From NCBI GenBank assembly GCA_947447355.1, contig CANFJF010000010.1:1-64000 (forward strand): a stretch of DNA of 64,000 nucleotides, written 5' to 3'. The stretch's first letter is position 1; each line of letters begins with the position of its first letter. The translations under genes were made by a program, and so were the position numbers. Origin of the DNA: Comamonadaceae bacterium. GTDB lineage: Bacteria > Pseudomonadota > Gammaproteobacteria > Burkholderiales > Burkholderiaceae_C. The notes beneath the pieces are model-generated. The model was not told where the DNA came from. It saw only the letters and a list, made by a program, of their open reading frames with translations, and ran no database searches. Below, in pieces: positions 1 through 64,000 of this stretch.

Positions 1-525
1 CTGTTCAGTGGTTTGTTGCCGGCGGGTGGCAGATTGGTGACCTTGCACAGTTGGGTGTATCGCCATGAGCCGTCTGACGAACCGACTCGCTTGCAGTCAT
101 TTCGCGTACGCGAATACGTCCGAGTGGGTGCGCCAGACGTTGTCGTTCAGTGGCGAGACATGTGGTTACAGCGCAGCTTGAAACTATTGCAGGCGCTTGG
201 ATTAGCGGCGAAAAGTGATGTTGCTTCTGATCCATTTTTTGGTCGGATCGGCAAGATGATGGCCGCAGATCAAACCGACCAACGCCTCAAGTTTGAAATT
301 TTGACCCCTGTCATTTCGATAGAAAAACCGACGGCGGTGTGTTCCTTCAATTGGCATCAGGATCACTTCAGCAGCAAGTTTGGCATTCGTCAGTCTGACA
401 CCACCCTAGCCCACACCGCTTGCCTTGGTTTTGGCCTTGAGCGCGTCACGCTGGCGTTGATAAAAACCCATGGTTTCGAACCCAAAAAATGGCCTGATGC
501 AGTCAGATCCCAATTATGGAGCTGA
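1..525 (+). CDS. Amino acid:[carrier protein] ligase, C-terminal part (cut by window edge)
   Basis: The reading frame is open to base 1, so the N-terminal half lies outside the window. The visible ~174 residues look like the catalytic core of the seryl-tRNA synthetase-like enzymes that load an amino acid onto the phosphopantetheine arm of a small carrier protein instead of a tRNA (the Bradyrhizobium Bll0957 type). Seen: a conserved FNWHQDHF stretch, then AHTACLGFGLERV, which has the form of class II synthetase motif 3 with its Arg and a nearby Cys that could be a zinc ligand, and a WPDAVRSQLW tail. There is no tRNA-binding coiled-coil arm in the visible part. The stop overlaps the DUF1839 start by 10 bases, suggesting translational coupling. 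The carrier protein gene should lie upstream. The family call is fairly sure; the amino acid used cannot be read from this fragment. Confidence 0.75.
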   Translation: MFSGLLPAGGRLVTLHSWVYRHEPSDEPTRLQSFRVREYVRVGAPDVVVQWRDMWLQRSLKLLQALGLAAKSDVASDPFFGRIGKMMAADQTDQRLKFEILTPVISIEKPTAVCSFNWHQDHFSSKFGIRQSDTTLAHTACLGFGLERVTLALIKTHGFEPKKWPDAVRSQLWS

Positions 526-1523
526 CCTGCATTGAAGCTTGGCCGGGTCTGCGTGCAAAGAGTTATGAGCGTCACGACCTGCATCATCATGACTGCTTGT
601 GGCCGGAAAAGAACTGCTACACCGACGTCTGGATAGAGCTTGTTCACACACTTGGGTGTGACCCGATGGCGATGTTTGCATTCACCCACACAGCCGACTT
701 CGAAGGAGACCAGTGGACATTTTTCAAGCCAGTGCACGCAGAACTTCGAGATCTGTACGGCATTGATGTCCAGGAGTTGACGGTCTGGCGACCACTGCTG
801 GAGCATGCTCAAGAGTATTTGTCTGCTGGCAAGTTTATTTGTTGCGAAGTAGATGCCTATTACTTGCCTGACACGGCCGGCACGGACTACAAAAACCAAC
901 ATTCAAAGACCACTATTTTGATGGCCCGCCTGGATGCGCCATCTCAACAATTGGGCTACTTTCACAACGCTGGTTATTTTGAACTGTCAGGCGATGATTT
1001 CGCGAATTTATTCCGAACGACCGGTGCGCCCGATGCGTCCTACTTGCCGCCCTACGCCGAATTTGTTCGCGTCGATCGACTGCATCGGCAGTCGCCGTCA
1101 GCGCTGGCCAAACACTCATTTGAGCTGCTTCAACAGCACTTTAAAAATCGGCCTCACACCAACCCGTTTTCCCGCTTTGCACAGCGCTTGCTGCATGATC
1201 GAGATGCCCTACAGACAAGCACGCTTTCACGCTACCACGCTTGGGCGTTTGCATCCATTCGACAAGCCGGTGCGGCGTTTGAACTGGCAGCCGCCCATCT
1301 TCGGTGGTTGGCGGGTTGGGGCTACCCGGGATTGGGAGAGGCCGCCGAGTGCTTTGACAGCATCTCAGCCGCTAACAAAACCTTGATTCTCAAGGGCGCA
1401 AGAGCCGTCAATTCAGGCCGGGCATTGGATGCAACTGAATTACTGGCCAGCATGGAGGAAGCTTGGGAGTCTGGCATGGCGCTGATTCAACAGTCGCTGA
1501 CACCGGAGCCTGAGATGGCGTGA
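516..1523 (+). CDS. DUF1839 family protein
   Basis: A 335-residue soluble protein with no signal peptide or membrane segment. It matches my recollection of DUF1839, a family of unknown function usually encoded beside amino acid:carrier-protein ligases and their small carrier protein. Recognisable traits are the N-terminal CIEAWPGL and YERHDLH segments, the NCYTDVWIEL stretch, and a Cys-rich central CCEVDAYYLPDT motif. The ATG at 516 lies inside the end of the ligase gene, so the two are probably one transcript. The first half resembles a papain-like or transglutaminase-like fold in residue pattern (Cys, then His and Asp further on), but that is only a guess. Its 3' end overlaps the 3' end of the convergent histidine kinase gene by 37 bases. 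Confidence 0.7.
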   Translation: MELTCIEAWPGLRAKSYERHDLHHHDCLWPEKNCYTDVWIELVHTLGCDPMAMFAFTHTADFEGDQWTFFKPVHAELRDLYGIDVQELTVWRPLLEHAQEYLSAGKFICCEVDAYYLPDTAGTDYKNQHSKTTILMARLDAPSQQLGYFHNAGYFELSGDDFANLFRTTGAPDASYLPPYAEFVRVDRLHRQSPSALAKHSFELLQQHFKNRPHTNPFSRFAQRLLHDRDALQTSTLSRYHAWAFASIRQAGAAFELAAAHLRWLAGWGYPGLGEAAECFDSISAANKTLILKGARAVNSGRALDATELLASMEEAWESGMALIQQSLTPEPEMA

Positions 1524-2635
1524 ACAGTCATTGGCAACAGCAAAGGCAACTGGAAGCGAGCGCTCAGTGTAGTGCCGCATTGTTGACTGGATTTCACCGT
1601 GAACTCCCCGCCTTCAGCTTCGACACGGTAATGCATGACGAGCAATCCCAGCATAGAAATACGCTCGGACGTGGCGTCGAAACCAACACCGTCATCCGTC
1701 ACGCTAATTTGCGCCTGTCCGTCAGTGTTCGAGGACAAAAGCACCCTCACATTACTGGCCTTGGCATACGCAGCCACATTCACCAGTGCCTCTTGCACCA
1801 AGCGGTAAATGGTGAGTTGAACGGCAGGTTTTAGAGCCACGTCATCCAGCTCTGCATCCACCCTGATGCTGTTCTCACGGGTGAAATCGCCGATCAAAAT
1901 CCTCAAGGCCTGCACCAGTCCGAGGGAGTTCAGGGATGAAGGCCGCAGGTCTTCAATCATGTGCCGCTTGCGGTCAATGCCCTTGTCCATCATCTCCGTG
2001 AAGTGTGTGAATCGAGCGGTAATTTCAGGCGACAGTGGGGCTAAGGCCGACTTCAGGCGTGCCACGTCGAACTTAGCGGAAGTGAACAATGCGCCAAGGT
2101 CGTCATGCAAGGCTATGGCCATACGATTTCGCTCCTCCTCCCTAGAGAGTTGCAGATGACGATTCAACTCCGTTAGCTCGGCAGTACGGTGTTTAATCTG
2201 CTGATTAAACGACTGCGTCAGCGCCTGTAGCGCAGCTTCACTGCTCTTTAAAGCTTGTTCAGCACTTTTGCGTTCGTCTATGTCTTCTGTCGCGCCATAC
2301 CAGCGGGCAATAGCTCCGGAACTGTCGCGTTGCAGCAGAGCACGTGTGCGCATCCAGCGGTATTGGCCATTTCGCATGCAGAGCCGATGTTCGACATCAT
2401 TGAGCTCGCCAGACTGGACGGCGCAACGCCAAGTTTCTGAAACTTGGGACCGATCGTCCGGATGAACGGAGTCTTGCCAAGCCATGCCAAAACCACTCTT
2501 GCCCGTCCACTCGTTCCAACGATCGCTGAGATAGTCCACCTGACCGTCGGTACCGGCAGTCCAAACGGCATACGGGTTAAGGTTCAATGCGGTCCATCCA
2601 TAGCGTTTGATGTCAGGCAAGTCAAATCCCTTCAA
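1487..2635 (-). CDS. PAS domain sensor histidine kinase (NarL-type partner class)
   Basis: A predicted cytoplasmic kinase of 382 residues with no transmembrane helix. Residues ~13-120 form a PAS/PAC sensor (WTGKSGFGMAW, VHPDDR, RWYGATEDIDERK). A coiled coil covers ~120-160. A HisKA_3 dimerisation domain follows, with the phospho-acceptor His in ALHDDLG. A HATPase domain ends the protein, with QEALVNVAAYAKAS and VTDDGVGFD. HisKA_3 kinases normally pair with LuxR/NarL-type regulators, but none is next to this gene. The usual His of the N box (NVxxHA) is Tyr here, and the last glycine box is loose (LLVMHYRV), so activity may be altered. The start is uncertain: the longest frame begins with TTG. 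The signal is unknown. Confidence 0.85.
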   Translation of the reverse strand: MKGFDLPDIKRYGWTALNLNPYAVWTAGTDGQVDYLSDRWNEWTGKSGFGMAWQDSVHPDDRSQVSETWRCAVQSGELNDVEHRLCMRNGQYRWMRTRALLQRDSSGAIARWYGATEDIDERKSAEQALKSSEAALQALTQSFNQQIKHRTAELTELNRHLQLSREEERNRMAIALHDDLGALFTSAKFDVARLKSALAPLSPEITARFTHFTEMMDKGIDRKRHMIEDLRPSSLNSLGLVQALRILIGDFTRENSIRVDAELDDVALKPAVQLTIYRLVQEALVNVAAYAKASNVRVLLSSNTDGQAQISVTDDGVGFDATSERISMLGLLVMHYRVEAEGGEFTVKSSQQCGTTLSARFQLPLLLPMTVHAISGSGVSDC

Positions 2636-2867
2636 TCTTAGAGGCTGAAACCTGTCGCAATGGAGATGCGTTTACTAGCATTCTGAATATTTCACTTTGT
2701 TTGTTCAACCACATTCTGATCATCGCTCTGTTGAGGCAATCTCATGGCAGGCCCATGGCTTGCCTGTGCGTGGTCTGAGACCTACAAAAGAGCGAGTCAG
2801 GTGGGTGCTACCCCACTGCGACACTGTGATGAAATGATATTTTCTTGAACTTTCACAGAAAGCCTCT
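2636..2867. other. Divergent intergenic region
   Basis: 232 bases between the divergently transcribed histidine kinase and SDR reductase genes. It should hold both promoters. I see AT-rich stretches (around 2690-2700 and 2835-2850) but no promoter pair good enough to call, and no small ORF with convincing features. Confidence 0.4.
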
Positions 2868-3611
2868 ATGACAAGACTCAACCACAAAGTCAGCATCATC
2901 ACGGGTGCAGCACAGGGCATTGGCCTGGCCACAGCGCTCAAGTTCGCCGCAGAAGGCGCCATCGTTGTCGTCTGCGACTTGCGCCAAACCGCCATTGACG
3001 AGGCCGTCAAGCAATGCAAAGCGCTAGGCGCACAGGCCATCGGATGTCTGATGGATGTGACCGATCGGACGATGGTCGATGCCGTGGTGGCGCAAGTCAA
3101 AGCGCAGTTCGGCCGGATTGATGTGCTGGTCAACAACGCCGGCATCACCAAAGATGCCAGGCTGTTAAAAATGACGCTGGCGCAGTTTGACCAAGTCATT
3201 GATGTGAACCTGCGAGGCGTGTTTCATTGCGCCCAAGCGGTTGCAGACACCATGATTTCACAAGGCAGCGGCGTGATTTTGAATGCGAGTTCGGTGGTCG
3301 GTATTTACGGCAATTTTGGGCAAACCAATTACGCGGCGAGCAAGTTTGGCGTGATCGGCTTCACAAAAACTTGGAGCCGAGAACTCGGGCCAAAAGGAGT
3401 ACGGGTCAACGCAGTGGCACCAGGCTTTGTGGCAACGCCGATTTTGGACACCATCCCAAATAACGTGCTGCAGGAAATGAAAGCGCGCGTGCCGCTGAAA
3501 CGCTTAGGCAAACCGGAAGAGATTGCCAACGTGTATGCATTTTTAGCCAGCGATGAGGCCAGCTACATCAATGGCGCGGTGATCGAAGTGTCAGGCGGTA
3601 TGACGGTCTAA
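2868..3611 (+). CDS. SDR family reductase, FabG-like 3-oxoacyl-ACP/acetoacetyl-CoA reductase
   Basis: A classical 247-residue short-chain dehydrogenase. The cofactor-binding TGAAQGIG motif is at residues 12-19, VNNAG at 88-92, a catalytic Ser at 141/142, and the YAASK pair Tyr155/Lys159. The C-terminal EVSGGMTV is typical of FabG. The NADPH/NADH-dependent reduction of a 3-oxoacyl thioester is the family norm, and similar proteins are annotated both as FabG and as PhaB (polyhydroxybutyrate). There are no fatty acid or PHB genes around it, so this is probably an extra FabG paralogue rather than the housekeeping one. It is followed after 20 bases by the chromate transporter pair, which may be cotranscribed. 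Confidence 0.85.
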
Positions 3612-3631
3612 ACAGCAGCGATAATCCGCGC

Positions 3632-4207
3632 ATGAGCGCTTTGCCCCCTGACGATCGTCCACGTCCCAAATCTTTAACAGACCTCTTTGTGTCCTTCACG
3701 CTGCTGGCTTTACAAGGCTTCGGTGGCGTCTTGGCCGTGGTCCAAAGAGAACTGGTCGAAAACAAGCGCTGGATGACGCGCGATGAATTCATCGAAGATT
3801 GGTCAGTGTCGCAAATCTTGCCTGGCCCGAATGTGATCAATATGGCCCTGATCGTCGGCGGTCGCTACTTTGGCCTGAAAGGCGCCTTGGTGGGATTGGC
3901 CGGCATGATCGCGGTGCCATTGGTTCTGGTGGTGGCTCTCGCAATGATTTACTCACAATTTGCTGACCACCCGGGCGTCGCCGGCGCCTTACGCGGCATG
4001 GGTGCTGTTGCTGCCGGCCTGATTTTGTCAACCGGCATCAAGCTGATTGGCGCGCTCAAGAGCCATGTGCTGGGCTGGCGCTGGTGCGCGGTATTGGGGC
4101 TGTCTTGCCTAGTCTGCATCGCCGTGTTCCGACTGCCATTGGCTTATGTCTTGTTTGGGCTTGGCAGCTTGGCTTTTGGCCTGTCCTTTAGAAAGATGAA
4201 ACCATGA
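3632..4207 (+). CDS. chrA: Chromate transporter, N-terminal half subunit (CHR family)
   Basis: A 191-residue membrane protein with about five to six hydrophobic segments. It shows the CHR-domain hallmarks: FTLLALQGFGG near the N-terminus and SQILPGPNVINMALIVG at about residues 60-76. Full-length ChrA proteins carry two such domains. Here they are two separate genes, the short-chain CHR arrangement in which the halves are thought to work as a heterodimer. The stop codon overlaps the next start as ATGA. CHR proteins are associated with chromate efflux, but many environmental homologues have no proven substrate. Confidence 0.87.
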   Translation: MSALPPDDRPRPKSLTDLFVSFTLLALQGFGGVLAVVQRELVENKRWMTRDEFIEDWSVSQILPGPNVINMALIVGGRYFGLKGALVGLAGMIAVPLVLVVALAMIYSQFADHPGVAGALRGMGAVAAGLILSTGIKLIGALKSHVLGWRWCAVLGLSCLVCIAVFRLPLAYVLFGLGSLAFGLSFRKMKP

Positions 4208-4788
4208 GCGAGACGCCGCACCTGATACTCGGCGCCCATGAATGGTTTCAGTTTTTTTCCCATTACCTCTCGCTCTCCTTGCTGCAGATCGGCGGTGCGA
4301 TTGCGACCATCCCTGACATGCACCGCTTTCTGGTCGACCAGAATCTCTGGTTATCGGACGCCCAATTCAATGCCTCAGTCGCCATTGCTCAATCTGCGCC
4401 TGGACCGAACGTCCTGTTCATCGCGCTGATGGGCTGGAATGTCGGCATGAACGCGGGCGGCGTTCTAACAGGGCTGCTCGGCATCCTGCTGGCGATGGGC
4501 GGCATGTTGATTCCCAGCTCGGTGCTGACCTACAACGCCACACAGTGGAGCCATCGCAATCGCAATTTACGCGCTGTTCGAGCTTTCAAACAGGGCATGG
4601 CACCGATTGTGGTCGCGCTGTTGATTGCCACAGGCTGGACGCTCGCCAGCGCCAACGGCAAGACGCTGGATCACTGGCCGCTGTGGTTGCTGGCCGGGGT
4701 GAGTACTGTGATCTTCTGGCGCACCAAGCTGCACATTTTGTGGCTGCTGGGTGCGGGTGCGCTGTTGGGCTGGTTCGGCTGGATTTGA
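4204..4788 (+). CDS. Chromate transporter, C-terminal half subunit (CHR family)
   Basis: A 194-residue membrane protein and partner of the gene just upstream, whose stop it overlaps by four bases. It carries the second CHR repeat: SLLQIGGAIATIPDMH near residue 25 and IAQSAPGPNVLFIALMGWNVG near 60, followed by hydrophobic helices to the end. The two halves are homologous but face opposite ways in known split systems. The gene ends four bases from the convergent rlmB stop, with no terminator between them. A physiological role in chromate efflux is inferred from the family only. Confidence 0.86.
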   Translation: MSETPHLILGAHEWFQFFSHYLSLSLLQIGGAIATIPDMHRFLVDQNLWLSDAQFNASVAIAQSAPGPNVLFIALMGWNVGMNAGGVLTGLLGILLAMGGMLIPSSVLTYNATQWSHRNRNLRAVRAFKQGMAPIVVALLIATGWTLASANGKTLDHWPLWLLAGVSTVIFWRTKLHILWLLGAGALLGWFGWI

Positions 4789-4792
4789 AACT

Positions 4793-5542
4793 TCAGCGCC
4801 GCTGGCGCAGGGCTTCGTAGAGGCAGACGCCGCTGGCGACTGAGACATTCAGGCTTTCAACCGCACCATGCATCGGAATGCTGACAAGTTCGTCGCAGGT
4901 CTTGCGGGTGAGTTGGCGCATGCCCTCCCCTTCAGCACCCAACACCAAGGCCACCGGACCTTTAAGGTCGACGTCATAAATTGTTTTAGTTGCATCGTCG
5001 CTGGTGCCGATGCACCAGATGTTGCGCTCCTTGAGTTCACCCAAGGTGCGCGCTAAATTCGTCACCATGAAATAAGGCATGGTTTCAGCGGCGCCACTGG
5101 CCACTTTGGCCACCGTGGCATTGATGCCGGCGGCATGGTCTTTGGGGGCAATCACGGCGTGAGCGCCAGCACCATCGGCCACTCGCAAACAGGCGCCGAG
5201 GTTGTGTGGATCGGTCACACCGTCAAGCACCAAGATCAAAGGCGATGCAACGCCGCTGGCCTCGAGTTGTTCAAGCAGTTCGTCTAGCGAGGTGACAACC
5301 GCCACGGCATTGACACGGGCCACCACACCCTGATGGCCATGGCCGCCGGCCATTTTTGACAGTCGCACGCCATCGGATTCGATCAGCCGGATGCCGGCCT
5401 CGCGGACCCGATCGGTGAACTGACGCATGCGCGCATCGCGGCGAGAGACATCGTAAAAAACTTCCAGGACCGATTGCGGCGCGGTTTTGATGCGCACGCC
5501 CACGGCATGAAAGCCAAAAAGAACTTTAGGAGAAGAAGACAT
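4793..5542 (-). CDS. rlmB: 23S rRNA (guanosine-2251-2'-O)-methyltransferase RlmB
   Basis: A 249-residue SPOUT (SpoU-type) methyltransferase that 2'-O-methylates G2251 in the P loop of 23S rRNA. The N-terminal ~75 residues are the substrate-binding domain (GFHAVGVRIK). The three SpoU motifs follow: NLGACLRVADGAGA (motif 1), LVLGAEGEGMRQL (motif 2), and IPMHGAVESLNVSVASG (motif 3), which together form the knotted S-adenosylmethionine site. Length is normal. It lies 22 bases downstream of the ABC ATPase gene and is probably cotranscribed with it. Confidence 0.95.
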   Translation of the reverse strand: MSSSPKVLFGFHAVGVRIKTAPQSVLEVFYDVSRRDARMRQFTDRVREAGIRLIESDGVRLSKMAGGHGHQGVVARVNAVAVVTSLDELLEQLEASGVASPLILVLDGVTDPHNLGACLRVADGAGAHAVIAPKDHAAGINATVAKVASGAAETMPYFMVTNLARTLGELKERNIWCIGTSDDATKTIYDVDLKGPVALVLGAEGEGMRQLTRKTCDELVSIPMHGAVESLNVSVASGVCLYEALRQRR

Positions 5543-5563
5543 GCCCGATTATCACAGGCTCTG

Positions 5564-6280
5564 TCACAGGTTTTGCGGCACTACCTGACCGGCCTCAATC
5601 GTGATCTTGCGCTGACACTGCGCGGCGATGGACTGGTCGTGAGTCACCAACACCAGCGTCGTTCCCAATTCTTGGTTGAGTTCAAACATCAGTTTCATGA
5701 CGGTCTCACCCGTAGCAAAGTCCAAGCTACCGGTCGGCTCATCGGCCAACAGTACAGCAGGTTGAACCACAAAAGCACGGGCCAGCGCCACGCGCTGTTG
5801 CTCACCGCCAGACAATACCTTGGGGTAGTGCCCGAGCCGCTGACCGAGCCCAACGCGGCCGAGCATTTCGGTGGCCAAGGCCCGTGCACCGCGCGTGCCA
5901 GACAATTCCAGCGGCAGCATGACATTTTCAAGGGCCGTGAGGTTGGCCATCAGCTGAAAACTCTGAAACACAAACCCAACTTTTTGCGCACGCAAAGCAG
6001 CACGGTCGTCTTCGTTGATGGCAAAAATATCCTGGCCGGCGAGGCGTACGGTACCTTTGGTCGGCGTATCCAGCCCGGCGATGATCGACAACAAGGTGCT
6101 TTTGCCAGAACCAGAGGCGCCGACAATAGCGGCAGTTTCCTTGGCAGACAAGGAGAAATCAATATCACGCAAAATAGTCAAGGTACCCGTCGAGTCGGTG
6201 ACTGACTTGAAAACATGCTCGACGGAGATAATGGCGACCGGTGCAGCCTCGGGGCGCTCAACAGGATTCGTTTCGGACAT
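5564..6280 (-). CDS. ABC transporter ATP-binding protein, YbbA/LolD-like
   Basis: A 238-residue nucleotide-binding subunit of the MacB/LolD group. Walker A GASGSGKS, signature LSGGEQQRV and Walker B VLLADEPTG are all intact. The frame could run upstream to 6835, but ABC homology begins only at MSETN, so the ATG at 6280 is chosen; the upstream part overlaps the divergent esterase. In E. coli the same divergent pair, tesA and ybbA, is followed by the permease ybbP. Here rlmB follows instead, and no permease gene is present in the window, so the membrane partner must be encoded elsewhere. Confidence 0.9.
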   Translation of the reverse strand: MSETNPVERPEAAPVAIISVEHVFKSVTDSTGTLTILRDIDFSLSAKETAAIVGASGSGKSTLLSIIAGLDTPTKGTVRLAGQDIFAINEDDRAALRAQKVGFVFQSFQLMANLTALENVMLPLELSGTRGARALATEMLGRVGLGQRLGHYPKVLSGGEQQRVALARAFVVQPAVLLADEPTGSLDFATGETVMKLMFELNQELGTTLVLVTHDQSIAAQCQRKITIEAGQVVPQNL

Positions 6281-6392
6281 GACAGCCTTTTCAATAAACA
6301 CAACGCTCAACAATCTTCGCGCACGCAGCGACTTTAACAAGCGAGGCACTTTAGCCACGCATGCGGTAGCAAAGCCTTTGCAACCGTGCGGA

Positions 6393-7064
6393 ATGCACTG
6401 GGCTCGTCGCGCCCTGCTCTCGCCTGGTTTACTGGCCTTGCTGCTGGCCGTCTTACTTGCCTTGCCCATGCTGAGCCAGGCCCAGTCGCCGGCGGCCCGC
6501 AGCAGCACAGACACAGTTTTAGTGGTCGGTGACTCCTTGAGCGCCGAATACGGGCTCAAGCGCGGCAGTGGGTGGGTCGCCTTACTGGAAGAAAGGCTGC
6601 GGACTGAAAAGCTGCCGGTAACCGTCGTCAATGCCAGTATCAGCGGCGACACCACGGCCGGTGGCCGCGCGCGCTTGTCAGCGCTGCTCAGCCAACACAA
6701 ACCGAGCATCGTGATCCTTGAGCTGGGGGCCAACGACGCACTGCGCGGCTTGGCTCTGGAGGCCACCCAACAAAACTTAATGGCGATGACCCGTGCCGCA
6801 CAAAAAGTGAAAGCCCGCGTGCTGCTGGTGGGCATGCAGGTGCCGCCGAATTACGGCGCTGCTTACAGTGAAACTTTTGCGAGTCTGTTTCCGAAGGTTG
6901 CCAAAACCACCCAAGCGGCGTTGGTGCCCTTCTTACTCAAGAACGTGGCCGATATCCCTGACCCCAGCCCACTTTTTCAGCGCGACCGGCTTCACCCAAA
7001 TGAAGACGCGCACCCCATCATCTTGACCAACGTTTGGCCAGAATTGAGAAAGCTTTTCAAGTGA
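6393..7064 (+). CDS. TesA-like periplasmic arylesterase/lysophospholipase (SGNH hydrolase)
   Basis: A 224-residue secreted lipase of the GDSL/SGNH family. A signal peptide (MHWARRALL, then a Leu-rich core, cleavage near SQAQS) precedes the mature protein. Block I is GDSLSAEYG with the nucleophile Ser, block II has the Gly in SISGDTT, block III is GANDALRG, and block V is DRLHPNEDAH with the catalytic Asp and His. The ATG at 6393 is chosen because it gives a normal signal peptide; an earlier in-frame ATG at 6279 sits back to back with the ATPase start. The divergent ATPase is the classic TesA neighbour. The last bases overlap the GTG start of the next gene. Confidence 0.88.
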   Translation: MHWARRALLSPGLLALLLAVLLALPMLSQAQSPAARSSTDTVLVVGDSLSAEYGLKRGSGWVALLEERLRTEKLPVTVVNASISGDTTAGGRARLSALLSQHKPSIVILELGANDALRGLALEATQQNLMAMTRAAQKVKARVLLVGMQVPPNYGAAYSETFASLFPKVAKTTQAALVPFLLKNVADIPDPSPLFQRDRLHPNEDAHPIILTNVWPELRKLFK

Positions 7065-8116
7065 GCGTGCAACTGATCACCGCCACCGAGGCACTGACCC
7101 GGCTGGCCAATTTTTCTGTCGTCATCGATGCCCGCAGCGAAGGCGAGTACGCCGAAGACCACCTGCCCGGCGCCGTCAACTGGCCCAGCTTGAATGATGC
7201 CGAGCGCAAGATCGTTGGCACACAGTACAAGCAGATCAACGCCTTTGAGGCGAAGAAGCAAGGCGCGGCCATGGTGGCGCGTAATGTCGCCGGCCACATT
7301 GAACGCGAACTGCTCGACAAACCGAAAGAATGGCAACCGCTGGTGTATTGCTGGCGCGGCGGCAAACGCAGCGGCTCGCTGGCGCTCATCCTCGACCAAA
7401 TCGGTTTTAAGGTAACTTTGGTCGAAGGCGGCTACAAGGCATTTCGCGCGGCTCTGGTGGCAGACCTGCCGCAACTCTCGGCGCGCTTTCAGTATCAGGT
7501 GGTGTGCGGCACCACGGGTTCAGGTAAGACCCGTTTTTTACAAGCGCTGGCAGAACAAGGCGCACAGGTGCTAGACCTTGAAGCGCTGGCCAATCACCGC
7601 AGCTCCGTGCTGGGGCTGATCCCCGGTCAGGCGCAACCAACGCAAAAAGCCTTTGACACCCACATCTGGACGGCGCTGCAAGCATTTGATCCTGCCAAGC
7701 CGGTGTACATCGAAAGCGAGAGCAAAAAAGTCGGCAACGTGGTGGTGCCCGAGAGCCTGATGGCAGTCATGCGCAGCAGCCCTTGCCTGCACCTGTATTT
7801 GAATGAAGAAGAGCGCGTCAAGTTGCTGCTGCAAGACTACGACTTCTTTGTGCGCGACATTGAATTTTTCTGCGACCGCTTGGATGCCCTGACCGAAGCA
7901 CGCGGTAAAGCGGTGGTGGCTGACTGGCAAGCCCGCGCCCGCAGTGGTGACGTGGCCAGCGTGGTGCTAGAGCTCCTGACCAAGCACTACGACCCGGTTT
8001 ACCTGCAATCCATGCAGCGCAACTTTGAGCAATATGGATCAGCCAAAAGCCTCACGCCAGCTGACCACAGTGTGCAAGCCATGCAAGCCTTGGCCAGCAG
8101 CTTGCTGGCGACTTGA
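7061..8116 (+). CDS. selU: tRNA 2-selenouridine synthase SelU/MnmH
   Basis: A 351-residue enzyme that replaces sulfur by selenium at wobble 2-thiouridine of tRNAs for Lys, Glu and Gln, via a geranylated intermediate, using selenophosphate. A rhodanese domain occupies ~1-130 with the catalytic Cys97 in YCWRGG, the same position as in E. coli. A P-loop (GTTGSGKT, ~150-157) opens the C-terminal domain. The GTG at 7061 overlaps the TGA of the esterase gene (GTGA), so translation is probably coupled; a TTG at 7034 is the alternative. SelU needs SelD, which is not in this window. Confidence 0.93.
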   Translation: MSVQLITATEALTRLANFSVVIDARSEGEYAEDHLPGAVNWPSLNDAERKIVGTQYKQINAFEAKKQGAAMVARNVAGHIERELLDKPKEWQPLVYCWRGGKRSGSLALILDQIGFKVTLVEGGYKAFRAALVADLPQLSARFQYQVVCGTTGSGKTRFLQALAEQGAQVLDLEALANHRSSVLGLIPGQAQPTQKAFDTHIWTALQAFDPAKPVYIESESKKVGNVVVPESLMAVMRSSPCLHLYLNEEERVKLLLQDYDFFVRDIEFFCDRLDALTEARGKAVVADWQARARSGDVASVVLELLTKHYDPVYLQSMQRNFEQYGSAKSLTPADHSVQAMQALASSLLAT

Positions 8117-8147
8117 CATTCAAAATTCACTGAGTGACTGGACGAAA

Positions 8148-8182
8148 AAAAACTGCAGAGGCTGTGAGGCCCTGCAGTTTTT
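8148..8182. terminator. Bidirectional intrinsic terminator
   Basis: A perfect 11-base-pair inverted repeat (AAAAACTGCAG at 8148-8158 with CTGCAGTTTTT at 8172-8182) around a 13-base loop. The A-run on one side and T-run on the other let it serve both convergent genes, selU on the plus strand and the small charged protein on the minus strand. Confidence 0.85.
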
Positions 8183-8203
8183 AGCCATGAACTGAGGTTG
8201 AGT

Positions 8204-8401
8204 TCAGATGGACGTGCCGCTCGATGGCGTCGCTGGTGCGCCTTCGACACTGCCATCAGGAGAGCCGTCTTGACCCTCAGTACCGTCCTCGTCACCGTCC
8301 TCCGGCTTGCCTTCAGCTTTACGCTTCAGCTTGTCTTCTTTTTTGCGTTTTTTAGCGAGTTCTTTCTGGCGCTTTTCGTAGGAATAATTAGGTGTTGCCA
8401 C
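8204..8401 (-). CDS. Small charged conserved hypothetical protein
   Basis: A 65-residue protein beginning MATPNYSYEKRQKELAKKRKKEDK, i.e. a strongly basic, probably helical N-terminal half, followed by an acidic and Gly/Ser/Pro-rich disordered tail. Small proteins with this NYSYEKRQKELAKK start are common in Comamonadaceae and related families, with no known function. The basic-then-acidic layout could suit binding to nucleic acid or ribosomes, but this is a guess. It ends close to the bidirectional terminator and starts 38 bases after the metC stop in transcription order. Confidence 0.7.
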   Translation of the reverse strand: MATPNYSYEKRQKELAKKRKKEDKLKRKAEGKPEDGDEDGTEGQDGSPDGSVEGAPATPSSGTSI

Positions 8402-8439
8402 AGACTGCTTTCATGATGAGTAGCCTGTACTGTACTGCA

Positions 8440-9624
8440 TCACGCGACGAGCTTAGCAAGCGCTTGTTCCAGGTCGGCCTGAAGGTCTGCCACAGACTCC
8501 AGTCCAACTGAAAAACGAACCAATCCGCCTGGGTACGGCCACGCTTGCGTGCGCATGCTTTGAATGTCGTAGGGCACGCACAGGCTCATCGGGCCGGCCC
8601 AGCTGTAGCCCAGTTTAAAAAACTTCAAACTGTCGCAAAACAGGTCAATTTGCGCTTGGCTGATCTCGGGCTTGAAGATGACGCTGAACAAGCAGGCGGC
8701 GGCGGTGCAATCGCGCAGCCAAGCGGCATGGCCTGGTGAGCCGGGCAAGGCCGGATGGCGAACTTCGGCAATGGCGGCTTGCCCTTGCATCCACACGGCC
8801 AAGGCGCGCGTAGAGACGTCCTGCGCCCGGTAGCGCAGCGTCATGCTGGCGAGTCCGCGCAGCACCGCTTCGGCGTCGTTGCCGGCCACACCGTAGCCGA
8901 CGCGCATATTACAAAAGTGAACTTGTTGATGCAAGGCCTCGTTTTGCGTGACGACCGACCCCATCAACACATCAGCGCCGCCGCTGGGGTATTTGGTCAA
9001 GGCATGCACCGAGACATCTACACCCAAGTCAAAAGCATTGAAAGCCAGGCCGGCGCCCCACGTGTTGTCGAGGACACTAACGATGCCTTTAGGATGCACC
9101 GAACTATATGACTTGATAACAGCGATCAGCGCCGGCAAGTCGGGGAATTCAAGCGTGATAGAGCCCGGTGCTTCGAGCCAAACCAAACGCGTTTTGGCAC
9201 TTATTTTCTGGCGCAAATCGGCCGGATCCATCGGGTCGTAATAGCGGTGGCTAATGCCCCAAGCTTGCATCTCATGCTCTGCCAGCGTCTTGTTGGGGCC
9301 GTAGGCGTTGTCGGGGATCAGCAGCTCGTCACCGGCTTGCAAGAAGGCCATGTTGGCGAGTGCCACGGCGGCCAGTCCGCTGGGCACCAAGGTGCAATAT
9401 CGCCCGCCCTCTAAGGATGCTATGCGCTCTTCAAGGGTGAAGGTGGTGGGCGTGCCGTGCAGCCCGTAGGTGTAGCCATTTTTGTGTTTCCATTCGCGCT
9501 GACGCAAGGCCGCGACACTTGAAAAAATCACAGTCGATGCACGGTGCACCGGAACGTTGACGCTGGCAAAGCCTGCCGGCGCCTGATAAGGATGATGAAT
9601 CAGCTGAGTGGAAAGGTCTTGCAT
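8440..9624 (-). CDS. metC: Cystathionine beta-lyase
   Basis: A 394-residue PLP enzyme of the Cys/Met metabolism family, which cleaves cystathionine to homocysteine, pyruvate and ammonia in methionine biosynthesis. The Schiff-base lysine is Lys211 in HALTKYPSGGAD. PLP-binding elements NGYTYGLHGTPT (~49-60), the SGLAAVALANMA segment (~82-93) and VLDNTWGAGL (~184-193) are present. Sequence favours the MetC/MalY-like beta-lyase branch over cystathionine gamma-synthase, though related enzymes differ little in sequence. ATG at 9624. It is separated from the phosphoribosyltransferase gene by 47 bases with no clear terminator. Confidence 0.88.
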   Translation of the reverse strand: MQDLSTQLIHHPYQAPAGFASVNVPVHRASTVIFSSVAALRQREWKHKNGYTYGLHGTPTTFTLEERIASLEGGRYCTLVPSGLAAVALANMAFLQAGDELLIPDNAYGPNKTLAEHEMQAWGISHRYYDPMDPADLRQKISAKTRLVWLEAPGSITLEFPDLPALIAVIKSYSSVHPKGIVSVLDNTWGAGLAFNAFDLGVDVSVHALTKYPSGGADVLMGSVVTQNEALHQQVHFCNMRVGYGVAGNDAEAVLRGLASMTLRYRAQDVSTRALAVWMQGQAAIAEVRHPALPGSPGHAAWLRDCTAAACLFSVIFKPEISQAQIDLFCDSLKFFKLGYSWAGPMSLCVPYDIQSMRTQAWPYPGGLVRFSVGLESVADLQADLEQALAKLVA

Positions 9625-9671
9625 GCCTGCATGTTACAGACCTTAGTGCCCTTAGCGTCCATCGCGTCTTT

Positions 9672-10196
9672 TTAGACTTTCCACTTCTCCATCAGGTGTG
9701 ATGGTCGCAAGGCATCGTAGCCTTCAAAGGGTTGGTGAATCCACGGGTTGGTCGGCAAGGACTCAACTGAATAGTCAGGCTGAAAACTCGATACGCCCTT
9801 GGTCCAGATCACCGCACTGCGCAGTTCGGTGATGGGCTTGTAGTTGTTGCGCAGCTGATGAATCACCGCGTTCAGCGTGTGGCCGGTGTCGGCCAGGTCA
9901 TCAACCAGCAAGACCTTGCCGGCGATTTCGCCCTTGGGCGTGGTGATGAAGCGGGCAATGTCCAGATTGCCCTGCACTGTGCCGGAATCAGCGCGGTAAG
10001 AACTGGTCGACATGATGGCCAGCGGCTTGTCAAAAATACGCGAGAGGATGTCGCCAGGGCGCATACCGCCGCGCGCCAGACACAAGATGGTGTCAAACTG
10101 CCAATCCGATTGGTGAATCTTGATCGCCAGTTTTTCGATCAGGTTATGGTACTCGTCGTAACTCACGTAGAGGTGTTTGCCGTCTTCAGTCAACAT
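9672..10196 (-). CDS. Phosphoribosyltransferase (hypoxanthine/guanine salvage type)
   Basis: A 174-residue type I PRTase. The PRPP-binding loop is VLLVDDLADTGHT with two acidic residues, and an earlier CLARGGMRPGDIL segment forms the pyrophosphate loop. It probably converts hypoxanthine, xanthine or guanine to the nucleotide, given its position just after purA. The exact base cannot be read from sequence. The ATG at 10196 is chosen; an in-frame TTG at 10208 would add four residues. Salvage next to adenylosuccinate synthase makes sense as IMP is the shared intermediate. Confidence 0.85.
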   Translation of the reverse strand: MLTEDGKHLYVSYDEYHNLIEKLAIKIHQSDWQFDTILCLARGGMRPGDILSRIFDKPLAIMSTSSYRADSGTVQGNLDIARFITTPKGEIAGKVLLVDDLADTGHTLNAVIHQLRNNYKPITELRSAVIWTKGVSSFQPDYSVESLPTNPWIHQPFEGYDALRPSHLMEKWKV

Positions 10197-10247
10197 GGGA
10201 ACGTCCAATCAAAAGAGCAGGTTCAAGAGTTTCACGGATGTCTGAAA

Positions 10248-11600
<1,353 letters not shown>

Positions 11601-11633
11601 CTAAAAAAGGTTGCAGAAAGCGGCTTCGCGGAC

Positions 11634-12824
11634 TCAGGCAAGAGTCTTGCTCAGCGGCTGAACGATCCACTGGCCTGCCACTTGGGCCAACTCGCGGTCG
11701 CAATCGAATTCATTGACTTCTTGCTCATGCCCAGGCAGCACGCACACGACGGTTTCACCGCGTGCACGAAGTCCCGCAATCGCGTGACGCAGCGATGTTT
11801 CAACGCCCCATGGAGCGCAAACGGCGGCCCGTAAAGGTCGTGGCGCTAAGACGCTGACAAGCTCTTTCAAATCGAGACTGAAGCCGGCCGCTGGTCGCCT
11901 TCGTCCAAAAATAGCACCGACTTCGTCATAGCGGCCACCTCGGGCTAGCTCGGCACCATGGCCGTAAATGGCAAAGCGTGTGCCGCTGTAGTAGGCGTAG
12001 CCGCGCAGATCAGCCAGGTCAAAACCGACCTTTACCCCGCCACCAAAGTTGGTGACGTGAGAAGCCAACCAGCGCATGCCTTGCAAAGCGGCAATAGCTG
12101 CAGGAAAATCTTGCAAGAATTTTTCGGCTTCGACCAAAACTGTCTCATCGCCGTAGAGTTGCAGCAAAGCCTTGAGGCCTTCGGCTGACGCCGCTGAAAT
12201 GCTTGGTTGCGAAGCGAGAAGGCTGTTCAACTCGCTGGCATCTTTGGCCGCCAAGGCGGCATGCAACTGCGACAAAGTGCCCGCACCGATGGCGGCGCCA
12301 GCCAAGAGACTGCTGACAACACGCACGTCAGCCATGTCGACAGACAGCGACTCAACACCCGCAGCGTTCAAGCCTTCCAAGGCCAACAGCTGAACTTCCA
12401 AATCTGCTTCGAGCCCGGCGTGACCATAAATTTCAGCGCCAAACTGCAATGGCTCGCGCGTGGCATGCGGGCGCTCGGCACGCGTGTGGAGAACCGGTCC
12501 GCAATAGCACAGGCGTGCCACGCCACTGCGGTTCAGCAGGTGAGCATCAATACGGGCTACTTGGGGTGTTGTGTCAGCACGCAACCCCAGGGTACGGCCT
12601 GACAGCTGATCGACAAGTTTGAAAGTTTGGAGATCGAGCGCTTCTCCTGTACCGGTCAGCAAAGACTCAAGGTGCTCAAGCAGCGGCGGCATGACCAGCT
12701 CGTAGCCGTAGCGACGAGCCGTGTCCAGAAAAAGGCGGCGGAGTTCTTCAATGTGACGCGCCTCTGAGGGGAGGACATCGGCAATTTGATCCGGCAATTG
12801 CCATGATGACGACCAAGCGGGCAT
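11634..12824 (-). CDS. hisZ: ATP phosphoribosyltransferase regulatory subunit HisZ
   Basis: A 396-residue paralogue of histidyl-tRNA synthetase that lacks tRNA charging and instead regulates the short form of HisG in histidine biosynthesis. Class II synthetase-like segments are visible ([46 protein letters not shown]). Its presence implies a short-form hisG elsewhere in the genome. A full-length hisS is encoded separately at 20178-21500, which supports this assignment. The order hflC-hisZ-purA is typical for Burkholderiales. Confidence 0.93.
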
Positions 12825-13021
12825 GCGTATTTAAGATGAGCTGTAAAAGTCGGATTTTACCGGTGCTTCGTACCGATTTGGAATGAGCATGCTGGAAAAG
12901 CTGCTTGATCAGCATTTCAACAGCTCAGTAGCACAAGATTAAGGCAATATTTAACGCCTTATTCTGAGAGTGAGAAAGCACCCAACCCGAAGTGGGACAA
13001 GGCGCAGTCGCCCGTCAGCCT
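12825..13021. other. Intergenic region hflC-hisZ
   Basis: 197 bases. In many relatives a small DUF2065 gene sits here, but I find no ORF resembling it on the minus strand. An inverted repeat TAAGGC...GCCTTA (about 12947-12968) with a 10-base loop is present, but no T-run follows in the minus direction, so it is at best a weak terminator or a promoter element for hisZ-purA. Confidence 0.4.
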
Positions 13022-13918
13022 CTATTTTTTAGCCGCGGCTGCGCTGCCCGAACTTCTCATAGCCTTGAAAAAGTCGGATGATGGATCGATCACCATGACA
13101 TCGCTCTTTTTGTCAAAGCTGGCCCGGTAGGCATCCAAGCTGCGATAAAACTGAGCAAACTGAGGGTCACGACCGAAAGACTCGCTGTAAATGCCCGTTG
13201 CTTGGGCATCGCCCTCGCCCTTGACCTTCTGGGCTTCGCGGTAGGCGTTGGCGACTGTGACGGCCACTTGGCGGTCAGCATCAGCACGAATTTTCTCGCC
13301 TTCGGCCGCACCAGTGGAACGCAACTCGTTGGCGACACGCTTGCGCTCAGCCTCCATGCGGCGATACACCGATTCGGTGATGGATTCGACATAGTCGACG
13401 CGGGTGATACGCACGTCGTTAACATCAATGCCCCAAGGCTGCGCACCGCGGACCACCTTCAGCACCTCAGACTTCACATCGGCCATCAGGGTCTCCCGCT
13501 GAGACGACAACAACTCGTTAACGGTCCGCTTGTTGATGGCTTCCTGAAACGCATTGCGAACCACGCGGTTCAACTGCGTGGCGCCAGCACGTTCATCGAG
13601 ACCGACATTACGGATGTACTCGGAAGGCTGCGTGATGCGCCATTTGACATACCAGTCGATGATCACACGTTGCTTTTCAGCCGTCAGCATCGGCTCTGAG
13701 TCCGTGCTGTTCAGCGTGAGCAAGCGCCGGTCGATGTAGGACACATTCTGAAATGGGGGTGGTAACTTGAAGTTCAGGCCCGGCTCGAGAATAACTTCCT
13801 TGATCTGTCCAAGGGCATAGACCACGCCGAACTGGCGCTGGTCGACGACAAACAACATAGAACTGACCAAGGCCAAAGCCACCAGCAGTGAAGAAGCAAT
13901 AAATCCAACTCTGTTCAC
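13022..13918 (-). CDS. hflC: Protease modulator HflC
   Basis: A 298-residue SPFH/band-7 protein that, with HflK, forms the large membrane cage around the FtsH protease and tunes its attack on membrane substrates. An N-terminal membrane anchor (~7-25, VGFIASSLLVALALVSS) is followed by the band-7 domain (VVDQRQFGVVYALGQI) and a long helical region rich in charged residues (RRMEAERKRVANELRS). The start is GTG, preceded by AAGGAATT. It begins nine bases after hflK ends. Confidence 0.95.
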   Translation of the reverse strand: MNRVGFIASSLLVALALVSSMLFVVDQRQFGVVYALGQIKEVILEPGLNFKLPPPFQNVSYIDRRLLTLNSTDSEPMLTAEKQRVIIDWYVKWRITQPSEYIRNVGLDERAGATQLNRVVRNAFQEAINKRTVNELLSSQRETLMADVKSEVLKVVRGAQPWGIDVNDVRITRVDYVESITESVYRRMEAERKRVANELRSTGAAEGEKIRADADRQVAVTVANAYREAQKVKGEGDAQATGIYSESFGRDPQFAQFYRSLDAYRASFDKKSDVMVIDPSSDFFKAMRSSGSAAAAKK

Positions 13919-13927
13919 AATAATTCC

Positions 13928-15325
13928 TTAGCGAGTACGTGACGTATCACGGGCGCGTGTTTCCGCGCTGTTCGAAGGGACCGGGTTCATAGGCGGCAGC
14001 ACGGCTGCGCTGGACGATTCAGGAACGATCTTGGTTGTGCCGCCCTGCCCGGCAGCCTGCATGAGTTTGTCGAGCGGAAGATACAGCAAGTTAGAACCTT
14101 GCTTTGAGTCGACCAGCACTTTGGTCACATTGGTATAGACCTGCTGCATGGTGTCGGTGTACATGCGATCACGCGTCACCTGTGGGGCCTTCTGGTATTC
14201 GGTCAACACAGAACGAAAGCGCTGCGCATCACCCTGAGACTGGGCCACGACACGAGCCTTGTAAGCTTGTGACTCTTCTTGTAAGCGCGATGCTGAACCA
14301 ATTGCCCGTGGAACAACATCGTTGGCATAGGCTTGCGCTTCGTTCTTGGCACGTTCACGCTCTTGACCCGCTCTGAGGACATCGTCAAATGCAGCCTGAA
14401 CCTGCTCGGGCGGACGGACACCGCTTTGTTGCAAGTTGATCGCCACCACTTCAACGCCAACTTTGTAGTGGTCCAGAATACTTTGCATCAAGACGCGTAC
14501 GCGTGGGCCAATTTGGTCGCGTTCCTCGGACAGAGCCGAGTCCATTTTCATTTTCCCGACCACTTCACGGACAGCTGTTTCAGCCGCTTGTACCACCGTG
14601 GCGGAAGGATCCCGAGTCTCAAAAAGATAAGCACGGGCATCGCTCAAACGGTACTGGACTGCAAACTTGATCTCAACAATGTTTTCGTCTTCAGTCAGCA
14701 TGGCGGATTCCCGCAAGCCCGTTGCCTTGATGATGTTGTCACGGCCAACGTCAACAGAGCGGATCTGTGTGACGACCACCATCTCATGCCGCTGAACCGG
14801 GTATGGAAGGCGCCAGTTGAAACCAGCTCCAACTGTTGAGTTGTATTTCCCAAACTGCGTGATGACAGCCTGCTGGCCCTCTTGGACGATAAAAAATCCG
14901 GTGCCAAGCCAGATCAAAACAGCAACCGCGCCAATCAATCCCACGCCAACACCAGCAGACTTCATGTCAGGCTGGAAACCCCCAGGACCACCCGCATTGC
15001 CACCGCCCCCCATACCGCCTTGAGGACGATTCGTAGCACCTTTGTTACCACCAAAAAATCCGCCCAGCTTGCGGTTGAAGTCACGCCACAACTCGTCTAG
15101 ATCAGGTGGACCTTGGTTCGCGCCTTGCGGCTTGGGTCTCTGCGGCGGATTAACGGGCTTCGCCTCATCAGGGTCGGCATTGGGTTTCGATTCGTCAGAA
15201 GATGCAGACGTTTTGTCCTCATCGCGACCCCAACGTGGATCGTTCAAATTGAACATGCCAAGCGCGCGCTGTTTCAGTCGTCCGGGCAAGGCCGTTACCG
15301 TCTGCAGTACAGGGATCAGATTCAT
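13928..15325 (-). CDS. hflK: FtsH protease activity modulator HflK
   Basis: A 465-residue partner of HflC. The N-terminal ~140 residues are cytoplasmic, charged, and Gly-rich (GGMGGGGNAGGPGG), as in other HflK proteins. A single membrane helix (~150-172, GLIGAVAVLIWLGTGFFIV) follows, and then the SPFH domain (QEGQQAVITQFGKYNSTV) and a long helical stretch. The C-terminal ~70 residues are Pro/Ser-rich. It sits between hflX and hflC, the standard order. Confidence 0.95.
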   Translation of the reverse strand: MNLIPVLQTVTALPGRLKQRALGMFNLNDPRWGRDEDKTSASSDESKPNADPDEAKPVNPPQRPKPQGANQGPPDLDELWRDFNRKLGGFFGGNKGATNRPQGGMGGGGNAGGPGGFQPDMKSAGVGVGLIGAVAVLIWLGTGFFIVQEGQQAVITQFGKYNSTVGAGFNWRLPYPVQRHEMVVVTQIRSVDVGRDNIIKATGLRESAMLTEDENIVEIKFAVQYRLSDARAYLFETRDPSATVVQAAETAVREVVGKMKMDSALSEERDQIGPRVRVLMQSILDHYKVGVEVVAINLQQSGVRPPEQVQAAFDDVLRAGQERERAKNEAQAYANDVVPRAIGSASRLQEESQAYKARVVAQSQGDAQRFRSVLTEYQKAPQVTRDRMYTDTMQQVYTNVTKVLVDSKQGSNLLYLPLDKLMQAAGQGGTTKIVPESSSAAVLPPMNPVPSNSAETRARDTSRTR

Positions 15326-15369
15326 GGAGCAAATTCTCTTGTTTTGGATAACACGTACATTGTGCCTAA

Positions 15370-16542
15370 TCAGGCAACAGACTCATCGGCATGGGGACTC
15401 TCATCTGCGGGCAAGGTGACAGCGTGACTGGCCAGTACTTGCCGTAACAGAGGCAGCCCCTCTCCAGTTTTGGCACTCACAAAAACACGCTCGAGTGATC
15501 TGGCGGTCTCAGAGACCGGGTCATTCACTTCGAACATATCACTCATCTGGAGGGGCCAACGGTCTTTTTCAATAGCATCCAGCTTGTTGAAAACCAGGAG
15601 CTGCGGCACTTGGTCGGCACCGATTTCTGCCAGCACACGCTGAACCTGCTCGATTTGCTCCAAGAAGTCAGGGTTAGAGCCATCGACCACATGCAGCAGC
15701 AAGTCGGCCTCAGCCGCCTCTTGCAGCGTCGCCTGGAATGCATCAATCAAACCGTGCGGCAAATCGCGAATAAAACCAACCGTATCGGACAGCGAGACGG
15801 AGCGTGCGGCATCACCCAAGTAAAGTTGACGCGTTGTCGTGTCTAGCGTGGCAAAAAGTTGGTCGGCCGTGTAGGCACGCGCTTTAACAAGGGCATTGAA
15901 CAGCGTCGTCTTGCCGGCATTGGTGTAACCGACCAATGAAATGGTGAACGAGTTTCGCCGGTCTCGCTGCTTGCGCTGCGTCTGCCGCTGGCGTTTGACC
16001 TTGGTTAAACGCTCTTTGGTCCGTTTGATCGATTCACTGATCATTCGTTTGTCGAGTTCGATTTGCTTTTCGCCAGGACCGCCTCGCACACCAGCACCAC
16101 CGGTTTGGCGTTCAAGATGCGACCAACGACGAACCAGACGAGTCGACAAATATTGCAGCTTGGCCAGTTCGACTTGCAACTTGCCTTCATGGCTGCGCGC
16201 ACGCTGGGCAAAAATCTCGAGGATGAGCAAGGTCCTGTCATTGACCGGCATGTCGAGCGTGCGCTCGAGATTTCGCTGCTGAGCCGGGCTGAGTGACTGG
16301 TCAAACAAGATCTCGGTGGCGCCGTATTCACGAGCCGTCATCTTGATTTCTTCGGCCTTGCCAGTGCCCACAAAAAGCGCCGCATCGGGCGCTTTTCGTT
16401 TACAGGTCATGCGCGCAACGGGGACCATTCCGGCTGTTTGCGCCAGAAGACCGAGCTCTTCGAGCTTGTCATCAAAGTTGGCGTGCCCAAAGTCCACGCC
16501 AACAAGCAGGACGGAGGTTGACGCTGCGGGACGCGTGTCCAC
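15370..16542 (-). CDS. hflX: Ribosome-dissociating GTPase HflX
   Basis: A 390-residue GTPase that splits stalled or heat-damaged 70S ribosomes. The N-terminal HflX domain covers ~1-190 (including GGAGVRGGPGEKQIELD), followed by the G domain: G1 GYTNAGKTTLFN, G3 DTVGFI, G4 NKLD. The start is GTG, five bases after the hfq stop, so hfq and hflX are tightly linked. Length is a little under the E. coli protein. Confidence 0.95.
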   Translation of the reverse strand: MDTRPAASTSVLLVGVDFGHANFDDKLEELGLLAQTAGMVPVARMTCKRKAPDAALFVGTGKAEEIKMTAREYGATEILFDQSLSPAQQRNLERTLDMPVNDRTLLILEIFAQRARSHEGKLQVELAKLQYLSTRLVRRWSHLERQTGGAGVRGGPGEKQIELDKRMISESIKRTKERLTKVKRQRQTQRKQRDRRNSFTISLVGYTNAGKTTLFNALVKARAYTADQLFATLDTTTRQLYLGDAARSVSLSDTVGFIRDLPHGLIDAFQATLQEAAEADLLLHVVDGSNPDFLEQIEQVQRVLAEIGADQVPQLLVFNKLDAIEKDRWPLQMSDMFEVNDPVSETARSLERVFVSAKTGEGLPLLRQVLASHAVTLPADESPHADESVA

Positions 16543-16547
16543 CGAGC

Positions 16548-16802
16548 TCAGCTTGCCGGGCCCTCTTCGGATTCGGCCGTGGAGAAGTTCACGGCACGTC
16601 CGGGGACGATGGTGGAAATAGCGTGCTTGTAGACCATCTGCGTGACGGTGTTGCGAAGCAACACGACATATTGGTCAAAGGATTCAATCTGGCCTTGCAA
16701 CTTGATGCCGTTGACGAGATAAATCGACACGGGCACATGCTCACGACGCAAAGTGTTCAGGAAGGGGTCTTGCAAGAGCTGACCTTTGTTGTTATTGCTC
16801 AC
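16548..16802 (-). CDS. hfq: RNA chaperone Hfq
   Basis: An 84-residue Sm-like protein that forms hexamers and pairs small RNAs with mRNAs. Sm1 is recognisable in [29 protein letters not shown]-type sequence and Sm2 in [13 protein letters not shown], with the conserved YKHA. The C-terminal tail is short and acidic (AESEEGPAS), as in other betaproteobacteria. The start is GTG with a good GGAGAATATC ribosome site upstream. Confidence 0.97.
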
Positions 16803-16877
16803 GATATTCTCCGTGTACTAGAGTAGTTGTTTAAGACTCTTTACCTTAACACAGCACTACAGGGAAAACCTGTAGGC

Positions 16878-18224
16878 CTAGTCCGAATCTTTGTCGGTGA
16901 AGGGGTTTGTTGAGGTCTTCATCTGAATCCGCATAGGCGTGCCGACCAAGTCGAACTCTTTCCGGAAGCGCCCTTCCAGATAGCGCTTGTACGACTCGCT
17001 GACATGCTCCAGCGAGTTGCCGTGGATGATGATGATCGGCGGGTTCATGCCGCCTTGGTGCGCATAACGCATCTTAGGGCGGAACATACCCGATCGCTGC
17101 GGTTGTTGGAACTGAACCGCCTCCAGCAGCAAACGGGTGAGGACCGGCGTCGACATCTTGCGGTTGGCTGATGCATGGGCTTGGATGATGGATTTCCAGA
17201 CCGGTGCCAAGCCTTGGCGCTTGATAGCAGAAATGCGGTGGATCGCGGCAAATTTTAAAAAGCCGAGACGTGTTTCAAGCGAGCGCTCCAATGTTTCGCG
17301 CTCGTAACTGTCGACGGCATCCCACTTGTTGATGGCCAAAACCACGGCCCGACCAGACTCTAGGATGTAGCCGGCGATGTGTGCGTCTTGGTCCGTCACG
17401 CCCTGGGTAGCATCCAACAACAGCAACACGACATTCGAATTTTCAATGGCCTGCAATGTCTTGACAACAGAGAACTTTTCAATCGCCTCGAAGACCTTGC
17501 CTTTGCGGCGTAAGCCGGCGGTGTCGATCAATTCAAATTTTTGACCAGCACGCTCAAAGGGGACGGAAATGGCATCGCGGGTGGTCCCAGGCATGTCGAA
17601 AGCCACCAACCGCTCTTCGCCAAGCCAAGTGTTGATCAGCGTGGACTTGCCGACGTTGGGGCGTCCCGCCACTGCGAGTTTGATGACGGCAGGATCTTCG
17701 GCTTCAGCGAGCTCATCGGGGTCAGGCAGCTTGAGCGGTTCCAAGGCCATGTCGACCAGCATTCGCATGCCTTGACCGTGCGATGCCGAGACCGCCAACA
17801 CTTCGCCCAAGCCGAGTTCAAAAAACTCAGACAGTTGCACGCCGCCCTCTTGCATGCCCTCGGCTTTGTTGGCAGCGAGCAGTGTAGGAATACCCAGCTT
17901 ACGCAAGTACTTGGCAATGTCGTGGTCCTGCGCGTTCAAACCTGCACGGGCATCAACCACGAAAATAACGACATCGGCCTCAGCCACCGCTTGACGCGTT
18001 TGTTTGGCCATTTCTTTGTAGATACCAGAGGCGGCATCCGGCTCGAAACCACCGGTGTCGATGACGATGTATTCGTGCGTCCCTAAATTGCCATTGCCAT
18101 AGTGACGATCCCGCGTCAGGCCCGCGTAGTCGGCCACGATCGCATCCCGCGATTTGGTCAGGCGGTTAAAAAGCGTCGATTTGCCCACATTCGGGCGGCC
18201 CACCAGGGCAATAACAGGTTTCAT
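16878..18224 (-). CDS. der: Ribosome biogenesis GTPase Der (EngA)
   Basis: A 448-residue protein with two tandem GTPase domains and a KH-like C-terminal domain, needed for 50S subunit maturation. First G1 is GRPNVGKST near residue 9, and the second [10 protein letters not shown] is near 187. DTGGFE and [10 protein letters not shown] are the two G3 motifs, and NKAEG and NKWDAVD are the two G4 motifs. The ATG at 18224 is chosen; a TTG one codon upstream is possible. It follows bamB by 34 bases, as in E. coli where bamB and der are also neighbours. Confidence 0.97.
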
Positions 18225-18258
18225 CAAAAATCTTATGACAGGCTGCTTGTGCGCCTGC

Positions 18259-19428
18259 TTATTGGGGCTGAAAGCCGAAAATAGTGCCCGCTTGGGTGAC
18301 GACCACCAGCGTCTCGCCGACCAGCGTCGGGGTGGCGATGATGGCAGAGCCGTCGGTCGTCAGGCGATTCAGCAGCGCACCGTTTTCGCGCGACAACAAA
18401 TGAACGAATCCTGATGCGTCACCGATGGCTATAGAGCGCCCAACGACACTGGGAGCCGTCAAACCGCGGTAGCGCAATAGTTCACTGCGCCAACCGGCTT
18501 CACCATCGACGCGCTGCCAAGTGACCACCTTGCCGTCCGACTCGACCGCAAAGATCAGACGTTCATCGCCTTCCAAGCCGACGTTGCCATCGGCCGCTTT
18601 GGTCCACTGCAAAATACCGCGCTCGGCGTTCACGCAGCCTACACTGGCCTGAAATGCGCGCACGCAAACCACATTACTCAAACGACTTACCGGGCCGACC
18701 AAATCGACCAAGCGCTCAACATCATTGATGCCGCGGGGCGAAGCAATAGGCACTTCCCAGCGAACGCTGCCGTTGGCCGGATTCAAACCTGTCAAGCGAC
18801 CCGCGAGACCAGCCACCAGCGTGTCGCCGACCGCCAATAAAACGCCCGCTTGACGCAACACCAACGGCTCTGTGGGACGTTGCTGCATCCAAAGTTTGCG
18901 ACCGCTGTTGCCATCAAAGGCATGAACCGCGCGGTCAGCCGTCAGCACAAAAATACGACCCCCTGCGACGAACGGTGCGGTATAGGCTTGCGCAGTCAGC
19001 TTTTCGCGCCAGATTTCACGCCCGTCGACAACGGCTACCAATTCATTAGCAAGCGTCACGACAGACGCGACTCGACCATCGCTACCGACGCCAGCAGCCA
19101 AGGGGGTGGCAAGGTTCAAACGCCAAATGTCTCGACCTGTGCGGGCATCAATGGCGGCAACCACCCCGTCACTCGCGGCGGCAAACAAGGTGGTGCCCGA
19201 GACGTTCACCGCCATGGGGAACTTAACGGCACCCAGACGTGCAGTCCAGACTTGCTGAACCGGAACGACTGGCACAACGGCTTTGAGTTCGGTTGGTTTG
19301 GGTTTGTTAGCGCCACCGGAACAAGCCGTCAAGAGGACAAGCGCCAAGTACGCAATGGGTAAGCGCAGGGCGCGGCCATGCGGCAAAGCCCCGAGCACGT
19401 TGGACAGAGCAAAGTGAACTCGCTTCAT
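18259..19428 (-). CDS. bamB: Outer membrane assembly lipoprotein BamB
   Basis: A 389-residue beta-propeller lipoprotein of the BAM complex, which inserts beta-barrel proteins in the outer membrane. A longer than usual N-terminus leads to a lipobox (LLTAC, Cys about residue 36). PQQ/WD-like blades repeat through the protein ([41 protein letters not shown]). Its ATG overlaps the yfgM stop by four bases. BamD is encoded further along at 29775, on the opposite strand. Confidence 0.93.
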
Positions 19429-20123
19429 TTTGAAGACTCACTGGCAGGCGCAACACTGACAGACACCGCTTTGGCAGCACCCACAAGGTCTACGCCCAAA
19501 GCATTGAGCTTGACCTCGACCAAACGGCGGTATTCAGAGCGCTCATCAAATTCTTTGTAGGCGGTCTGATATTCGGCCTTGGCTTCAGCCTTTTTCCCTT
19601 GCGCTGCCAGAATGTCACCCCGGCGATCGGCCGCTAATGCAGCGAACGATTTAGGCATGGAAACCGATAGTTGCTTTAACGCCTCGTCGTAAGCCTTGGC
19701 TTCGAGCAAGATGCCCGACAAGCGGAGTCTGGCAATGCTTTGGTAGCCTTCATCAGAGGCTTTGGCAGCGACCCAGCCCAAAGCGCCCTTAGACGCATCG
19801 AGGTTGCCTTTGTCGTAATAAACCCGCGCGGCCAACAGCGCTGCCTGCTCCGCAAAGGCAGTACGGCCATAGCGTTCTTGCATGTCAGCCAGCGAGCGAT
19901 CCAGTTTGGGCATGTCGCCTGCCAAAGCGGCGCGCTCCACTTCGTCATACATGACGGCGGCTTGAGCGGCTTGGCTACGCTGCCAATAGTGGTAGCCATT
20001 CCAGGCGGCCACAGCGCCGAATATCACGATCAAAGCCCAGGAGATGGCGTTGCCGTAGCGTTTCCAGAAATGCTTCAACTCAGCGAGTTGTTCCTGCTCT
20101 TCGAGGTCCAGATGTTTTGCCAT
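19425..20123 (-). CDS. YfgM-family tetratricopeptide membrane protein
   Basis: A 232-residue single-pass inner membrane protein with a short cytoplasmic start (HLDLEEQEQLAELKHFWKRYG), a membrane helix at ~24-46, and a periplasmic TPR-like region. E. coli YfgM is an ancillary SecYEG partner working with the chaperone PpiD. The yfgM-bamB-der order is the same as in E. coli. The C-terminal tail is Ala/Ser-rich. Confidence 0.9.
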   Translation of the reverse strand: MAKHLDLEEQEQLAELKHFWKRYGNAISWALIVIFGAVAAWNGYHYWQRSQAAQAAVMYDEVERAALAGDMPKLDRSLADMQERYGRTAFAEQAALLAARVYYDKGNLDASKGALGWVAAKASDEGYQSIARLRLSGILLEAKAYDEALKQLSVSMPKSFAALAADRRGDILAAQGKKAEAKAEYQTAYKEFDERSEYRRLVEVKLNALGVDLVGAAKAVSVSVAPASESSK

Positions 20124-20177
20124 GGGTTCTTGTTCACGATGCCGAAAGAAAGATGGATTGTAGAGGTCGGGGTCTGC

Positions 20178-21500
20178 TCAGCCGCGTAGAGTCGATGCCC
20201 AGGTGGCTGCTTCGTCAAGTTTGCGCAAAGATTGCTCGGGCGCGGCCTCGGCTTCGGCCTTGCTGCCGCGCAAGGGCTTGACCGCCACGCACCCGCTGGC
20301 CAGTTCAGTCTCGCCAAAAATCAGGGCAAAACGCGCACCGCTGGCGTCAGCTTTTTTGAATTGCGACTTCATACTGCCCATGCCTTCTGCGCCCGAGCCG
20401 GCACTGGCGTGCATTTGCACGCTGATACCTTGCGTACGCAGCACTTGCAAGGTCTGTAACACCACCGGCACGGCGGCAGCGTCGGGGACGATGGCATAAG
20501 CGTCGGGCACCAAAGCTGGCACAGTTTGGCCGCTTTCGCGGACCAGCTCGAGCACGCGCTCGACACCCAACGCCCAACCCACAGCCGGCGCGGCTTTGCC
20601 GCCAATCTGCTCAATCAAATAGTCATAGCGGCCGCCCGCACACAAAGTGCCTTGCGCGCCCAATTGGTCTGTGACGAACTCGAACACCGTGAGGTTGTAA
20701 TAGTCGAGACCGCGCACCAGCCGGTGGTTCAGCGTCCACGGCACGCCATTGGCGTCAAGGATGGCTTTGAGCGCATCAAAGTGGGCCAGTGAGGCCACGC
20801 CCAGAAAGTCGATCAGGCGCGGAGCGCTTTCGACCACGGCTTTCATGGCTGGGTTTTTGGTGTCCAGAATGCGCAGCGGGTTGCTGTGCAGGCGTCGGCG
20901 CGCGTCTTCGTCAAGCATGTCAGCGTGCTGCTCAAAGTGTGCGATCAGCTGCGTCCGGTGCAGCGCCCGCTCGTCTGGCTGACCGAGGCTGTTGATTTCC
21001 AAGCGCCAATCGGTGATGCCGATGTCTTTCCAGAGTGCGGCCGCCAGCAAGATCAGTTCGGCGTCTACTTCTGGGCCACCAAAGCCCAATGCCTCGGCAC
21101 CGATTTGATGAAACTGCCGATAACGGCCGCGCTGCGGACGCTCGCGGCGAAACATCGGGCCCATGTAGTAAAGCCGCTTTCCGCCGTCGTACAGCAAGTT
21201 GTGCTCGGTCACAGCGCGCACCACGCTGGCGGTGTTTTCGGGCCGCATGGTCAAAAAGGCATGGTCACCGTTTTTGTCGGAGCGGTCTTCAAAAGAGTAC
21301 ATCTCCTTTTCGACGATGTCCGTGACCTCACCAATGCCGCGCACAAAGAGTTGCGTGTGCTCCAAAATCGGCGTTCGAATGTTGCGGTAAGCATAGCGCG
21401 CCATCAGCTCGCGGACTTTGCCCTCTAACCATTCCCAGCGCGCCGATTCAGGCGGCAATATGTCGTTCATGCCTTTGACGGCAAGCAGTTTTTCAGCCAT
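20178..21500 (-). CDS. hisS: Histidyl-tRNA synthetase
   Basis: A 440-residue class II synthetase. Motif 2 region [20 protein letters not shown] and histidine-specific [15 protein letters not shown] and AGGRYDYL are intact. The C-terminal anticodon-binding domain is present (~330-430). It lies six bases downstream of ispG and upstream of yfgM, all in one direction. This true synthetase makes the HisZ assignment at 11634-12824 secure. Confidence 0.97.
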
Positions 21501-21506
21501 GTTTTT

Positions 21507-22784
21507 TTATGCGGCTTCGGTCGTTGCAGTGCTGCGACCGAAGCGGTTTTCAATGTAGTTTTCGACGATGACCTGGAATTCTTCGGCGATCCGGTCGCCG
21601 CGCAGTGTCATGCGCTTTTCACCGTCAATAAAGACCGGCGCGGCAGGCGCTTCACCGGAGCCAGGCAGACTGATGCCGAGGTCGGCATGTTTACTCTCGC
21701 CAGGGCCGTTGACGATGCAACCCATCACCGCCACCTTGAGTTTTTCAACGCCAGGGTATTGCTCACGCCAGACCGGCATTTGGCCACGCAGGAAGTCGTC
21801 AATTTGCTTGGCCAGCACTTGAAAAGTGTCACTCGTGGTGCGCCCGCAGCCTGGGCAAGCGGTCACGCTCGGCACAAAACTACGCAGACCCAGCGCCTGC
21901 AAAATCTCGGACGCGATCAACACTTCTTGCGTGCGTGACTCGCCCGGTTGCGGCGTCAGCGAGACACGAATCGTGTCGCCAATGCCCTCTTGCAGCAAGA
22001 TGCCCAGCACTGCAGCCGACGCCACCGTGCCCTTGGTGCCCATGCCAGCTTCGGTCAGACCCAAGTGCAGCGGATGCTGCGTGCGCTTAGCAAGCTCACG
22101 GTAGACCGAGATCAAGTCTTGCACGCCGCTGACCTTACAGGACAGAATAATTTGTTCGTGCGCCATGCCCATTTGTTGAGCCAGTGCGGCAGAGTCAAGC
22201 GCTGACGTGATCAGCGCTTCGTACATCACTTGCTTGGCATCCCACGGGCTGCTGCGTGTGCTGTTCAGATCCATCAAGCTGGCCAGCAACTCTTGGTCGA
22301 GACTTCCCCAGTTGACACCAATGCGCACCGGTTTGTTCCAGCGCACAGCCGCTTCAATCATCTGGCCAAACTGCTTGTCGTGTTTGTTGCCCTTACCGAC
22401 ATTGCCGGGGTTGATGCGGTACTTGGACAGCGCTTCGGCGCAAGCCGGGTAGTCGGTCAGCAGGCGGTGGCCATTGAAATGAAAATCTCCAATCAGGGGA
22501 ACATCAATGCCCATGCGGTCGAGTTGGTCGCGGACATGCGGCACGGCCTCGGCAGCCTCTGGTGTATTGACGGTGATGCGGACCATTTCAGACCCCGCCA
22601 AAGCGAGTTCTTTGATTTGGATGGCGGTACCGATGACATCGACAGTGTCGGTGTTAGTCATCGACTGCACGCGCACGGGCGCATCGCCACCCACGGTGAC
22701 CACGCGCGAACCCCAGACCACGCGGGCTTGGGCAGACCGGCGGGCCAGTGGCTCGGCGGATTCAATCGGGAGGCAAGGCTGCAC
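21507..22784 (-). CDS. ispG: 4-hydroxy-3-methylbut-2-enyl diphosphate synthase IspG (GcpE)
   Basis: A 425-residue iron-sulfur enzyme of the MEP isoprenoid pathway. The TIM-barrel part includes VQSMTNTDT and DFHFNGH, and the C-terminal [4Fe-4S] ligands are in CPGCGRT and [10 protein letters not shown]. Start is GTG, two bases after the RodZ-like stop. A central insert typical of proteobacterial GcpE (about 240-290) is present. It indicates that the MEP route supplies isoprenoids here. Confidence 0.96.
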
Positions 22785-22786
22785 TT

Positions 22787-23689
22787 TTATTTCACCTCAA
22801 AACGAGCGATATTGTCGCGGGTCACAGCGGCCAGATCAAACAACTGGCCACGTATTTTCACCTGAGTCACATTAGCACGGCCGACTACCGCATTCAAAGG
22901 CAACACGCCTGAGGCTCCAGCCACCTCGCCTGCCACCAGCTTACGGCGCAGCAATACGGATCCCCTCGCATCGGTCACTTCGACCCAGGATTCTGCTGTC
23001 GACTGGAAAACAACGATACCGGTGCTGGGTGGCGTTCCAGTTTGAACACCCTCTGGGATCGACATCACGGAGCCGGAGTCGACCACAGCGGAATTCACCA
23101 TAGCAGGGCCATTGTCAGAACTGGGCGCACCGACCAGCTGGTCCGGCGGGGACGGTTCAACAGCCATCACGGGAAGCGTCGGCATGATCACGAGATCACC
23201 CTCGACCACCTGGGTTTTAGGTGATAAAAAATCCAGTGGAGGTAAAAATACCAAAGCGAGTGTGCCTAAGACAAGCACCCATCCACCAACGATGGCGGAC
23301 CTTGAAATCGTGTTGAAAAAGTTAGGTCGACTTGGTGAAATCGTCGATCTCTCAATTACGCGCCGGGGCTCAACCCGGTAGGTTGGTTGCGGCTTAGCCT
23401 GACTTGGCAAAAGCCTGAGAATCTCAGTTGAATCGACTTTCAATAGACGGCACACACTGGCGGCCAGAGCTCTGACAAAAACAGCATCGAGCAAGAGTTC
23501 AAAACGATCAGCTTCCAATGCCTCTAGCTTTTTAACGGGCACCTTGAGGGCCACAGCCAACGCGGCAATGTGCAGCCCTGAAGCTTCACGTGCACGGCGG
23601 ATCAATGCCCCGGCAGTGAGACCAGGCTCGGCTATGGCCGGTGCTGGATTGGCAAATGCGCCCGTGATCTGATTGGTGTCTTCAGTCAA
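22787..23689 (-). CDS. RodZ-like helix-turn-helix membrane protein
   Basis: A 300-residue protein with a RodZ layout. An N-terminal cytoplasmic HTH_25 domain (~27-95, [19 protein letters not shown]) is followed by a basic linker, one membrane helix (~132-155, [16 protein letters not shown]) and a periplasmic domain ending in a DUF4115-type fold ([17 protein letters not shown]). E. coli RodZ bridges MreB to the wall-elongation machine. The start is TTG inside the end of pilW; no better start is seen. Confidence 0.85.
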
Positions 23690-24500
23690 GAAAAGCCCCT
23701 TTTTCGTAAGCGATCAATTCGCGAGAATCTGCGAAACGATGACGCAACTGATCAGCCAATACTGCAACGGCATCTGGATTATTCAATTGCTGCTCAATTC
23801 TGATGCCCAACCACAAAGTTTCAGCATTGGCCAACGGCCCTTTATTGAGTTGACGCATGTACGGCTGGGCAGGCTGAAAGTCACCCCGATCAAAGAGCAA
23901 TTGCGCTAGGTTGTAGACGGTCACAGGATTGCCGGCATCTAATTCGTAAGAACGGGACAAACTGAACTCAGCATTGACGGTTTGACCGGAACGCAACTGA
24001 CACAGTCCCTGTGTCATCCAGCTTTTTGCGGCATGGGAGTAAGTCGGATTTGCAATGGCCTGAGCAAAAAATGTCTCTGAAGCTTCATATTGAGCATGCT
24101 GGCAAAGTAACCACGCGTAGTTATGCGCAGCATCGGCATCCAGCGGATTGACAGCCAATGCACGTTGAAAACTACTGGAGGCCAAAGGCCAGTCATTCAA
24201 CCGTTGATACACCAGACCTCGCAGGTTGTAGGCATCCGCATTCGTCGGATCAATGGCAATGGCTTGCTTGATTTCATCCAGCGCGACATGGTTTTGGCCT
24301 TGCTGAAAATAGGCCACCGCCAACTCGAGCCGAATACGCGCCCGACGCTGAAAAGGTAACTCGTCAGATTCGGTCCGAATGTCGGCATGAACATCCGAAC
24401 GCCCAGACGACTCCAGACCGGCCACCCCTTGCGCGCAGCCGGACAGCCACACAGCCAGCGCACACACGAGCCCACAAGTCAGCGTGGCACGCAAGGTCAT
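23682..24500 (-). CDS. pilW: Type IV pilus biogenesis/stability lipoprotein PilW (PilF)
   Basis: A 272-residue lipoprotein with a lipobox (WLSGC, Cys near residue 22) followed by about five TPR motifs ([36 protein letters not shown] and others). It is the pilotin-like protein that supports PilQ secretin assembly. It overlaps rlmN by four bases (ATGA) at its start and the RodZ-like gene at its end. Other pil genes are not in this window. Confidence 0.9.
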
Positions 24501-25645
24501 GAGTGATTCACCGGTGCCACGACAACCTTGATGCCCGCCAACATGCCTTGGCGCTGAGTCGCCATGCGCTTTTGCACATCAGTGCGGTCTTGCACGTCGC
24601 CGGCGAGCTGCCCGCACGCCGCGTCAATATCATCACCACGGGTTTTTCGCACGGTGGTGACGATACCCGCATCCAGCAAAATTTTTGCAAATGCAAGCAC
24701 CTGGGGCATGGCCGAGCGGGTCAGTCCGGAAGCCGGAAACGGATTGAAAGGAATCAAATTGAACTTGCACGACAGCCCGTCCACGGCGTGCTTGCGCATC
24801 AACGCGACCAGTTGACGCGCATGCTCAGGCTGGTCGTTCACGCCATCGAGCATGCAGTATTCAAAGGTGATGAAGTCACGTGGCGCAAAGGCTTGGTAAC
24901 GGGCACAGGCCTGCAGCAACTCGGCAATCGGGTATTTGCGGTTCAGCGGGACCAAGTTATCACGCAAAGAGTCTTCGGGCGCATGCAGCGACACCGCCAG
25001 CGCGACCGGGCAATCTTGGCCGAGCCGGTCGATCATCGGCACCACGCCGGAAGTCGAGACCGTGACGCGGCGGCGGGAGAGGCCGTAAGCGTGGTCGTCC
25101 AGCATGACGCGCAAGGCGGGTAACAACTGCGCATAATTTTGCAGCGGCTCGCCCATGCCCATCATCACCACATTAGAGATGACACGCTCTTGTTTGCCCA
25201 AGTGCTGGCGCAGAAAGTGTTCGGCAAACCAAAGCTGCGCCGTGATTTCGGCGGTACTGAGGTTACGGCTGAAACCTTGGTGACCGGTCGAGCAAAAACG
25301 GCAACCCACGGCGCAACCGGCCTGGGAAGAAATACACAAGGTCCCGCGATCCGCCTCAGGGATGAAGACGGTCTCGATGACATCGCCCGCACCAACGTCG
25401 AACAACCACTTGATCGTGCCGTCAGCAGAATCGTGACGCGACAGCACGGTGAGAGCCTGAATGTGAGCCTTGCCGGCGAGCTTAGTGCGCAGCGACTTGG
25501 CCAGATCGGTCATCTGCTCAAAGTCAGTTGCACCGCGCTGATGAATCCAGCGGAACAGCTGGGTCGCACGGAAACGCTTTTCGCCGAGTTGCTCGCAAAA
25601 TGCAGCTAAGCCATCGAGGTCAAAGTCGAGAAGATTGGTGGTCAT
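24497..25645 (-). CDS. rlmN: 23S rRNA A2503/tRNA A37 C2-methyltransferase RlmN
   Basis: A 382-residue radical SAM enzyme that methylates A2503 of 23S rRNA and A37 of some tRNAs. The CX3CX2C cluster motif is GCAVGCRFC, and the C-terminal [17 protein letters not shown] holds the methyl-carrying Cys. The start is taken as the ATG at 25645 ([12 protein letters not shown]), with AAAGGCGA upstream; an in-frame GTG at 25666 is less likely. It is the first gene downstream of the ndk terminator. Confidence 0.95.
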
Positions 25646-25707
25646 GACAGGGTCGCCTTTGTGCACTGGAAATTACCCGCGCCGAAAGGCCGAACCTGCC
25701 ACCCACG

Positions 25708-25760
25708 AAAAAAAACCCCAAGCCTGCAACGGCCCGGCGAAGGGCAGTGATGCTCTGGGG
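25708..25760 (-). terminator. Intrinsic terminator downstream of ndk
   Basis: Read on the minus strand, CCCCAGAGC pairs with GCTTGGGG (one bulge) and is followed by eight T residues. It sits nine bases after the ndk stop and should separate ndk from the long rlmN-purA run, which would then need its own promoter between about 25646 and 25707. Confidence 0.75.
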
Positions 25761-25768
25761 CCGACATA

Positions 25769-26194
25769 TCAGCGTGTATAAATATTCATGCCTGCGAAGA
25801 AGAAGCTGATCTCGACTTGCGCTGTTTCAACAGCGTCAGAACCGTGAACAGCATTGGCATCAATGCTCTCAGCGAAGTCAGCGCGGATGGTGCCTGGAGC
25901 GGCTTTCTTAGGGTCGGTAGCGCCCAACAGATCACGGTGCTTCAGGACAGCATTTTCACCTTCGAGGGCTTGGATCATCACTGGGCCTGAGACCATGAAG
26001 TCAACCAAGTCTTTGAAGAAAGGACGCTCGCGGTGCACACCGTAGAAAGCTTCGGCTTCGCCGCGTGACAAATGCACAAACTTGGCAGCCACAATTTTCA
26101 AGCCAGCAGCTTCGAAACGGGCGTAGATCTGACCAATGACGTTCTTAGCGACAGCGTCAGGCTTGATGATGGAGAGAGTACGTTCGATAGCCAT
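25769..26194 (-). CDS. ndk: Nucleoside diphosphate kinase
   Basis: A 141-residue enzyme that balances nucleoside triphosphates using ATP. The active-site His is in NAVHGSDA, and the start [18 protein letters not shown] is standard. Length is exactly typical. A terminator follows directly. The 128 bases upstream (26195-26322) contain an inverted repeat ACCTTGA/TCAAGGT (26311-26327 area) next to the rluB stop. Confidence 0.97.
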
Positions 26195-26322
26195 GAGGAA
26201 TCCTTAACTTTTGAATTTTCGAGGGAGTGTTCAGAATGAACAAAGCCTTAGATTTTAACCTGAGCGCACCGCTTGTGTGTACTGAAAGGTGGGCGGAAAG
26301 ACCTTGAAGCTCAAGGTAAGGT

Positions 26323-27876
26323 TCAGCGATTCCCGCTTCGGCCACCGCCACCGCCACTGCCGCCTCGATTACCGCCGCCTCCGCCGCCACCCCGGCGAGG
26401 GCCACCAGTGCCGCCACCGCCTCCATAACCACCTCCACCGCCGCCATAACCACCGCCACTACCCCCGCGACGCTGACCTTGACCCTGCGCTTGACGCTGC
26501 CTCGTGAAAGTTTCAGCACCGATGTAACCAAACGATGTTTTCATGGGATCCGGCTGAGATCCAGCTGGCGGATTGTCCGACCTGGCCGAACGATCGCCAC
26601 CGCGCGGCTGGCCTTGTCGGCCAGCATTGCCGCTACCGCCAAAATTACCTTGACGCGGACCTCCACGCGGGCCACCTGGGCCAGGGCCTCTTCCACGACC
26701 GGATTCCCTTCCGGCATCTTGCCGCTGGGGGGGCGGCTGCAAATCATAGGGCTCTGGCGCGTCTTCCCGCTGGGCTTCGCCGGACTGACGCTGAATTGGG
26801 GCACCCCGATTACCGCCACGTGAACGCTCTTGCCGCGGACCGCGACCCGTACGACCTTTGCCAGGCGCTCCATCGGCTTGACGCGGTGGCCGTGGATCGC
26901 CGCGGGATTCAGATCGGCTCACCGCGTTCGTCAGGGCTGCAATGTCATTGTCATCGAGCTCAACGAAGGCACCGCGTTTGAGACCGCGCGGCAGCATGAC
27001 CGCGCCATAGCGAATCCGAATCAAACGACTGACGGCGTGTCCGACCGCTTCAAACATGCGACGCACTTCGCGGTTTCGACCTTCAGAAATCGTCACTTTG
27101 TACCAGCAGTTGGCGCCCTCGCCGCCGCCGGGTTCAAGCGTGCCGAACTGTGCTATGCCATCGTCGAGCTGCACCCCCTCCAGCAAGCGTTTTTTCTCTT
27201 CGTTGTTCAATGCCCCGAGCACACGGACCGCGTATTCGCGCTCCAAACCAAAACGCGGATGCATCAGTTGATTAGCGAGTTCCCCTGAACTCGTCAACAA
27301 CAACAATCCCTCGGTGTTCAAGTCAAGCCTGCCGACGGATTGCCACTTACCTTGGTACAACTTAGGCAAACGCCTAAAAACGGTCGGGCGGTTTTGCGGA
27401 TCATCGTGGGTGACGACCTCGCCAGCCGGCTTGTGATAGGCGATCACACGAGCTGGCGGTGGGTCAATACGAACGCGAACCGGCTTGCCGTTAACTTTGA
27501 CGGTGTCGCCAAACTGAATGCGCTGACCGACATGCGCCGGCTCGGCGTTGACGGAAATTCGACCTTCCAGAATAAGTTGCTCCATTTCCAGGCGCGAACC
27601 CAAACCTGCCTGCGCCAACACCTTGTGGAGCTTTGGGCTCTCAGGTTGTGCCGACAACACACGCTTGGACAAGACGACGGCGACGTCCTCTTCGTCAGCG
27701 TCGAATTGGCCGGTCACCACATCTTCGAACTGGTACGCAGAATCGCGGGCTGCGGCGACCTGTGGCCGAGGCGCTAGCGGCTGTTGTGGAACGCCCTGCT
27801 GTTCTGGCGTGATGACATCGGCTACGGGCGGGGGAAGCGCGTCAGCTGGGGGAACGGGTGTGTCTGATGGGGTCAT
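26323..27876 (-). CDS. rluB: 23S rRNA pseudouridine-2605 synthase RluB with long Gly/Arg-rich tail
   Basis: A 517-residue protein. After a ~75-residue N-terminal extension, an S4 RNA-binding domain (LHKVLAQAGLGSRLEMEQLI) and the RsuA-type synthase core follow, with the catalytic Asp in GRLDLNTEGLLLLT. From about residue 320 the sequence is low-complexity: RGG/RQ-rich, then glycine blocks with regular Tyr (GGYGGGGGGYGG). E. coli RluB has 291 residues, so nearly half of this protein is extra, probably disordered and RNA-binding. The ATG overlaps the scpB stop. Confidence 0.92.
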   Translation of the reverse strand: MTPSDTPVPPADALPPPVADVITPEQQGVPQQPLAPRPQVAAARDSAYQFEDVVTGQFDADEEDVAVVLSKRVLSAQPESPKLHKVLAQAGLGSRLEMEQLILEGRISVNAEPAHVGQRIQFGDTVKVNGKPVRVRIDPPPARVIAYHKPAGEVVTHDDPQNRPTVFRRLPKLYQGKWQSVGRLDLNTEGLLLLTSSGELANQLMHPRFGLEREYAVRVLGALNNEEKKRLLEGVQLDDGIAQFGTLEPGGGEGANCWYKVTISEGRNREVRRMFEAVGHAVSRLIRIRYGAVMLPRGLKRGAFVELDDNDIAALTNAVSRSESRGDPRPPRQADGAPGKGRTGRGPRQERSRGGNRGAPIQRQSGEAQREDAPEPYDLQPPPQRQDAGRESGRGRGPGPGGPRGGPRQGNFGGSGNAGRQGQPRGGDRSARSDNPPAGSQPDPMKTSFGYIGAETFTRQRQAQGQGQRRGGSGGGYGGGGGGYGGGGGTGGPRRGGGGGGGNRGGSGGGGGRSGNR

Positions 27877-28598
27877 GTGTTTTCGCGGGTTGGCTTGTCA
27901 GCGTCTTCGGGCGTCTTCTCGGTCTTTGACTCTGTCGCGGTCTCAATTTCTATGTCGATTTCAGTTGCGATCTCAACGTCAATCTCTATCTCCGTCTCTA
28001 TCACTGCTTGCACAGCCAAGGGCTCGGCCATTGGCGTCGGTTCAGACAGGCCAAACTCAATCTGCTCGAGCATGGCGGACTCGCCTTCGGCGCTGTTCAT
28101 GGCGGGCAACTGATCCAGCGACTCGACCCCGAGATCATCCAAAAACTGACGGGTAGTTGCATAAAGCCCAGGACGACCCACCGTTTCACGGTGGCCAATC
28201 ACTTCGACCCAACCCCGGTCTTCCAGTTGCTTGAGCAACAGGCTGTTGATCGTCACGCCCCGAATATCCTCCATGTCGCCTCGCGTCACGGGCTGGCGGT
28301 AGGCAATGATGGCAAGCGTCTCCAATGCTGCACGGGTGTACTTGGGTGGCTTTTCAGGGTGCAGCCGATCCAGGAATTCACGCATCTCCGGTCGGCTTTG
28401 AAAACGCCAGCCACTGGCGACATGTGTCAGCTCAACCCCACGACCGGCCCAGTCATCTTGCAACTGCAGGAGCAGACGTTTCAAGGTATCGGCAGTTAAC
28501 GCGCCGTCGAAAAGCACCTCCATCTCACGCACGTGCAAGGGTTGCGGAGCACAGATCAAGGCTGTTTCGAGGACGCGCTTTGCATCCATCGTATTCAT
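27873..28598 (-). CDS. scpB: SMC-Scp complex subunit ScpB
   Basis: A 241-residue kleisin partner with two winged-helix domains (KRVLETALICAPQPL and LETLAIIAYRQPVTRGDMEDIRG-type segments). ScpB works with ScpA and SMC in chromosome condensation. The ATG at 28598 (MNTMDAKRV) fits the family; the frame stays open further up but without homology. The C-terminal ~60 residues are an acidic low-complexity tail with alternating Glu/Ile/Thr. scpA, often directly upstream, is not present. Confidence 0.9.
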   Translation of the reverse strand: MNTMDAKRVLETALICAPQPLHVREMEVLFDGALTADTLKRLLLQLQDDWAGRGVELTHVASGWRFQSRPEMREFLDRLHPEKPPKYTRAALETLAIIAYRQPVTRGDMEDIRGVTINSLLLKQLEDRGWVEVIGHRETVGRPGLYATTRQFLDDLGVESLDQLPAMNSAEGESAMLEQIEFGLSEPTPMAEPLAVQAVIETEIEIDVEIATEIDIEIETATESKTEKTPEDADKPTRENT

Positions 28599-28723
28599 GA
28601 GTTTAAGTTCCGAAAAAAGGCGAGTGAGGCGGGCCTGGTTAGAACCGAGGCGGGGCACAGAGACGAAAGGTTCAGGATGGCGAGAAAGCACCCGGTAAGC
28701 GTAACGCTGGCAAGTAGCTAAGG

Positions 28724-29758
28724 CTACAATTTTCCATTGTAACTGAGCCCCAGCTCAGCCATAGCGCCTTCCAGATCATCTGGGACGGGGGCCATAAATA
28801 CCAATGCCTCGCCGCTCACAGGATGCTCAAAACCTAAGCGACGGGCATGCAAGGCTTGGCGCGTGAGGCCAACAGCCGGCTCACCGCCATACAGCGCATC
28901 AGAGACCAGCGGGTGACCCAAAGCAGCCATGTGGACCCGAATCTGATGGGTCCGACCGGTGTACAACTTGCAACGAACGAGACAAAAATCGTCTTGGTTG
29001 TCGATCAATGAAATGTCGGTGAGGGCCGTTTTCCCGGAGTTACGTTCCAGATCGACCACCGCCATGCGCAAACGGTTACGAGGGTCACGCCCGATCGGCA
29101 GCGCCACCTGCTGTTGTCGCGAACCTAGCCACTCTTTATGGCCCACTGCCAAATAGTCGCGGTTGACATGACGCGCGGCAATCATCTCGACCAATCGATC
29201 CATGGCTTCACGCGTTTTGGCCACGACCATCAGACCACTGGTGTCTTTGTCGAGCCGGTGAACGATGCCTGCGCGCGGCAAGAAGCGCATCGCATCATCG
29301 CGCCCGAGCAAGCCGTTCAACAACGTCCCGCTCCAGTTACCTGGCGCGGGATGCACAACCAAACCAGCCGGTTTGTTGATGACCATCAAATAATCATCTT
29401 CGAAAACAACGTCGAGCACCATGACTTCGGGCTTGAAGGCTTGGCTTTGAGGTGTTGGCCGAAGCTCAATTTGCAACAAGTCACCCGCTTTGACCTTGAC
29501 CGAGGTCTTGGTGACGATTTGTTTTTTCAAACGAACAGCACCGGACTCGATCAACTGTTGAAGGTAAGTCCGTGAGAACTCGTGCACAATCCCAGCCAAT
29601 GCCCGATCCAGCCGCTCACCGTGTGCCGAAATCGGCACTTCGGCCTCGCGCAACTCGACCTCAACGACGCTATCGCCCTCCTCTTGGGAGTCGTCAGAAA
29701 CGTCAGCGACCAGCAGGTCACTCGATATAATTATTGGGCTATGTTCAGAAACAGTCAT
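28724..29758 (-). CDS. rluD: 23S rRNA pseudouridine-1911/1915/1917 synthase RluD
   Basis: A 344-residue enzyme with an N-terminal S4 domain (ERLDRALAGIVHEFSRTYLQQ) and a RluA-type catalytic domain, the Asp lying in HRLDKDTSGLMVVAKT. It modifies helix 69 of 23S rRNA. The ATG at 29758 is chosen over an upstream TTG at 29785, which would overlap bamD. The ~35-residue acidic N-terminal leader is longer than in E. coli. It is divergent from bamD, as in many betaproteobacteria. Confidence 0.95.
   Translation of the reverse strand: MTVSEHSPIIISSDLLVADVSDDSQEEGDSVVEVELREAEVPISAHGERLDRALAGIVHEFSRTYLQQLIESGAVRLKKQIVTKTSVKVKAGDLLQIELRPTPQSQAFKPEVMVLDVVFEDDYLMVINKPAGLVVHPAPGNWSGTLLNGLLGRDDAMRFLPRAGIVHRLDKDTSGLMVVAKTREAMDRLVEMIAARHVNRDYLAVGHKEWLGSRQQQVALPIGRDPRNRLRMAVVDLERNSGKTALTDISLIDNQDDFCLVRCKLYTGRTHQIRVHMAALGHPLVSDALYGGEPAVGLTRQALHARRLGFEHPVSGEALVFMAPVPDDLEGAMAELGLSYNGKL
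29726..29731 (+). promoter_or_regulatory. Candidate -10 box for bamD
   Basis: A perfect TATAAT lies 43 bases before the bamD ATG, inside the rluD coding start. The -35 region is weak. As only 16 bases separate the rluD and bamD starts, the bamD promoter must overlap rluD. Confidence 0.45.
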
Positions 29759-29774
29759 TAGAGAGTCGATCACG

Positions 29775-30593
29775 ATGTTGTTCAAATTATCGGCGCTTCA
29801 AGCCCCGACTCGCGCAGCAGGCGCTGTTTTAATTCTCAGCGGCCTTCTGGCCGGTTGCTCTTCAACGCCCGTCGACCCCACGGCGACATGGAGTCCCAAC
29901 AAGATTTATTCAGAAGCCAAAGACGAGGCCAAAGCTGGCGCTTATGAAAAAGCGATTGGGTTTTATGAGAAGCTAGAGGGTCGAGCAGCAGGAACACCAC
30001 TGGCGCAGCAAGCGCAACTTGAAAAAGCTTACACCCAGTATAAAAGCGGTGAGCAAGTTCAAGCCATTGCCACGCTTGATCGGTTTATAAGATTGCACCC
30101 AGCCAGTTCCGCCTTGGATTACGCTTTGTACTTGAAGGGGCTTGTTAATTTCAATGACAATCTTGGTATGTTCAGCTCTTGGGTGCAGCAAGATCTGTCT
30201 GAGCGTGATCAAAAAGCCGCCAAGGAATCGTTTGAGTCCTTCAAAGACTTGACCACTCGCTTTCCGGATTCGCGCTATGCGCCCGATGCCCGCCTGCGCA
30301 TGGTCTATATCGTTAACTCGCTGGCCCAATCTGAAGTGAATGTGGCCCGCTACTACTTCAGCCGCGGCGCTTATGTAGCAACCATCAATCGGGCTCAAAG
30401 TGCCATCACCGCCTACCGTGATGTGCCGGCTGTTGAAGAGGCACTCTCGCTGCTTTATCGCTCCTATGACGCCTTGGGCATGGTGCAACTTCGCGACGAC
30501 ACACTCCGAGTGATGCAAAAAAGCTACCCTGAAAGCGCCTACACGCGCAATGATGCGAACGCTAAAAAGGGGGCGTGGTACAAGTTTTGGTGA
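29775..30593 (+). CDS. bamD: Outer membrane assembly lipoprotein BamD (ComL)
   Basis: A 272-residue essential lipoprotein of the BAM complex. A signal sequence ends in a lipobox (LLAGC, Cys about residue 28). About five TPR motifs follow (AYEKAIGFYEKLEGR, AIATLDRFIRLHP, SFKDLTTRFPDSRYAPDARLRM). Its end overlaps the convergent helicase gene by 32 bases. The divergent pairing with rluD is conserved in betaproteobacteria. Confidence 0.95.
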   Translation: MLFKLSALQAPTRAAGAVLILSGLLAGCSSTPVDPTATWSPNKIYSEAKDEAKAGAYEKAIGFYEKLEGRAAGTPLAQQAQLEKAYTQYKSGEQVQAIATLDRFIRLHPASSALDYALYLKGLVNFNDNLGMFSSWVQQDLSERDQKAAKESFESFKDLTTRFPDSRYAPDARLRMVYIVNSLAQSEVNVARYYFSRGAYVATINRAQSAITAYRDVPAVEEALSLLYRSYDALGMVQLRDDTLRVMQKSYPESAYTRNDANAKKGAWYKFW

Positions 30594-32562
30594 GCAAGTC
30601 GAGGCGTTCTAGCAACGCCGCCTCAGTCGCCAATCGCTGCATCGGTGGCAAGGCTTTCAGCAGCCGCTTGCCATACCCCATCGCGACCAAGCGGGTGTCA
30701 CATACCACTAGCACGCCCTGATCGGTTTCACGTCGAATCAGACGTCCTGCGCCTTGCTTGAGGGCCACTGCAGCCTCGGGCAAAAAGTAATCGTTGAAGG
30801 CGCTACGGCCTTCAGACTCAATGTGTTTTGACCTGGCTTCCGCCATCGGATCGTTCGGCGGTGGGAACGGCAACTTGTCGATGATGACCAACTGCAAGGC
30901 ATCGCCCGGAACGTCAATCCCTTCCCAAAAAGATGCTGAAGCCACCAGAATGCAACCGGCTTCGCCGTCCGAATTACCACGGCGAAAACGTTCGATCAGC
31001 ACGCGTTTTGGCAAAGCGCCCTGCACCAACACGTCCAGTTCGCCTGAAGCGTCAAAGGTCTCACGCAAAATATCAGCGATGCCACGCAATGCCCGCAAGG
31101 TCGTCGTCAACACCATCGTCCGACCACCCAAACGCGCAGCCCACTTAGCCGCTGATTGCGCCACGCGGGTCATGTGAGCAACCTCGCTGGGTTTTGGAAA
31201 ATCCCGCGGCACATAGACAGCCGCCTGCGTCGCATAGTCAAAGGGACTGCCGACCTTGAGCAGTTGCGCGCCGACCAGGCCGCAAGGCTTGGTGAACCAA
31301 CTTAATTTATCATCGTCGCCGAGCGTGGCCGAGGTAAAAATCCAGGTCTTCGCCGCCTCCGGGTTGCTACCAAGCACCTTGGCTTGAACCGCTTGCGCAA
31401 TATCCAGAGGCGACTCAATCAAGCGCAGCTGCGCGCCAACCTCGAGCCAGCGCACGGAACCAGTCTGGCACGGGCCGGCGAAATGCCGCAAACGATCGCC
31501 AAACTCAACGGCCCGCTCTAACAGTCGACCAAAATCAGGCGCAATCTCACTCACGGTGTCAAGTGCTTCGGCTGCAGCTGCGCAAGCATCTGCCATTTGC
31601 GCTAAGGCTAGCGCCCAAGCGTCTGGGTCAACAGTCTCGGGGCAAGCCTCCGTCCAGCGCAGCTTGGTGCCAGGATGGGCTTTACCGACACAAAGGCGCA
31701 TTTCCCGCGCTGCGCGCTCGGCCTTACCGGCAAGTTCTTGCCAGTCGGCTAAACCGCGCGCCATTTGCAGGCCTGTGCCGAGTAAATCACGGCAGAAATC
31801 CAGCAGCTGGCTGGTGCTGATATTTTTCCCAAGAAACTGCACGCCAGTCTCGTTGAGCTGATGGGCTTCGTCAAAAATAGCGATGCGCACCGTGGGCAGT
31901 AGCTCGGCGACGCCCGACTCACGCACGGCCAGATCGGCAAAAAACAAATGGTGGTTGATGACCACGACATCAGCGGCCAAAGCCTCACGACGGGCCAAGT
32001 TGACGTGACAGGCGCGGAATCTTGGACAGGCCGCACCAAGGCAATTTTCACGGGTCGAGGTGACGAGTGGAATCACCGGCGAACGCTCATCCAGACCCGG
32101 CAGTTCCGCCAAATCCCCTGTACGGGTCGTCTGCGACCATTGCTCAATGCGCGCCAATGCGTGCAGGGTACTGCGTTCAGCTTGCATGGCGTCAGTACGC
32201 GCTTGCTCCATGCGGTGCAAGCACAGGTAACTGCCGCGGCCCTTCAACAAAGCCGTGCTCACCGGCACGCCCAAGGCTTCAACGAGGCGCGGTAAATCGC
32301 GGCCGTACAGCTGATCTTGCAAGGCCTTGGTCGCGGTCGACAGCAAGACACGCTCACCACTGAGCAAGGCGGGCACCAGATAAGAAAATGTTTTACCAAC
32401 GCCGGTGCTGGCCTCGACGACCAACGGATAGGCACCCTCAATCGCACGTGCCACCGCCAGCGCCATCTCTGTTTGACCACTGCGTGGCACAAACTGGTCG
32501 GCAGCGCGGGACAGAACTCCGTGAAGACCAAAAGCCTCTTGGACTTGTTGCTCAAGGTCCAT
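30562..32562 (-). CDS. ATP-dependent DNA helicase, DinG/YoaA (XPD-like) family
   Basis: A 666-residue superfamily 2 helicase with an iron-sulfur domain. Walker A is EASTGVGKT (~50-58), the four cluster cysteines are C114, C174, C179 and C185, and the DEAH box is at 231-234. Motif VI QGAGRLIRRETDQG is near the C-terminus. Length and motif spacing are closer to YoaA than to E. coli DinG. Such helicases unwind 5'-3' and act in replication stress. Its ATG touches the stop of the DUF465 gene (TGATG). Confidence 0.9.
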   Translation of the reverse strand: MDLEQQVQEAFGLHGVLSRAADQFVPRSGQTEMALAVARAIEGAYPLVVEASTGVGKTFSYLVPALLSGERVLLSTATKALQDQLYGRDLPRLVEALGVPVSTALLKGRGSYLCLHRMEQARTDAMQAERSTLHALARIEQWSQTTRTGDLAELPGLDERSPVIPLVTSTRENCLGAACPRFRACHVNLARREALAADVVVINHHLFFADLAVRESGVAELLPTVRIAIFDEAHQLNETGVQFLGKNISTSQLLDFCRDLLGTGLQMARGLADWQELAGKAERAAREMRLCVGKAHPGTKLRWTEACPETVDPDAWALALAQMADACAAAAEALDTVSEIAPDFGRLLERAVEFGDRLRHFAGPCQTGSVRWLEVGAQLRLIESPLDIAQAVQAKVLGSNPEAAKTWIFTSATLGDDDKLSWFTKPCGLVGAQLLKVGSPFDYATQAAVYVPRDFPKPSEVAHMTRVAQSAAKWAARLGGRTMVLTTTLRALRGIADILRETFDASGELDVLVQGALPKRVLIERFRRGNSDGEAGCILVASASFWEGIDVPGDALQLVIIDKLPFPPPNDPMAEARSKHIESEGRSAFNDYFLPEAAVALKQGAGRLIRRETDQGVLVVCDTRLVAMGYGKRLLKALPPMQRLATEAALLERLDLLTKTCTTPPF

Positions 32563-32723
32563 CAGGCGGGCTCAGACGGACGCAGGGAAGATTCAAGCTG
32601 CGCGATCTTGTCGCGTAACACCAATCGACGTTTTTTCAGGCGTTTGAACAAGAGTTGATCTTGGGGCAATGCGTGGGCCATCAAATCGATCAATGCATCC
32701 AAGTCTGCGTGTTCGATGGTCAA
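32562..32723 (-). CDS. Small DUF465 (YdcH) family protein
   Basis: A 53-residue protein with the DUF465 pattern EHADLDALIDLM...LFKRLKKRRLVLRDKIAQLE, two helices forming a short coiled coil. Function is unknown. The start is a TTG at 32723; no ATG gives the conserved N-terminus, and a longer frame to 32897 overlaps the upstream gene without homology. The stop overlaps the helicase start by one base, so the two are likely cotranslated. Confidence 0.65.
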   Translation of the reverse strand: MTIEHADLDALIDLMAHALPQDQLLFKRLKKRRLVLRDKIAQLESSLRPSEPA

Positions 32724-32781
32724 GTCGATGAGTCGCCTCGGGGCTGAATGCAGGTTGGTGAGCAAGTTGGATACCGTAGGT

Positions 32782-33426
32782 TCAGGGATAAGCCGGCAGA
32801 GATTTCCCGGTCGGCGGGCCTTCTTCGCGCAAGCGCTGTTCGCGCTCAGCACGATTTTTATCCGCCTGCGCTTGGCGTTTGCGTGTCGCTTCAACATTGG
32901 CAGCCGCTTGCGCGCGCTTGGTGACTGTTTCGACAGCCTTACTCTGGTTACTCTCTAGTTTGGTATCCATGCTGGCTTTATTAGACTCAGCCTGCTCTGC
33001 TGAATTGCCTTGATCCACCCCTCGCTGCTTGGCGCGCTCAGCTTGATTGGCAGCGTCCTGTTGAACTTTCAGCGCTTGCTCAAGCTGTTGCTGCTGCTGA
33101 AGCTTGAGCCTTTCCTCGGTCTTTAACAGCTGATCGGCTGCGCTGATCTTGCGCTCGACCTCATTGATCAAGATATCCTGCCGACGCAGATCCGCCAAGC
33201 GCTCACGATAAGGCGGGAGTAGCTTTTCACGACAATTATTAGCAAAGAATTTGCGAAAACAAACAGCTTCAGCAGCCTTGAAGTCGGCTTCCAACTTCTG
33301 CCTTTCGGCGGTGATACGTGATCGTTCGGCTGCACGGCTCAACTGCCCAGCAGCATCGTCGGCGGGCTGGGCCAATACTGAGTTGACCAATCCTAGACAC
33401 AGCGCTAACACGCAAAAATATTTCAT
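32782..33426 (-). CDS. Exported coiled-coil protein of unknown function
   Basis: A 214-residue protein with a signal peptide (MKYFCVLALCLGLVNSVLAQ, cleavage near residue 19). The mature part is almost all charged helix rich in Gln, Glu, Lys and Ala (LKLQQQQQLEQALKV, KRQAQADKNRAEREQRL), ending in a Pro-rich tail. Two cysteines 12 residues apart (AVCFRKF...NNCREK) could form a disulfide in the periplasm. I do not recognise the family beyond similar hypothetical proteins in Burkholderiales. Its ATG overlaps the zapE stop (ATGA), so it is in the zapE operon. Confidence 0.75.
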   Translation of the reverse strand: MKYFCVLALCLGLVNSVLAQPADDAAGQLSRAAERSRITAERQKLEADFKAAEAVCFRKFFANNCREKLLPPYRERLADLRRQDILINEVERKISAADQLLKTEERLKLQQQQQLEQALKVQQDAANQAERAKQRGVDQGNSAEQAESNKASMDTKLESNQSKAVETVTKRAQAAANVEATRKRQAQADKNRAEREQRLREEGPPTGKSLPAYP

Positions 33427-34520
33427 GTGAGCGTCGTGTCAACATCCCTGCGCTCAAGCGCTAGAAACTCTGCCGACTGCATTTCGTTCAAACGTGAAAC
33501 GGTGCGAGGAAATTCATGTGCCAGAGGGCCTTCGGTGTAAAGCGCTTCCGGTGCCACTTCAGCCGACATGATCAGTTTCACGCGGCGGTCATACAACACA
33601 TCGACCAACCAGGTGAATCGGCGCGCTTCAGACGCCATACGAATCGGCATGAACGGCACATCGCTCAGCAACACGGTGTGGAACTGACTGGCGAGCTCAA
33701 GATAATCGTTTTGTGAGCGTGGCCCACCGCACAGCGTTTTGAAGTCAAACCAGACCAGTCCACCGGCTTTGCGACGTGCATGAATCTGCCGCGCTTCGAT
33801 ATGCAAAATCGGGTCTTCGTCGTGCGTTTCAGCCAAACGATTGAAGGCATCGGCCATTTCCGCATCAGCAGCGGCACCCAGCGGGGTGTGATAAAGCTTG
33901 ACTTGCTCTAGCGTGCGGCGACGGTAGTCGGTGCCATTGTCGACGCTCAAGACTTCCAGATTCGCCTTCAGCAAAGCGATCGCCGGTAATATCCGATCAC
34001 GGTGAAGGCCATTCGGGTAGAGCTCATCCGGCGCGAAGTTGGAGGTCGTGACGAAGCCCACACCGTTGTCAAACAAGGCTGCCAGAAGTCGGTGCAGAAT
34101 CATCGCGTCCGTGATGTCGGCCACATGAAACTCATCAAAACAGATCAAGCGGTAACGCAGAGAAATTCTGCGACCCAATTCGTCGAGCGGATTCACCGTG
34201 CCTTGCAAGTCGCGCAGTTCACGGTGCACTTCACGCATGAACTCGTGAAAATGCAGCCGTGTTTTACGCTTCAGTGGCACCGCGTTGTAAAAGCAATCCA
34301 TCAGAAAGCTTTTACCCCGGCCCACGCCGCCGTGCATGTAAACACCCCGCGGGATAGCCGGCCGGTTGATCAGCTTCTTAAAGGCGTTTGAGCGCTTTTC
34401 TTTGAAACCAGCCCATTCCGTGGCGCAACGTTCCAACGCAACGATCGCGCGCAACTGCGCTGGGTCGCTGGCATAGCCTCGCGCTTGTAACTCTGCCTCG
34501 TAGGCATCATGGACTCGCAA
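33423..34520 (-). CDS. zapE: Cell division ATPase ZapE (AFG1-like)
   Basis: A ~365-residue AFG1-type ATPase. Walker A is GGVGRGKSFLMD, Walker B is RLICFDEFHVADITD, and FVTTSNFAPDELYPNGLHRDR is the conserved sensor region. E. coli ZapE binds FtsZ under low-oxygen or heat stress. The start is unclear: no ATG is suitable, and a TTG at 34520 (LRVHDAYEAELQ) or 34541 is likely; further upstream the frame overlaps lpdA. It follows the odh operon in the same direction by about 40 bases. Confidence 0.9.
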   Translation of the reverse strand: MRVHDAYEAELQARGYASDPAQLRAIVALERCATEWAGFKEKRSNAFKKLINRPAIPRGVYMHGGVGRGKSFLMDCFYNAVPLKRKTRLHFHEFMREVHRELRDLQGTVNPLDELGRRISLRYRLICFDEFHVADITDAMILHRLLAALFDNGVGFVTTSNFAPDELYPNGLHRDRILPAIALLKANLEVLSVDNGTDYRRRTLEQVKLYHTPLGAAADAEMADAFNRLAETHDEDPILHIEARQIHARRKAGGLVWFDFKTLCGGPRSQNDYLELASQFHTVLLSDVPFMPIRMASEARRFTWLVDVLYDRRVKLIMSAEVAPEALYTEGPLAHEFPRTVSRLNEMQSAEFLALERRDVDTTLT

Positions 34521-34560
34521 GTGGTTGGGTTGGCTGGACAAACTCAAAAACTCAGAACAA

Positions 34561-35988
34561 TCAGAAATTGAGTGTGCGTTTGTCGACCGCCAAGGCAGCT
34601 TCCTTGGTCGCCTCACTGAGCGATGGATGCGCGTGGCAAATGCGGGCAATGTCTTCACTGCTGGCGCGAAACTCCATCGCCACCACACACTCGGCGATCA
34701 ATTCGCTGGCCATCGGGCCGACGATGTGCACGCCGAGAATTTCGTCAGTGACGGCATCAGCCAGCATTTTGACCATGCCAGTGGTGTCACCCAAAGCACG
34801 TGCCCGACCATTCGCCATGAACGGGAAAGTACCGGCCTTGTAGGCGCGGCCTTCAGCCTTGAGCTGCTCTTCGGTTTGACCAACCCAAGCGATTTCGGGG
34901 TTGGTGTAGATGACCCAAGGGATGGTGTTGAAGTTGACATGACCGTGTTGGCCAGCGATGCGCTCAGCAACAGCAACGCCCTCCTCCTCAGCCTTGTGTG
35001 CGAGCATTGGACCGCGCACCACGTCACCCACCGCCCAGACGTTGGGCAGGTTGGTTTGGCAATCACCGTCGACCACGATGGCGCCGCGCTCGTCGAGTGC
35101 CAAGCCGACGACATCAGCGGCGAGGCCGATGGTGTTGGCCACGCGGCCAATCGAGATGATGAGTTTGTCGACGTCGAGTGAAACCGCTTCGCCCTTGGCG
35201 TTGGTGTAAGCGACTGACACGCCGTTTTTACCCGACTTGATCTCGCCGACTGTGACGCCGAGTTCGATCTTCAAACCTTGCTTGAAGAAGGCTTTGTGCG
35301 CTTCTTTGGCGATCTGCTGGTCGACCGCGCCGAGGAATGTTGGCAGGCCCTCCAGCACGGTCACTTCGGCACCCAGACGGCGCCAGACTGAACCCATCTC
35401 CAAACCGATCACACCCGACCCGATCAGGCCGAGTTTTTTCGGCACTGCAGCGATGCGCAAAGCACCATCGTTGGAGAGGATGTTAGCTTCGTCAAATGGT
35501 GTTCCCGGCAAGGCGCGCGCGTTGGAGCCGGTGGCGATGATCACGTGCTTACCAGAGATGGTTTCTTCAGCAGTGCCAGCCACCTTGATCTCGTACAAGC
35601 CATCTTTGGCAGCGACGAAAGAGCCGCGGCCATGGAAAAAAGTCACCTTGTTCTTTTTGAACAGGTAGACGATACCGTCGTTGTTTTGTTTGACCACGGT
35701 GTCCTTGCGGGCCACCATTTTGGCGACGTCGAGGCTCAGGCCTGAAACGTTGATGCCGTGGTCAGCAAAATGATGCCCGGCCTGCTCAAAGTGCTCAGAA
35801 GACTGCAGCAGCGCCTTTGAAGGAATACAACCAACGTTGGTGCAAGTGCCACCCAAGGCTGGGCCGCCCTTGGCGTTTTTCCACTCGTCGATACAGGCCA
35901 CGTTGAAGCCCAACTGTGCTGCGCGGATCGCGGCGATGTAACCGCCAGGACCGCCGCCGATAACGATCACGTCAAATTGTTTAGACAT
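34561..35988 (-). CDS. lpdA: Dihydrolipoyl dehydrogenase (E3)
   Basis: A 475-residue FAD flavoprotein that reoxidises lipoyl groups of the 2-oxoglutarate dehydrogenase complex. FAD-binding [17 protein letters not shown], the redox disulfide [19 protein letters not shown]-binding [13 protein letters not shown], and the C-terminal [13 protein letters not shown] with the catalytic His/Glu are all present. It is the third gene of odhA-odhB-lpdA, separated from odhB by about 130 bases that hold two hairpin repeats. Confidence 0.97.
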
Positions 35989-36001
35989 TATTTCTCTCTA
36001 G

Positions 36002-36121
36002 TCAGTTGGGGACAGAGCAAAAAAAGCTGTGCATTTCTTGGGCCATCCCGAAAATCTCTTAATCAGTTGGGGACAGTGCAAAAATGCTTCGCATTGTTTG
36101 GTCAGTCCCACAATTTCTTTA
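36002..36121. repeat. Two tandem ~60-base hairpin repeats between odhB and lpdA
   Basis: Two imperfect copies, starting at 36002 and 36063 (61-base period), each begin TCAGTTGGGGACAG and end in a C-rich then AT-rich tail. Copy 2 folds as an outer stem (TTGGGGAC with GTCCCACAA) and an inner hairpin (CAAAAATGC-TTC-GCATTGTTTG); copy 1 folds in the same way less perfectly. The GGGGACAG start recalls REP-like elements mobilised by IS200-type (RAYT) transposases, but no transposase is here. The second copy reaches into the odhB stop codon. Confidence 0.7.
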
Positions 36122-37357
36122 GATGTCAAACAGCAGACGCGCTGGATCTTCCATCGCTTCCTTCATCGCGACCAGGCCCAACACGGCCTCGCGGCCGTCG
36201 ATGATGCGGTGGTCGTAAGACATGGCGAAGTAGTTCATCGGGCGAACCACGATCTGACCGTTCTCGACCACGGCGCGGTCTTTGGTCGCATGCACGCCCA
36301 AAATAGCCGACTGCGGTGGGTTGATGATAGGGGTCGACAACATCGAGCCGAAGGTACCGCCATTGCTGATAGAGAAGGTGCCGCCAGTCATCTCTTCGAT
36401 GCCGAGCTTGCCGTCACGTGCCTTGGCACCGTACTCGGCAATTTTCTTCTCGATGTCGGCAAAGCTCATCTGGTCTGCATTGCGCAGGATTGGCACCACC
36501 AAACCACGTGGCGAACCGACCGCAATACCGATGTCAAAGTAGCCGTGGTAGACGATGTCATTGCCATCGACAGAAGCGTTCAGGACGGGGTACTTCTTCA
36601 AAGCGTGCACAGCTGCCTTGACGAAGAAGCTCATGAAACCGAGCTTGATGCCGTGTTCTTTTTCGAACTTTTCCTGGAATTTCTTGCGCATCTCCATGAC
36701 CGGAGCCATATTGATTTCGTTGAAAGTCGTGAGGATGGCATTGGTCGATTGCGACTGCAACAAACGCTCAGCCACGCGGGCGCGCAGACGGCTCATCGGC
36801 ACGCGTTGTTCCGGGCGCTCACCCAAGTTAGCCACCGGTGTGGCCACTTGCGGCAGCGACGTTTTAGGCGCACCAGTAGGAATCACGGCAGCTGCAGGCT
36901 TGACGCCGCCGGCTACGGCAGACAACACATCACCCTTGGTGACGCGGCCATCTTTGCCGGTGCCGGGCACAGTACCGGCAGCCAGGCTGTTGTCAGCCAT
37001 CAACTTGGCGGCGGCTGGCATGGCCACGCCGGCCATGCTGGTCGATGCAGGAGCGGCAACAGCAGCGGCAGCGGCTGGTGCAGAAGCAGCGGCCGGCGCA
37101 GCGGCAGCGACCTTGCCGTCGGTGTCAATGCGAGCAATCAACTGCTCAGCCAGCACGGTAGCGCCGTCGCCGATCAAGATTTCTGACAGCACGCCGGCAG
37201 ACGGTGCCGGCACTTCGAGCACGACTTTGTCGGTTTCGATTTCGATCAGGATTTCATCTGCGGCGACCATGTCGCCGACCTTCTTTTTCCATTGCAACAT
37301 GGTGGCCTCAGCCACGGATTCGGACAGCTGGGGAACTTTGACTTCAACGATAGCCAT
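36119..37357 (-). CDS. odhB: 2-oxoglutarate dehydrogenase E2, dihydrolipoamide succinyltransferase
   Basis: A 412-residue E2 enzyme. The lipoyl domain at the N-terminus carries the modified Lys in EIETDKVVLEVPAP. An Ala/Pro-rich linker leads to an E3-binding domain (MAAAKLMADNSLAAGTVPGTGKDGRVTKGD-type, ~115-150), then the catalytic domain with SYDHRIIDGREAVLGL near the C-terminus. It moves succinyl from lipoate to CoA. It follows odhA by 58 bases. Confidence 0.97.
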   Translation of the reverse strand: MAIVEVKVPQLSESVAEATMLQWKKKVGDMVAADEILIEIETDKVVLEVPAPSAGVLSEILIGDGATVLAEQLIARIDTDGKVAAAAPAAASAPAAAAAVAAPASTSMAGVAMPAAAKLMADNSLAAGTVPGTGKDGRVTKGDVLSAVAGGVKPAAAVIPTGAPKTSLPQVATPVANLGERPEQRVPMSRLRARVAERLLQSQSTNAILTTFNEINMAPVMEMRKKFQEKFEKEHGIKLGFMSFFVKAAVHALKKYPVLNASVDGNDIVYHGYFDIGIAVGSPRGLVVPILRNADQMSFADIEKKIAEYGAKARDGKLGIEEMTGGTFSISNGGTFGSMLSTPIINPPQSAILGVHATKDRAVVENGQIVVRPMNYFAMSYDHRIIDGREAVLGLVAMKEAMEDPARLLFDI

Positions 37358-37415
37358 TTTTATCTTTCGGAAATTGATTCTGTGTGAGGGACATTTGACC
37401 GGGTTTAAGGTCCGA

Positions 37416-40304
37416 TTACTTGGTCAAGACAAAGCCCTTGAGCTTGCCAAAAGCGCCTTCCACAAGCGATTTTTGCTGCTCTTGGTGCAAATGCGAGTAA
37501 CCCACGGCAGGGGAAGCGGAAGCTGCACGGCCGGAGTAACCGAGTTTTTGCCCGCTGACCATGTTCTCGTGAATGTAGTGCTGTACGAAGAACCAGGCCC
37601 CCTGATTTTGCGGTTCGTCTTGCGTCCAGACCAGTTCGGTAGCATTCGGGTACTTCTTGAGTTCAGCGGCGAAGGCCTTGTGCGGAAATGGATAGAGCTG
37701 CTCCACACGCAAAATGGCGACATCGTTGGCGGCCAGTTCTTCGCGCTTTTTCACCAGGTCGTAATAGACCTTGCCGGAGCAAGCCAAGATGCGCTTGACC
37801 TTGTCGGTCTTCAGCACCTTGTTCTCTGGTATCACGGTCTGAAAAATACCCTTGGTGAACTCGGAAACCGGAGACGTAGCATCTTTGTTTCGCAACAAGG
37901 ACTTCGGCGTAAAGATGATCAGCGGTTTGCGCAGGTCACGCACCATCTGACGACGCAAGACGTGGAAAATCTGGCTCGCCGTGGTCGGTTGGACGATCTG
38001 CATATTGGTGTCTGCCGCCAACTGCATGAAGCGTTCAAGACGCGCTGAGCTGTGCTCAGGGCCCTGACCTTCGTAGCCATGCGGCAGCATCAGGGTCAAG
38101 CCGTTGACACGACCCCACTTGACTTCTCCTGAGGCAATGAACTGGTCAATCACCACTTGTGCGCCATTGGCAAAGTCACCAAACTGCGCTTCCCAGATGA
38201 CCATCGTATTAGGGTCGTTCGAGGCGTAACCGTACTCAAAACCGAGCACTGCCTCTTCAGACAGGATTGAATCAATGACCACAAAGGGGGCCTGATTTTC
38301 CGTCACATTTTGCAAAGCAATGTAGGAGCCGATGTCCCATTTCTCACGCTTTTGATCGTGAATAACAGCATGCCGGTGTGTGAACGTACCGCGGCCGGTG
38401 TCTTCGCCGGACAAACGCACCGGGTAGCCACTGGCGACCAGCGAGGCAAAGGCCATGTGCTCGCCCATACCCCAATCGACTGGAATCTCGCCACGGCCCA
38501 TTGCAGCACGATCGTCGTAAACTTTTTTAACGAGCTGGTGCGGTGACACAGATTCAGGAATAGTGGTGATTCTTTCGGCCAATCGTTTCCACTCAGAAGT
38601 AGGAATTGAGGTGTCGCCCGCATCCGTCCACTTCTTGCCGAGGAAAGGTGCCCAGTCAACGGTGTACTTGGTTTTGAAATTGGTCAGCACTGACTCGCCC
38701 GTGTGCTTTCCAGCATCCAGCGCAGCCCGGTAAGACTTGACCATGTCGTCACCCAAGGTGTCGCCCAAACCCTGGGTCGCCAACTTGTCAGCGAAGAGTT
38801 TGCGTGTTCCTGGGTGAGCCGTGATTTTTTTGTACATCAGCGGCTGGGTCAGCGCTGGTGTGTCCTGCTCGTTATGACCCAACTTGCGGAAACAGACGAT
38901 GTCCAAAACAACGTCTTTGCGGAACGTCATCCGGTACTCGAGCACCAACTGGGTCGCCAGAACCACGGCTTCTGGGTCATCACCATTGACGTGCAAAACG
39001 GGCGCTTCAACCATCTTCACGATGTCCGTACAGAACACGCTTGAGCGCATATCACGAGGGTCAGAGGTGGTGAAACCGATTTGGTTGTTGATGATGATAT
39101 GGACTGTGCCACCCGTGAAATAACCACGGGTTTGGGCCAATGCAAAAGTCTCTTGATTGACACCCTGGCCACCAAAGGCGGCATCACCGTGCACCAGCAC
39201 CGGCAGCACTTGCTTGCCCAGTGGGTCTGCACGGCGATCCATGCGGGCCCGCACAGAACCTTCGACCACAGGGTTGACGATTTCAAGATGAGATGGGTTG
39301 AATGCCAGTGACAGGTGAACGGGTCCACCATCTGTGGTCACGTCAGAGCTAAAGCCTTGGTGATATTTCACGTCACCAGACGGCAGGTCTTCAGGGGCAG
39401 TGTGGTCAAACTCGGCAAACAAGTCAGCCGGCAGCTTGCGCATGGTGTTGACCAGCACGTTCAGGCGACCGCGGTGAGCCATGCCGATGACAATTTCTTG
39501 CACCCCTTGGGTCCCAGCGGATTGGATCAGCTCGTCCATGGAGGCAATGAAGCTCTCGCCGCCTTCGAGCGAGAAGCGTTTTTGACCGACGTACTTGGTA
39601 TGGAGGAAACGCTCTAGCCCTTCAGCGGCCGTCAATCGATCCAAAATGTGTTTTTTCTTGTCGGCCGTGAAGTTGGGCTTGCTGCGGATGCTCTCCAGCT
39701 TTTGCTGCCACCAACGCTTTTCGGCTTGATCGGTGGCATACATGTACTCAGCGCCCAAGGTACCGCAGTAGGTTTCACGCAGAGCGTTGAGCAGTTCGCG
39801 CATCGACATGCGGTTTTTGCCGAAAAAAGTGTTACTGGTGTCAAAGACGATTTCTTGATCGGCATCGCTGAAACCGTAGAAAGCCGGATCTAAATCTGGA
39901 ATATTCGGCCGCTCAGTGCGCTTCAAGGGGTCCAGATCAGCCCAACGCTGACCCACATTGCGGTAAGCCGCAATCAACTGCTGAACGGCGGTACGCTTAC
40001 GACCCATTTCAGCGTCTGCACTGGCCATGACGACTTTGGTGCCGCCGGCTTTGGCTCGTTCAGCAAAGGCGTTGATGACGGGCTGGTGTGGGACGTCTTT
40101 GGCGTTTGTGCCATCGGCTGCGGGAACATGCTGGAGTGCGTCGAAATAGTCGCGCCAGCTGTCAGGCACGCTGCCGGGGTTGTCAAGGTAGTTTTCATAC
40201 ATCTCTTCGACATAAGGCGCATTGCCTCCGAAAAGATAGGTATTGTCTTGATAGGTGGTGTAAATGGACGCTGCAGCAGCAGGTGTCTGGGGATTTGAAC
40301 TCAT
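37416..40304 (-). CDS. odhA: 2-oxoglutarate dehydrogenase E1
   Basis: A 962-residue thiamine diphosphate enzyme that decarboxylates 2-oxoglutarate in the TCA cycle. The N-terminal YLFGGNAPYVEEMYENYLDNP segment, the KRFSLEGGESFI and GMAHRGRLNVL motifs, and HGDAAFGGQGVNQET (TDP/magnesium site) are typical. The C-terminal part contains LPHGYEGQGPEHSSARLERF. Length is normal for E1. The ATG is preceded by CGGAGG about 11 bases upstream. Confidence 0.98.
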   Translation of the reverse strand: MSSNPQTPAAAASIYTTYQDNTYLFGGNAPYVEEMYENYLDNPGSVPDSWRDYFDALQHVPAADGTNAKDVPHQPVINAFAERAKAGGTKVVMASADAEMGRKRTAVQQLIAAYRNVGQRWADLDPLKRTERPNIPDLDPAFYGFSDADQEIVFDTSNTFFGKNRMSMRELLNALRETYCGTLGAEYMYATDQAEKRWWQQKLESIRSKPNFTADKKKHILDRLTAAEGLERFLHTKYVGQKRFSLEGGESFIASMDELIQSAGTQGVQEIVIGMAHRGRLNVLVNTMRKLPADLFAEFDHTAPEDLPSGDVKYHQGFSSDVTTDGGPVHLSLAFNPSHLEIVNPVVEGSVRARMDRRADPLGKQVLPVLVHGDAAFGGQGVNQETFALAQTRGYFTGGTVHIIINNQIGFTTSDPRDMRSSVFCTDIVKMVEAPVLHVNGDDPEAVVLATQLVLEYRMTFRKDVVLDIVCFRKLGHNEQDTPALTQPLMYKKITAHPGTRKLFADKLATQGLGDTLGDDMVKSYRAALDAGKHTGESVLTNFKTKYTVDWAPFLGKKWTDAGDTSIPTSEWKRLAERITTIPESVSPHQLVKKVYDDRAAMGRGEIPVDWGMGEHMAFASLVASGYPVRLSGEDTGRGTFTHRHAVIHDQKREKWDIGSYIALQNVTENQAPFVVIDSILSEEAVLGFEYGYASNDPNTMVIWEAQFGDFANGAQVVIDQFIASGEVKWGRVNGLTLMLPHGYEGQGPEHSSARLERFMQLAADTNMQIVQPTTASQIFHVLRRQMVRDLRKPLIIFTPKSLLRNKDATSPVSEFTKGIFQTVIPENKVLKTDKVKRILACSGKVYYDLVKKREELAANDVAILRVEQLYPFPHKAFAAELKKYPNATELVWTQDEPQNQGAWFFVQHYIHENMVSGQKLGYSGRAASASPAVGYSHLHQEQQKSLVEGAFGKLKGFVLTK

Positions 40305-40551
40305 GAGAACGCTGACCTCCGTTTCCCTTGGGGAAACATTAGCTGGTTAAAGCTTGTTAATTAACCTTCCGCAGCACGGCTGAACCGATTCGCGGATGCG
40401 ACTGTGGCAGGAAGGGCCTTCAGAAACAACTAATATTGTGCCACTGAACGATGACGAGAGGTTGACAAGGGCGAGCCAGTCGACGGCAGAAGAAAAGAGA
40501 GGAGAACAGCGAGAGGGGTCAGGAGGTCAGGACTCAAAAAACAAAGACCCA
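40305..40551. other. Intergenic region upstream of odhA
   Basis: 247 bases between the ArsR-type regulator stop and the odhA start, both on the minus strand. It should hold the odh promoter and the end of the sox transcript. I see a TTAATTAA palindrome near 40355 and a purine-rich stretch at about 40490-40535, but no clear terminator and no promoter pair strong enough to call. Confidence 0.4.
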
Positions 40552-40899
40552 TTACCCGCCAGCATCTGTTTCCATTGCAATTTGAGTACAAACCGTCCTG
40601 CACAAATTGGCTACGCGCTCGTCAATGATGCGGTAGAAAATCTGAACCCCTTCTCGACGCTTGCCCAAGACGCCGGCTTGATAAAGAGTGTTTAAGTGCT
40701 GCGACATGTTCGGCTGCGTGGTCACAATCTCGCTGAGCAACTCGCTGACGTTCTTTTCAGCACGACACAAGCTGCTGATAATCTTCAGCCGCATAGGAGC
40801 GGACATCACGCGAAAAACCTCGGCCGCCAACTCGAACACTTCATCGGGCTCTGTTGTTCCAGCTTGGATTTTTTGTATTGAACGCTTGACCATGTCCAT
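40552..40899 (-). CDS. ArsR-family transcriptional regulator of the sox cluster (SoxR-like)
   Basis: A 115-residue winged-helix repressor. The DNA-recognition helix is TTQPNMSQHLNTLYQAGVL, and the wing is GKRREGVQIFYRI. Cysteines are at 45 (in SSLCRAEKN), 100 and 104 (NLCRTVC). ArsR-type regulators with cysteine thiols (SoxR of Pseudaminobacter, SqrR, BigR) sense reactive sulfur through persulfide bridges, and this one sits at the end of a sox cluster, so sulfur sensing is plausible. The Cys positions are not an exact match to SqrR. The ATG at 40899 is chosen; 40929 is an alternative. Confidence 0.8.
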   Translation of the reverse strand: MDMVKRSIQKIQAGTTEPDEVFELAAEVFRVMSAPMRLKIISSLCRAEKNVSELLSEIVTTQPNMSQHLNTLYQAGVLGKRREGVQIFYRIIDERVANLCRTVCTQIAMETDAGG

Positions 40900-40989
40900 G
40901 GGCTTTCTGTATGCGGGTAAATACCGCATCACTGACTACATTTGTGACTATAACTTTTTGAACAATCGTTTTTCAAGATTCGCGCGAAG

Positions 40990-42726
40990 TCATCCGCCGC
41001 GGTAACCCGGGTTGGGTTCAATGCCGCTGAGCTTGGGCGTGTTCAACCGTCGCGGGGCGATCTTGCCGCCACTGGCTTTGAGCCAGGTTTCGACCACGTC
41101 CCAGACCATCTTGTTGCCTTGCGTACGAGCTTCTTCGGCCACAGGCGCCCAGCCGGCCACCTTGTACTTTTTGTCAGCCTCGATGGCTTTGCCGTTGAGT
41201 TGCATGTTGTCGATGCGCTGGCCCATGCCGGCACCCGGCTTGCAGCTGTACTGCAAACCGCCGACCCGAACCATATCGCCGCCTTGCTGGTAATACGGGT
41301 CCGGATTGAAGAGATTGTCGGCCACGTCTTCCAACACGGTCTTGATGGTTTCGCCCGACATTTCAGTGACGGTGGCGTAGGAATAGGTGGTCGCCGTCAT
41401 GTCCATCAGCCATTCACGAGTGATGGTCTGCCCCGGCAGCAAGGTGGTGCCCCAGCGGAAGCCCGGAGAAAAAGCAATGTCAGCGCCTTGCACGTCCATC
41501 AAGGCATCGACCAATAGCTGGTCGCCGGTGCCGTTGAAATTGCCGCGGCGGTAGAGCGTGCCCTCAGTCACAGCCAGCTTTTCAGCCAACTTGACTTCAT
41601 AGGGCGCGCGGACCTTGGTGATCAATGCGTCCATCTCCTTATCGGCCGGCAGCATGTTGGCAAACACCGGCAGCAGCTTGTAGCGAAAGTCCACCACCTT
41701 CCGGTCTTTGACCTCCAGGTCCAACACGCCCAGAAACTTGCTGTTGGAACCAGCATTGGTGACGATGGTCTTGCCGCCTTTGTTGGCCACAATGCTGGCC
41801 ACCGGCATGCCGTCATGCGTGTGGCCGCCAAGAATCGCATCAATGCCAGTGACGCGGGTCGCCATCTTCAAGTCGACATCCATCCCGTTGTGGCTCAGAA
41901 CGACAACCACTTGCGCACCCTTGGCTCGGGCTTCATTCACCATCAGCTGCATGTTCTCGTCTTGAATGCCAAAGGCCCAATCTGCCACCATGTAGCGCGG
42001 ATTCGCAATCGGCGTGTACGGAAAAGCCTGGCCGATGATGGCGCAAGGCACACCATTGATTTCACGGATCACGTAGGGTTTGAAGACCGGATCACCAAAG
42101 TCTTGGGTCCTGACGTTCTGCGCCACAAAGTCAACCTTGCCAGCAAAGTCTTTGTCAATGATTTCCTTGACGCGCTCCATGCCCAACGTGAACTCCCAGT
42201 GCCCGGTCATCACATCGACACCCAGCAGCTTGGCCGCCTCGACCATGTCTTGGCCTTGTGTCCACAGGCTGGTGCCGGAGCCCTGCCAGGTGTCTCCGCC
42301 GTCTAGCAACAAGGCGCCTGGGCGACTCGCCTTCATGCGCTTGACCAATGTTGCCAAGTGCGCAAAACCACCGACTTTGCCGTACCGCTTGGCTGCATTT
42401 TCGTAATTCAAAAACGTCAGCGCATGCGCCTCGACCGTCCCAGGCCTGATCTTCGTGGCTTGCAATAAATACTCACCCACCAAGTGCGGTAAATGGCCCT
42501 TCATGCTACCCAGACCGATGTTGATACTGGGCTCGCGAAAGTAAATAGGTTTGAGCTGCGCGTGGCAATCGGTCATGTGCAGAAATGACACTTGACCAAA
42601 CTTGGGGAAATCGTAAAGCGCGTTGGACGCCGTGGCCGCGTCAGCCTCGGCGTATGTCCCAAGCCCCATGCCAGCGGCAGCGCCAGCGCCCAAGACCTGA
42701 AGCAACTCGCGTTTGGTTAAATTCAT
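40990..42726 (-). CDS. soxB: Thiosulfohydrolase SoxB
   Basis: A 578-residue periplasmic enzyme of the 5'-nucleotidase/metallophosphatase family with a dimanganese site, which hydrolyses sulfate from the SoxYZ-bound thiosulfonate. Metal motifs include MTDCHAQ (~51-57), DGGDTW, GHWEFT, SHNG and GGHTHDG. The N-terminal export signal has KRELLQVLGAGAAAG: a Lys-Arg in place of the usual twin Arg of Tat signals. The ATG at 42726 is chosen. A strong terminator stands between soxX and this gene. Confidence 0.96.
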   Translation of the reverse strand: MNLTKRELLQVLGAGAAAGMGLGTYAEADAATASNALYDFPKFGQVSFLHMTDCHAQLKPIYFREPSINIGLGSMKGHLPHLVGEYLLQATKIRPGTVEAHALTFLNYENAAKRYGKVGGFAHLATLVKRMKASRPGALLLDGGDTWQGSGTSLWTQGQDMVEAAKLLGVDVMTGHWEFTLGMERVKEIIDKDFAGKVDFVAQNVRTQDFGDPVFKPYVIREINGVPCAIIGQAFPYTPIANPRYMVADWAFGIQDENMQLMVNEARAKGAQVVVVLSHNGMDVDLKMATRVTGIDAILGGHTHDGMPVASIVANKGGKTIVTNAGSNSKFLGVLDLEVKDRKVVDFRYKLLPVFANMLPADKEMDALITKVRAPYEVKLAEKLAVTEGTLYRRGNFNGTGDQLLVDALMDVQGADIAFSPGFRWGTTLLPGQTITREWLMDMTATTYSYATVTEMSGETIKTVLEDVADNLFNPDPYYQQGGDMVRVGGLQYSCKPGAGMGQRIDNMQLNGKAIEADKKYKVAGWAPVAEEARTQGNKMVWDVVETWLKASGGKIAPRRLNTPKLSGIEPNPGYRGG

Positions 42727-42755
42727 AAATTCGCAATCAGTGAAATAAGGGCGGC

Positions 42756-42781
42756 AAAAAAACCCGGACTCATCCGGGTTT
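42756..42781 (-). terminator. Intrinsic terminator between soxX and soxB
   Basis: A perfect nine-base-pair stem (AAACCCGGA with TCCGGGTTT, loop of four at 42769-42772) followed on the minus strand by a run of seven T in total. It lies 28 bases after the soxX stop and 30 bases before the soxB start, inside an otherwise one-directional cluster. Confidence 0.85.
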
Positions 42782-42809
42782 AGAGAGCTCAACGTAGAGA
42801 CGTTGCTGG

Positions 42810-43463
42810 TTACTGATTCACCGGCGACTTGGGGTCTAGCAACAGGCCGACGATGTCGCGAACCTGACCTTCAGTCAAGATGCCGGAATGACCCGCACGC
42901 GGCATGTTAGAGCAAGCGTTGTAAGCCTTGGAGTTCCAGATCTTGCCCCAGGTGTATTCGAGCATCGGCATAGCTTGCGGGCTGGAGGGGTCAGTGACGC
43001 CGCGCAGTTTGCCGTAGTTGTACAAGCTAGGGCCAATGGTGCCGAAGGAGATTTCTTCCTTGCTCATCTGGTGGCAGTTGTAGCAATTGCCCCCATTGGC
43101 AGCACCAGCCGTGTCAGTCCAGGTCATGCCACGACCACTTTGGGCGATTTTTTCACCCTCTTGCCAGTCACCCACAAACTTACCGTCACTGGGCCACTTG
43201 ATCATCTTGAAGTTGGCAGCCTCCAGGGCGCGTGCAGTTTTGTCGTCCAGCGGTTGACCCGCCACATCAGCGGCACTGCACAGGCGGTTGGTTTCATCAG
43301 CATTGAGCGCACTGGCCTTGACCATGCCCTCGTCCCTAAAAGAGGCTTTGACGATGTCGCTGGTGATCTTGTCGAGTTCGGCCAAGCTAGGCGCTGTTGC
43401 GCAGCCTGCCGTGATGACCGCCACGGCCAAAAGAGACAGCGTGATTTTGTATTTTGTCTTCAT
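42810..43463 (-). CDS. soxX: Sulfur oxidation c-type cytochrome SoxX
   Basis: A 217-residue mono-heme cytochrome, partner of SoxA in the SoxAX complex that couples thiosulfate to SoxYZ. The heme motif is CYNCH (127-131). The N-terminus reads as a lipoprotein signal (VITAGC, Cys21), so this SoxX may be membrane-anchored. The region before the heme, ~25-120, is longer than in the shortest SoxX proteins. It follows soxA by 14 bases. Confidence 0.93.
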   Translation of the reverse strand: MKTKYKITLSLLAVAVITAGCATAPSLAELDKITSDIVKASFRDEGMVKASALNADETNRLCSAADVAGQPLDDKTARALEAANFKMIKWPSDGKFVGDWQEGEKIAQSGRGMTWTDTAGAANGGNCYNCHQMSKEEISFGTIGPSLYNYGKLRGVTDPSSPQAMPMLEYTWGKIWNSKAYNACSNMPRAGHSGILTEGQVRDIVGLLLDPKSPVNQ

Positions 43464-43477
43464 GTCAGTCTCCTGAA

Positions 43478-44293
43478 TTAGCGTTTAAGGGCCGGTGCCA
43501 CAGAGACTGCACCCTTGCCATTCACACCGAGATAAACGCCAAGAGCGACTGTTGCATCGCTGCCAAAACCGGGGAATGGAAACCGCTGCTGACGGTAGCA
43601 GTCATTGAGCCGCTGCTGCATACCCCACATCTGACCGTTCGACACGCGGTAAGCGGGCCAAGCCGCAAAACCAACACCATCACCCGGGTTTTTTGTCAGG
43701 TTGGGCAAGTCTTGCAAACGGATGCGCTTGCCGTCCGTGCCATGACAGGAGGCACAGGCAAAGTCATGCGCGCCGGCTCGCTGAAAAAACAAGCGCTTGC
43801 CGACTTCATAAAAAACTTTTTCTTGCTGATGGGATTGCGGCAAGTTGAACTTCTGCCCCTTCGACTCTGCTGCGATCCAAGTAGCCAGCGCGGTGACATT
43901 GCTTTGTTCGCCTTTGCCAAAGGGCGTCTTGGCAATCTCTGCTGCATTGAAGCCTTGCAACGTTTCCATGCAACTCACCAGTCGCGACTCCAAATCTTGC
44001 ATGCGTTGGGTGTCGGCGAAATAACGCGGCAGTTCAACAAAGACACCTTTGACAACACCAGGGCCTTTGCCCAAATCACATTGCATCAACGAAACTTTTT
44101 TGGGTCCGCGCTGCGTCTTCCAGATGTCTTCGCCCTTGGCTTCAAAGAGTTCGGCCGGATTCCCGTCTTGCATCATCGCGCGGTACTCTTCGATGGATTC
44201 AATGGCAGATTTTTGTGCCCAAGCCGCGGAGGCCAACAAGCCAGACAAGGCCAGCGCCGAGGCGATCAGTGGAACTGATTTGATAATTTTCAT
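43478..44293 (-). CDS. soxA: Sulfur oxidation c-type cytochrome SoxA (mono-heme type)
   Basis: A 271-residue exported cytochrome (signal peptide to about residue 26, SAAWAQ). Only one CXXCH is present (CASCH, 180-184). Where di-heme SoxA has the first heme there are only single cysteines, C72 and C108, which probably form a disulfide as in other mono-heme SoxA. C232 (LNDCYRQQ) is the expected active-site heme ligand that becomes a persulfide. It joins thiosulfate to the SoxY cysteine. Confidence 0.94.
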   Translation of the reverse strand: MKIIKSVPLIASALALSGLLASAAWAQKSAIESIEEYRAMMQDGNPAELFEAKGEDIWKTQRGPKKVSLMQCDLGKGPGVVKGVFVELPRYFADTQRMQDLESRLVSCMETLQGFNAAEIAKTPFGKGEQSNVTALATWIAAESKGQKFNLPQSHQQEKVFYEVGKRLFFQRAGAHDFACASCHGTDGKRIRLQDLPNLTKNPGDGVGFAAWPAYRVSNGQMWGMQQRLNDCYRQQRFPFPGFGSDATVALGVYLGVNGKGAVSVAPALKR

Positions 44294-44327
44294 GAGCGCC
44301 CCGTGAGGTCAAATAGTGAAAGAAATT

Positions 44328-44345
44328 CGGACGCTGGAACGTCCG
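44328..44345 (-). other. Small hairpin between soxZ and soxA
   Basis: CGGACG pairs with CGTCCG around a six-base loop, followed on the minus strand by AATTTCTTT. It is weaker than the soxX-soxB terminator and more likely an RNA processing or stability element, or a partial attenuator. Confidence 0.4.
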
Positions 44346-44361
44346 GACCAGACCCGATAGG

Positions 44362-44673
44362 TCAGGAAACAGTCGCTTCGTCGGTGCGGCTGTCGCCCCT
44401 GTTGTCTTTCCAGTTGATGACGACCTTGTCACCGGCCTTGGCGCCCCTGACGACGAACTGAAGGAACGGGTTCTTGGCCACGGCAGGGCCCCATTCGGCA
44501 TTGAAGACTTGCTTGCCATTGAGGCTGGCGGTCACCTCTTGAATGAACCAGGCCGGGATGATCTTGCCGGCGGGGTCTTTGCGTTGACCGCTTTCCATTT
44601 CATGCGCCATCAGCACGCGAACGGTTGCTTTGCCTGCGGCTGCTTGGGCGCGAATGCGCATCGGATCTGCCAT
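44362..44673 (-). CDS. soxZ: Thiosulfate oxidation carrier complex protein SoxZ
   Basis: A 103-residue beta-sandwich protein that pairs with SoxY. Recognisable are KATVRVLMAHEMESGQRKD and GKQVFNAEWGPAVAKNPFLQF. No signal peptide, as expected, since SoxZ is exported piggyback with SoxY. The ATG is preceded by AGGAG. It follows soxY by 51 bases. Confidence 0.95.
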   Translation of the reverse strand: MADPMRIRAQAAAGKATVRVLMAHEMESGQRKDPAGKIIPAWFIQEVTASLNGKQVFNAEWGPAVAKNPFLQFVVRGAKAGDKVVINWKDNRGDSRTDEATVS

Positions 44674-44724
44674 GATGTAACTCCTGAATCTGAAATAAGA
44701 AAGGTGTGGTGAACAGACTGAATA

Positions 44725-45180
44725 TCAGCCGCCGCAACCACCCAGCGTGACCTTGACTTCTTTTTTAGCGAAAAGCGCTTTGCCGTCAGCCATGATGGCA
44801 ACCGCATAAACGTCCGAGGATTGCCCCATCTTGGAGCGTGTTGAGAATGCCGGGTCAATGCTGTCCGTGACGTCGAACATGGCCACCAAGGCCGAAGGAT
44901 TTTTTTCGACCAGCAAGAGCAAGCGCTTGACACCCGGCAGCGCGCAGCCTACAGCCAATGGCACGACCGCACCGTTCTCAGCGATATCAGGCGCGGTGAT
45001 GGTGACGTCCTTGCTCTCGGTCAGCGCGCCACCGCCATATGCTTTGATGGCGTCTTGCAAGCTTTTGGCTTCAAACGCGCTTTTGTTGAAAGCCCAAGCG
45101 AACTGAGGAAACAAACCAGTCCCAGCCAAAAGGCCGGCAACCACAGCGGTTTGCTTGAGGGTTTGTCTGCGTGACTGCAT
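44725..45180 (-). CDS. soxY: Thiosulfate oxidation carrier protein SoxY
   Basis: A 151-residue carrier whose C-terminal GGCGG swinging arm carries all sulfur intermediates on its cysteine. The Tat-type signal starts QSRRQTLKQTAVVAG and is cleaved near AWA. The ATG at 45180 has AGGAGA just upstream; the longer frame to 45204 is not needed. SoxY and SoxZ lie in the usual order. Confidence 0.96.
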   Translation of the reverse strand: MQSRRQTLKQTAVVAGLLAGTGLFPQFAWAFNKSAFEAKSLQDAIKAYGGGALTESKDVTITAPDIAENGAVVPLAVGCALPGVKRLLLLVEKNPSALVAMFDVTDSIDPAFSTRSKMGQSSDVYAVAIMADGKALFAKKEVKVTLGGCGG

Positions 45181-45271
45181 TCGATTCTCCTGATTAAAGT
45201 GCATGGTAGTTAAATTTCGTAACAGTGTCAGCGGTGAAATCCCTGAGCATTTTTAAAGGCATGAAGTGCGC

Positions 45272-46327
45272 TTAGCGGCCAGCACCGGCAGCCAGCCAAG
45301 CGGCAATCAATTTGGCATCAGCATCTGTCAGTGTCTGGGCCGGCATGGGTATAGAACCCCAAACACCCGATCCGCCAGACTTTATCTTTCCTGCCAGGTA
45401 CTCCGCTTTCGCGGGATGCTTTTTAGCAATGTCTACAAAACTGGGACCCAGAATTTTTTTATCAACTGCATGGCAAGCCGTGCAGTTGTTCTTTTGAGCG
45501 AGGGCCATCGCAGCAGACACAGCCGGTGCAACTGAAATTGTAGCGGCGGGCGCAACACCCTTCTGACCCTCAGGGCGACTCGTGTCTACGCCATGCTGCG
45601 CACCAATCACTCGATTCTGCTCGGCCAGATTGCCATGTGCGTTACGGGCAAAGTCCGGCAGCAGGGACGCGACGCTGGGTTCAGTCGTGCAGTTCTTCAT
45701 ACAGGCGGTGTTGCGTACATCGGGCTGACGACTGCCATTGAACTCGTTGCCTGGCCACATCGCGTGCTTCGTAGTCATACCGTTGCGATTAGGCATGCGG
45801 GCTTGAACTTCGGCAATGTTTTTATCAGACAAGGTGAAATTTTCAGGCACCACACCACCCAGGTTGAGCAGAAAGGCCGTTACCGAATAGACCTCTTCCG
45901 TCGTCAATGACTTCGGCTGATTCCAAGGCATGGCACGGTTGATGTAATCCCACAGCGTCGAGACCGTTGCCAGCTTCATCAACATGGTGCGCCCCGTCGT
46001 CGGGTCCTGCAGTTTGGCGACGCGCCCAGTCTTGACATCCTCAGCCGTGGTACCGCCAATCAGCGGCATGAAAACCTCGTTGGACTCACCAAAAATACCG
46101 TGGCAACTGGCGCATTTACTTTCCCAGACATCTTGTCCTTTGCCGACCGAACCAGATCCTTCCGGCAGGCCCTTGAAGTCTGGACGCACATCAATATCCC
46201 ATGCTGCGACTTCCTTCGGCGTGGCGAGACGGCCGACGCTCGCGTAAGGATTGGCTGTTTGAGCCGAAACCCAAGCGGCAAAAACCAGCGCGGCAACAGC
46301 GAGCAGTACTTTACGAGAGTTGAACAT
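45272..46327 (-). CDS. soxD: Sulfane dehydrogenase cytochrome subunit SoxD
   Basis: A 351-residue di-heme cytochrome c, subunit of the SoxCD sulfane dehydrogenase. Signal peptide at 1-22 (VSAQ). Heme motifs are CASCH (72-76) and CTACH (282-286). The C-terminal part (PVxACHAVDKKILGPSFVDIA-like) resembles cytochrome c551/552. The ATG at 46327 lies inside the soxC end (17-base overlap). An open frame continues further upstream, but only antisense-like sequence of soxC would be added. Confidence 0.94.
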   Translation of the reverse strand: MFNSRKVLLAVAALVFAAWVSAQTANPYASVGRLATPKEVAAWDIDVRPDFKGLPEGSGSVGKGQDVWESKCASCHGIFGESNEVFMPLIGGTTAEDVKTGRVAKLQDPTTGRTMLMKLATVSTLWDYINRAMPWNQPKSLTTEEVYSVTAFLLNLGGVVPENFTLSDKNIAEVQARMPNRNGMTTKHAMWPGNEFNGSRQPDVRNTACMKNCTTEPSVASLLPDFARNAHGNLAEQNRVIGAQHGVDTSRPEGQKGVAPAATISVAPAVSAAMALAQKNNCTACHAVDKKILGPSFVDIAKKHPAKAEYLAGKIKSGGSGVWGSIPMPAQTLTDADAKLIAAWLAAGAGR

Positions 46328-47687
46328 TTTTGACCTCGCCGTTTTCCTGCACCAACCATGACTGAATCGCGTTGTTGTGATAAATCGAACGGGTGCCGCG
46401 CACTTCCCACAGCAGTTTGTAGGTGGGCTGCACGTAGCCGGTCTCATCGGTTGCGCGGCTCTGAATGATGGCGGGTTTACCGTCCCACACCCAATCGAGG
46501 TTGAAGCGGCTGAGTGCCTTTGACAGCACCGGCATCTCAAGACGAGCCTGGCGCCAATTGCGTCCACCATCGACCGACACATCGACGTTTTTGATCTTGC
46601 CTTTGCCGGACCAAGCCAGCCCGGTGATGTTGTAAAAACCCTTGTCGAGCAGCACCTGACCGCCCGAGGGCGTGGTGACCACGCTTTTACATTCTTGCAA
46701 GTTGGTGTACTGACGCTGCAGGCCATCTGGCTGCAAGTCGAGGTAGTGAATCGCTTCGTCCTTGGTTGCGTAAGGTTTGTCGCCAAGTTCAACCCGACGC
46801 AGGTATTTGATCCAGCTCACGCCCTGCACGCCGGGCACCACCAAGCGCAAAGGGTAGCCGTTTTCAGGACGCAACATTTCACCGTTTTGCCCATAAGCCA
46901 CCAACACTTCTCCCGAGAGAATCAGGCTCATCGGGATGGTCCGGGTCATGGACGATCCGTCGCCGCCTTCAGCAAGCACGAACTTGCCCTTTTTCAAATC
47001 AGCACCGGCGATTTCGAGCAGGGTGATGAGCGGCACGCCGGTGAACTCACTGCAAGAAATCATGCCGTGGGTGTACTGGCAGGTCGGCACCGCCACGTTC
47101 CCCCATTCAGCAGCAGTGTTAGCACCACATTCAATGACGTGAAAACGCGAGACCGAGGGCAGTCGCATGATCTCGTCCATGGTGAACACAAGCGGCTTGC
47201 TGACCATGCCGTTAACCATGAAACGGTGCTTGGAAGGATCAATGTCCCACCAACCTTGATGATGACGCTCGAAGTGCAATCCGCTCGGGGTGATGATGCC
47301 AAACAGCGATTGCAGAGGTGCAAATGACACCGAGGCTTGCGCCGTCTGGGTCAGCCCCGGGCTTTGCCGGCGCTGCACATTGGTTTCGTATCGTGATGGC
47401 CTGCCATAGCCGTCAGTGACAACGCCCTGCCCCAGACCCTTGCTATGTGCGGGCAGATTGAGAATGTTCGGGTCACCGCCTTCGCTGGGCACCGGGTTGC
47501 CTTGTGCCAACGCGACCGGCGCGGCCAGGCCCGCAGCTGCTACGGCAAATGCGCTGCGAATGAAGTCACGCCGACCATTTTTGGCCTCGGCAACAACGGT
47601 ATGCACGTCCGCACCTTTGAGAAAATTTTCTGGTGCTTTTTGAATCCGACCTGAACCCAGGCCTGCTATCAGGTGTTTGTGCTTCAC
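46311..47687 (-). CDS. soxC: Sulfite dehydrogenase-like molybdoprotein SoxC
   Basis: A 458-residue molybdenum-cofactor protein of the sulfite oxidase family, catalytic subunit of SoxCD. A Tat signal is present (NGRRDFIRSAFAVAAAG). The Mo-ligating Cys is in HVIECGANTAAEWG, and GVPLITLLEIAG, RLVVPGVQGVSWIKYL, and the C-terminal dimerisation domain follow. The start is GTG at 47687 with AAGGAGT six bases upstream. SoxCD presence means sulfane sulfur is fully oxidised to sulfate rather than stored. Confidence 0.95.
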   Translation of the reverse strand: MKHKHLIAGLGSGRIQKAPENFLKGADVHTVVAEAKNGRRDFIRSAFAVAAAGLAAPVALAQGNPVPSEGGDPNILNLPAHSKGLGQGVVTDGYGRPSRYETNVQRRQSPGLTQTAQASVSFAPLQSLFGIITPSGLHFERHHQGWWDIDPSKHRFMVNGMVSKPLVFTMDEIMRLPSVSRFHVIECGANTAAEWGNVAVPTCQYTHGMISCSEFTGVPLITLLEIAGADLKKGKFVLAEGGDGSSMTRTIPMSLILSGEVLVAYGQNGEMLRPENGYPLRLVVPGVQGVSWIKYLRRVELGDKPYATKDEAIHYLDLQPDGLQRQYTNLQECKSVVTTPSGGQVLLDKGFYNITGLAWSGKGKIKNVDVSVDGGRNWRQARLEMPVLSKALSRFNLDWVWDGKPAIIQSRATDETGYVQPTYKLLWEVRGTRSIYHNNAIQSWLVQENGEVKNVQLS

Positions 47688-47870
47688 GTTGACTCCTTGG
47701 GAGTTTGGCTCGTCATTTTTTATCAATCTGTCACAAACGTGTGCAGCTCATACGCGCTATCGACATTTAATTTGTAATATTCGCATTCACTAATATAAAT
47801 GAGTGCCGATAATCCTACGCTCGGTGTTTACCCGAGCATGCCGTGGGTTGTCGTGGTGCCTAGCTTTGTC
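47688..47870. other. Regulatory region upstream of soxC
   Basis: 183 bases between the small cytochrome gene and soxC, AT-rich around 47765-47800. It contains the inverted repeat described separately and, on the minus strand, a short stem GCTCGG/CCGAGC (about 47817-47840) after the cytochrome stop that could end the upstream transcript. It is the likely promoter region for soxCDYZAX. Confidence 0.5.
47779..47806. promoter_or_regulatory. Candidate operator for the ArsR-type sulfur regulator
   Basis: GCATTCA at 47783-47789 and TGAGTGC at 47800-47806 form a near-perfect inverted repeat (one mismatch) with a 10-base spacer. The same stretch holds two overlapping sites of the form ATTC-N8-(T/A)AAT, each one base off the ATTC-N8-GAAT operator described for the ArsR-type sulfide sensor SqrR. 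It lies 92-119 bases before the soxC start. Confidence 0.4.
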
Positions 47871-48191
47871 TCACTTGAAACGGTAGTGATCTCGGTTCAG
47901 CACCGCGCTGATGGCGGTCACTTCATCAGGAAACAAGGCCAAGTTGAGTTCCATGTTGCACTGCTCGATCATGCCGCGCAGAGCGCCCGGCGTGGAGATG
48001 CGGCCGCTGGACTGGTAGATCGCCGATCCGTCACCACCGACCTTGCGCTGGTGGCAGGCCACGCACTGGTTGTCGGCGATCAGTTTCGCGCCCAGCTGCA
48101 GGTCGGCTCCGACAAAAATGGCCGGGCCTTGCGCAGAGGCTGAAACGCTGGCAAGTGACAGCAGCAAAGAAATCAAAAAATGGCGGGTCAT
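47871..48191 (-). CDS. Small periplasmic c-type cytochrome
   Basis: A 106-residue protein with a signal peptide (cleavage near SASAQ, residue 20) and one heme motif CVACH (43-47). A possible axial Met lies in RGMIEQCNMELN, which also has an extra Cys. It starts 32 bases after the SoxH-like gene ends, so the two are likely cotranscribed. It may carry electrons for the sox cluster, or for the adjacent hydrolase if that acts in a quinoprotein pathway. I cannot place it in a named sox family. Confidence 0.8.
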   Translation of the reverse strand: MTRHFLISLLLSLASVSASAQGPAIFVGADLQLGAKLIADNQCVACHQRKVGGDGSAIYQSSGRISTPGALRGMIEQCNMELNLALFPDEVTAISAVLNRDHYRFK

Positions 48192-48223
48192 GGTCGGGGT
48201 GAGTGCAAAACCACAGTATGCCG

Positions 48224-49234
48224 CTACTTGACCTCTCGCTCCATCAGCAAATACGTGTTGTAGGCGTTCATGCGATTCACTGCTTTGAACAGCGGCAGGT
48301 GCTCGAAGCGCGACCAGTTGGCCGCTTCGTAGGCGACGTCAAAGGGCTCCATGTTTTTCGCCGCCTCGGCCATGCTGCTGCGCAAATAGACAAGGTAGTC
48401 TCGCGTCAAGGCCATGTCACTTTTGGCTTCGTTTGACAGCGGACCGTGACCAGGCACGACCACAGCAGTGTCGAAGGTCAGCAGGGTCTCTAAGGACTGA
48501 ATCCAGTGACCGCTGTCGGCTTGCCCGACATAAGGAATGCGGTTTCGAAAAACCAGATCACCGGCAAACAGCACTTTGTCCTGCGGCAGGTAAATCACCA
48601 AGTCTTCTGGCGTGTGGGAGGGGCCGACCGGCTGCAAGACGAAGCGCACGCCACCGACCGTCAACTCGGTTTGGCCATCGATCCATTCATCGGCGGGCAC
48701 CAGCCGGGTGTTCTCGTCAATCCAAGGGAACAACTCTTGCCGCGAACTCTCCATGCGCAAGCGCGCCGTGTCGGACTGCAGATAGTCGCGCGCCGCACCA
48801 TGCGCCACGATGCGCGCGCCCTGCGCCTTGAGGGTCTGCAGACCATAAATATGGTCGGCATGGTAATGCGTGACGATGACGTGGGTGACCGGCAAGGGCG
48901 TGAGCTTGCGAATTTCGACCAGCAGCTGCTCGGCCAAGGCTGGTGAACCCAACGCATCAATGACAACCACGCCCGCGGGGGTGATGACAAAGCCGGCGTT
49001 AGAGATGAAGTTTTGATTAGCGCTGGAGCCCATGGCCGACAGGCCTTCGACATACCAAGCCAGCGTCGACACGCGCTGCGCGCTCATCTTGACCCCATTG
49101 ACACCCTTTGCAGTGGTATCGATGGCGACGGCTTGAGGCGCAACTAAAGACGCAGACTGAGCCTGGACGTGGGCCGCCGGCCAAAGCGCCATCGCCAAAA
49201 CCAGCGCCAGCGCCCGATATTTGATAAACAGCAT
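48224..49234 (-). CDS. Periplasmic metallo-beta-lactamase fold hydrolase, SoxH-like
   Basis: A 336-residue exported protein with a signal peptide (MLFIKYRALALVLAMALW, cleavage near HVQAQ). The metal site is HYHADH (123-128), with further His/Asp ligands in GPSHTPEDL, LFAGDLV and VPGHGP. It resembles SoxH of Paracoccus and the quinoprotein-associated zinc metallohydrolases. SoxH is thought to act on disulfide or thiol adducts of the Sox carrier, but it is not essential. The ATG at 49234 has a strong GGGAGGGGAGAA upstream. Confidence 0.78.
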   Translation of the reverse strand: MLFIKYRALALVLAMALWPAAHVQAQSASLVAPQAVAIDTTAKGVNGVKMSAQRVSTLAWYVEGLSAMGSSANQNFISNAGFVITPAGVVVIDALGSPALAEQLLVEIRKLTPLPVTHVIVTHYHADHIYGLQTLKAQGARIVAHGAARDYLQSDTARLRMESSRQELFPWIDENTRLVPADEWIDGQTELTVGGVRFVLQPVGPSHTPEDLVIYLPQDKVLFAGDLVFRNRIPYVGQADSGHWIQSLETLLTFDTAVVVPGHGPLSNEAKSDMALTRDYLVYLRSSMAEAAKNMEPFDVAYEAANWSRFEHLPLFKAVNRMNAYNTYLLMEREVK

Positions 49235-49325
49235 TTCTCCCCTCCCCTGTGATCGATTAAGTCTTGTCATGGCCGGAGCCAATATAAGTCAAAAGCGAAT
49301 TAAGAAGTTGGGAGAATCCAGCAGA

Positions 49326-51254
49326 TCAGCTCGCCATGAGATCCTTGATCTGCTGCAAAGCGCCGGGGTCGTCCATGCTCGTCACATCGCCAGCATCGCG
49401 GCCTTCGCACACGGCTTGAATCACGCGGCGCAACATTTTGCCGCTGCGGGTTTTAGGCAAGGCCGTAACGAAGCGCACGCGCGCCGGTCTAGCGACAGCG
49501 CCCAGATCGCCATCGACTTGCTTCATGATCTCGCGCTCAAGCTGAAGTGCGACAGCTGGATCATTCATCGCACGGGCATCTCTCAGCACGACGAAAGCCA
49601 TGGCGACTTGTCCCTTCAGGTTGTCAGCGACACCGACCACAGCCACTTCAGCCACCAAGGCATGGCCGGAAATACTTTCTTCGATCTCGCGCGTGCCCAA
49701 ACGGTGACCAGCCACATTGATCACGTCGTCCGTTCGACCGAGGATGAAGTAGTAGCCGTCTTCGTCGCGAATGCCCCAGTCGAAGGTGTTGTAGACCAGC
49801 TTGCCCGGGATGCTCTTCCAATACGTGATGACGAAGCGCGCGTCGTCTTTCCAGATGGTCTGCATGAAGCCTGGCGGCGTCGGGCCGTCCAGCACCACCA
49901 CGCCTTTTTCATTCGGCTGGGTCAGTTCTTCGCCGGTGTTTTCGTGCAGCAGCTTGACGTTGTAGCCGTACATGGGCACACCCGGGCTGCCGAACTTGCT
50001 GGCCATAGGCGCCACGCCATTGGCGACGGTGAGCAGTGGCCAGCCGGTTTCAGTTTGCCAGTAGTTGTCGATGATCGGCACGTTCAGGCCTTCGCTGATC
50101 CAGCGGGCGGTCGGCGCGTCCAACGGTTCACCCGCCAAATACAAAGCGCGCAGACTCGACAGATCGTATTTTTTGAGCAGCGCGGGGTCTTGCTTTTTAA
50201 GCACCCGTACAGCCGTCGGCGCGCTGAACATGCCGGTCACCTTGTACTTTTCGACCAAACTCCACCAGATGCCGCCGTCCGGCTGACCGTCCAAGCCTTG
50301 CGTTGGCAAACCCTCGTACATGATGGTCGCCATGCCAGCAATCAACGGGCCGTAAACGATGTAGCTGTGGCCTACGACCCAGCCAATATCACTGGTAGCG
50401 AAGAAGGTTTCGCCTGCACGGCCGCCAAAAATATACTTCATGCTGGCCGCTAAAGCGACGGTGTAGCCAGCGGTATCGCGCTGCACACCTTTGGGCTTGC
50501 CGGTGGTGCCGCTGGTGTAGATGGTGTAGCTGATGTCGGTCGAGTTCATCGGCTCGCAAGGCACTTGCGCGTCGATGTGTTGCTGCCTTAGTTCAGACCA
50601 CAAATGGTCGCGCCCAGCGACCAGGTCCATCGGTGCGAGTTGCCGGTCAGACAGCAGCACAGCGTCAGGTTTGTGCGTGGCCAAACGAATCGCTTCGTCG
50701 AGCAAAGGCTTGTAAGGGATGGGCTTGCCGCCGCGCGATCCACCGTCAGCGCTGACAATGACTTTCGGTGTGGCGTCGTCAATCCGCGAGGCCAGCGAAC
50801 CACTGGCAAAACCGCCAAACACCACGCAATGAATCGCCCCGATGCGCGCGCAGGCGAGCATCGCAAAAGCGGCGTCAGCCACCATCGGCATGTAGATCAA
50901 CACGCGATCGCCCTTCTGCACGCCCAGCGATTGCAAGCTGGCGGCCATGCGCTGGACTTCACGGTGCAAGTCGCTGAAGGTGTAGGCTTTTTCAGTGCCG
51001 GTTTCGGTCGAGATCGCAATCAGCGCCGCTTGGTCTGCACGCTCTTTCACATGCCGATCAACCGCGTTATGACACAGATTGGTTTGGCCGCCCTCAAACC
51101 AGCGCGCAAATGGCGGGTTGTCGTAGTTGCAGACCCGCTCAAAGGGCTTGAACCAGTCGATCAACTTGGCCTGCTCAGCCCAGAAGGCATCCGGATGGTC
51201 GATGGACTGACGGTAAAAGTCGGCGTAGCTGACGGGGGTCGGCGCGTTGATCAT
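49326..51254 (-). CDS. prpE: Propionyl-CoA synthetase
   Basis: A 642-residue acyl-CoA synthetase of the AMP-forming family. YTSGTTGKPKGVQRD is the ATP-binding motif, NYWQTETGWP and the C-terminal YFILGRTDDVINVAGHR and PKTRSGKMLRR (with the acetylatable Lys) are intact. Sequence resembles PrpE rather than acetyl-CoA synthetase Acs (GGVxQRDTAGY, WWSLVEKYKVTGMFSAPTAVRVL). Other prp genes of the methylcitrate cycle are not adjacent, which is common in Comamonadaceae. Start is ATG just after a GTG. Confidence 0.92.
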   Translation of the reverse strand: MINAPTPVSYADFYRQSIDHPDAFWAEQAKLIDWFKPFERVCNYDNPPFARWFEGGQTNLCHNAVDRHVKERADQAALIAISTETGTEKAYTFSDLHREVQRMAASLQSLGVQKGDRVLIYMPMVADAAFAMLACARIGAIHCVVFGGFASGSLASRIDDATPKVIVSADGGSRGGKPIPYKPLLDEAIRLATHKPDAVLLSDRQLAPMDLVAGRDHLWSELRQQHIDAQVPCEPMNSTDISYTIYTSGTTGKPKGVQRDTAGYTVALAASMKYIFGGRAGETFFATSDIGWVVGHSYIVYGPLIAGMATIMYEGLPTQGLDGQPDGGIWWSLVEKYKVTGMFSAPTAVRVLKKQDPALLKKYDLSSLRALYLAGEPLDAPTARWISEGLNVPIIDNYWQTETGWPLLTVANGVAPMASKFGSPGVPMYGYNVKLLHENTGEELTQPNEKGVVVLDGPTPPGFMQTIWKDDARFVITYWKSIPGKLVYNTFDWGIRDEDGYYFILGRTDDVINVAGHRLGTREIEESISGHALVAEVAVVGVADNLKGQVAMAFVVLRDARAMNDPAVALQLEREIMKQVDGDLGAVARPARVRFVTALPKTRSGKMLRRVIQAVCEGRDAGDVTSMDDPGALQQIKDLMAS

Positions 51255-51349
51255 CACGGGTCTCCGTTTAAACTGAATTTATAATTATTGATAATAAAAC
51301 TTTCAGCGGCCTGACTTTGACAAGACGACGGCGGGCGTCACCCTCGCAC

Positions 51350-51976
51350 TCACTTGATCAGCGACTGCACCCGTTTGAACATCTCGTGATCGGCCGTTCG
51401 CAGCCATTCAAAAGCCACCATTTCGGTGGTGACCAATTCGGCCCCATTTCCGGCCAGACGGTCAAAAGCAGCATCCCGGTTGCGCTCGCTGCGCGAGCTG
51501 CAGGCATCGGTCACAACCCACACGTCAAATTCGTCTTGCAGCAAATCAAGCGCCGTCTGCAGCAAGCAGACGTGCGCTTCGCAACCCGCGATCACGATAG
51601 TGCCGCGACCTTCTTCTTCGGCCGGTGCCGCAGGCTTTTGCAAATGCTTGGGCAGGCTGCGGGCATTGCCGCCAACTGCGGCTTTGCGAACCGGCGGACG
51701 CAACCAATCCGACAGACCGTCGGCCACCGCGCTGAAAGACTGTTTGTTCATCACCCGACCACCGGCTTGCTCAATGGCGGCCTGCAACTCCTGTACATTC
51801 GGGCCCAGATCGTCAGGGCTTTGGGCCGTGCCCCAGACAGGCACTTGGAACGCTTCTGCTAAACGCGTCAGCAGCAGAGCGTTAGCCAGCACTAATTTGT
51901 TCTCAAAAATAGACGGCATCAGTCGGACTTGGTAGTCCACCAGCAACAGTTGGGATTCTTCGACGTCAAGCAGCAT
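51350..51976 (-). CDS. Isochorismatase-family cysteine hydrolase
   Basis: A 208-residue cytoplasmic hydrolase. The family triad is recognisable: Asp in LLVDYQ near the N-terminus and the nucleophile Cys in VIAGCEAHVCLLQTALDLL; the Lys is expected between them. A charged insert of about 25 residues (around 95-120, rich in Lys, Pro and Glu) separates the two halves. The family covers nicotinamidases, carbamoylases and others; the substrate is unknown. The ATG at 51976 is chosen over a TTG four codons upstream. Confidence 0.8.
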   Translation of the reverse strand: MLLDVEESQLLLVDYQVRLMPSIFENKLVLANALLLTRLAEAFQVPVWGTAQSPDDLGPNVQELQAAIEQAGGRVMNKQSFSAVADGLSDWLRPPVRKAAVGGNARSLPKHLQKPAAPAEEEGRGTIVIAGCEAHVCLLQTALDLLQDEFDVWVVTDACSSRSERNRDAAFDRLAGNGAELVTTEMVAFEWLRTADHEMFKRVQSLIK

Positions 51977-52108
51977 GGGGATGTCCAATCAGAGGGATGC
52001 GGACGGATGTCGCCCGCGATGCGGCATCTTGCCAGAAGTCGCAACTGGATACAGCTGAAGACCTCAAGGTCGACAAGCGCCGCCTGAGAGGCTCCATGCG
52101 CACATAAA

Positions 52109-52762
52109 TTACATGCCGCCCAAATCTTGAATGGCATCGACCACCAAGCCGGTGCCAATCGTAATCAGCAAGATGTCTGAGGCAACGCGAACATAACGGT
52201 GGCCTGATGGCGGAACGCCAAGCGAAACCACCATGGCGGCAGGAACCGTGTGGTAGATGACAGTCGGAGCCAAGCGCTGGCCAAGACTGTAATAGCGAAC
52301 TTGTCCCGGTGGCATGCAGCCGTTGTGTTTTCTCGACAATCCAGGTGGGCAACGGCCAGTCCGGTACTGATTACCGTAATAGTCGTGCACAGCAGATCGT
52401 TGCCGATCTTGAAAGAAACCACCGGCTCTCATCTCGACGCGGGCTGGACCTGGTCGAACAGAGCCTCGCTGTTCGTACCCCTGTCGGGCTTGGTTTTGTC
52501 GGTCTTGACGGTCTTGGCCTTGTGGATCAGACCCTCTTCTTTCTTGCCCTTGCGAATGCTGGCCGCCCTTGCCGCGGTCATCTCGTTCACCGCCATCATT
52601 GTCATGACGTCCACCAGGTCCATCGTGCTTTTGAGCCAGCGCTGCGCCGCAAAGCAACAAGGCGGACAGCAAGACCAGCAACTTTCGGCTGAGTGGCGAT
52701 GTCGACACCCTGGCTTGCCTTGCGGACTGTGATGGGGAAAACATAATTGGGGTGGGAGTCAT
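52109..52762 (-). CDS. RcnB-like periplasmic protein with hydrophilic repeat region
   Basis: A 217-residue protein. A signal sequence (LSRKLLVLLSALLLCGAALAQ, ~25-45) leads into a very hydrophilic stretch rich in Gly, Asp, Arg and Gln (QDRQDRQNQARQG). The C-terminal ~60 residues end in YVRVASDILLITIGTGLVVDAIQDLG, the pattern of the RcnB/YohN domain. RcnB in E. coli is a periplasmic nickel/cobalt homeostasis protein; metal binding here is not shown. Two Cys in GRCPPGLSRKHNGCMPP may form a disulfide. The ATG has GAGGA five bases upstream. Confidence 0.7.
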   Translation of the reverse strand: MTPTPIMFSPSQSARQARVSTSPLSRKLLVLLSALLLCGAALAQKHDGPGGRHDNDGGERDDRGKGGQHSQGQERRGSDPQGQDRQDRQNQARQGYEQRGSVRPGPARVEMRAGGFFQDRQRSAVHDYYGNQYRTGRCPPGLSRKHNGCMPPGQVRYYSLGQRLAPTVIYHTVPAAMVVSLGVPPSGHRYVRVASDILLITIGTGLVVDAIQDLGGM

Positions 52763-52981
52763 AATTTTCCTCAGTGTTAGCAAACGAAGCACTGAATCCT
52801 CGTTGAGGCCATCGACTTGACTGCTATTTAAGTTAATTTTTGAATGCCTAGCAACACGAAATCATTAATAAATCAGCATTCATTTTGATTCTAACGTTGC
52901 AACTCAAAGAATTCCTTTGGTATAAGGTAACGGATTGTCTAGTCAGCAATGCTACTGTTACAGGTCTGGTAAAACATCAAC
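52763..52981. other. Divergent intergenic region
   Basis: 219 AT-rich bases between the RcnB-like gene and aat, transcribed away from each other. It holds the aat promoter listed separately. I see no further ORF. Confidence 0.5.
52897..52926 (+). promoter_or_regulatory. Candidate sigma-70 promoter for aat-bpt
   Basis: TTGCAA (-35, 52897-52902) and TATAAG (-10, 52921-52926) are 18 bases apart, with the aat ATG 55 bases further on. Confidence 0.55.
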
Positions 52982-53737
52982 ATGAAGCGATCATCGAATC
53001 CCGTACCGTGGCTCTTGGACGGTGAGGAGTTTCCCGCCGTGAGCAGTGCATGGGGAACTCTCGACCCTGCGCCCGGCTTACTTGCAGCCGGCGGCGCACT
53101 GGACGTCCAAAGCTTGGTTCGAGCCTACAGCGCAGGCATTTTTCCATGGTTCAGTCTGGGACAACCGATTTTGTGGTGGAGCCCAAACCCGCGCATGGTT
53201 CTCAAGACCAGCCATTTCAAATTGCACCGATCACTCAAGAAAACCCTGCGCCGGTTTAGAGAGACCCCGACCTGTGCCGTGCGGTTTGACAGTGCATTCG
53301 ATCAAGTCATTGCCGCTTGTGCCAATGCCCCGCGGGATGGCCAAAAGGGCACTTGGATCGTTCCCGACATGATTGCCGCCTACATTGATCTTCACAAAAA
53401 AGGGCATGCGCACAGTGTTGAAACTTGGGTCAATGGGGAGCTTATCGGAGGACTTTACTGCGTGAATCTGGGCGGTATGGTGTTTGGTGAATCGATGTTC
53501 GCACGCCAAACCGATGCCTCCAAAATAGCCTTGTCCGCCATGGTGGCTTTTTGCAAGGCCAAGGGCGTCAGCATGATAGATTGTCAACAAAATACGCAGC
53601 ACTTGTCATCGTTTGGGGCTAGCGAAATAACCCGTCAAGACTTTGCGGCCCACTTGATTCAAGAGACTGACAAGCTCGCTCCAGAGTGGACATTCGAGAC
53701 CCTCTATTGGGATGAAATTTTGACAAACCACTTTTAA
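52982..53737 (+). CDS. aat: Leucyl/phenylalanyl-tRNA--protein transferase
   Basis: A 251-residue enzyme that adds Leu or Phe from tRNA to proteins with N-terminal Lys or Arg, marking them for ClpS/ClpAP. Typical motifs are [26 protein letters not shown]-type segments near residue 45-70, and [24 protein letters not shown] and IDCQQ in the second half. Length is normal. It is followed after 13 bases by bpt, the second N-degron transferase. Confidence 0.95.
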
Positions 53738-53750
53738 CGCACTGCCTCCC

Positions 53751-54491
53751 GTGACCCACCTCAAAGACCTGCCGTTACAGACTCTGCAGTTTTATGCCAC
53801 GGCGCCCTACCCTTGTAGTTATTTGCCGGACAGACAGGCTCGCTCGCAAGTGGCAACGCCTAGCCACCTGATTCATAACGAGGCTTACTCACAGTTGGTG
53901 GCCAACGGGTTCCGTCGCAGCGGCATGTTCACTTACCGGCCTTACTGCGATGGTTGCCAAGCCTGCATACCGTTACGGGTGGTCGTCAAGGAATTCAAAC
54001 CTGACCGCAGCCTGCGCCGTGCGTCAGACAGGCATCTACATCTCGAAGCGCGGGTACTCAAGCTAGGCTTCACCACGGAGCACTACGACCTATATCTCCG
54101 CTATCAAAAAAGCCGTCACGCCGGCGGTGGTATGGACCAAGACAGCATCGACCAATACACTCAGTTTTTACTGCAAAGCCGAGTCAATTCGCGCTTGGTG
54201 GAATTCAGAGAGCCCCGACCTGACGGCGAAACGGGACCGCTCAGAATGGTCTCGATTTTGGACGTCCTGGATGACGGCATTTCAGCGGTGTACACCTTCT
54301 ACGAACCAGATGCCAACGCAAGCTACGGCAGCTACGGTGTGGTGTGGCAGATTCAACAGGCACGCAGCCTTGGCTTACCGTATGTGTACCTCGGCTATTG
54401 GATCGCACAAAGTCAAAAGATGAATTACAAAGCTCGCTTTAAGCCCCATGAAATACGTGTCAATGGTGACTGGCAGAGGCCAACAGAATGA
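53751..54491 (+). CDS. bpt: Aspartate/glutamate leucyltransferase (Bpt)
   Basis: A 246-residue GNAT-fold transferase that puts Leu on N-terminal Asp or Glu. The N-terminal YPCSYLP, the Cys pair in [13 protein letters not shown] and the [10 protein letters not shown] stretch are typical. It was formerly annotated as arginyltransferase (Ate) by homology; bacterial members transfer leucine. Start is GTG. The tandem aat-bpt arrangement joins both arms of the N-degron pathway in one operon. Confidence 0.93.
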
Positions 54492-54540
54492 AGATCGTGA
54501 ATTCAGATTTCACAAAGTAAAATGCAAAAAAGGCTGCCAT

Positions 54541-55332
54541 ATGAAAAATCCAGACACCAGCGCACAAACCACCCCGACGGTTCAGGTGATTGGGCGCATG
54601 TTCACTTTGCTGGAAATTCTTGCAGGGCGGGAAGAAGCTGTTTCCCTCAAAGAGATCAGCGAAAAATCCGGTCTTCACCCCTCTACCGCACATCGCATCT
54701 TGAACGACTTAGCAACGGGACGATTCGTGGAACGCCCTGCTGCGGGCAACTACCGGCTCGGAATGCGTTTGTTGGAGCTCGGTAACTTGGTCAAAGCCCG
54801 CCTCAGCGTGCGTGATGCGGCGCTCATCCCTATGCGTGAACTGCATAAACTCACTCAACAGCCAGTCAACCTCAGCATGCGTCAAGGCGATGAAATCGTC
54901 TATGTGGAGAGGGCTTACAGTGAACGCTCTGGCATGCAGGTGGTCCGCGCCATCGGCGGCCATGCGCCGTTGCATCTGACGTCTGTAGGCAAACTTTTTC
55001 TGGCGTTTGATGACCCGCAACGCCTGCGAAGCTACGCCACTAGAACGGGTCTGCCTGGGCATACTCGCAACAGCATCACTCAATTGGCGACGCTTGAACG
55101 CGAGTTGTCCAAAGCACGCCAATACGGCATCGCTCGGGACAATGAAGAACTGGAACTGGGTGTTCGCTGCATGGCAGCAGGGATTTATGACGATCAAAAC
55201 AAGCTGATCGCCGGGTTGTCTATTTCTGCACCCGCCGACAGGTTAGATGAAAGCTGGCTGCCCAAACTCCAAGCTACAGCGCACGAGATATCTGTGAACC
55301 TTGGCTACAGCCAAGATAAAAAAATCTCGTAA
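54541..55332 (+). CDS. IclR-family transcriptional regulator
   Basis: A 263-residue regulator. The N-terminal winged helix (~15-75) has SLKEISEKSGLHPSTAHRILNDL, and the C-terminal IclR effector domain runs ~90-255 (GHAPLHLTSVGKLFLAF, GIARDNEELELGVRCMAAGI). The ATG at 54541 gives the standard start; the frame could extend back into bpt. Target genes cannot be inferred from the neighbours. It ends 13 bases from the convergent pbpG. Confidence 0.92.
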   Translation: MKNPDTSAQTTPTVQVIGRMFTLLEILAGREEAVSLKEISEKSGLHPSTAHRILNDLATGRFVERPAAGNYRLGMRLLELGNLVKARLSVRDAALIPMRELHKLTQQPVNLSMRQGDEIVYVERAYSERSGMQVVRAIGGHAPLHLTSVGKLFLAFDDPQRLRSYATRTGLPGHTRNSITQLATLERELSKARQYGIARDNEELELGVRCMAAGIYDDQNKLIAGLSISAPADRLDESWLPKLQATAHEISVNLGYSQDKKIS

Positions 55333-55345
55333 GGCGGAAGGTCGA

Positions 55346-56398
55346 TTAACCGTCAGACAGCTTGATCGAATCTGCCACTTTGATTTTTTGAATCACCACA
55401 GGCAGCGATTCAACCCAATGACGGACACGCTCCGCATCCGCAATACGACTGAACTTTCCGGCCGAATCGAGAAAAACCATGATCAGTTTGCGCCCGGCGA
55501 TTTTTGTCTGCATGACCAGGCACTGACCAGCCTCTGAGATATAACCTGTCTTTTGCAGACCGATGTCCCAATTGGGACTCCTCACCAAACGATTGGTGTT
55601 GTTGTATTGCAAGGTCTGACGACCAACCGCCACTTGATAACCTGAGGACGTTGTCAGTTCACGCATCACGGGATCAGCATGCGCAGCATTCACAAGCGTG
55701 GCAAGATCCTGGGCACTCGACTGATTAAGACTGGACAAACCAGTCGGCTCGACATAACGCGTGTCCTTCATCCCCAGCATTTTGGCCTTGGCATTCATCA
55801 GTCCGACAAAAGTCTGTAGACCGCCTGGATAAGTCCGCCCAAGCGCATGTGCAGCACGATTCTCACTCGACATCAAGGCCAGATGGAGCAGTTCACCACG
55901 CGTCAGCGAAGCACCTACGCGCAGGCGGGAACTGCTGTTTTTTTCAGTGTCGACGTCATCTTGGGTGATGGTCAGAACTTCATTCATGGGTAAGCTCGCA
56001 GCACTGATGACGACGCCCGTCATGAGCTTGGTGAGCGATGCTATGGGCAAAACGGCATGGTCATTTTTGCTGAACAAGACTTCTTGGGTGTCTTGGTCAA
56101 TCACAAGAGCCACACTTGATTTGAGTGACAGGGGGTCCAATGCGCTGTGCAAACCCGCCATTTGCCCAAAAGACAATTTTGGCGGTGTAGCGCTGCGAAG
56201 TACCACTGGCTTAACCATGCTGGTCTTGACTCTTTTACGCGCAACAGTGGCCTTCAATGGCTTCGTGATGCGGGTCTTTTTTGACACCTTTCGCTCGCCA
56301 TCCCCAGCTGCAGCATAGGCTGCAGGCAAACTGAAAGACAGCCCCAGAACACAGACACCCACCAATTGAGCAATGCGCTGAAGTGTTGTTTTAGGCAT
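55346..56398 (-). CDS. pbpG: D-alanyl-D-alanine endopeptidase (PBP7 family)
   Basis: A 350-residue exported serine peptidase of the S11 family that cuts cross-links in peptidoglycan. Signal peptide to about residue 30 (AAYAAAG). Then a basic linker (KKTRITKPLKATVARKRVK) and the catalytic domain with SLTK (S121, K124), SSEN (177-180) and KTG (283-285). Low-molecular-weight PBPs of this type are accessory. It is a single gene with about 230 untranslated bases before it. Confidence 0.92.
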   Translation of the reverse strand: MPKTTLQRIAQLVGVCVLGLSFSLPAAYAAAGDGERKVSKKTRITKPLKATVARKRVKTSMVKPVVLRSATPPKLSFGQMAGLHSALDPLSLKSSVALVIDQDTQEVLFSKNDHAVLPIASLTKLMTGVVISAASLPMNEVLTITQDDVDTEKNSSSRLRVGASLTRGELLHLALMSSENRAAHALGRTYPGGLQTFVGLMNAKAKMLGMKDTRYVEPTGLSSLNQSSAQDLATLVNAAHADPVMRELTTSSGYQVAVGRQTLQYNNTNRLVRSPNWDIGLQKTGYISEAGQCLVMQTKIAGRKLIMVFLDSAGKFSRIADAERVRHWVESLPVVIQKIKVADSIKLSDG

Positions 56399-56627
56399 GG
56401 GCGTTGGGTCTTCTCGGGAATAAAAAATAAAATGACGGGTATCGGGCTGTGCGTGAGTGTATCCAAATACAAAAAATCATGCAATATCAAAAACTTGCGA
56501 GGCTTATTTCATGTGAAACGACGGCCGGCACTGCGACGCACTAGACAACCTGAATTTCAACGCCTAAGTTTAAGCAATGCAAGCTATTTTTTACCGTTTT
56601 TACAAAAATGCCGCTCAAAGCCTGTCT
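56399..56627. other. Intergenic region between leuA (short form) and pbpG
   Basis: 229 AT-rich bases. It should contain the end of the leu transcript and the pbpG promoter, both minus strand. I see no convincing hairpin with a T-run and no small ORF. Confidence 0.4.
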
Positions 56628-58166
56628 TTAGCCTTGTGCAGGAACCCGGTCTGCCTTGCTGTGAAGCTTACTCAGGGCGCTCAGATAGGCTTTTGCTGAG
56701 GCGACAACGATGTCCGGATCTGAACCGACGCCGTTGACGATCCTGCCACTGCTTTGCAAACGAACCGTGACTTCGCCTTGGCTTTCGGTCGATCCGCTGA
56801 TGGCGTTGACCGAGTACAAAACCATCTCGGCGCCACTCTTGACATGGGTTTCGATGGCTTTAAGTGAGGCATCGACAGGGCCATTGCCGTCCGAACTGCC
56901 TTGAACTTCCTTGCCATCGACAGTGAAAGTGACGCTGGCTTGTGGCCGCTCACCGGTTTCACTGTGCTGCGACAAAGCCACAAAACCGTACTGCTCACGC
57001 TCGTGCAAGATGCTGGCGTCGCTGACCAGCGCCAAGATATCTTCATCAAAAATCTCGCTTTTCCGATCAGCCAATTCTTTGAATTTAGCAAAGGCGCTGT
57101 TAATGTCGGTCTCGCTTTCCATCTGTACACCAAGATCGAGCAAGCGCTGCTTGAAGGCATTGCGGCCACTGAGCTTGCCGAGCACGATCTTGCTGGCCGT
57201 CCAACCAACATCTTCGGCCCGCATGATCTCATAGGTTTCTCGCGCCTTGAGCATGCCATCTTGATGGATACCTGAGGCATGGGCAAATGCGTTGGCGCCG
57301 ACCACGGCTTTGTTAGGTTGAACCACAAACCCAGTTGTTTGACTCACCATCCGGCTGGCCGCCAGGATCTGCAAGGCATCAACGTTCATGGTCAGATTGA
57401 AATAATCACGGCGCGTTTTAACCGCCATGACGATTTCTTCAAGTGCGCAATTACCGGCGCGTTCGCCCAAGCCATTGATCGTGCACTCGACCTGACGAGC
57501 GCCACCAATCATCACGCCGGCCAACGAATTAGCCACAGCCATCCCGAGGTCGTTGTGGCAATGCACAGACCAGATCGCCTTGTCGCTATTGGGGACGCGC
57601 TCACGCAGCGTTTTGATGAAGTTACCGTAGAGCTCTGGAATCGCGTAACCCACAGTGTCAGGCACGTTGATGGTGGTCGCACCTTCGTTGATGACCGCTT
57701 CGATCACGCGGCAGAGATAATCGATCTCGCTGCGATAGCCGTCTTCCGCGCTGAACTCGACATCCGCGACCAAATTGCGGGCAAATCGAACGGACAGTTT
57801 GGCCTGCTCCAACACCTGCTCTGGCGACATGCGGAGTTTTTTCTCCATGTGTAAAGGACTGGTGGCGATGAAGGTATGGATGCGCGAGGAATTTGCGCCC
57901 TTCAGGGCCTCGGCTGCGCGTGAAATATCACGGTCATTGGTCCGAGCAAGCGAGCAGATGGTCGAGTCCTTGATCGCATTGGCGATCGCCTGCACAGCAT
58001 CAAAGTCACCGTTCGAGCTGGCAGCAAAACCGGCTTCGATCACATCGACTTTAAGCCGCTCAAGCTGGCGCGCAATGCGCAACTTTTCATCACGCGTCAT
58101 AGACGCACCAGGCGACTGTTCACCATCGCGCAAGGTGGTGTCAAAAATAATCAGTTTGTCGGTCAT
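56628..58166 (-). CDS. leuA: 2-isopropylmalate synthase, short (E. coli-like) form
   Basis: A 512-residue enzyme joining 2-oxoisovalerate and acetyl-CoA, the first leucine-specific step. The N-terminal [32 protein letters not shown] and [13 protein letters not shown] motifs and the C-terminal leucine-sensing domain (~390-505) are intact. It lies 38 bases downstream of a second, long-form synthase of a different subfamily. The ATG has AGGAGA upstream. Both are probably on one transcript under the leader attenuator. Confidence 0.95.
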
Positions 58167-58204
58167 ATCGTGTCTCCTGAAATCTGGTGAGCTAATTCAA
58201 TCTG

Positions 58205-59908
58205 TCATTCTGCAATGGTAGCGCTGGCAAGGGCCAAATCGCCACGTCCAGCTTGGCTTCGTTGCAACCCTGAAACGATGGCCTTGAGTGAGGCCGACAC
58301 AATGTTGCCATCCATGCCAACACCGAAAAGCGTTTCCTCGTTGATGCGCAACTCAAGGTAAGCCACAGCCTGCGCGCTGGCGCCCGATCCGATAGCGTGT
58401 TCGCGGTAATCTAGCACGCGAACCTGTTGGCCGGTGGCCGCCATCAGCCCTGCCACAAAGGCATCAATCGGCCCGGTACCGCTACCCTGAATTGTGTGCA
58501 GCTGAGTCCCCAAGCGCACGTCGGCCTTGATGCCGAACAGCTTCCCCTCTGCCTGCGTGCTTTCTTCGATCATCAAACGTTCAGGCGCCACCACGGTCTG
58601 AAGTCCATAGGTCAGCTGAAACAGTCTGAACAGATCTTGCGCCGTGAGCTCCTTGCCACTGGTGTCCATCACCGCTTGCACCACTTGACTGAACTCGATC
58701 TGAAGACGCCGAGGCAACTCAAGGCCAAATTCGTTTTCAAGAAGATACGCAATGCCACCTTTACCAGACTGGCTGTTGACGCGAATCACAGCCTCGTAAC
58801 TGCGACCGAGGTCCATCGGGTCAATCGGTAAATACGGCATGTCCCAGATGTCATCTTCACGGCGCGCTGCGAAGGCTTTTTTGATAGCGTCTTGGTGCGA
58901 GCCTGAAAACGAGGTGTAAACCAAATCACCGGCATAAGGATGCCTTGGATGCACAGGCAACTGATTGCAGTACTCGACCGTGCGCCGAACCTCATCAATG
59001 TCCGAAAAGTCGAGGCCAGGTGACACGCCCTGCGTGTAAAGATTCAGCGCAATATTCACCAAATCGACATTACCAGTGCGTTCGCCATTGCCAAACAAGC
59101 AGCCTTCAATCCGGTCAGCGCCGGCCATCAGCGCCAGCTCACCGGCGGCAGTGCCGGTGCCACGGTCGTTGTGGGGATGAACCGAGATCACGATCGCGTC
59201 ACGCCGCGCCAAATGCCGGTGCATCCACTCCATCATGTCGGCAAAAATATTCGGCGTTGAATGCTCGACCGTCGACGGCAAGTTGATGATGCACTTGTGC
59301 TCAGGTGTTGGTTGCCACACGTCAGTGACAGCATCAACCACGCGCTTGGAAAATGCCAGCTCGGTGCCAGACCACATCTCAGGCGAGTATTGAAAAGTCC
59401 AGTGTGTCGCCGGTTGAGCTGCTGCCAGTTGCTGAAACAAGCGGGCGTTGCCAGTGGCGAGTTCGACGATCTCGTCTTCATTCATGCCCAGCACAACCCG
59501 GCGCATGACGGGTGCCGTCGCGTTATAGAGATGGACGATGGCTTTCTTAGCCCCCTCAAGCGCTTCAAAAGTGCGTCGAATCAAAGGCTCACGTGCCTGT
59601 GTCAGCACCTGAATCGTGACGTCGTCCGGGATCAGGCTCTCGTCGATCAAGCGACGCAAAAAGTCATATTCTGTTTGTGAAGCCGACGGGAACCCGACTT
59701 CGATTTCTTTGAAACCGATCTTCACCAGAGTCTCAAACATCTTGAGCTTGCGGGGAATATCCATCGGCTCAATAAGCGCTTGGTTACCGTCGCGCAAGTC
59801 GACACTGCACCAAATCGGGGCTTCCGTCAGAACGGCATCCGGCCAAGTACGGTCTGTCAAATGAACCGGTGTGAAGGCTTTGTATTTGCTTGAAGGTGTG
59901 TTCAACAT
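58205..59908 (-). CDS. 2-isopropylmalate synthase, long form
   Basis: A 567-residue synthase of the long LeuA type (as in Pseudomonas and Corynebacterium). Motifs are [33 protein letters not shown] and [17 protein letters not shown], with a C-terminal regulatory domain (~430-555). Overall it is very unlike the short synthase next to it beyond the shared barrel motifs, so it is not a recent tandem copy. It is the first gene after the leucine leader. A symbol such as leuA is shared by both forms, so none is given. Confidence 0.93.
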
Positions 59909-59960
59909 TTTTATCTCGACAGGGTGAAAAGTTAAAGAACAAAAATTAGCTGACCAATGC

Positions 59961-59993
59961 AAAACGGCCCGTTGCTGATGCAGACGGGCCGTT
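59961..59993 (-). terminator. Attenuator terminator of the leu leader
   Basis: A perfect ten-base-pair stem (AACGGCCCGT at 59963-59972, ACGGGCCGTT at 59984-59993) that on the minus strand ends in TTTT. It stands between the leader peptide and the long leuA, 53 bases before its ATG. Confidence 0.88.
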
Positions 59994-60013
59994 GATGGGT
60001 TAACGCGCGTGCG

Positions 60014-60067
60014 CTACCGTCTCCGCCCGAAGGGAGATGGCAGTAGGGCTAGCACAGTTAAATTCAT
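60014..60067 (-). CDS. leuL: Leucine-rich leader peptide (leu attenuator)
   Basis: A 17-codon ORF, MNLTVLALLPSPFGRRR, with four Leu codons (TTA, CTA, CTA, CTG) among the first nine. It is followed 20 bases later by the terminator hairpin. The 3' half of the ORF can form its own stem (CTACTGCCATCTCC with GGAGACGGTAG), which could act as the pause hairpin and, when the ribosome stalls at Leu codons, free sequence to block the terminator. This is the layout of a classical amino acid attenuator, controlling the downstream synthases by leucyl-tRNA supply. Confidence 0.8.
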   Translation of the reverse strand: MNLTVLALLPSPFGRRR

Positions 60068-60074
60068 ATCGATC

Positions 60075-60101
60075 AATGTATCACAAAATCTGGGCGGTCA
60101 A
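60075..60101 (-). promoter_or_regulatory. Candidate promoter for the leu leader and leuA genes
   Basis: On the minus strand, TTGACC (60101-60096) is followed after 15 bases by TACATT (60080-60075). The transcription start would fall at or beside the A of the leader ATG, so the leader peptide mRNA may be leaderless. The 15-base spacing is short, so this is tentative. Confidence 0.4.
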
Positions 60102-60130
60102 TCAGATCAGCGGCGATAGCCATCATGGTC

Positions 60131-60943
60131 TTATTTGTGCAGACCGCGCTCATCGGGTTCATCCGTTGAGGTTGAAATCACGCTGGTCTGCAATCCTTTG
60201 GTTTTGCGCCAGCCATACAGTGCATAACCCGAAAAACCGTAAATCACGAACAAAGCGAACATCACGATCGGCGGATGAATGTTGATGACCGCAATGCCCA
60301 AAGCGAGTAGAACGATCACCACGAAAGGCACGCTGCGCTTGAAACTCAAATCCTTGAAGCTATAAAAGGGCACGTTGGTGACCATCGTCAAGCCCGAATA
60401 AAGCATCAACCCAAACATGAACCATCGCACGTCCACACCTGCCACACCAATGTCGGTCATCAGCCAGATAAAACCGGCCACCAATGCCGCCGCCGCGGGT
60501 GAAGGCAATCCTTGGAAAAACCGCTTGTCAACGACAGCGGTATTGACATTGAAACGCGCCAACCGCAAAGCAGCACAGGCGCAATAAACAAAGGCCGCAA
60601 TCCAACCCCAACGACCTAGACTGGTGAGTGCCCAAACGTAAGCAATCAGCGCCGGTGCTGCGCCAAAAGACACCATGTCAGACAGCGAATCCATCTGTTC
60701 CCCAAAGGCGCTCTGCGTATTTGTCATCCGCGCTACGCGGCCATCCAGACTGTCCAACACCATCGCACAAAATACGCCGATGGCAGCTTGGTCAAATCGG
60801 CCATTCATGGCCATGACGATCGCATAAAAGCCACCGAACAAGGCTGCCAGGGTGAACAAATTAGGCAGAATATAAAGACCCTTGCTGCGCTTACGCGACA
60901 AGACTTCGTCAGGCGTCAATTCAGAATCTTCACTATCACTCAT
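60131..60943 (-). CDS. pssA: CDP-diacylglycerol--serine O-phosphatidyltransferase
   Basis: A 270-residue membrane enzyme making phosphatidylserine. The CDP-alcohol phosphotransferase motif D-G-X2-A-R-X8-G-X3-D-X3-D is visible in LDSLDGRVARMTNTQSAFGEQMDSLSD. About seven to eight hydrophobic segments follow. The ATG at 60943 with AGGAG upstream is chosen. In many Burkholderiales psd lies just before pssA, between ilvC and pssA; here that gene is absent and a terminator and spacer take its place. Confidence 0.93.
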   Translation of the reverse strand: MSDSEDSELTPDEVLSRKRSKGLYILPNLFTLAALFGGFYAIVMAMNGRFDQAAIGVFCAMVLDSLDGRVARMTNTQSAFGEQMDSLSDMVSFGAAPALIAYVWALTSLGRWGWIAAFVYCACAALRLARFNVNTAVVDKRFFQGLPSPAAAALVAGFIWLMTDIGVAGVDVRWFMFGLMLYSGLTMVTNVPFYSFKDLSFKRSVPFVVIVLLALGIAVINIHPPIVMFALFVIYGFSGYALYGWRKTKGLQTSVISTSTDEPDERGLHK

Positions 60944-61179
60944 GGGACACGCTCCTGGTCGGGTTAAACGCCAGTTCGTCAGTAGCAGGCCAAACACCCA
61001 CCTGTTGCCGAACTGCATTTATAAAAACAAAAGGAATACTTCGTTATGCAAGGAGGATACCAAACGACGAATCTGAGGCTGAACCGAGCCTACTTGCAGG
61101 GACTTCAAATAAAAAAGCCGCGCAATCGCTTGCGCGGCTTTTGCAAATCACAGGACGGACCAAGAAGGCCCGCTCTGCA
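60944..61179. other. Spacer between ilvC and pssA
   Basis: 236 bases containing the ilvC terminator (61113-61142) and presumably a pssA promoter (an AT-rich TTTTTATAAATG lies near 61015-61025 on the minus strand). No psd gene or other ORF is seen. Confidence 0.5.
61113..61142. terminator. Intrinsic terminator downstream of ilvC
   Basis: A perfect 12-base-pair stem (AAAAGCCGCGCA with TGCGCGGCTTTT) and a six-base loop. On the minus strand it ends in a T-run (CTTTTTTATTT), 38 bases after the ilvC stop. Confidence 0.92.
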
Positions 61180-62299
<1,120 letters not shown>

Positions 62300-62323
62300 A
62301 ACGCGCGAACGGACAACTCAACT

Positions 62324-62815
62324 TTAGACCCGCAAGATTCTCTCACCTCGGCCAATACCGCTCGCACCCGTTCGCACAGTTTCCAAAATGGCACTGCGAT
62401 CGATGGCCTCAAGAAAGGCATCGTTCTTGGTCAGGTCACCGGTGAGCTCGATGGTGTAACTTTTCTCAGTGACGTCAATGATGCGGCCGCGAAAAATATC
62501 CGCCATGCGCTTCATTTCTTCACGCTCTTTGCCAACCGCGCGCACCTTCACCATCATGAGTTCACGCTCGGTGTAGGCGCCTTCGGTCAGGTCGACCACC
62601 TTGACGACTTCGATGAGTCGGTTCAGGTGCTTGGTGATCTGTTCGATGACGTCGTCCGAACCCGTGGTTTGGATCGTCATGCGCGACAAGCTGGGGTCTT
62701 CCGTGGGCGCCACAGTCAGACTCTCGATGTTGTAACCACGGGCAGAGAAAAGACCGACCACGCGCGACAGCGCACCGGGTTCGTTTTCGAGCAGGACAGC
62801 AATGATGTGTTTCAT
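62324..62815 (-). CDS. ilvN: Acetolactate synthase small (regulatory) subunit
   Basis: A 163-residue regulatory subunit with an N-terminal ACT domain (LLENEPGALSRVVGLFSARG, then SLTVAPTED) and a second ACT-like domain from ~80. It binds valine and gives feedback inhibition of the large subunit. The ATG at 62815 is chosen; the frame continues upstream without homology. The gap of 157 bases to ilvB holds small palindromes (CTGCACA/TGTGCAG, AAAGCG/CGCTTT). Confidence 0.95.
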   Translation of the reverse strand: MKHIIAVLLENEPGALSRVVGLFSARGYNIESLTVAPTEDPSLSRMTIQTTGSDDVIEQITKHLNRLIEVVKVVDLTEGAYTERELMMVKVRAVGKEREEMKRMADIFRGRIIDVTEKSYTIELTGDLTKNDAFLEAIDRSAILETVRTGASGIGRGERILRV

Positions 62816-62972
62816 ATAAATGGATTCCTCTTTTCGCTGCCCTCCCCTGCACACGGTAATGTGCAGGCTCGGCAGGCAATAGATTCGTCTTGAATCGGGT
62901 CAATGGATCGGGGCGAAAAAGCAATCTATGCCTCAACGCCTCGCTTGAATAAAGCGGCAAGCGCTTTAAAAA

Positions 62973-64000
62973 TTAAAGGTCCTCGCTCCCCAGCAGCATT
63001 TCGGTGATGCCCTTGCCAGCCTGAACCATCGGAAAGACGTTCTCGGTCGGGTCTGTGCGGAAGTCCATAAAGACCGTGCGGTCCTTCAGTCGGCGCGCTT
63101 CACGCAGCGCTGGCTCGACATCTTCAGGACGCTCGATCAGCATGCCGACATGGCCATAAGCCTCGGCCAATTTCACGAAGTCTGGCAGCGCATCCATGTA
63201 GCTGCTGCTGTAGCGGCCGGCGTACTCAACTTCTTGCCACTGACGCACCATGCCGAGGTAGCGGTTGTTCAACGCGACGATCTTGATCGGCGTGTTGTAC
63301 TGCAGGCAAGTCGAGAGTTCCTGGATGCACATCTGTACTGAGCCCTCACCGGTGACGCAGAAAACTTCGCTGTCAGGACGACCCAGCTTGACGCCCATCG
63401 CGTAAGGAATGCCCACACCCATGGTGCCCAAACCACCGGAATTAATCCAGCGGCGCGGCTCGTCAAACTTGTAATATTGCGCGGCCCACATCTGATGCTG
63501 ACCGACGTCAGAGGTGATGTAGGTGTCTGCGTCCTTGGTCATGTTCCAGAGGGTTTCGACGACGTACTGCGGCTTGATCACATCGCCGCTGCCGAGGCTG
63601 TACTTCATGCAGTCGCGCTTGCGCCAGCCGGCTATGGTGTCCCACCAGCCGCCCAAGGCATTCGCATCCGGCTTGAGAGCCGACTCACGAATCATGGCGA
63701 TCAGTTCTGTCAGTACGTCCTTGACGTCACCGACGATAGGCACATCGACCTTGACGCGCTTCGAGATGCTGGACGGGTCAATGTCAATGTGAATGATCTT
63801 GCGTTCGTTTTGCGCAAAGTGCTTGGGGTTGCCAATCACGCGGTCATCAAAACGGGCGCCCACAGCCAGCAAAACGTCGCAGTGTTGCATAGCGTTGTTG
63901 GCTTCGACCGTGCCGTGCATGCCCAACATACCCAGAAACTTCGGGTCGCTGGCCGGGTACGCACCCAAGCCCATCAAGGTGTTGGTGCACGGATAACCGA
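62973..64000 (-). CDS. ilvB: Acetolactate synthase large subunit (C-terminal part, cut by window edge)
   Basis: The frame is open to the end of the window, so the N-terminal ~230 residues are missing. The visible ~340 residues include TLMGLGAYPASD, GARFDDRV, and the thiamine diphosphate site TGEGSVQMCIQELSTCL to ALNN; Glu replaces Asp in the usual GDG, as is common in betaproteobacterial enzymes. It makes acetolactate or acetohydroxybutyrate. First visible gene of the ilvB-ilvN-ilvC operon; the promoter and any leader lie outside. Confidence 0.96.
   Translation of the reverse strand, partial: GYPCTNTLMGLGAYPASDPKFLGMLGMHGTVEANNAMQHCDVLLAVGARFDDRVIGNPKHFAQNERKIIHIDIDPSSISKRVKVDVPIVGDVKDVLTELIAMIRESALKPDANALGGWWDTIAGWRKRDCMKYSLGSGDVIKPQYVVETLWNMTKDADTYITSDVGQHQMWAAQYYKFDEPRRWINSGGLGTMGVGIPYAMGVKLGRPDSEVFCVTGEGSVQMCIQELSTCLQYNTPIKIVALNNRYLGMVRQWQEVEYAGRYSSSYMDALPDFVKLAEAYGHVGMLIERPEDVEPALREARRLKDRTVFMDFRTDPTENVFPMVQAGKGITEMLLGSEDL

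Follow-up and report, generated by a model that had tools for sequence, protein, structure and literature searches.

The gene pair at the contig edge

The window, by which we mean the whole 64,000-nucleotide stretch of Comamonadaceae DNA analysed here, is contig C10 of a 179-contig genome. An open frame of 174 amino acids runs off its left edge (positions 1–525, forward strand, stop codon at 523–525) and ends just inside a second gene.

1–525, forward strand: amino acid:carrier-protein ligase, C-terminal 174 residues, SerRS-type class II core (NF005479, 250 bits)
516–525, forward strand: overlap of the ligase stop and the DUF1839 start, 10 bases (ORF coordinates)
516–1523, forward strand: DUF1839 gene, 335 amino acids, proposed carrier-dependent amide synthase (aminoacyl transferase) (Pfam PF08893, 349 bits, E 3e-104)

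Neither match is chance. An earlier note on this DNA had read the first gene as an amino acid:carrier-protein ligase that overlaps a DUF1839 gene by 10 bases, and both observations hold. The window part of the ligase covers positions 147–316 of the 318 in the NF005479 profile (‘amino acid--[acyl-carrier-protein] ligase’) and, with the gene truncated where the contig stops, falls short of the family cut-off of 357; the two gene parts, here and on contig C62 (207.7 bits), were scored separately. Positions 1–149 of the window are identical to the final 149 bases of C62, which is very probably the upstream neighbour, judging from this one exact overlap, a frame that is stop-free across the join and the same gene order on a single contig in near relatives (L071–L073). 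The joined ligase frame is 303 amino acids long.

In the other direction, the genes scanned 3′ of DUF1839 in the window, among them those for a PAS histidine kinase, a short-chain dehydrogenase, chromate transporters and an rRNA methylase, look unrelated to the module, which makes DUF1839 its last gene. The sensor kinase (PAS-HisKA_3, 1487–2635, reverse strand) is convergent with DUF1839, the two 3′ ends overlapping by 37 bases.

The upstream genes

The remaining module genes lie on C62, in the region designated L003 (C62 positions 9700–19684), whose numbering is used below.

L003:9450–9985, forward strand: ligase, N-terminal part (NF005479, 207.7 bits, profile positions 17–191)
L003:8233–9453, forward strand: ACAD-fold flavoenzyme (upstream locus scan; the ligase starts at 9450)
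L003:7551–8018, reverse strand: holo-ACP-synthase-type PPTase (upstream locus scan)
L003:7276–7530, reverse strand: carrier protein, 84 amino acids, attachment serine in GMTSH (NF005480, 97.7 bits, cut-off 72)
L003:4708–7266, reverse strand: GH2 enzyme (upstream locus scan)
L003:2907–4901, reverse strand: tandem hydrolase (HYD), best matches of its two halves being exosortase A-associated hydrolases 2 and 1 in that order (each score under the family cut-off)

The earlier note proposed to look upstream for a carrier of some 80–100 residues with a DSL-type serine and for an acyl-CoA dehydrogenase; the 84-residue carrier and an ACAD-fold enzyme are there, together with the PPTase (phosphopantetheinyl transferase); the GH2 enzyme and the tandem hydrolase extend the system beyond what the earlier note described. 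Farther upstream on C62 is a gene (L004:7719–9899, reverse strand, cut at the locus end) for an exopolysaccharide protein of the YjbH type that carries a fused PAP2 phosphatase domain.

The best solved relatives of the carrier are the carrier in structure 4h2w and Atu2571 (53 bits), the carrier solved with Bll0957 scoring only 23 bits. The GH2 enzyme is nearest to beta-mannosidases (5n6u, 179 bits). Its nucleophile Glu518 is kept in 71 of 71 sequences and its acid/base Glu437 in 65 (five have Asp and one Gln), so that both catalytic acids are present and the enzyme is, by homology, beta-mannosidase-like, a description that carries no implication of sugar specificity. In the first domain of HYD the nucleophile motif is replaced by GxRxG, with Arg in 48 of 49 sequences; the second has GxCxG, with Cys in all 49.

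Structure comparison of a predicted model gives the flavoenzyme an ACAD fold. At the two positions known for the ACAD catalytic base, the classical Glu appears in none of 21 alignment rows (12 DUF1839 loci and nine Bll0957-like loci), a count that depends on the alignment; the same alignment places an acidic residue there in 11 of 12 ACADs of the host (the 12 best of 37 matches). The missing Glu would fit a glycyl-carrier substrate, since glycine has no beta carbon to desaturate. Rankings by sequence and by structure do not separate a dehydrogenase from an ACAD-fold oxygenase, the model ranking being a tie.

The ligase

The ligase of the near relative L072 aligns to the Bll0957 structures (3mey/4h2w) over residues 25–300 of 303 (263 bits), with ~24 residues ahead of the core match and no tRNA-binding arm before the core. 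The joined ligase of the window likewise starts near its catalytic core, in keeping with the earlier reading of an enzyme without that arm.

112–114, forward strand: proposed zinc ligand Glu167 (numbering of the joined ligase; kept by 95% or more of 68 sequences)
241–297, forward strand: GRIGKMMAADQTDQRLKFE, proposed carrier-recognition helix (alignment to the stretch in which 3mey and 4h2w diverge)
421–423, forward strand: proposed zinc ligand Cys270 (numbering of the joined ligase; kept by 95% or more of 68 sequences)

Cys124, kept in at least 95% of the same 68 sequences, completes with Glu167 and Cys270 a set that we take to be the zinc ligands of the ligase family. The helix aligns where 4h2w, solved with an Atu2571-type carrier, departs from 3mey, and presumably serves in carrier recognition. 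Module ligases and Bll0957-like ligases differ at nine positions, two of which (269 and 272) sit beside the proposed zinc ligand Cys270. Relatives of the ligase load Gly or Ala, according to a passage in PMC5370406.

The DUF1839 protein

An AlphaFold model of DUF1839 (pLDDT 93.3) has, over its whole length, a papain-like N-terminal part and a helical C-terminal part, and shares the fold of CcbD, AziU3 and CtaG, with the last two over 272–288 residues. The best Foldseek match is AziU3/U2, whilst VIA places CcbD marginally above AziU3 (Z scores of 19.2 and 18.1, a near tie). The predicted fold thus fits that of enzymes acting on carrier-bound amino acids, and to this extent it supports the proposal of the earlier note that DUF1839 acts on, or moves, the aminoacyl-carrier product. 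The relation to CcbD, CtaG and AziU3 is one of predicted fold, no sequence similarity to them having been found. A sequence search against solved structures gave no link, and comparison with other Pfam families produced only a weak TniQ match, below cut-off, in one of three proteins.

Three sites stand out in an alignment of 81 sequences.

615–617, forward strand: Cys34, where the first long helix begins, proposed nucleophile (81 of 81 sequences; published triad C(T/S)H, PMC10318531)
909–914, forward strand: Thr132-Thr133, one being the proposed hydroxyl residue of the triad (T or S at both in 81 of 81; PMC10318531)
963–965, forward strand: His150, proposed catalytic His where the acid normally sits (81 of 81; PMC10318531; the choice of this His is our own reading)

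In PMC10318531 DUF1839 is already assigned to the papain-like superfamily and given, by modelling, a C(T/S)H triad in which His and Thr/Ser have swapped position. On that modelling the triad would be rearranged (Cys-Thr/Ser-His against Cys-His-Glu/Asp), with Thr/Ser132-133 and His150 as the conserved candidates. The conserved residues E111, D113, R249, Q250, K288 and R296 are candidate contacts for sugar and carrier. One genome (G255) has an in-operon DUF1839 without the Cys (ANRH rather than TNCY; locus L017, outside the 81-sequence set) and a second copy that keeps it at another site, where a HYD gene is ~4.5 kb away (L048).

Distribution and gene order

Of 299 genomes sampled across the phylum, 12 have DUF1839 and 37 a ligase match, which exceeds the cut-off in 20. 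A ligase match accompanies DUF1839 in each of the 12, so the pair does co-occur elsewhere, a point on which the earlier note had made its reading depend; the corresponding hypergeometric value (2e-12) ignores the kinship of the genomes and is not taken as a probability. The ligase occurs without DUF1839 in nine of the 20 over-cut-off genomes. Within the host's own family DUF1839 is patchy, being present in 23 of 299 genomes (one as a 23-bit fragment) and 16 of 141 genera.

A scan of genome contigs gave 557 confirmed candidate loci, and the counts that follow are for the best 80 of these and therefore favour relatives of the window. Five of the 80, with a stop inside the tblastn range, do not enter alignment A2. 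By record title they come from Proteobacteria, Myxococcota, Planctomycetes, Verrucomicrobia, Chloroflexi, Gemmatimonadetes, Acidobacteria and Actinobacteria. The ligase lies directly 5′ of DUF1839 in 65 of the 80, and 48 of these 65 adjacent pairs overlap, most commonly by 4 bases (taking the DUF1839 start codon nearest the ligase stop). Other neighbours are GH2 (75), ACAD (69), the carrier (64), HYD (48) and the PPTase (35), with GH2 directly downstream on the same strand at 56 loci and the set of carrier, ACAD, ligase, DUF1839 and GH2 complete at 55. Matches of the ligase model below 400 bits within ACAD genes, artefacts that arise because the model is too long, do not enter these counts. 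The missing genes are only in part accounted for by contig ends. No ACAD was seen in L077 or L142, where carrier, ligase, DUF1839 and GH2 are present. At two Rhodococcus loci (L140, L149) the ligase, ACAD and HYD lie ~6 kb beyond DUF1839-GH2; the remaining Rhodococcus genomes tested carry the ligase at another site.

The module is also carried on plasmids, where nine of the 10 regions read, out of 59 matching records, have the order carrier-ACAD-ligase-DUF1839. On two Rhizobium gallicum plasmids (L174, NZ_CP092345.1; L179, NZ_CP017104.1) it follows a run of nif genes, the last of which is fdxB, after a single small intervening gene, and on the second of these an ACC deaminase gene follows GH2. 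A lone DUF1839 is found on Rhizobium plasmid L177 (NZ_CP071635.1, 8956–9942), beside ParB and conjugation genes in an incomplete gene table. A phage origin of the module is not supported, DUF1839 having no match among phage records.

The flanks were surveyed at 48 chosen loci, using 169 of 330 ORFs (93 + 76; the four longest per locus, those above 900 amino acids dropped). Glycosyltransferase and sugar-transferase families were common among the 25 listed per scan but matched a minority of the ORFs, Glyco_transf_4 appearing in 10 of the 169 and Bac_transf in five; these are raw counts with no random-flank control, and we therefore draw no conclusion from the glycosyltransferase and sugar-transferase matches.

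A probable replacement of the loading enzyme

Thirteen genomes lack a ligase at the DUF1839 locus. Nine of them carry one elsewhere and four (L094, L110, L136 and L145) have no match, these four retaining the carrier, ACAD, DUF1839 and GH2. In L110 a stand-alone amino-acid adenylation enzyme (TIGR01733, 350 bits, cut-off 317) is encoded ~6.6 kb from DUF1839 on the opposite strand, and the same enzyme is present in the other three ligase-less genomes at 81, 69 and 65% identity. There it lies outside the fetched DUF1839 locus, and within ~9 kb of it the module carrier model found no match, nor do these three places have any other gene in common. The enzyme is otherwise rare: nothing above 37% identity was found in 21 ligase-bearing DUF1839 genomes (3 + 18), and none of the 299 phylum genomes had a match at E ≤ 1e-120 (up to five candidates scored per genome, with the matches in the L094, L136 and L145 genomes as positive controls). 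The four genomes that hold this stand-alone enzyme (regions L206–L209, 65–81% identity) belong to separate branches of DUF1839.

The DUF1839 proteins of the four ligase-less genomes do not form one group, and their nearest relatives include those of ligase-bearing L101, L114, L126 and L127. On this sequence evidence, from genomes of uncertain completeness, the loading step has probably been taken over more than once, or was lost and later restored, through an enzyme that is unrelated to the ligase, is expected to have the same activity and would load the carrier of the module. Such a swap argues that DUF1839 depends on an amino acid loaded on the carrier.

A proposed pathway and its alternatives

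Taken together, these results suggest a carrier-protein pathway of loading, carrier-bound oxidation and amide transfer by DUF1839 to a sugar-type acceptor, a scheme that we think somewhat better than evenly placed to be right as a whole. The PPTase would arm the carrier, and the ligase would then activate a small amino acid (Gly or Ala, going by characterised relatives) with ATP and load it on the carrier arm, a step that is strongly indicated. The ACAD-fold flavoenzyme would probably oxidise the carrier-bound aminoacyl group; its place and order in the scheme are our suggestion, and with the enzyme missing in two loci our confidence in oxidation on the carrier is moderate. Cys34 of DUF1839 would accept the acyl group and hand it to an amine, yielding an amide by a ping-pong mechanism like that of CcbD/LmbD, which is the best-supported reading of the predicted fold and context. 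The acceptor would be a sugar or glycoside, as the beta-mannosidase-like GH2 and the hydrolase with Cys in its second-domain nucleophile motif suggest, most likely an amino sugar that is later trimmed or released; with GH2 directly downstream and CcbD as precedent, we hold a sugar acceptor with moderate confidence. What was computed is gene content and its conservation, the predicted fold, the conserved residues and the swap of the loading enzyme, and from these we infer which reactions take place, which amino acid and acceptor enter them and what is made.

That DUF1839 acts on the aminoacyl-carrier at all seems to us very likely, and that it does so by amide-forming transfer, probable. DUF1839 could instead be a thioesterase or peptidase-like hydrolase that frees the (oxidised) amino acid or edits misloading, with no amide formed, which we consider unlikely. 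An unlikely course too, with a small chance of being correct, is that DUF1839 alters the amino acid in place, for example by cyclisation, and leaves release to another enzyme: AziU3/U2, the best Foldseek match, carries out a cyclisation in azinomycin assembly, and the CcbD/CtaG/AziU3 fold family includes other chemistry, but by VIA it is CcbD that comes out ahead, by about one Z unit.

Gene content bears on two further explanations. The GH2 enzyme is the commonest neighbour of DUF1839, and the operon might accordingly degrade or remodel a glycan, with GH2 and HYD as its core and the carrier and ligase merely recycling an amino acid; this would come close to a guess made in a passage of PMC10318531, that DUF1839 processes glycans at the cell wall in an acyl-CoA-dependent manner. 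An ATP-using ligase, a carrier and a PPTase are synthesis gear, however, and since the four ligase-less genomes carry an otherwise rare adenylation enzyme, activation seems to be needed, which leaves the glycan explanation improbable. As for the ligase being an ordinary serine-tRNA ligase in an accidental neighbourhood, its weak matches to serine--tRNA ligase models (65 and 52 bits) stand against 250 bits to the carrier ligase, a missing tRNA-binding domain and a conserved operon; that explanation is already contradicted, and we give it next to no credence.

Amide transfer by DUF1839 remains our preferred reading. Against the scheme as a whole count the link to the CcbD fold family by predicted fold and not by sequence, the other chemistry found within that family, a triad that looks rearranged, the ACAD rows without the classical Glu, the loci without ACAD, GH2, HYD or PPTase, the Cys-less copy in L017, the lone plasmid gene, the ligases without DUF1839 and, in three of the four ligase-less genomes, an adenylation enzyme outside the fetched DUF1839 locus. 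Transfer to an amino sugar in particular is possible, at rather less than an even chance. More tentatively still, the module might be an assembly line that is neither ribosomal nor NRPS, in which a former tRNA synthetase (or the free adenylation enzyme replacing it) works with a free carrier, a flavin oxidase and an amide synthase of papain fold and rearranged triad to attach a small amino acid, once oxidised, to an amino sugar. The result would be a new class of glyco-amino acid metabolite or a glycan decoration in some eight bacterial phyla.

Significance and comparison with known systems

Amino acid:carrier-protein ligases were reportedly described by Mocibob in 2010. A conserved operon with a predicted amide synthase offers a testable answer to what the loaded carrier is used for, a role called unknown in a passage of a 2022 review (PMC9437257). 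Were the pathway correct, DUF1839 would gain a likely function, and the LmbD/CcbD kind, regarded in 2015 as a product of lincosamide evolution alone (PMC4351081), would become a large family. Many environmental and plant-associated bacteria would also be making a product that has so far gone unseen, among them those with the two R. gallicum plasmids that carry the module beside nif genes, and, if the assembly line were real, amino sugar modification would be the purpose of this family's aminoacylated carriers. A literature search of open-licence papers found DUF1839 in one paper and no publication on this operon.

HYD invites comparison with exosortase A-associated hydrolases 2 (TIGR03101) and 1 (TIGR03100), the best matches of its successive halves; unlike those separate proteins, it combines both hydrolases in one protein beside a carrier module. 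Three of four over-cut-off hydrolase 2 proteins read (L162–L168) have GLR[SL]G at the expected nucleophile, as in the first domain of HYD. ORFs beside some of the hydrolase 2 genes, not scored as hydrolase 1, show GLCDG or GICSG, so that the exosortase-type pair may consist, by sequence, of one dead and one Cys enzyme. Dependence of the module on an exosortase was considered and rejected, genome G000 having no exosortase match.

Bradyrhizobium Bll0957 (3mey, 4h2w) and Atu2571 (2jq4) belong to the same ligase and carrier families as the module proteins (263 and 53 bits). In nine Bll0957-like loci (L060–L068), as in the module, ACAD adjoins the ligase, which has no tRNA-binding arm, and a divergent carrier is present in seven; all nine, however, are without DUF1839, GH2 and HYD. 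At three of these loci an ORF that looks like an acetyltransferase follows.

CtaG (closthioamide) and AziU3/U2 (azinomycin) share the predicted fold of DUF1839 over the 272–288 residues given above and belong to different pathways, and CtaG residues C11, H128 and D144, taken from variant names, suggest the canonical triad order. The lincosamide enzymes CcbD/LmbD, said in a passage of PMC4351081 in 2015 to lack any database relative, are supplied by a stand-alone adenylation enzyme and a carrier, whereas the module usually loads by its SerRS-like ligase. They also differ in having other neighbours, no detectable sequence similarity to DUF1839 and a triad that in DUF1839 is probably rearranged; our suggestion is that DUF1839 may work like the CcbD/LmbD-type amide synthases rather than that it is one of them. 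The ligase and carrier are of known kinds; to the extent of our searches, the pathway and the part suggested for DUF1839 in it are new.
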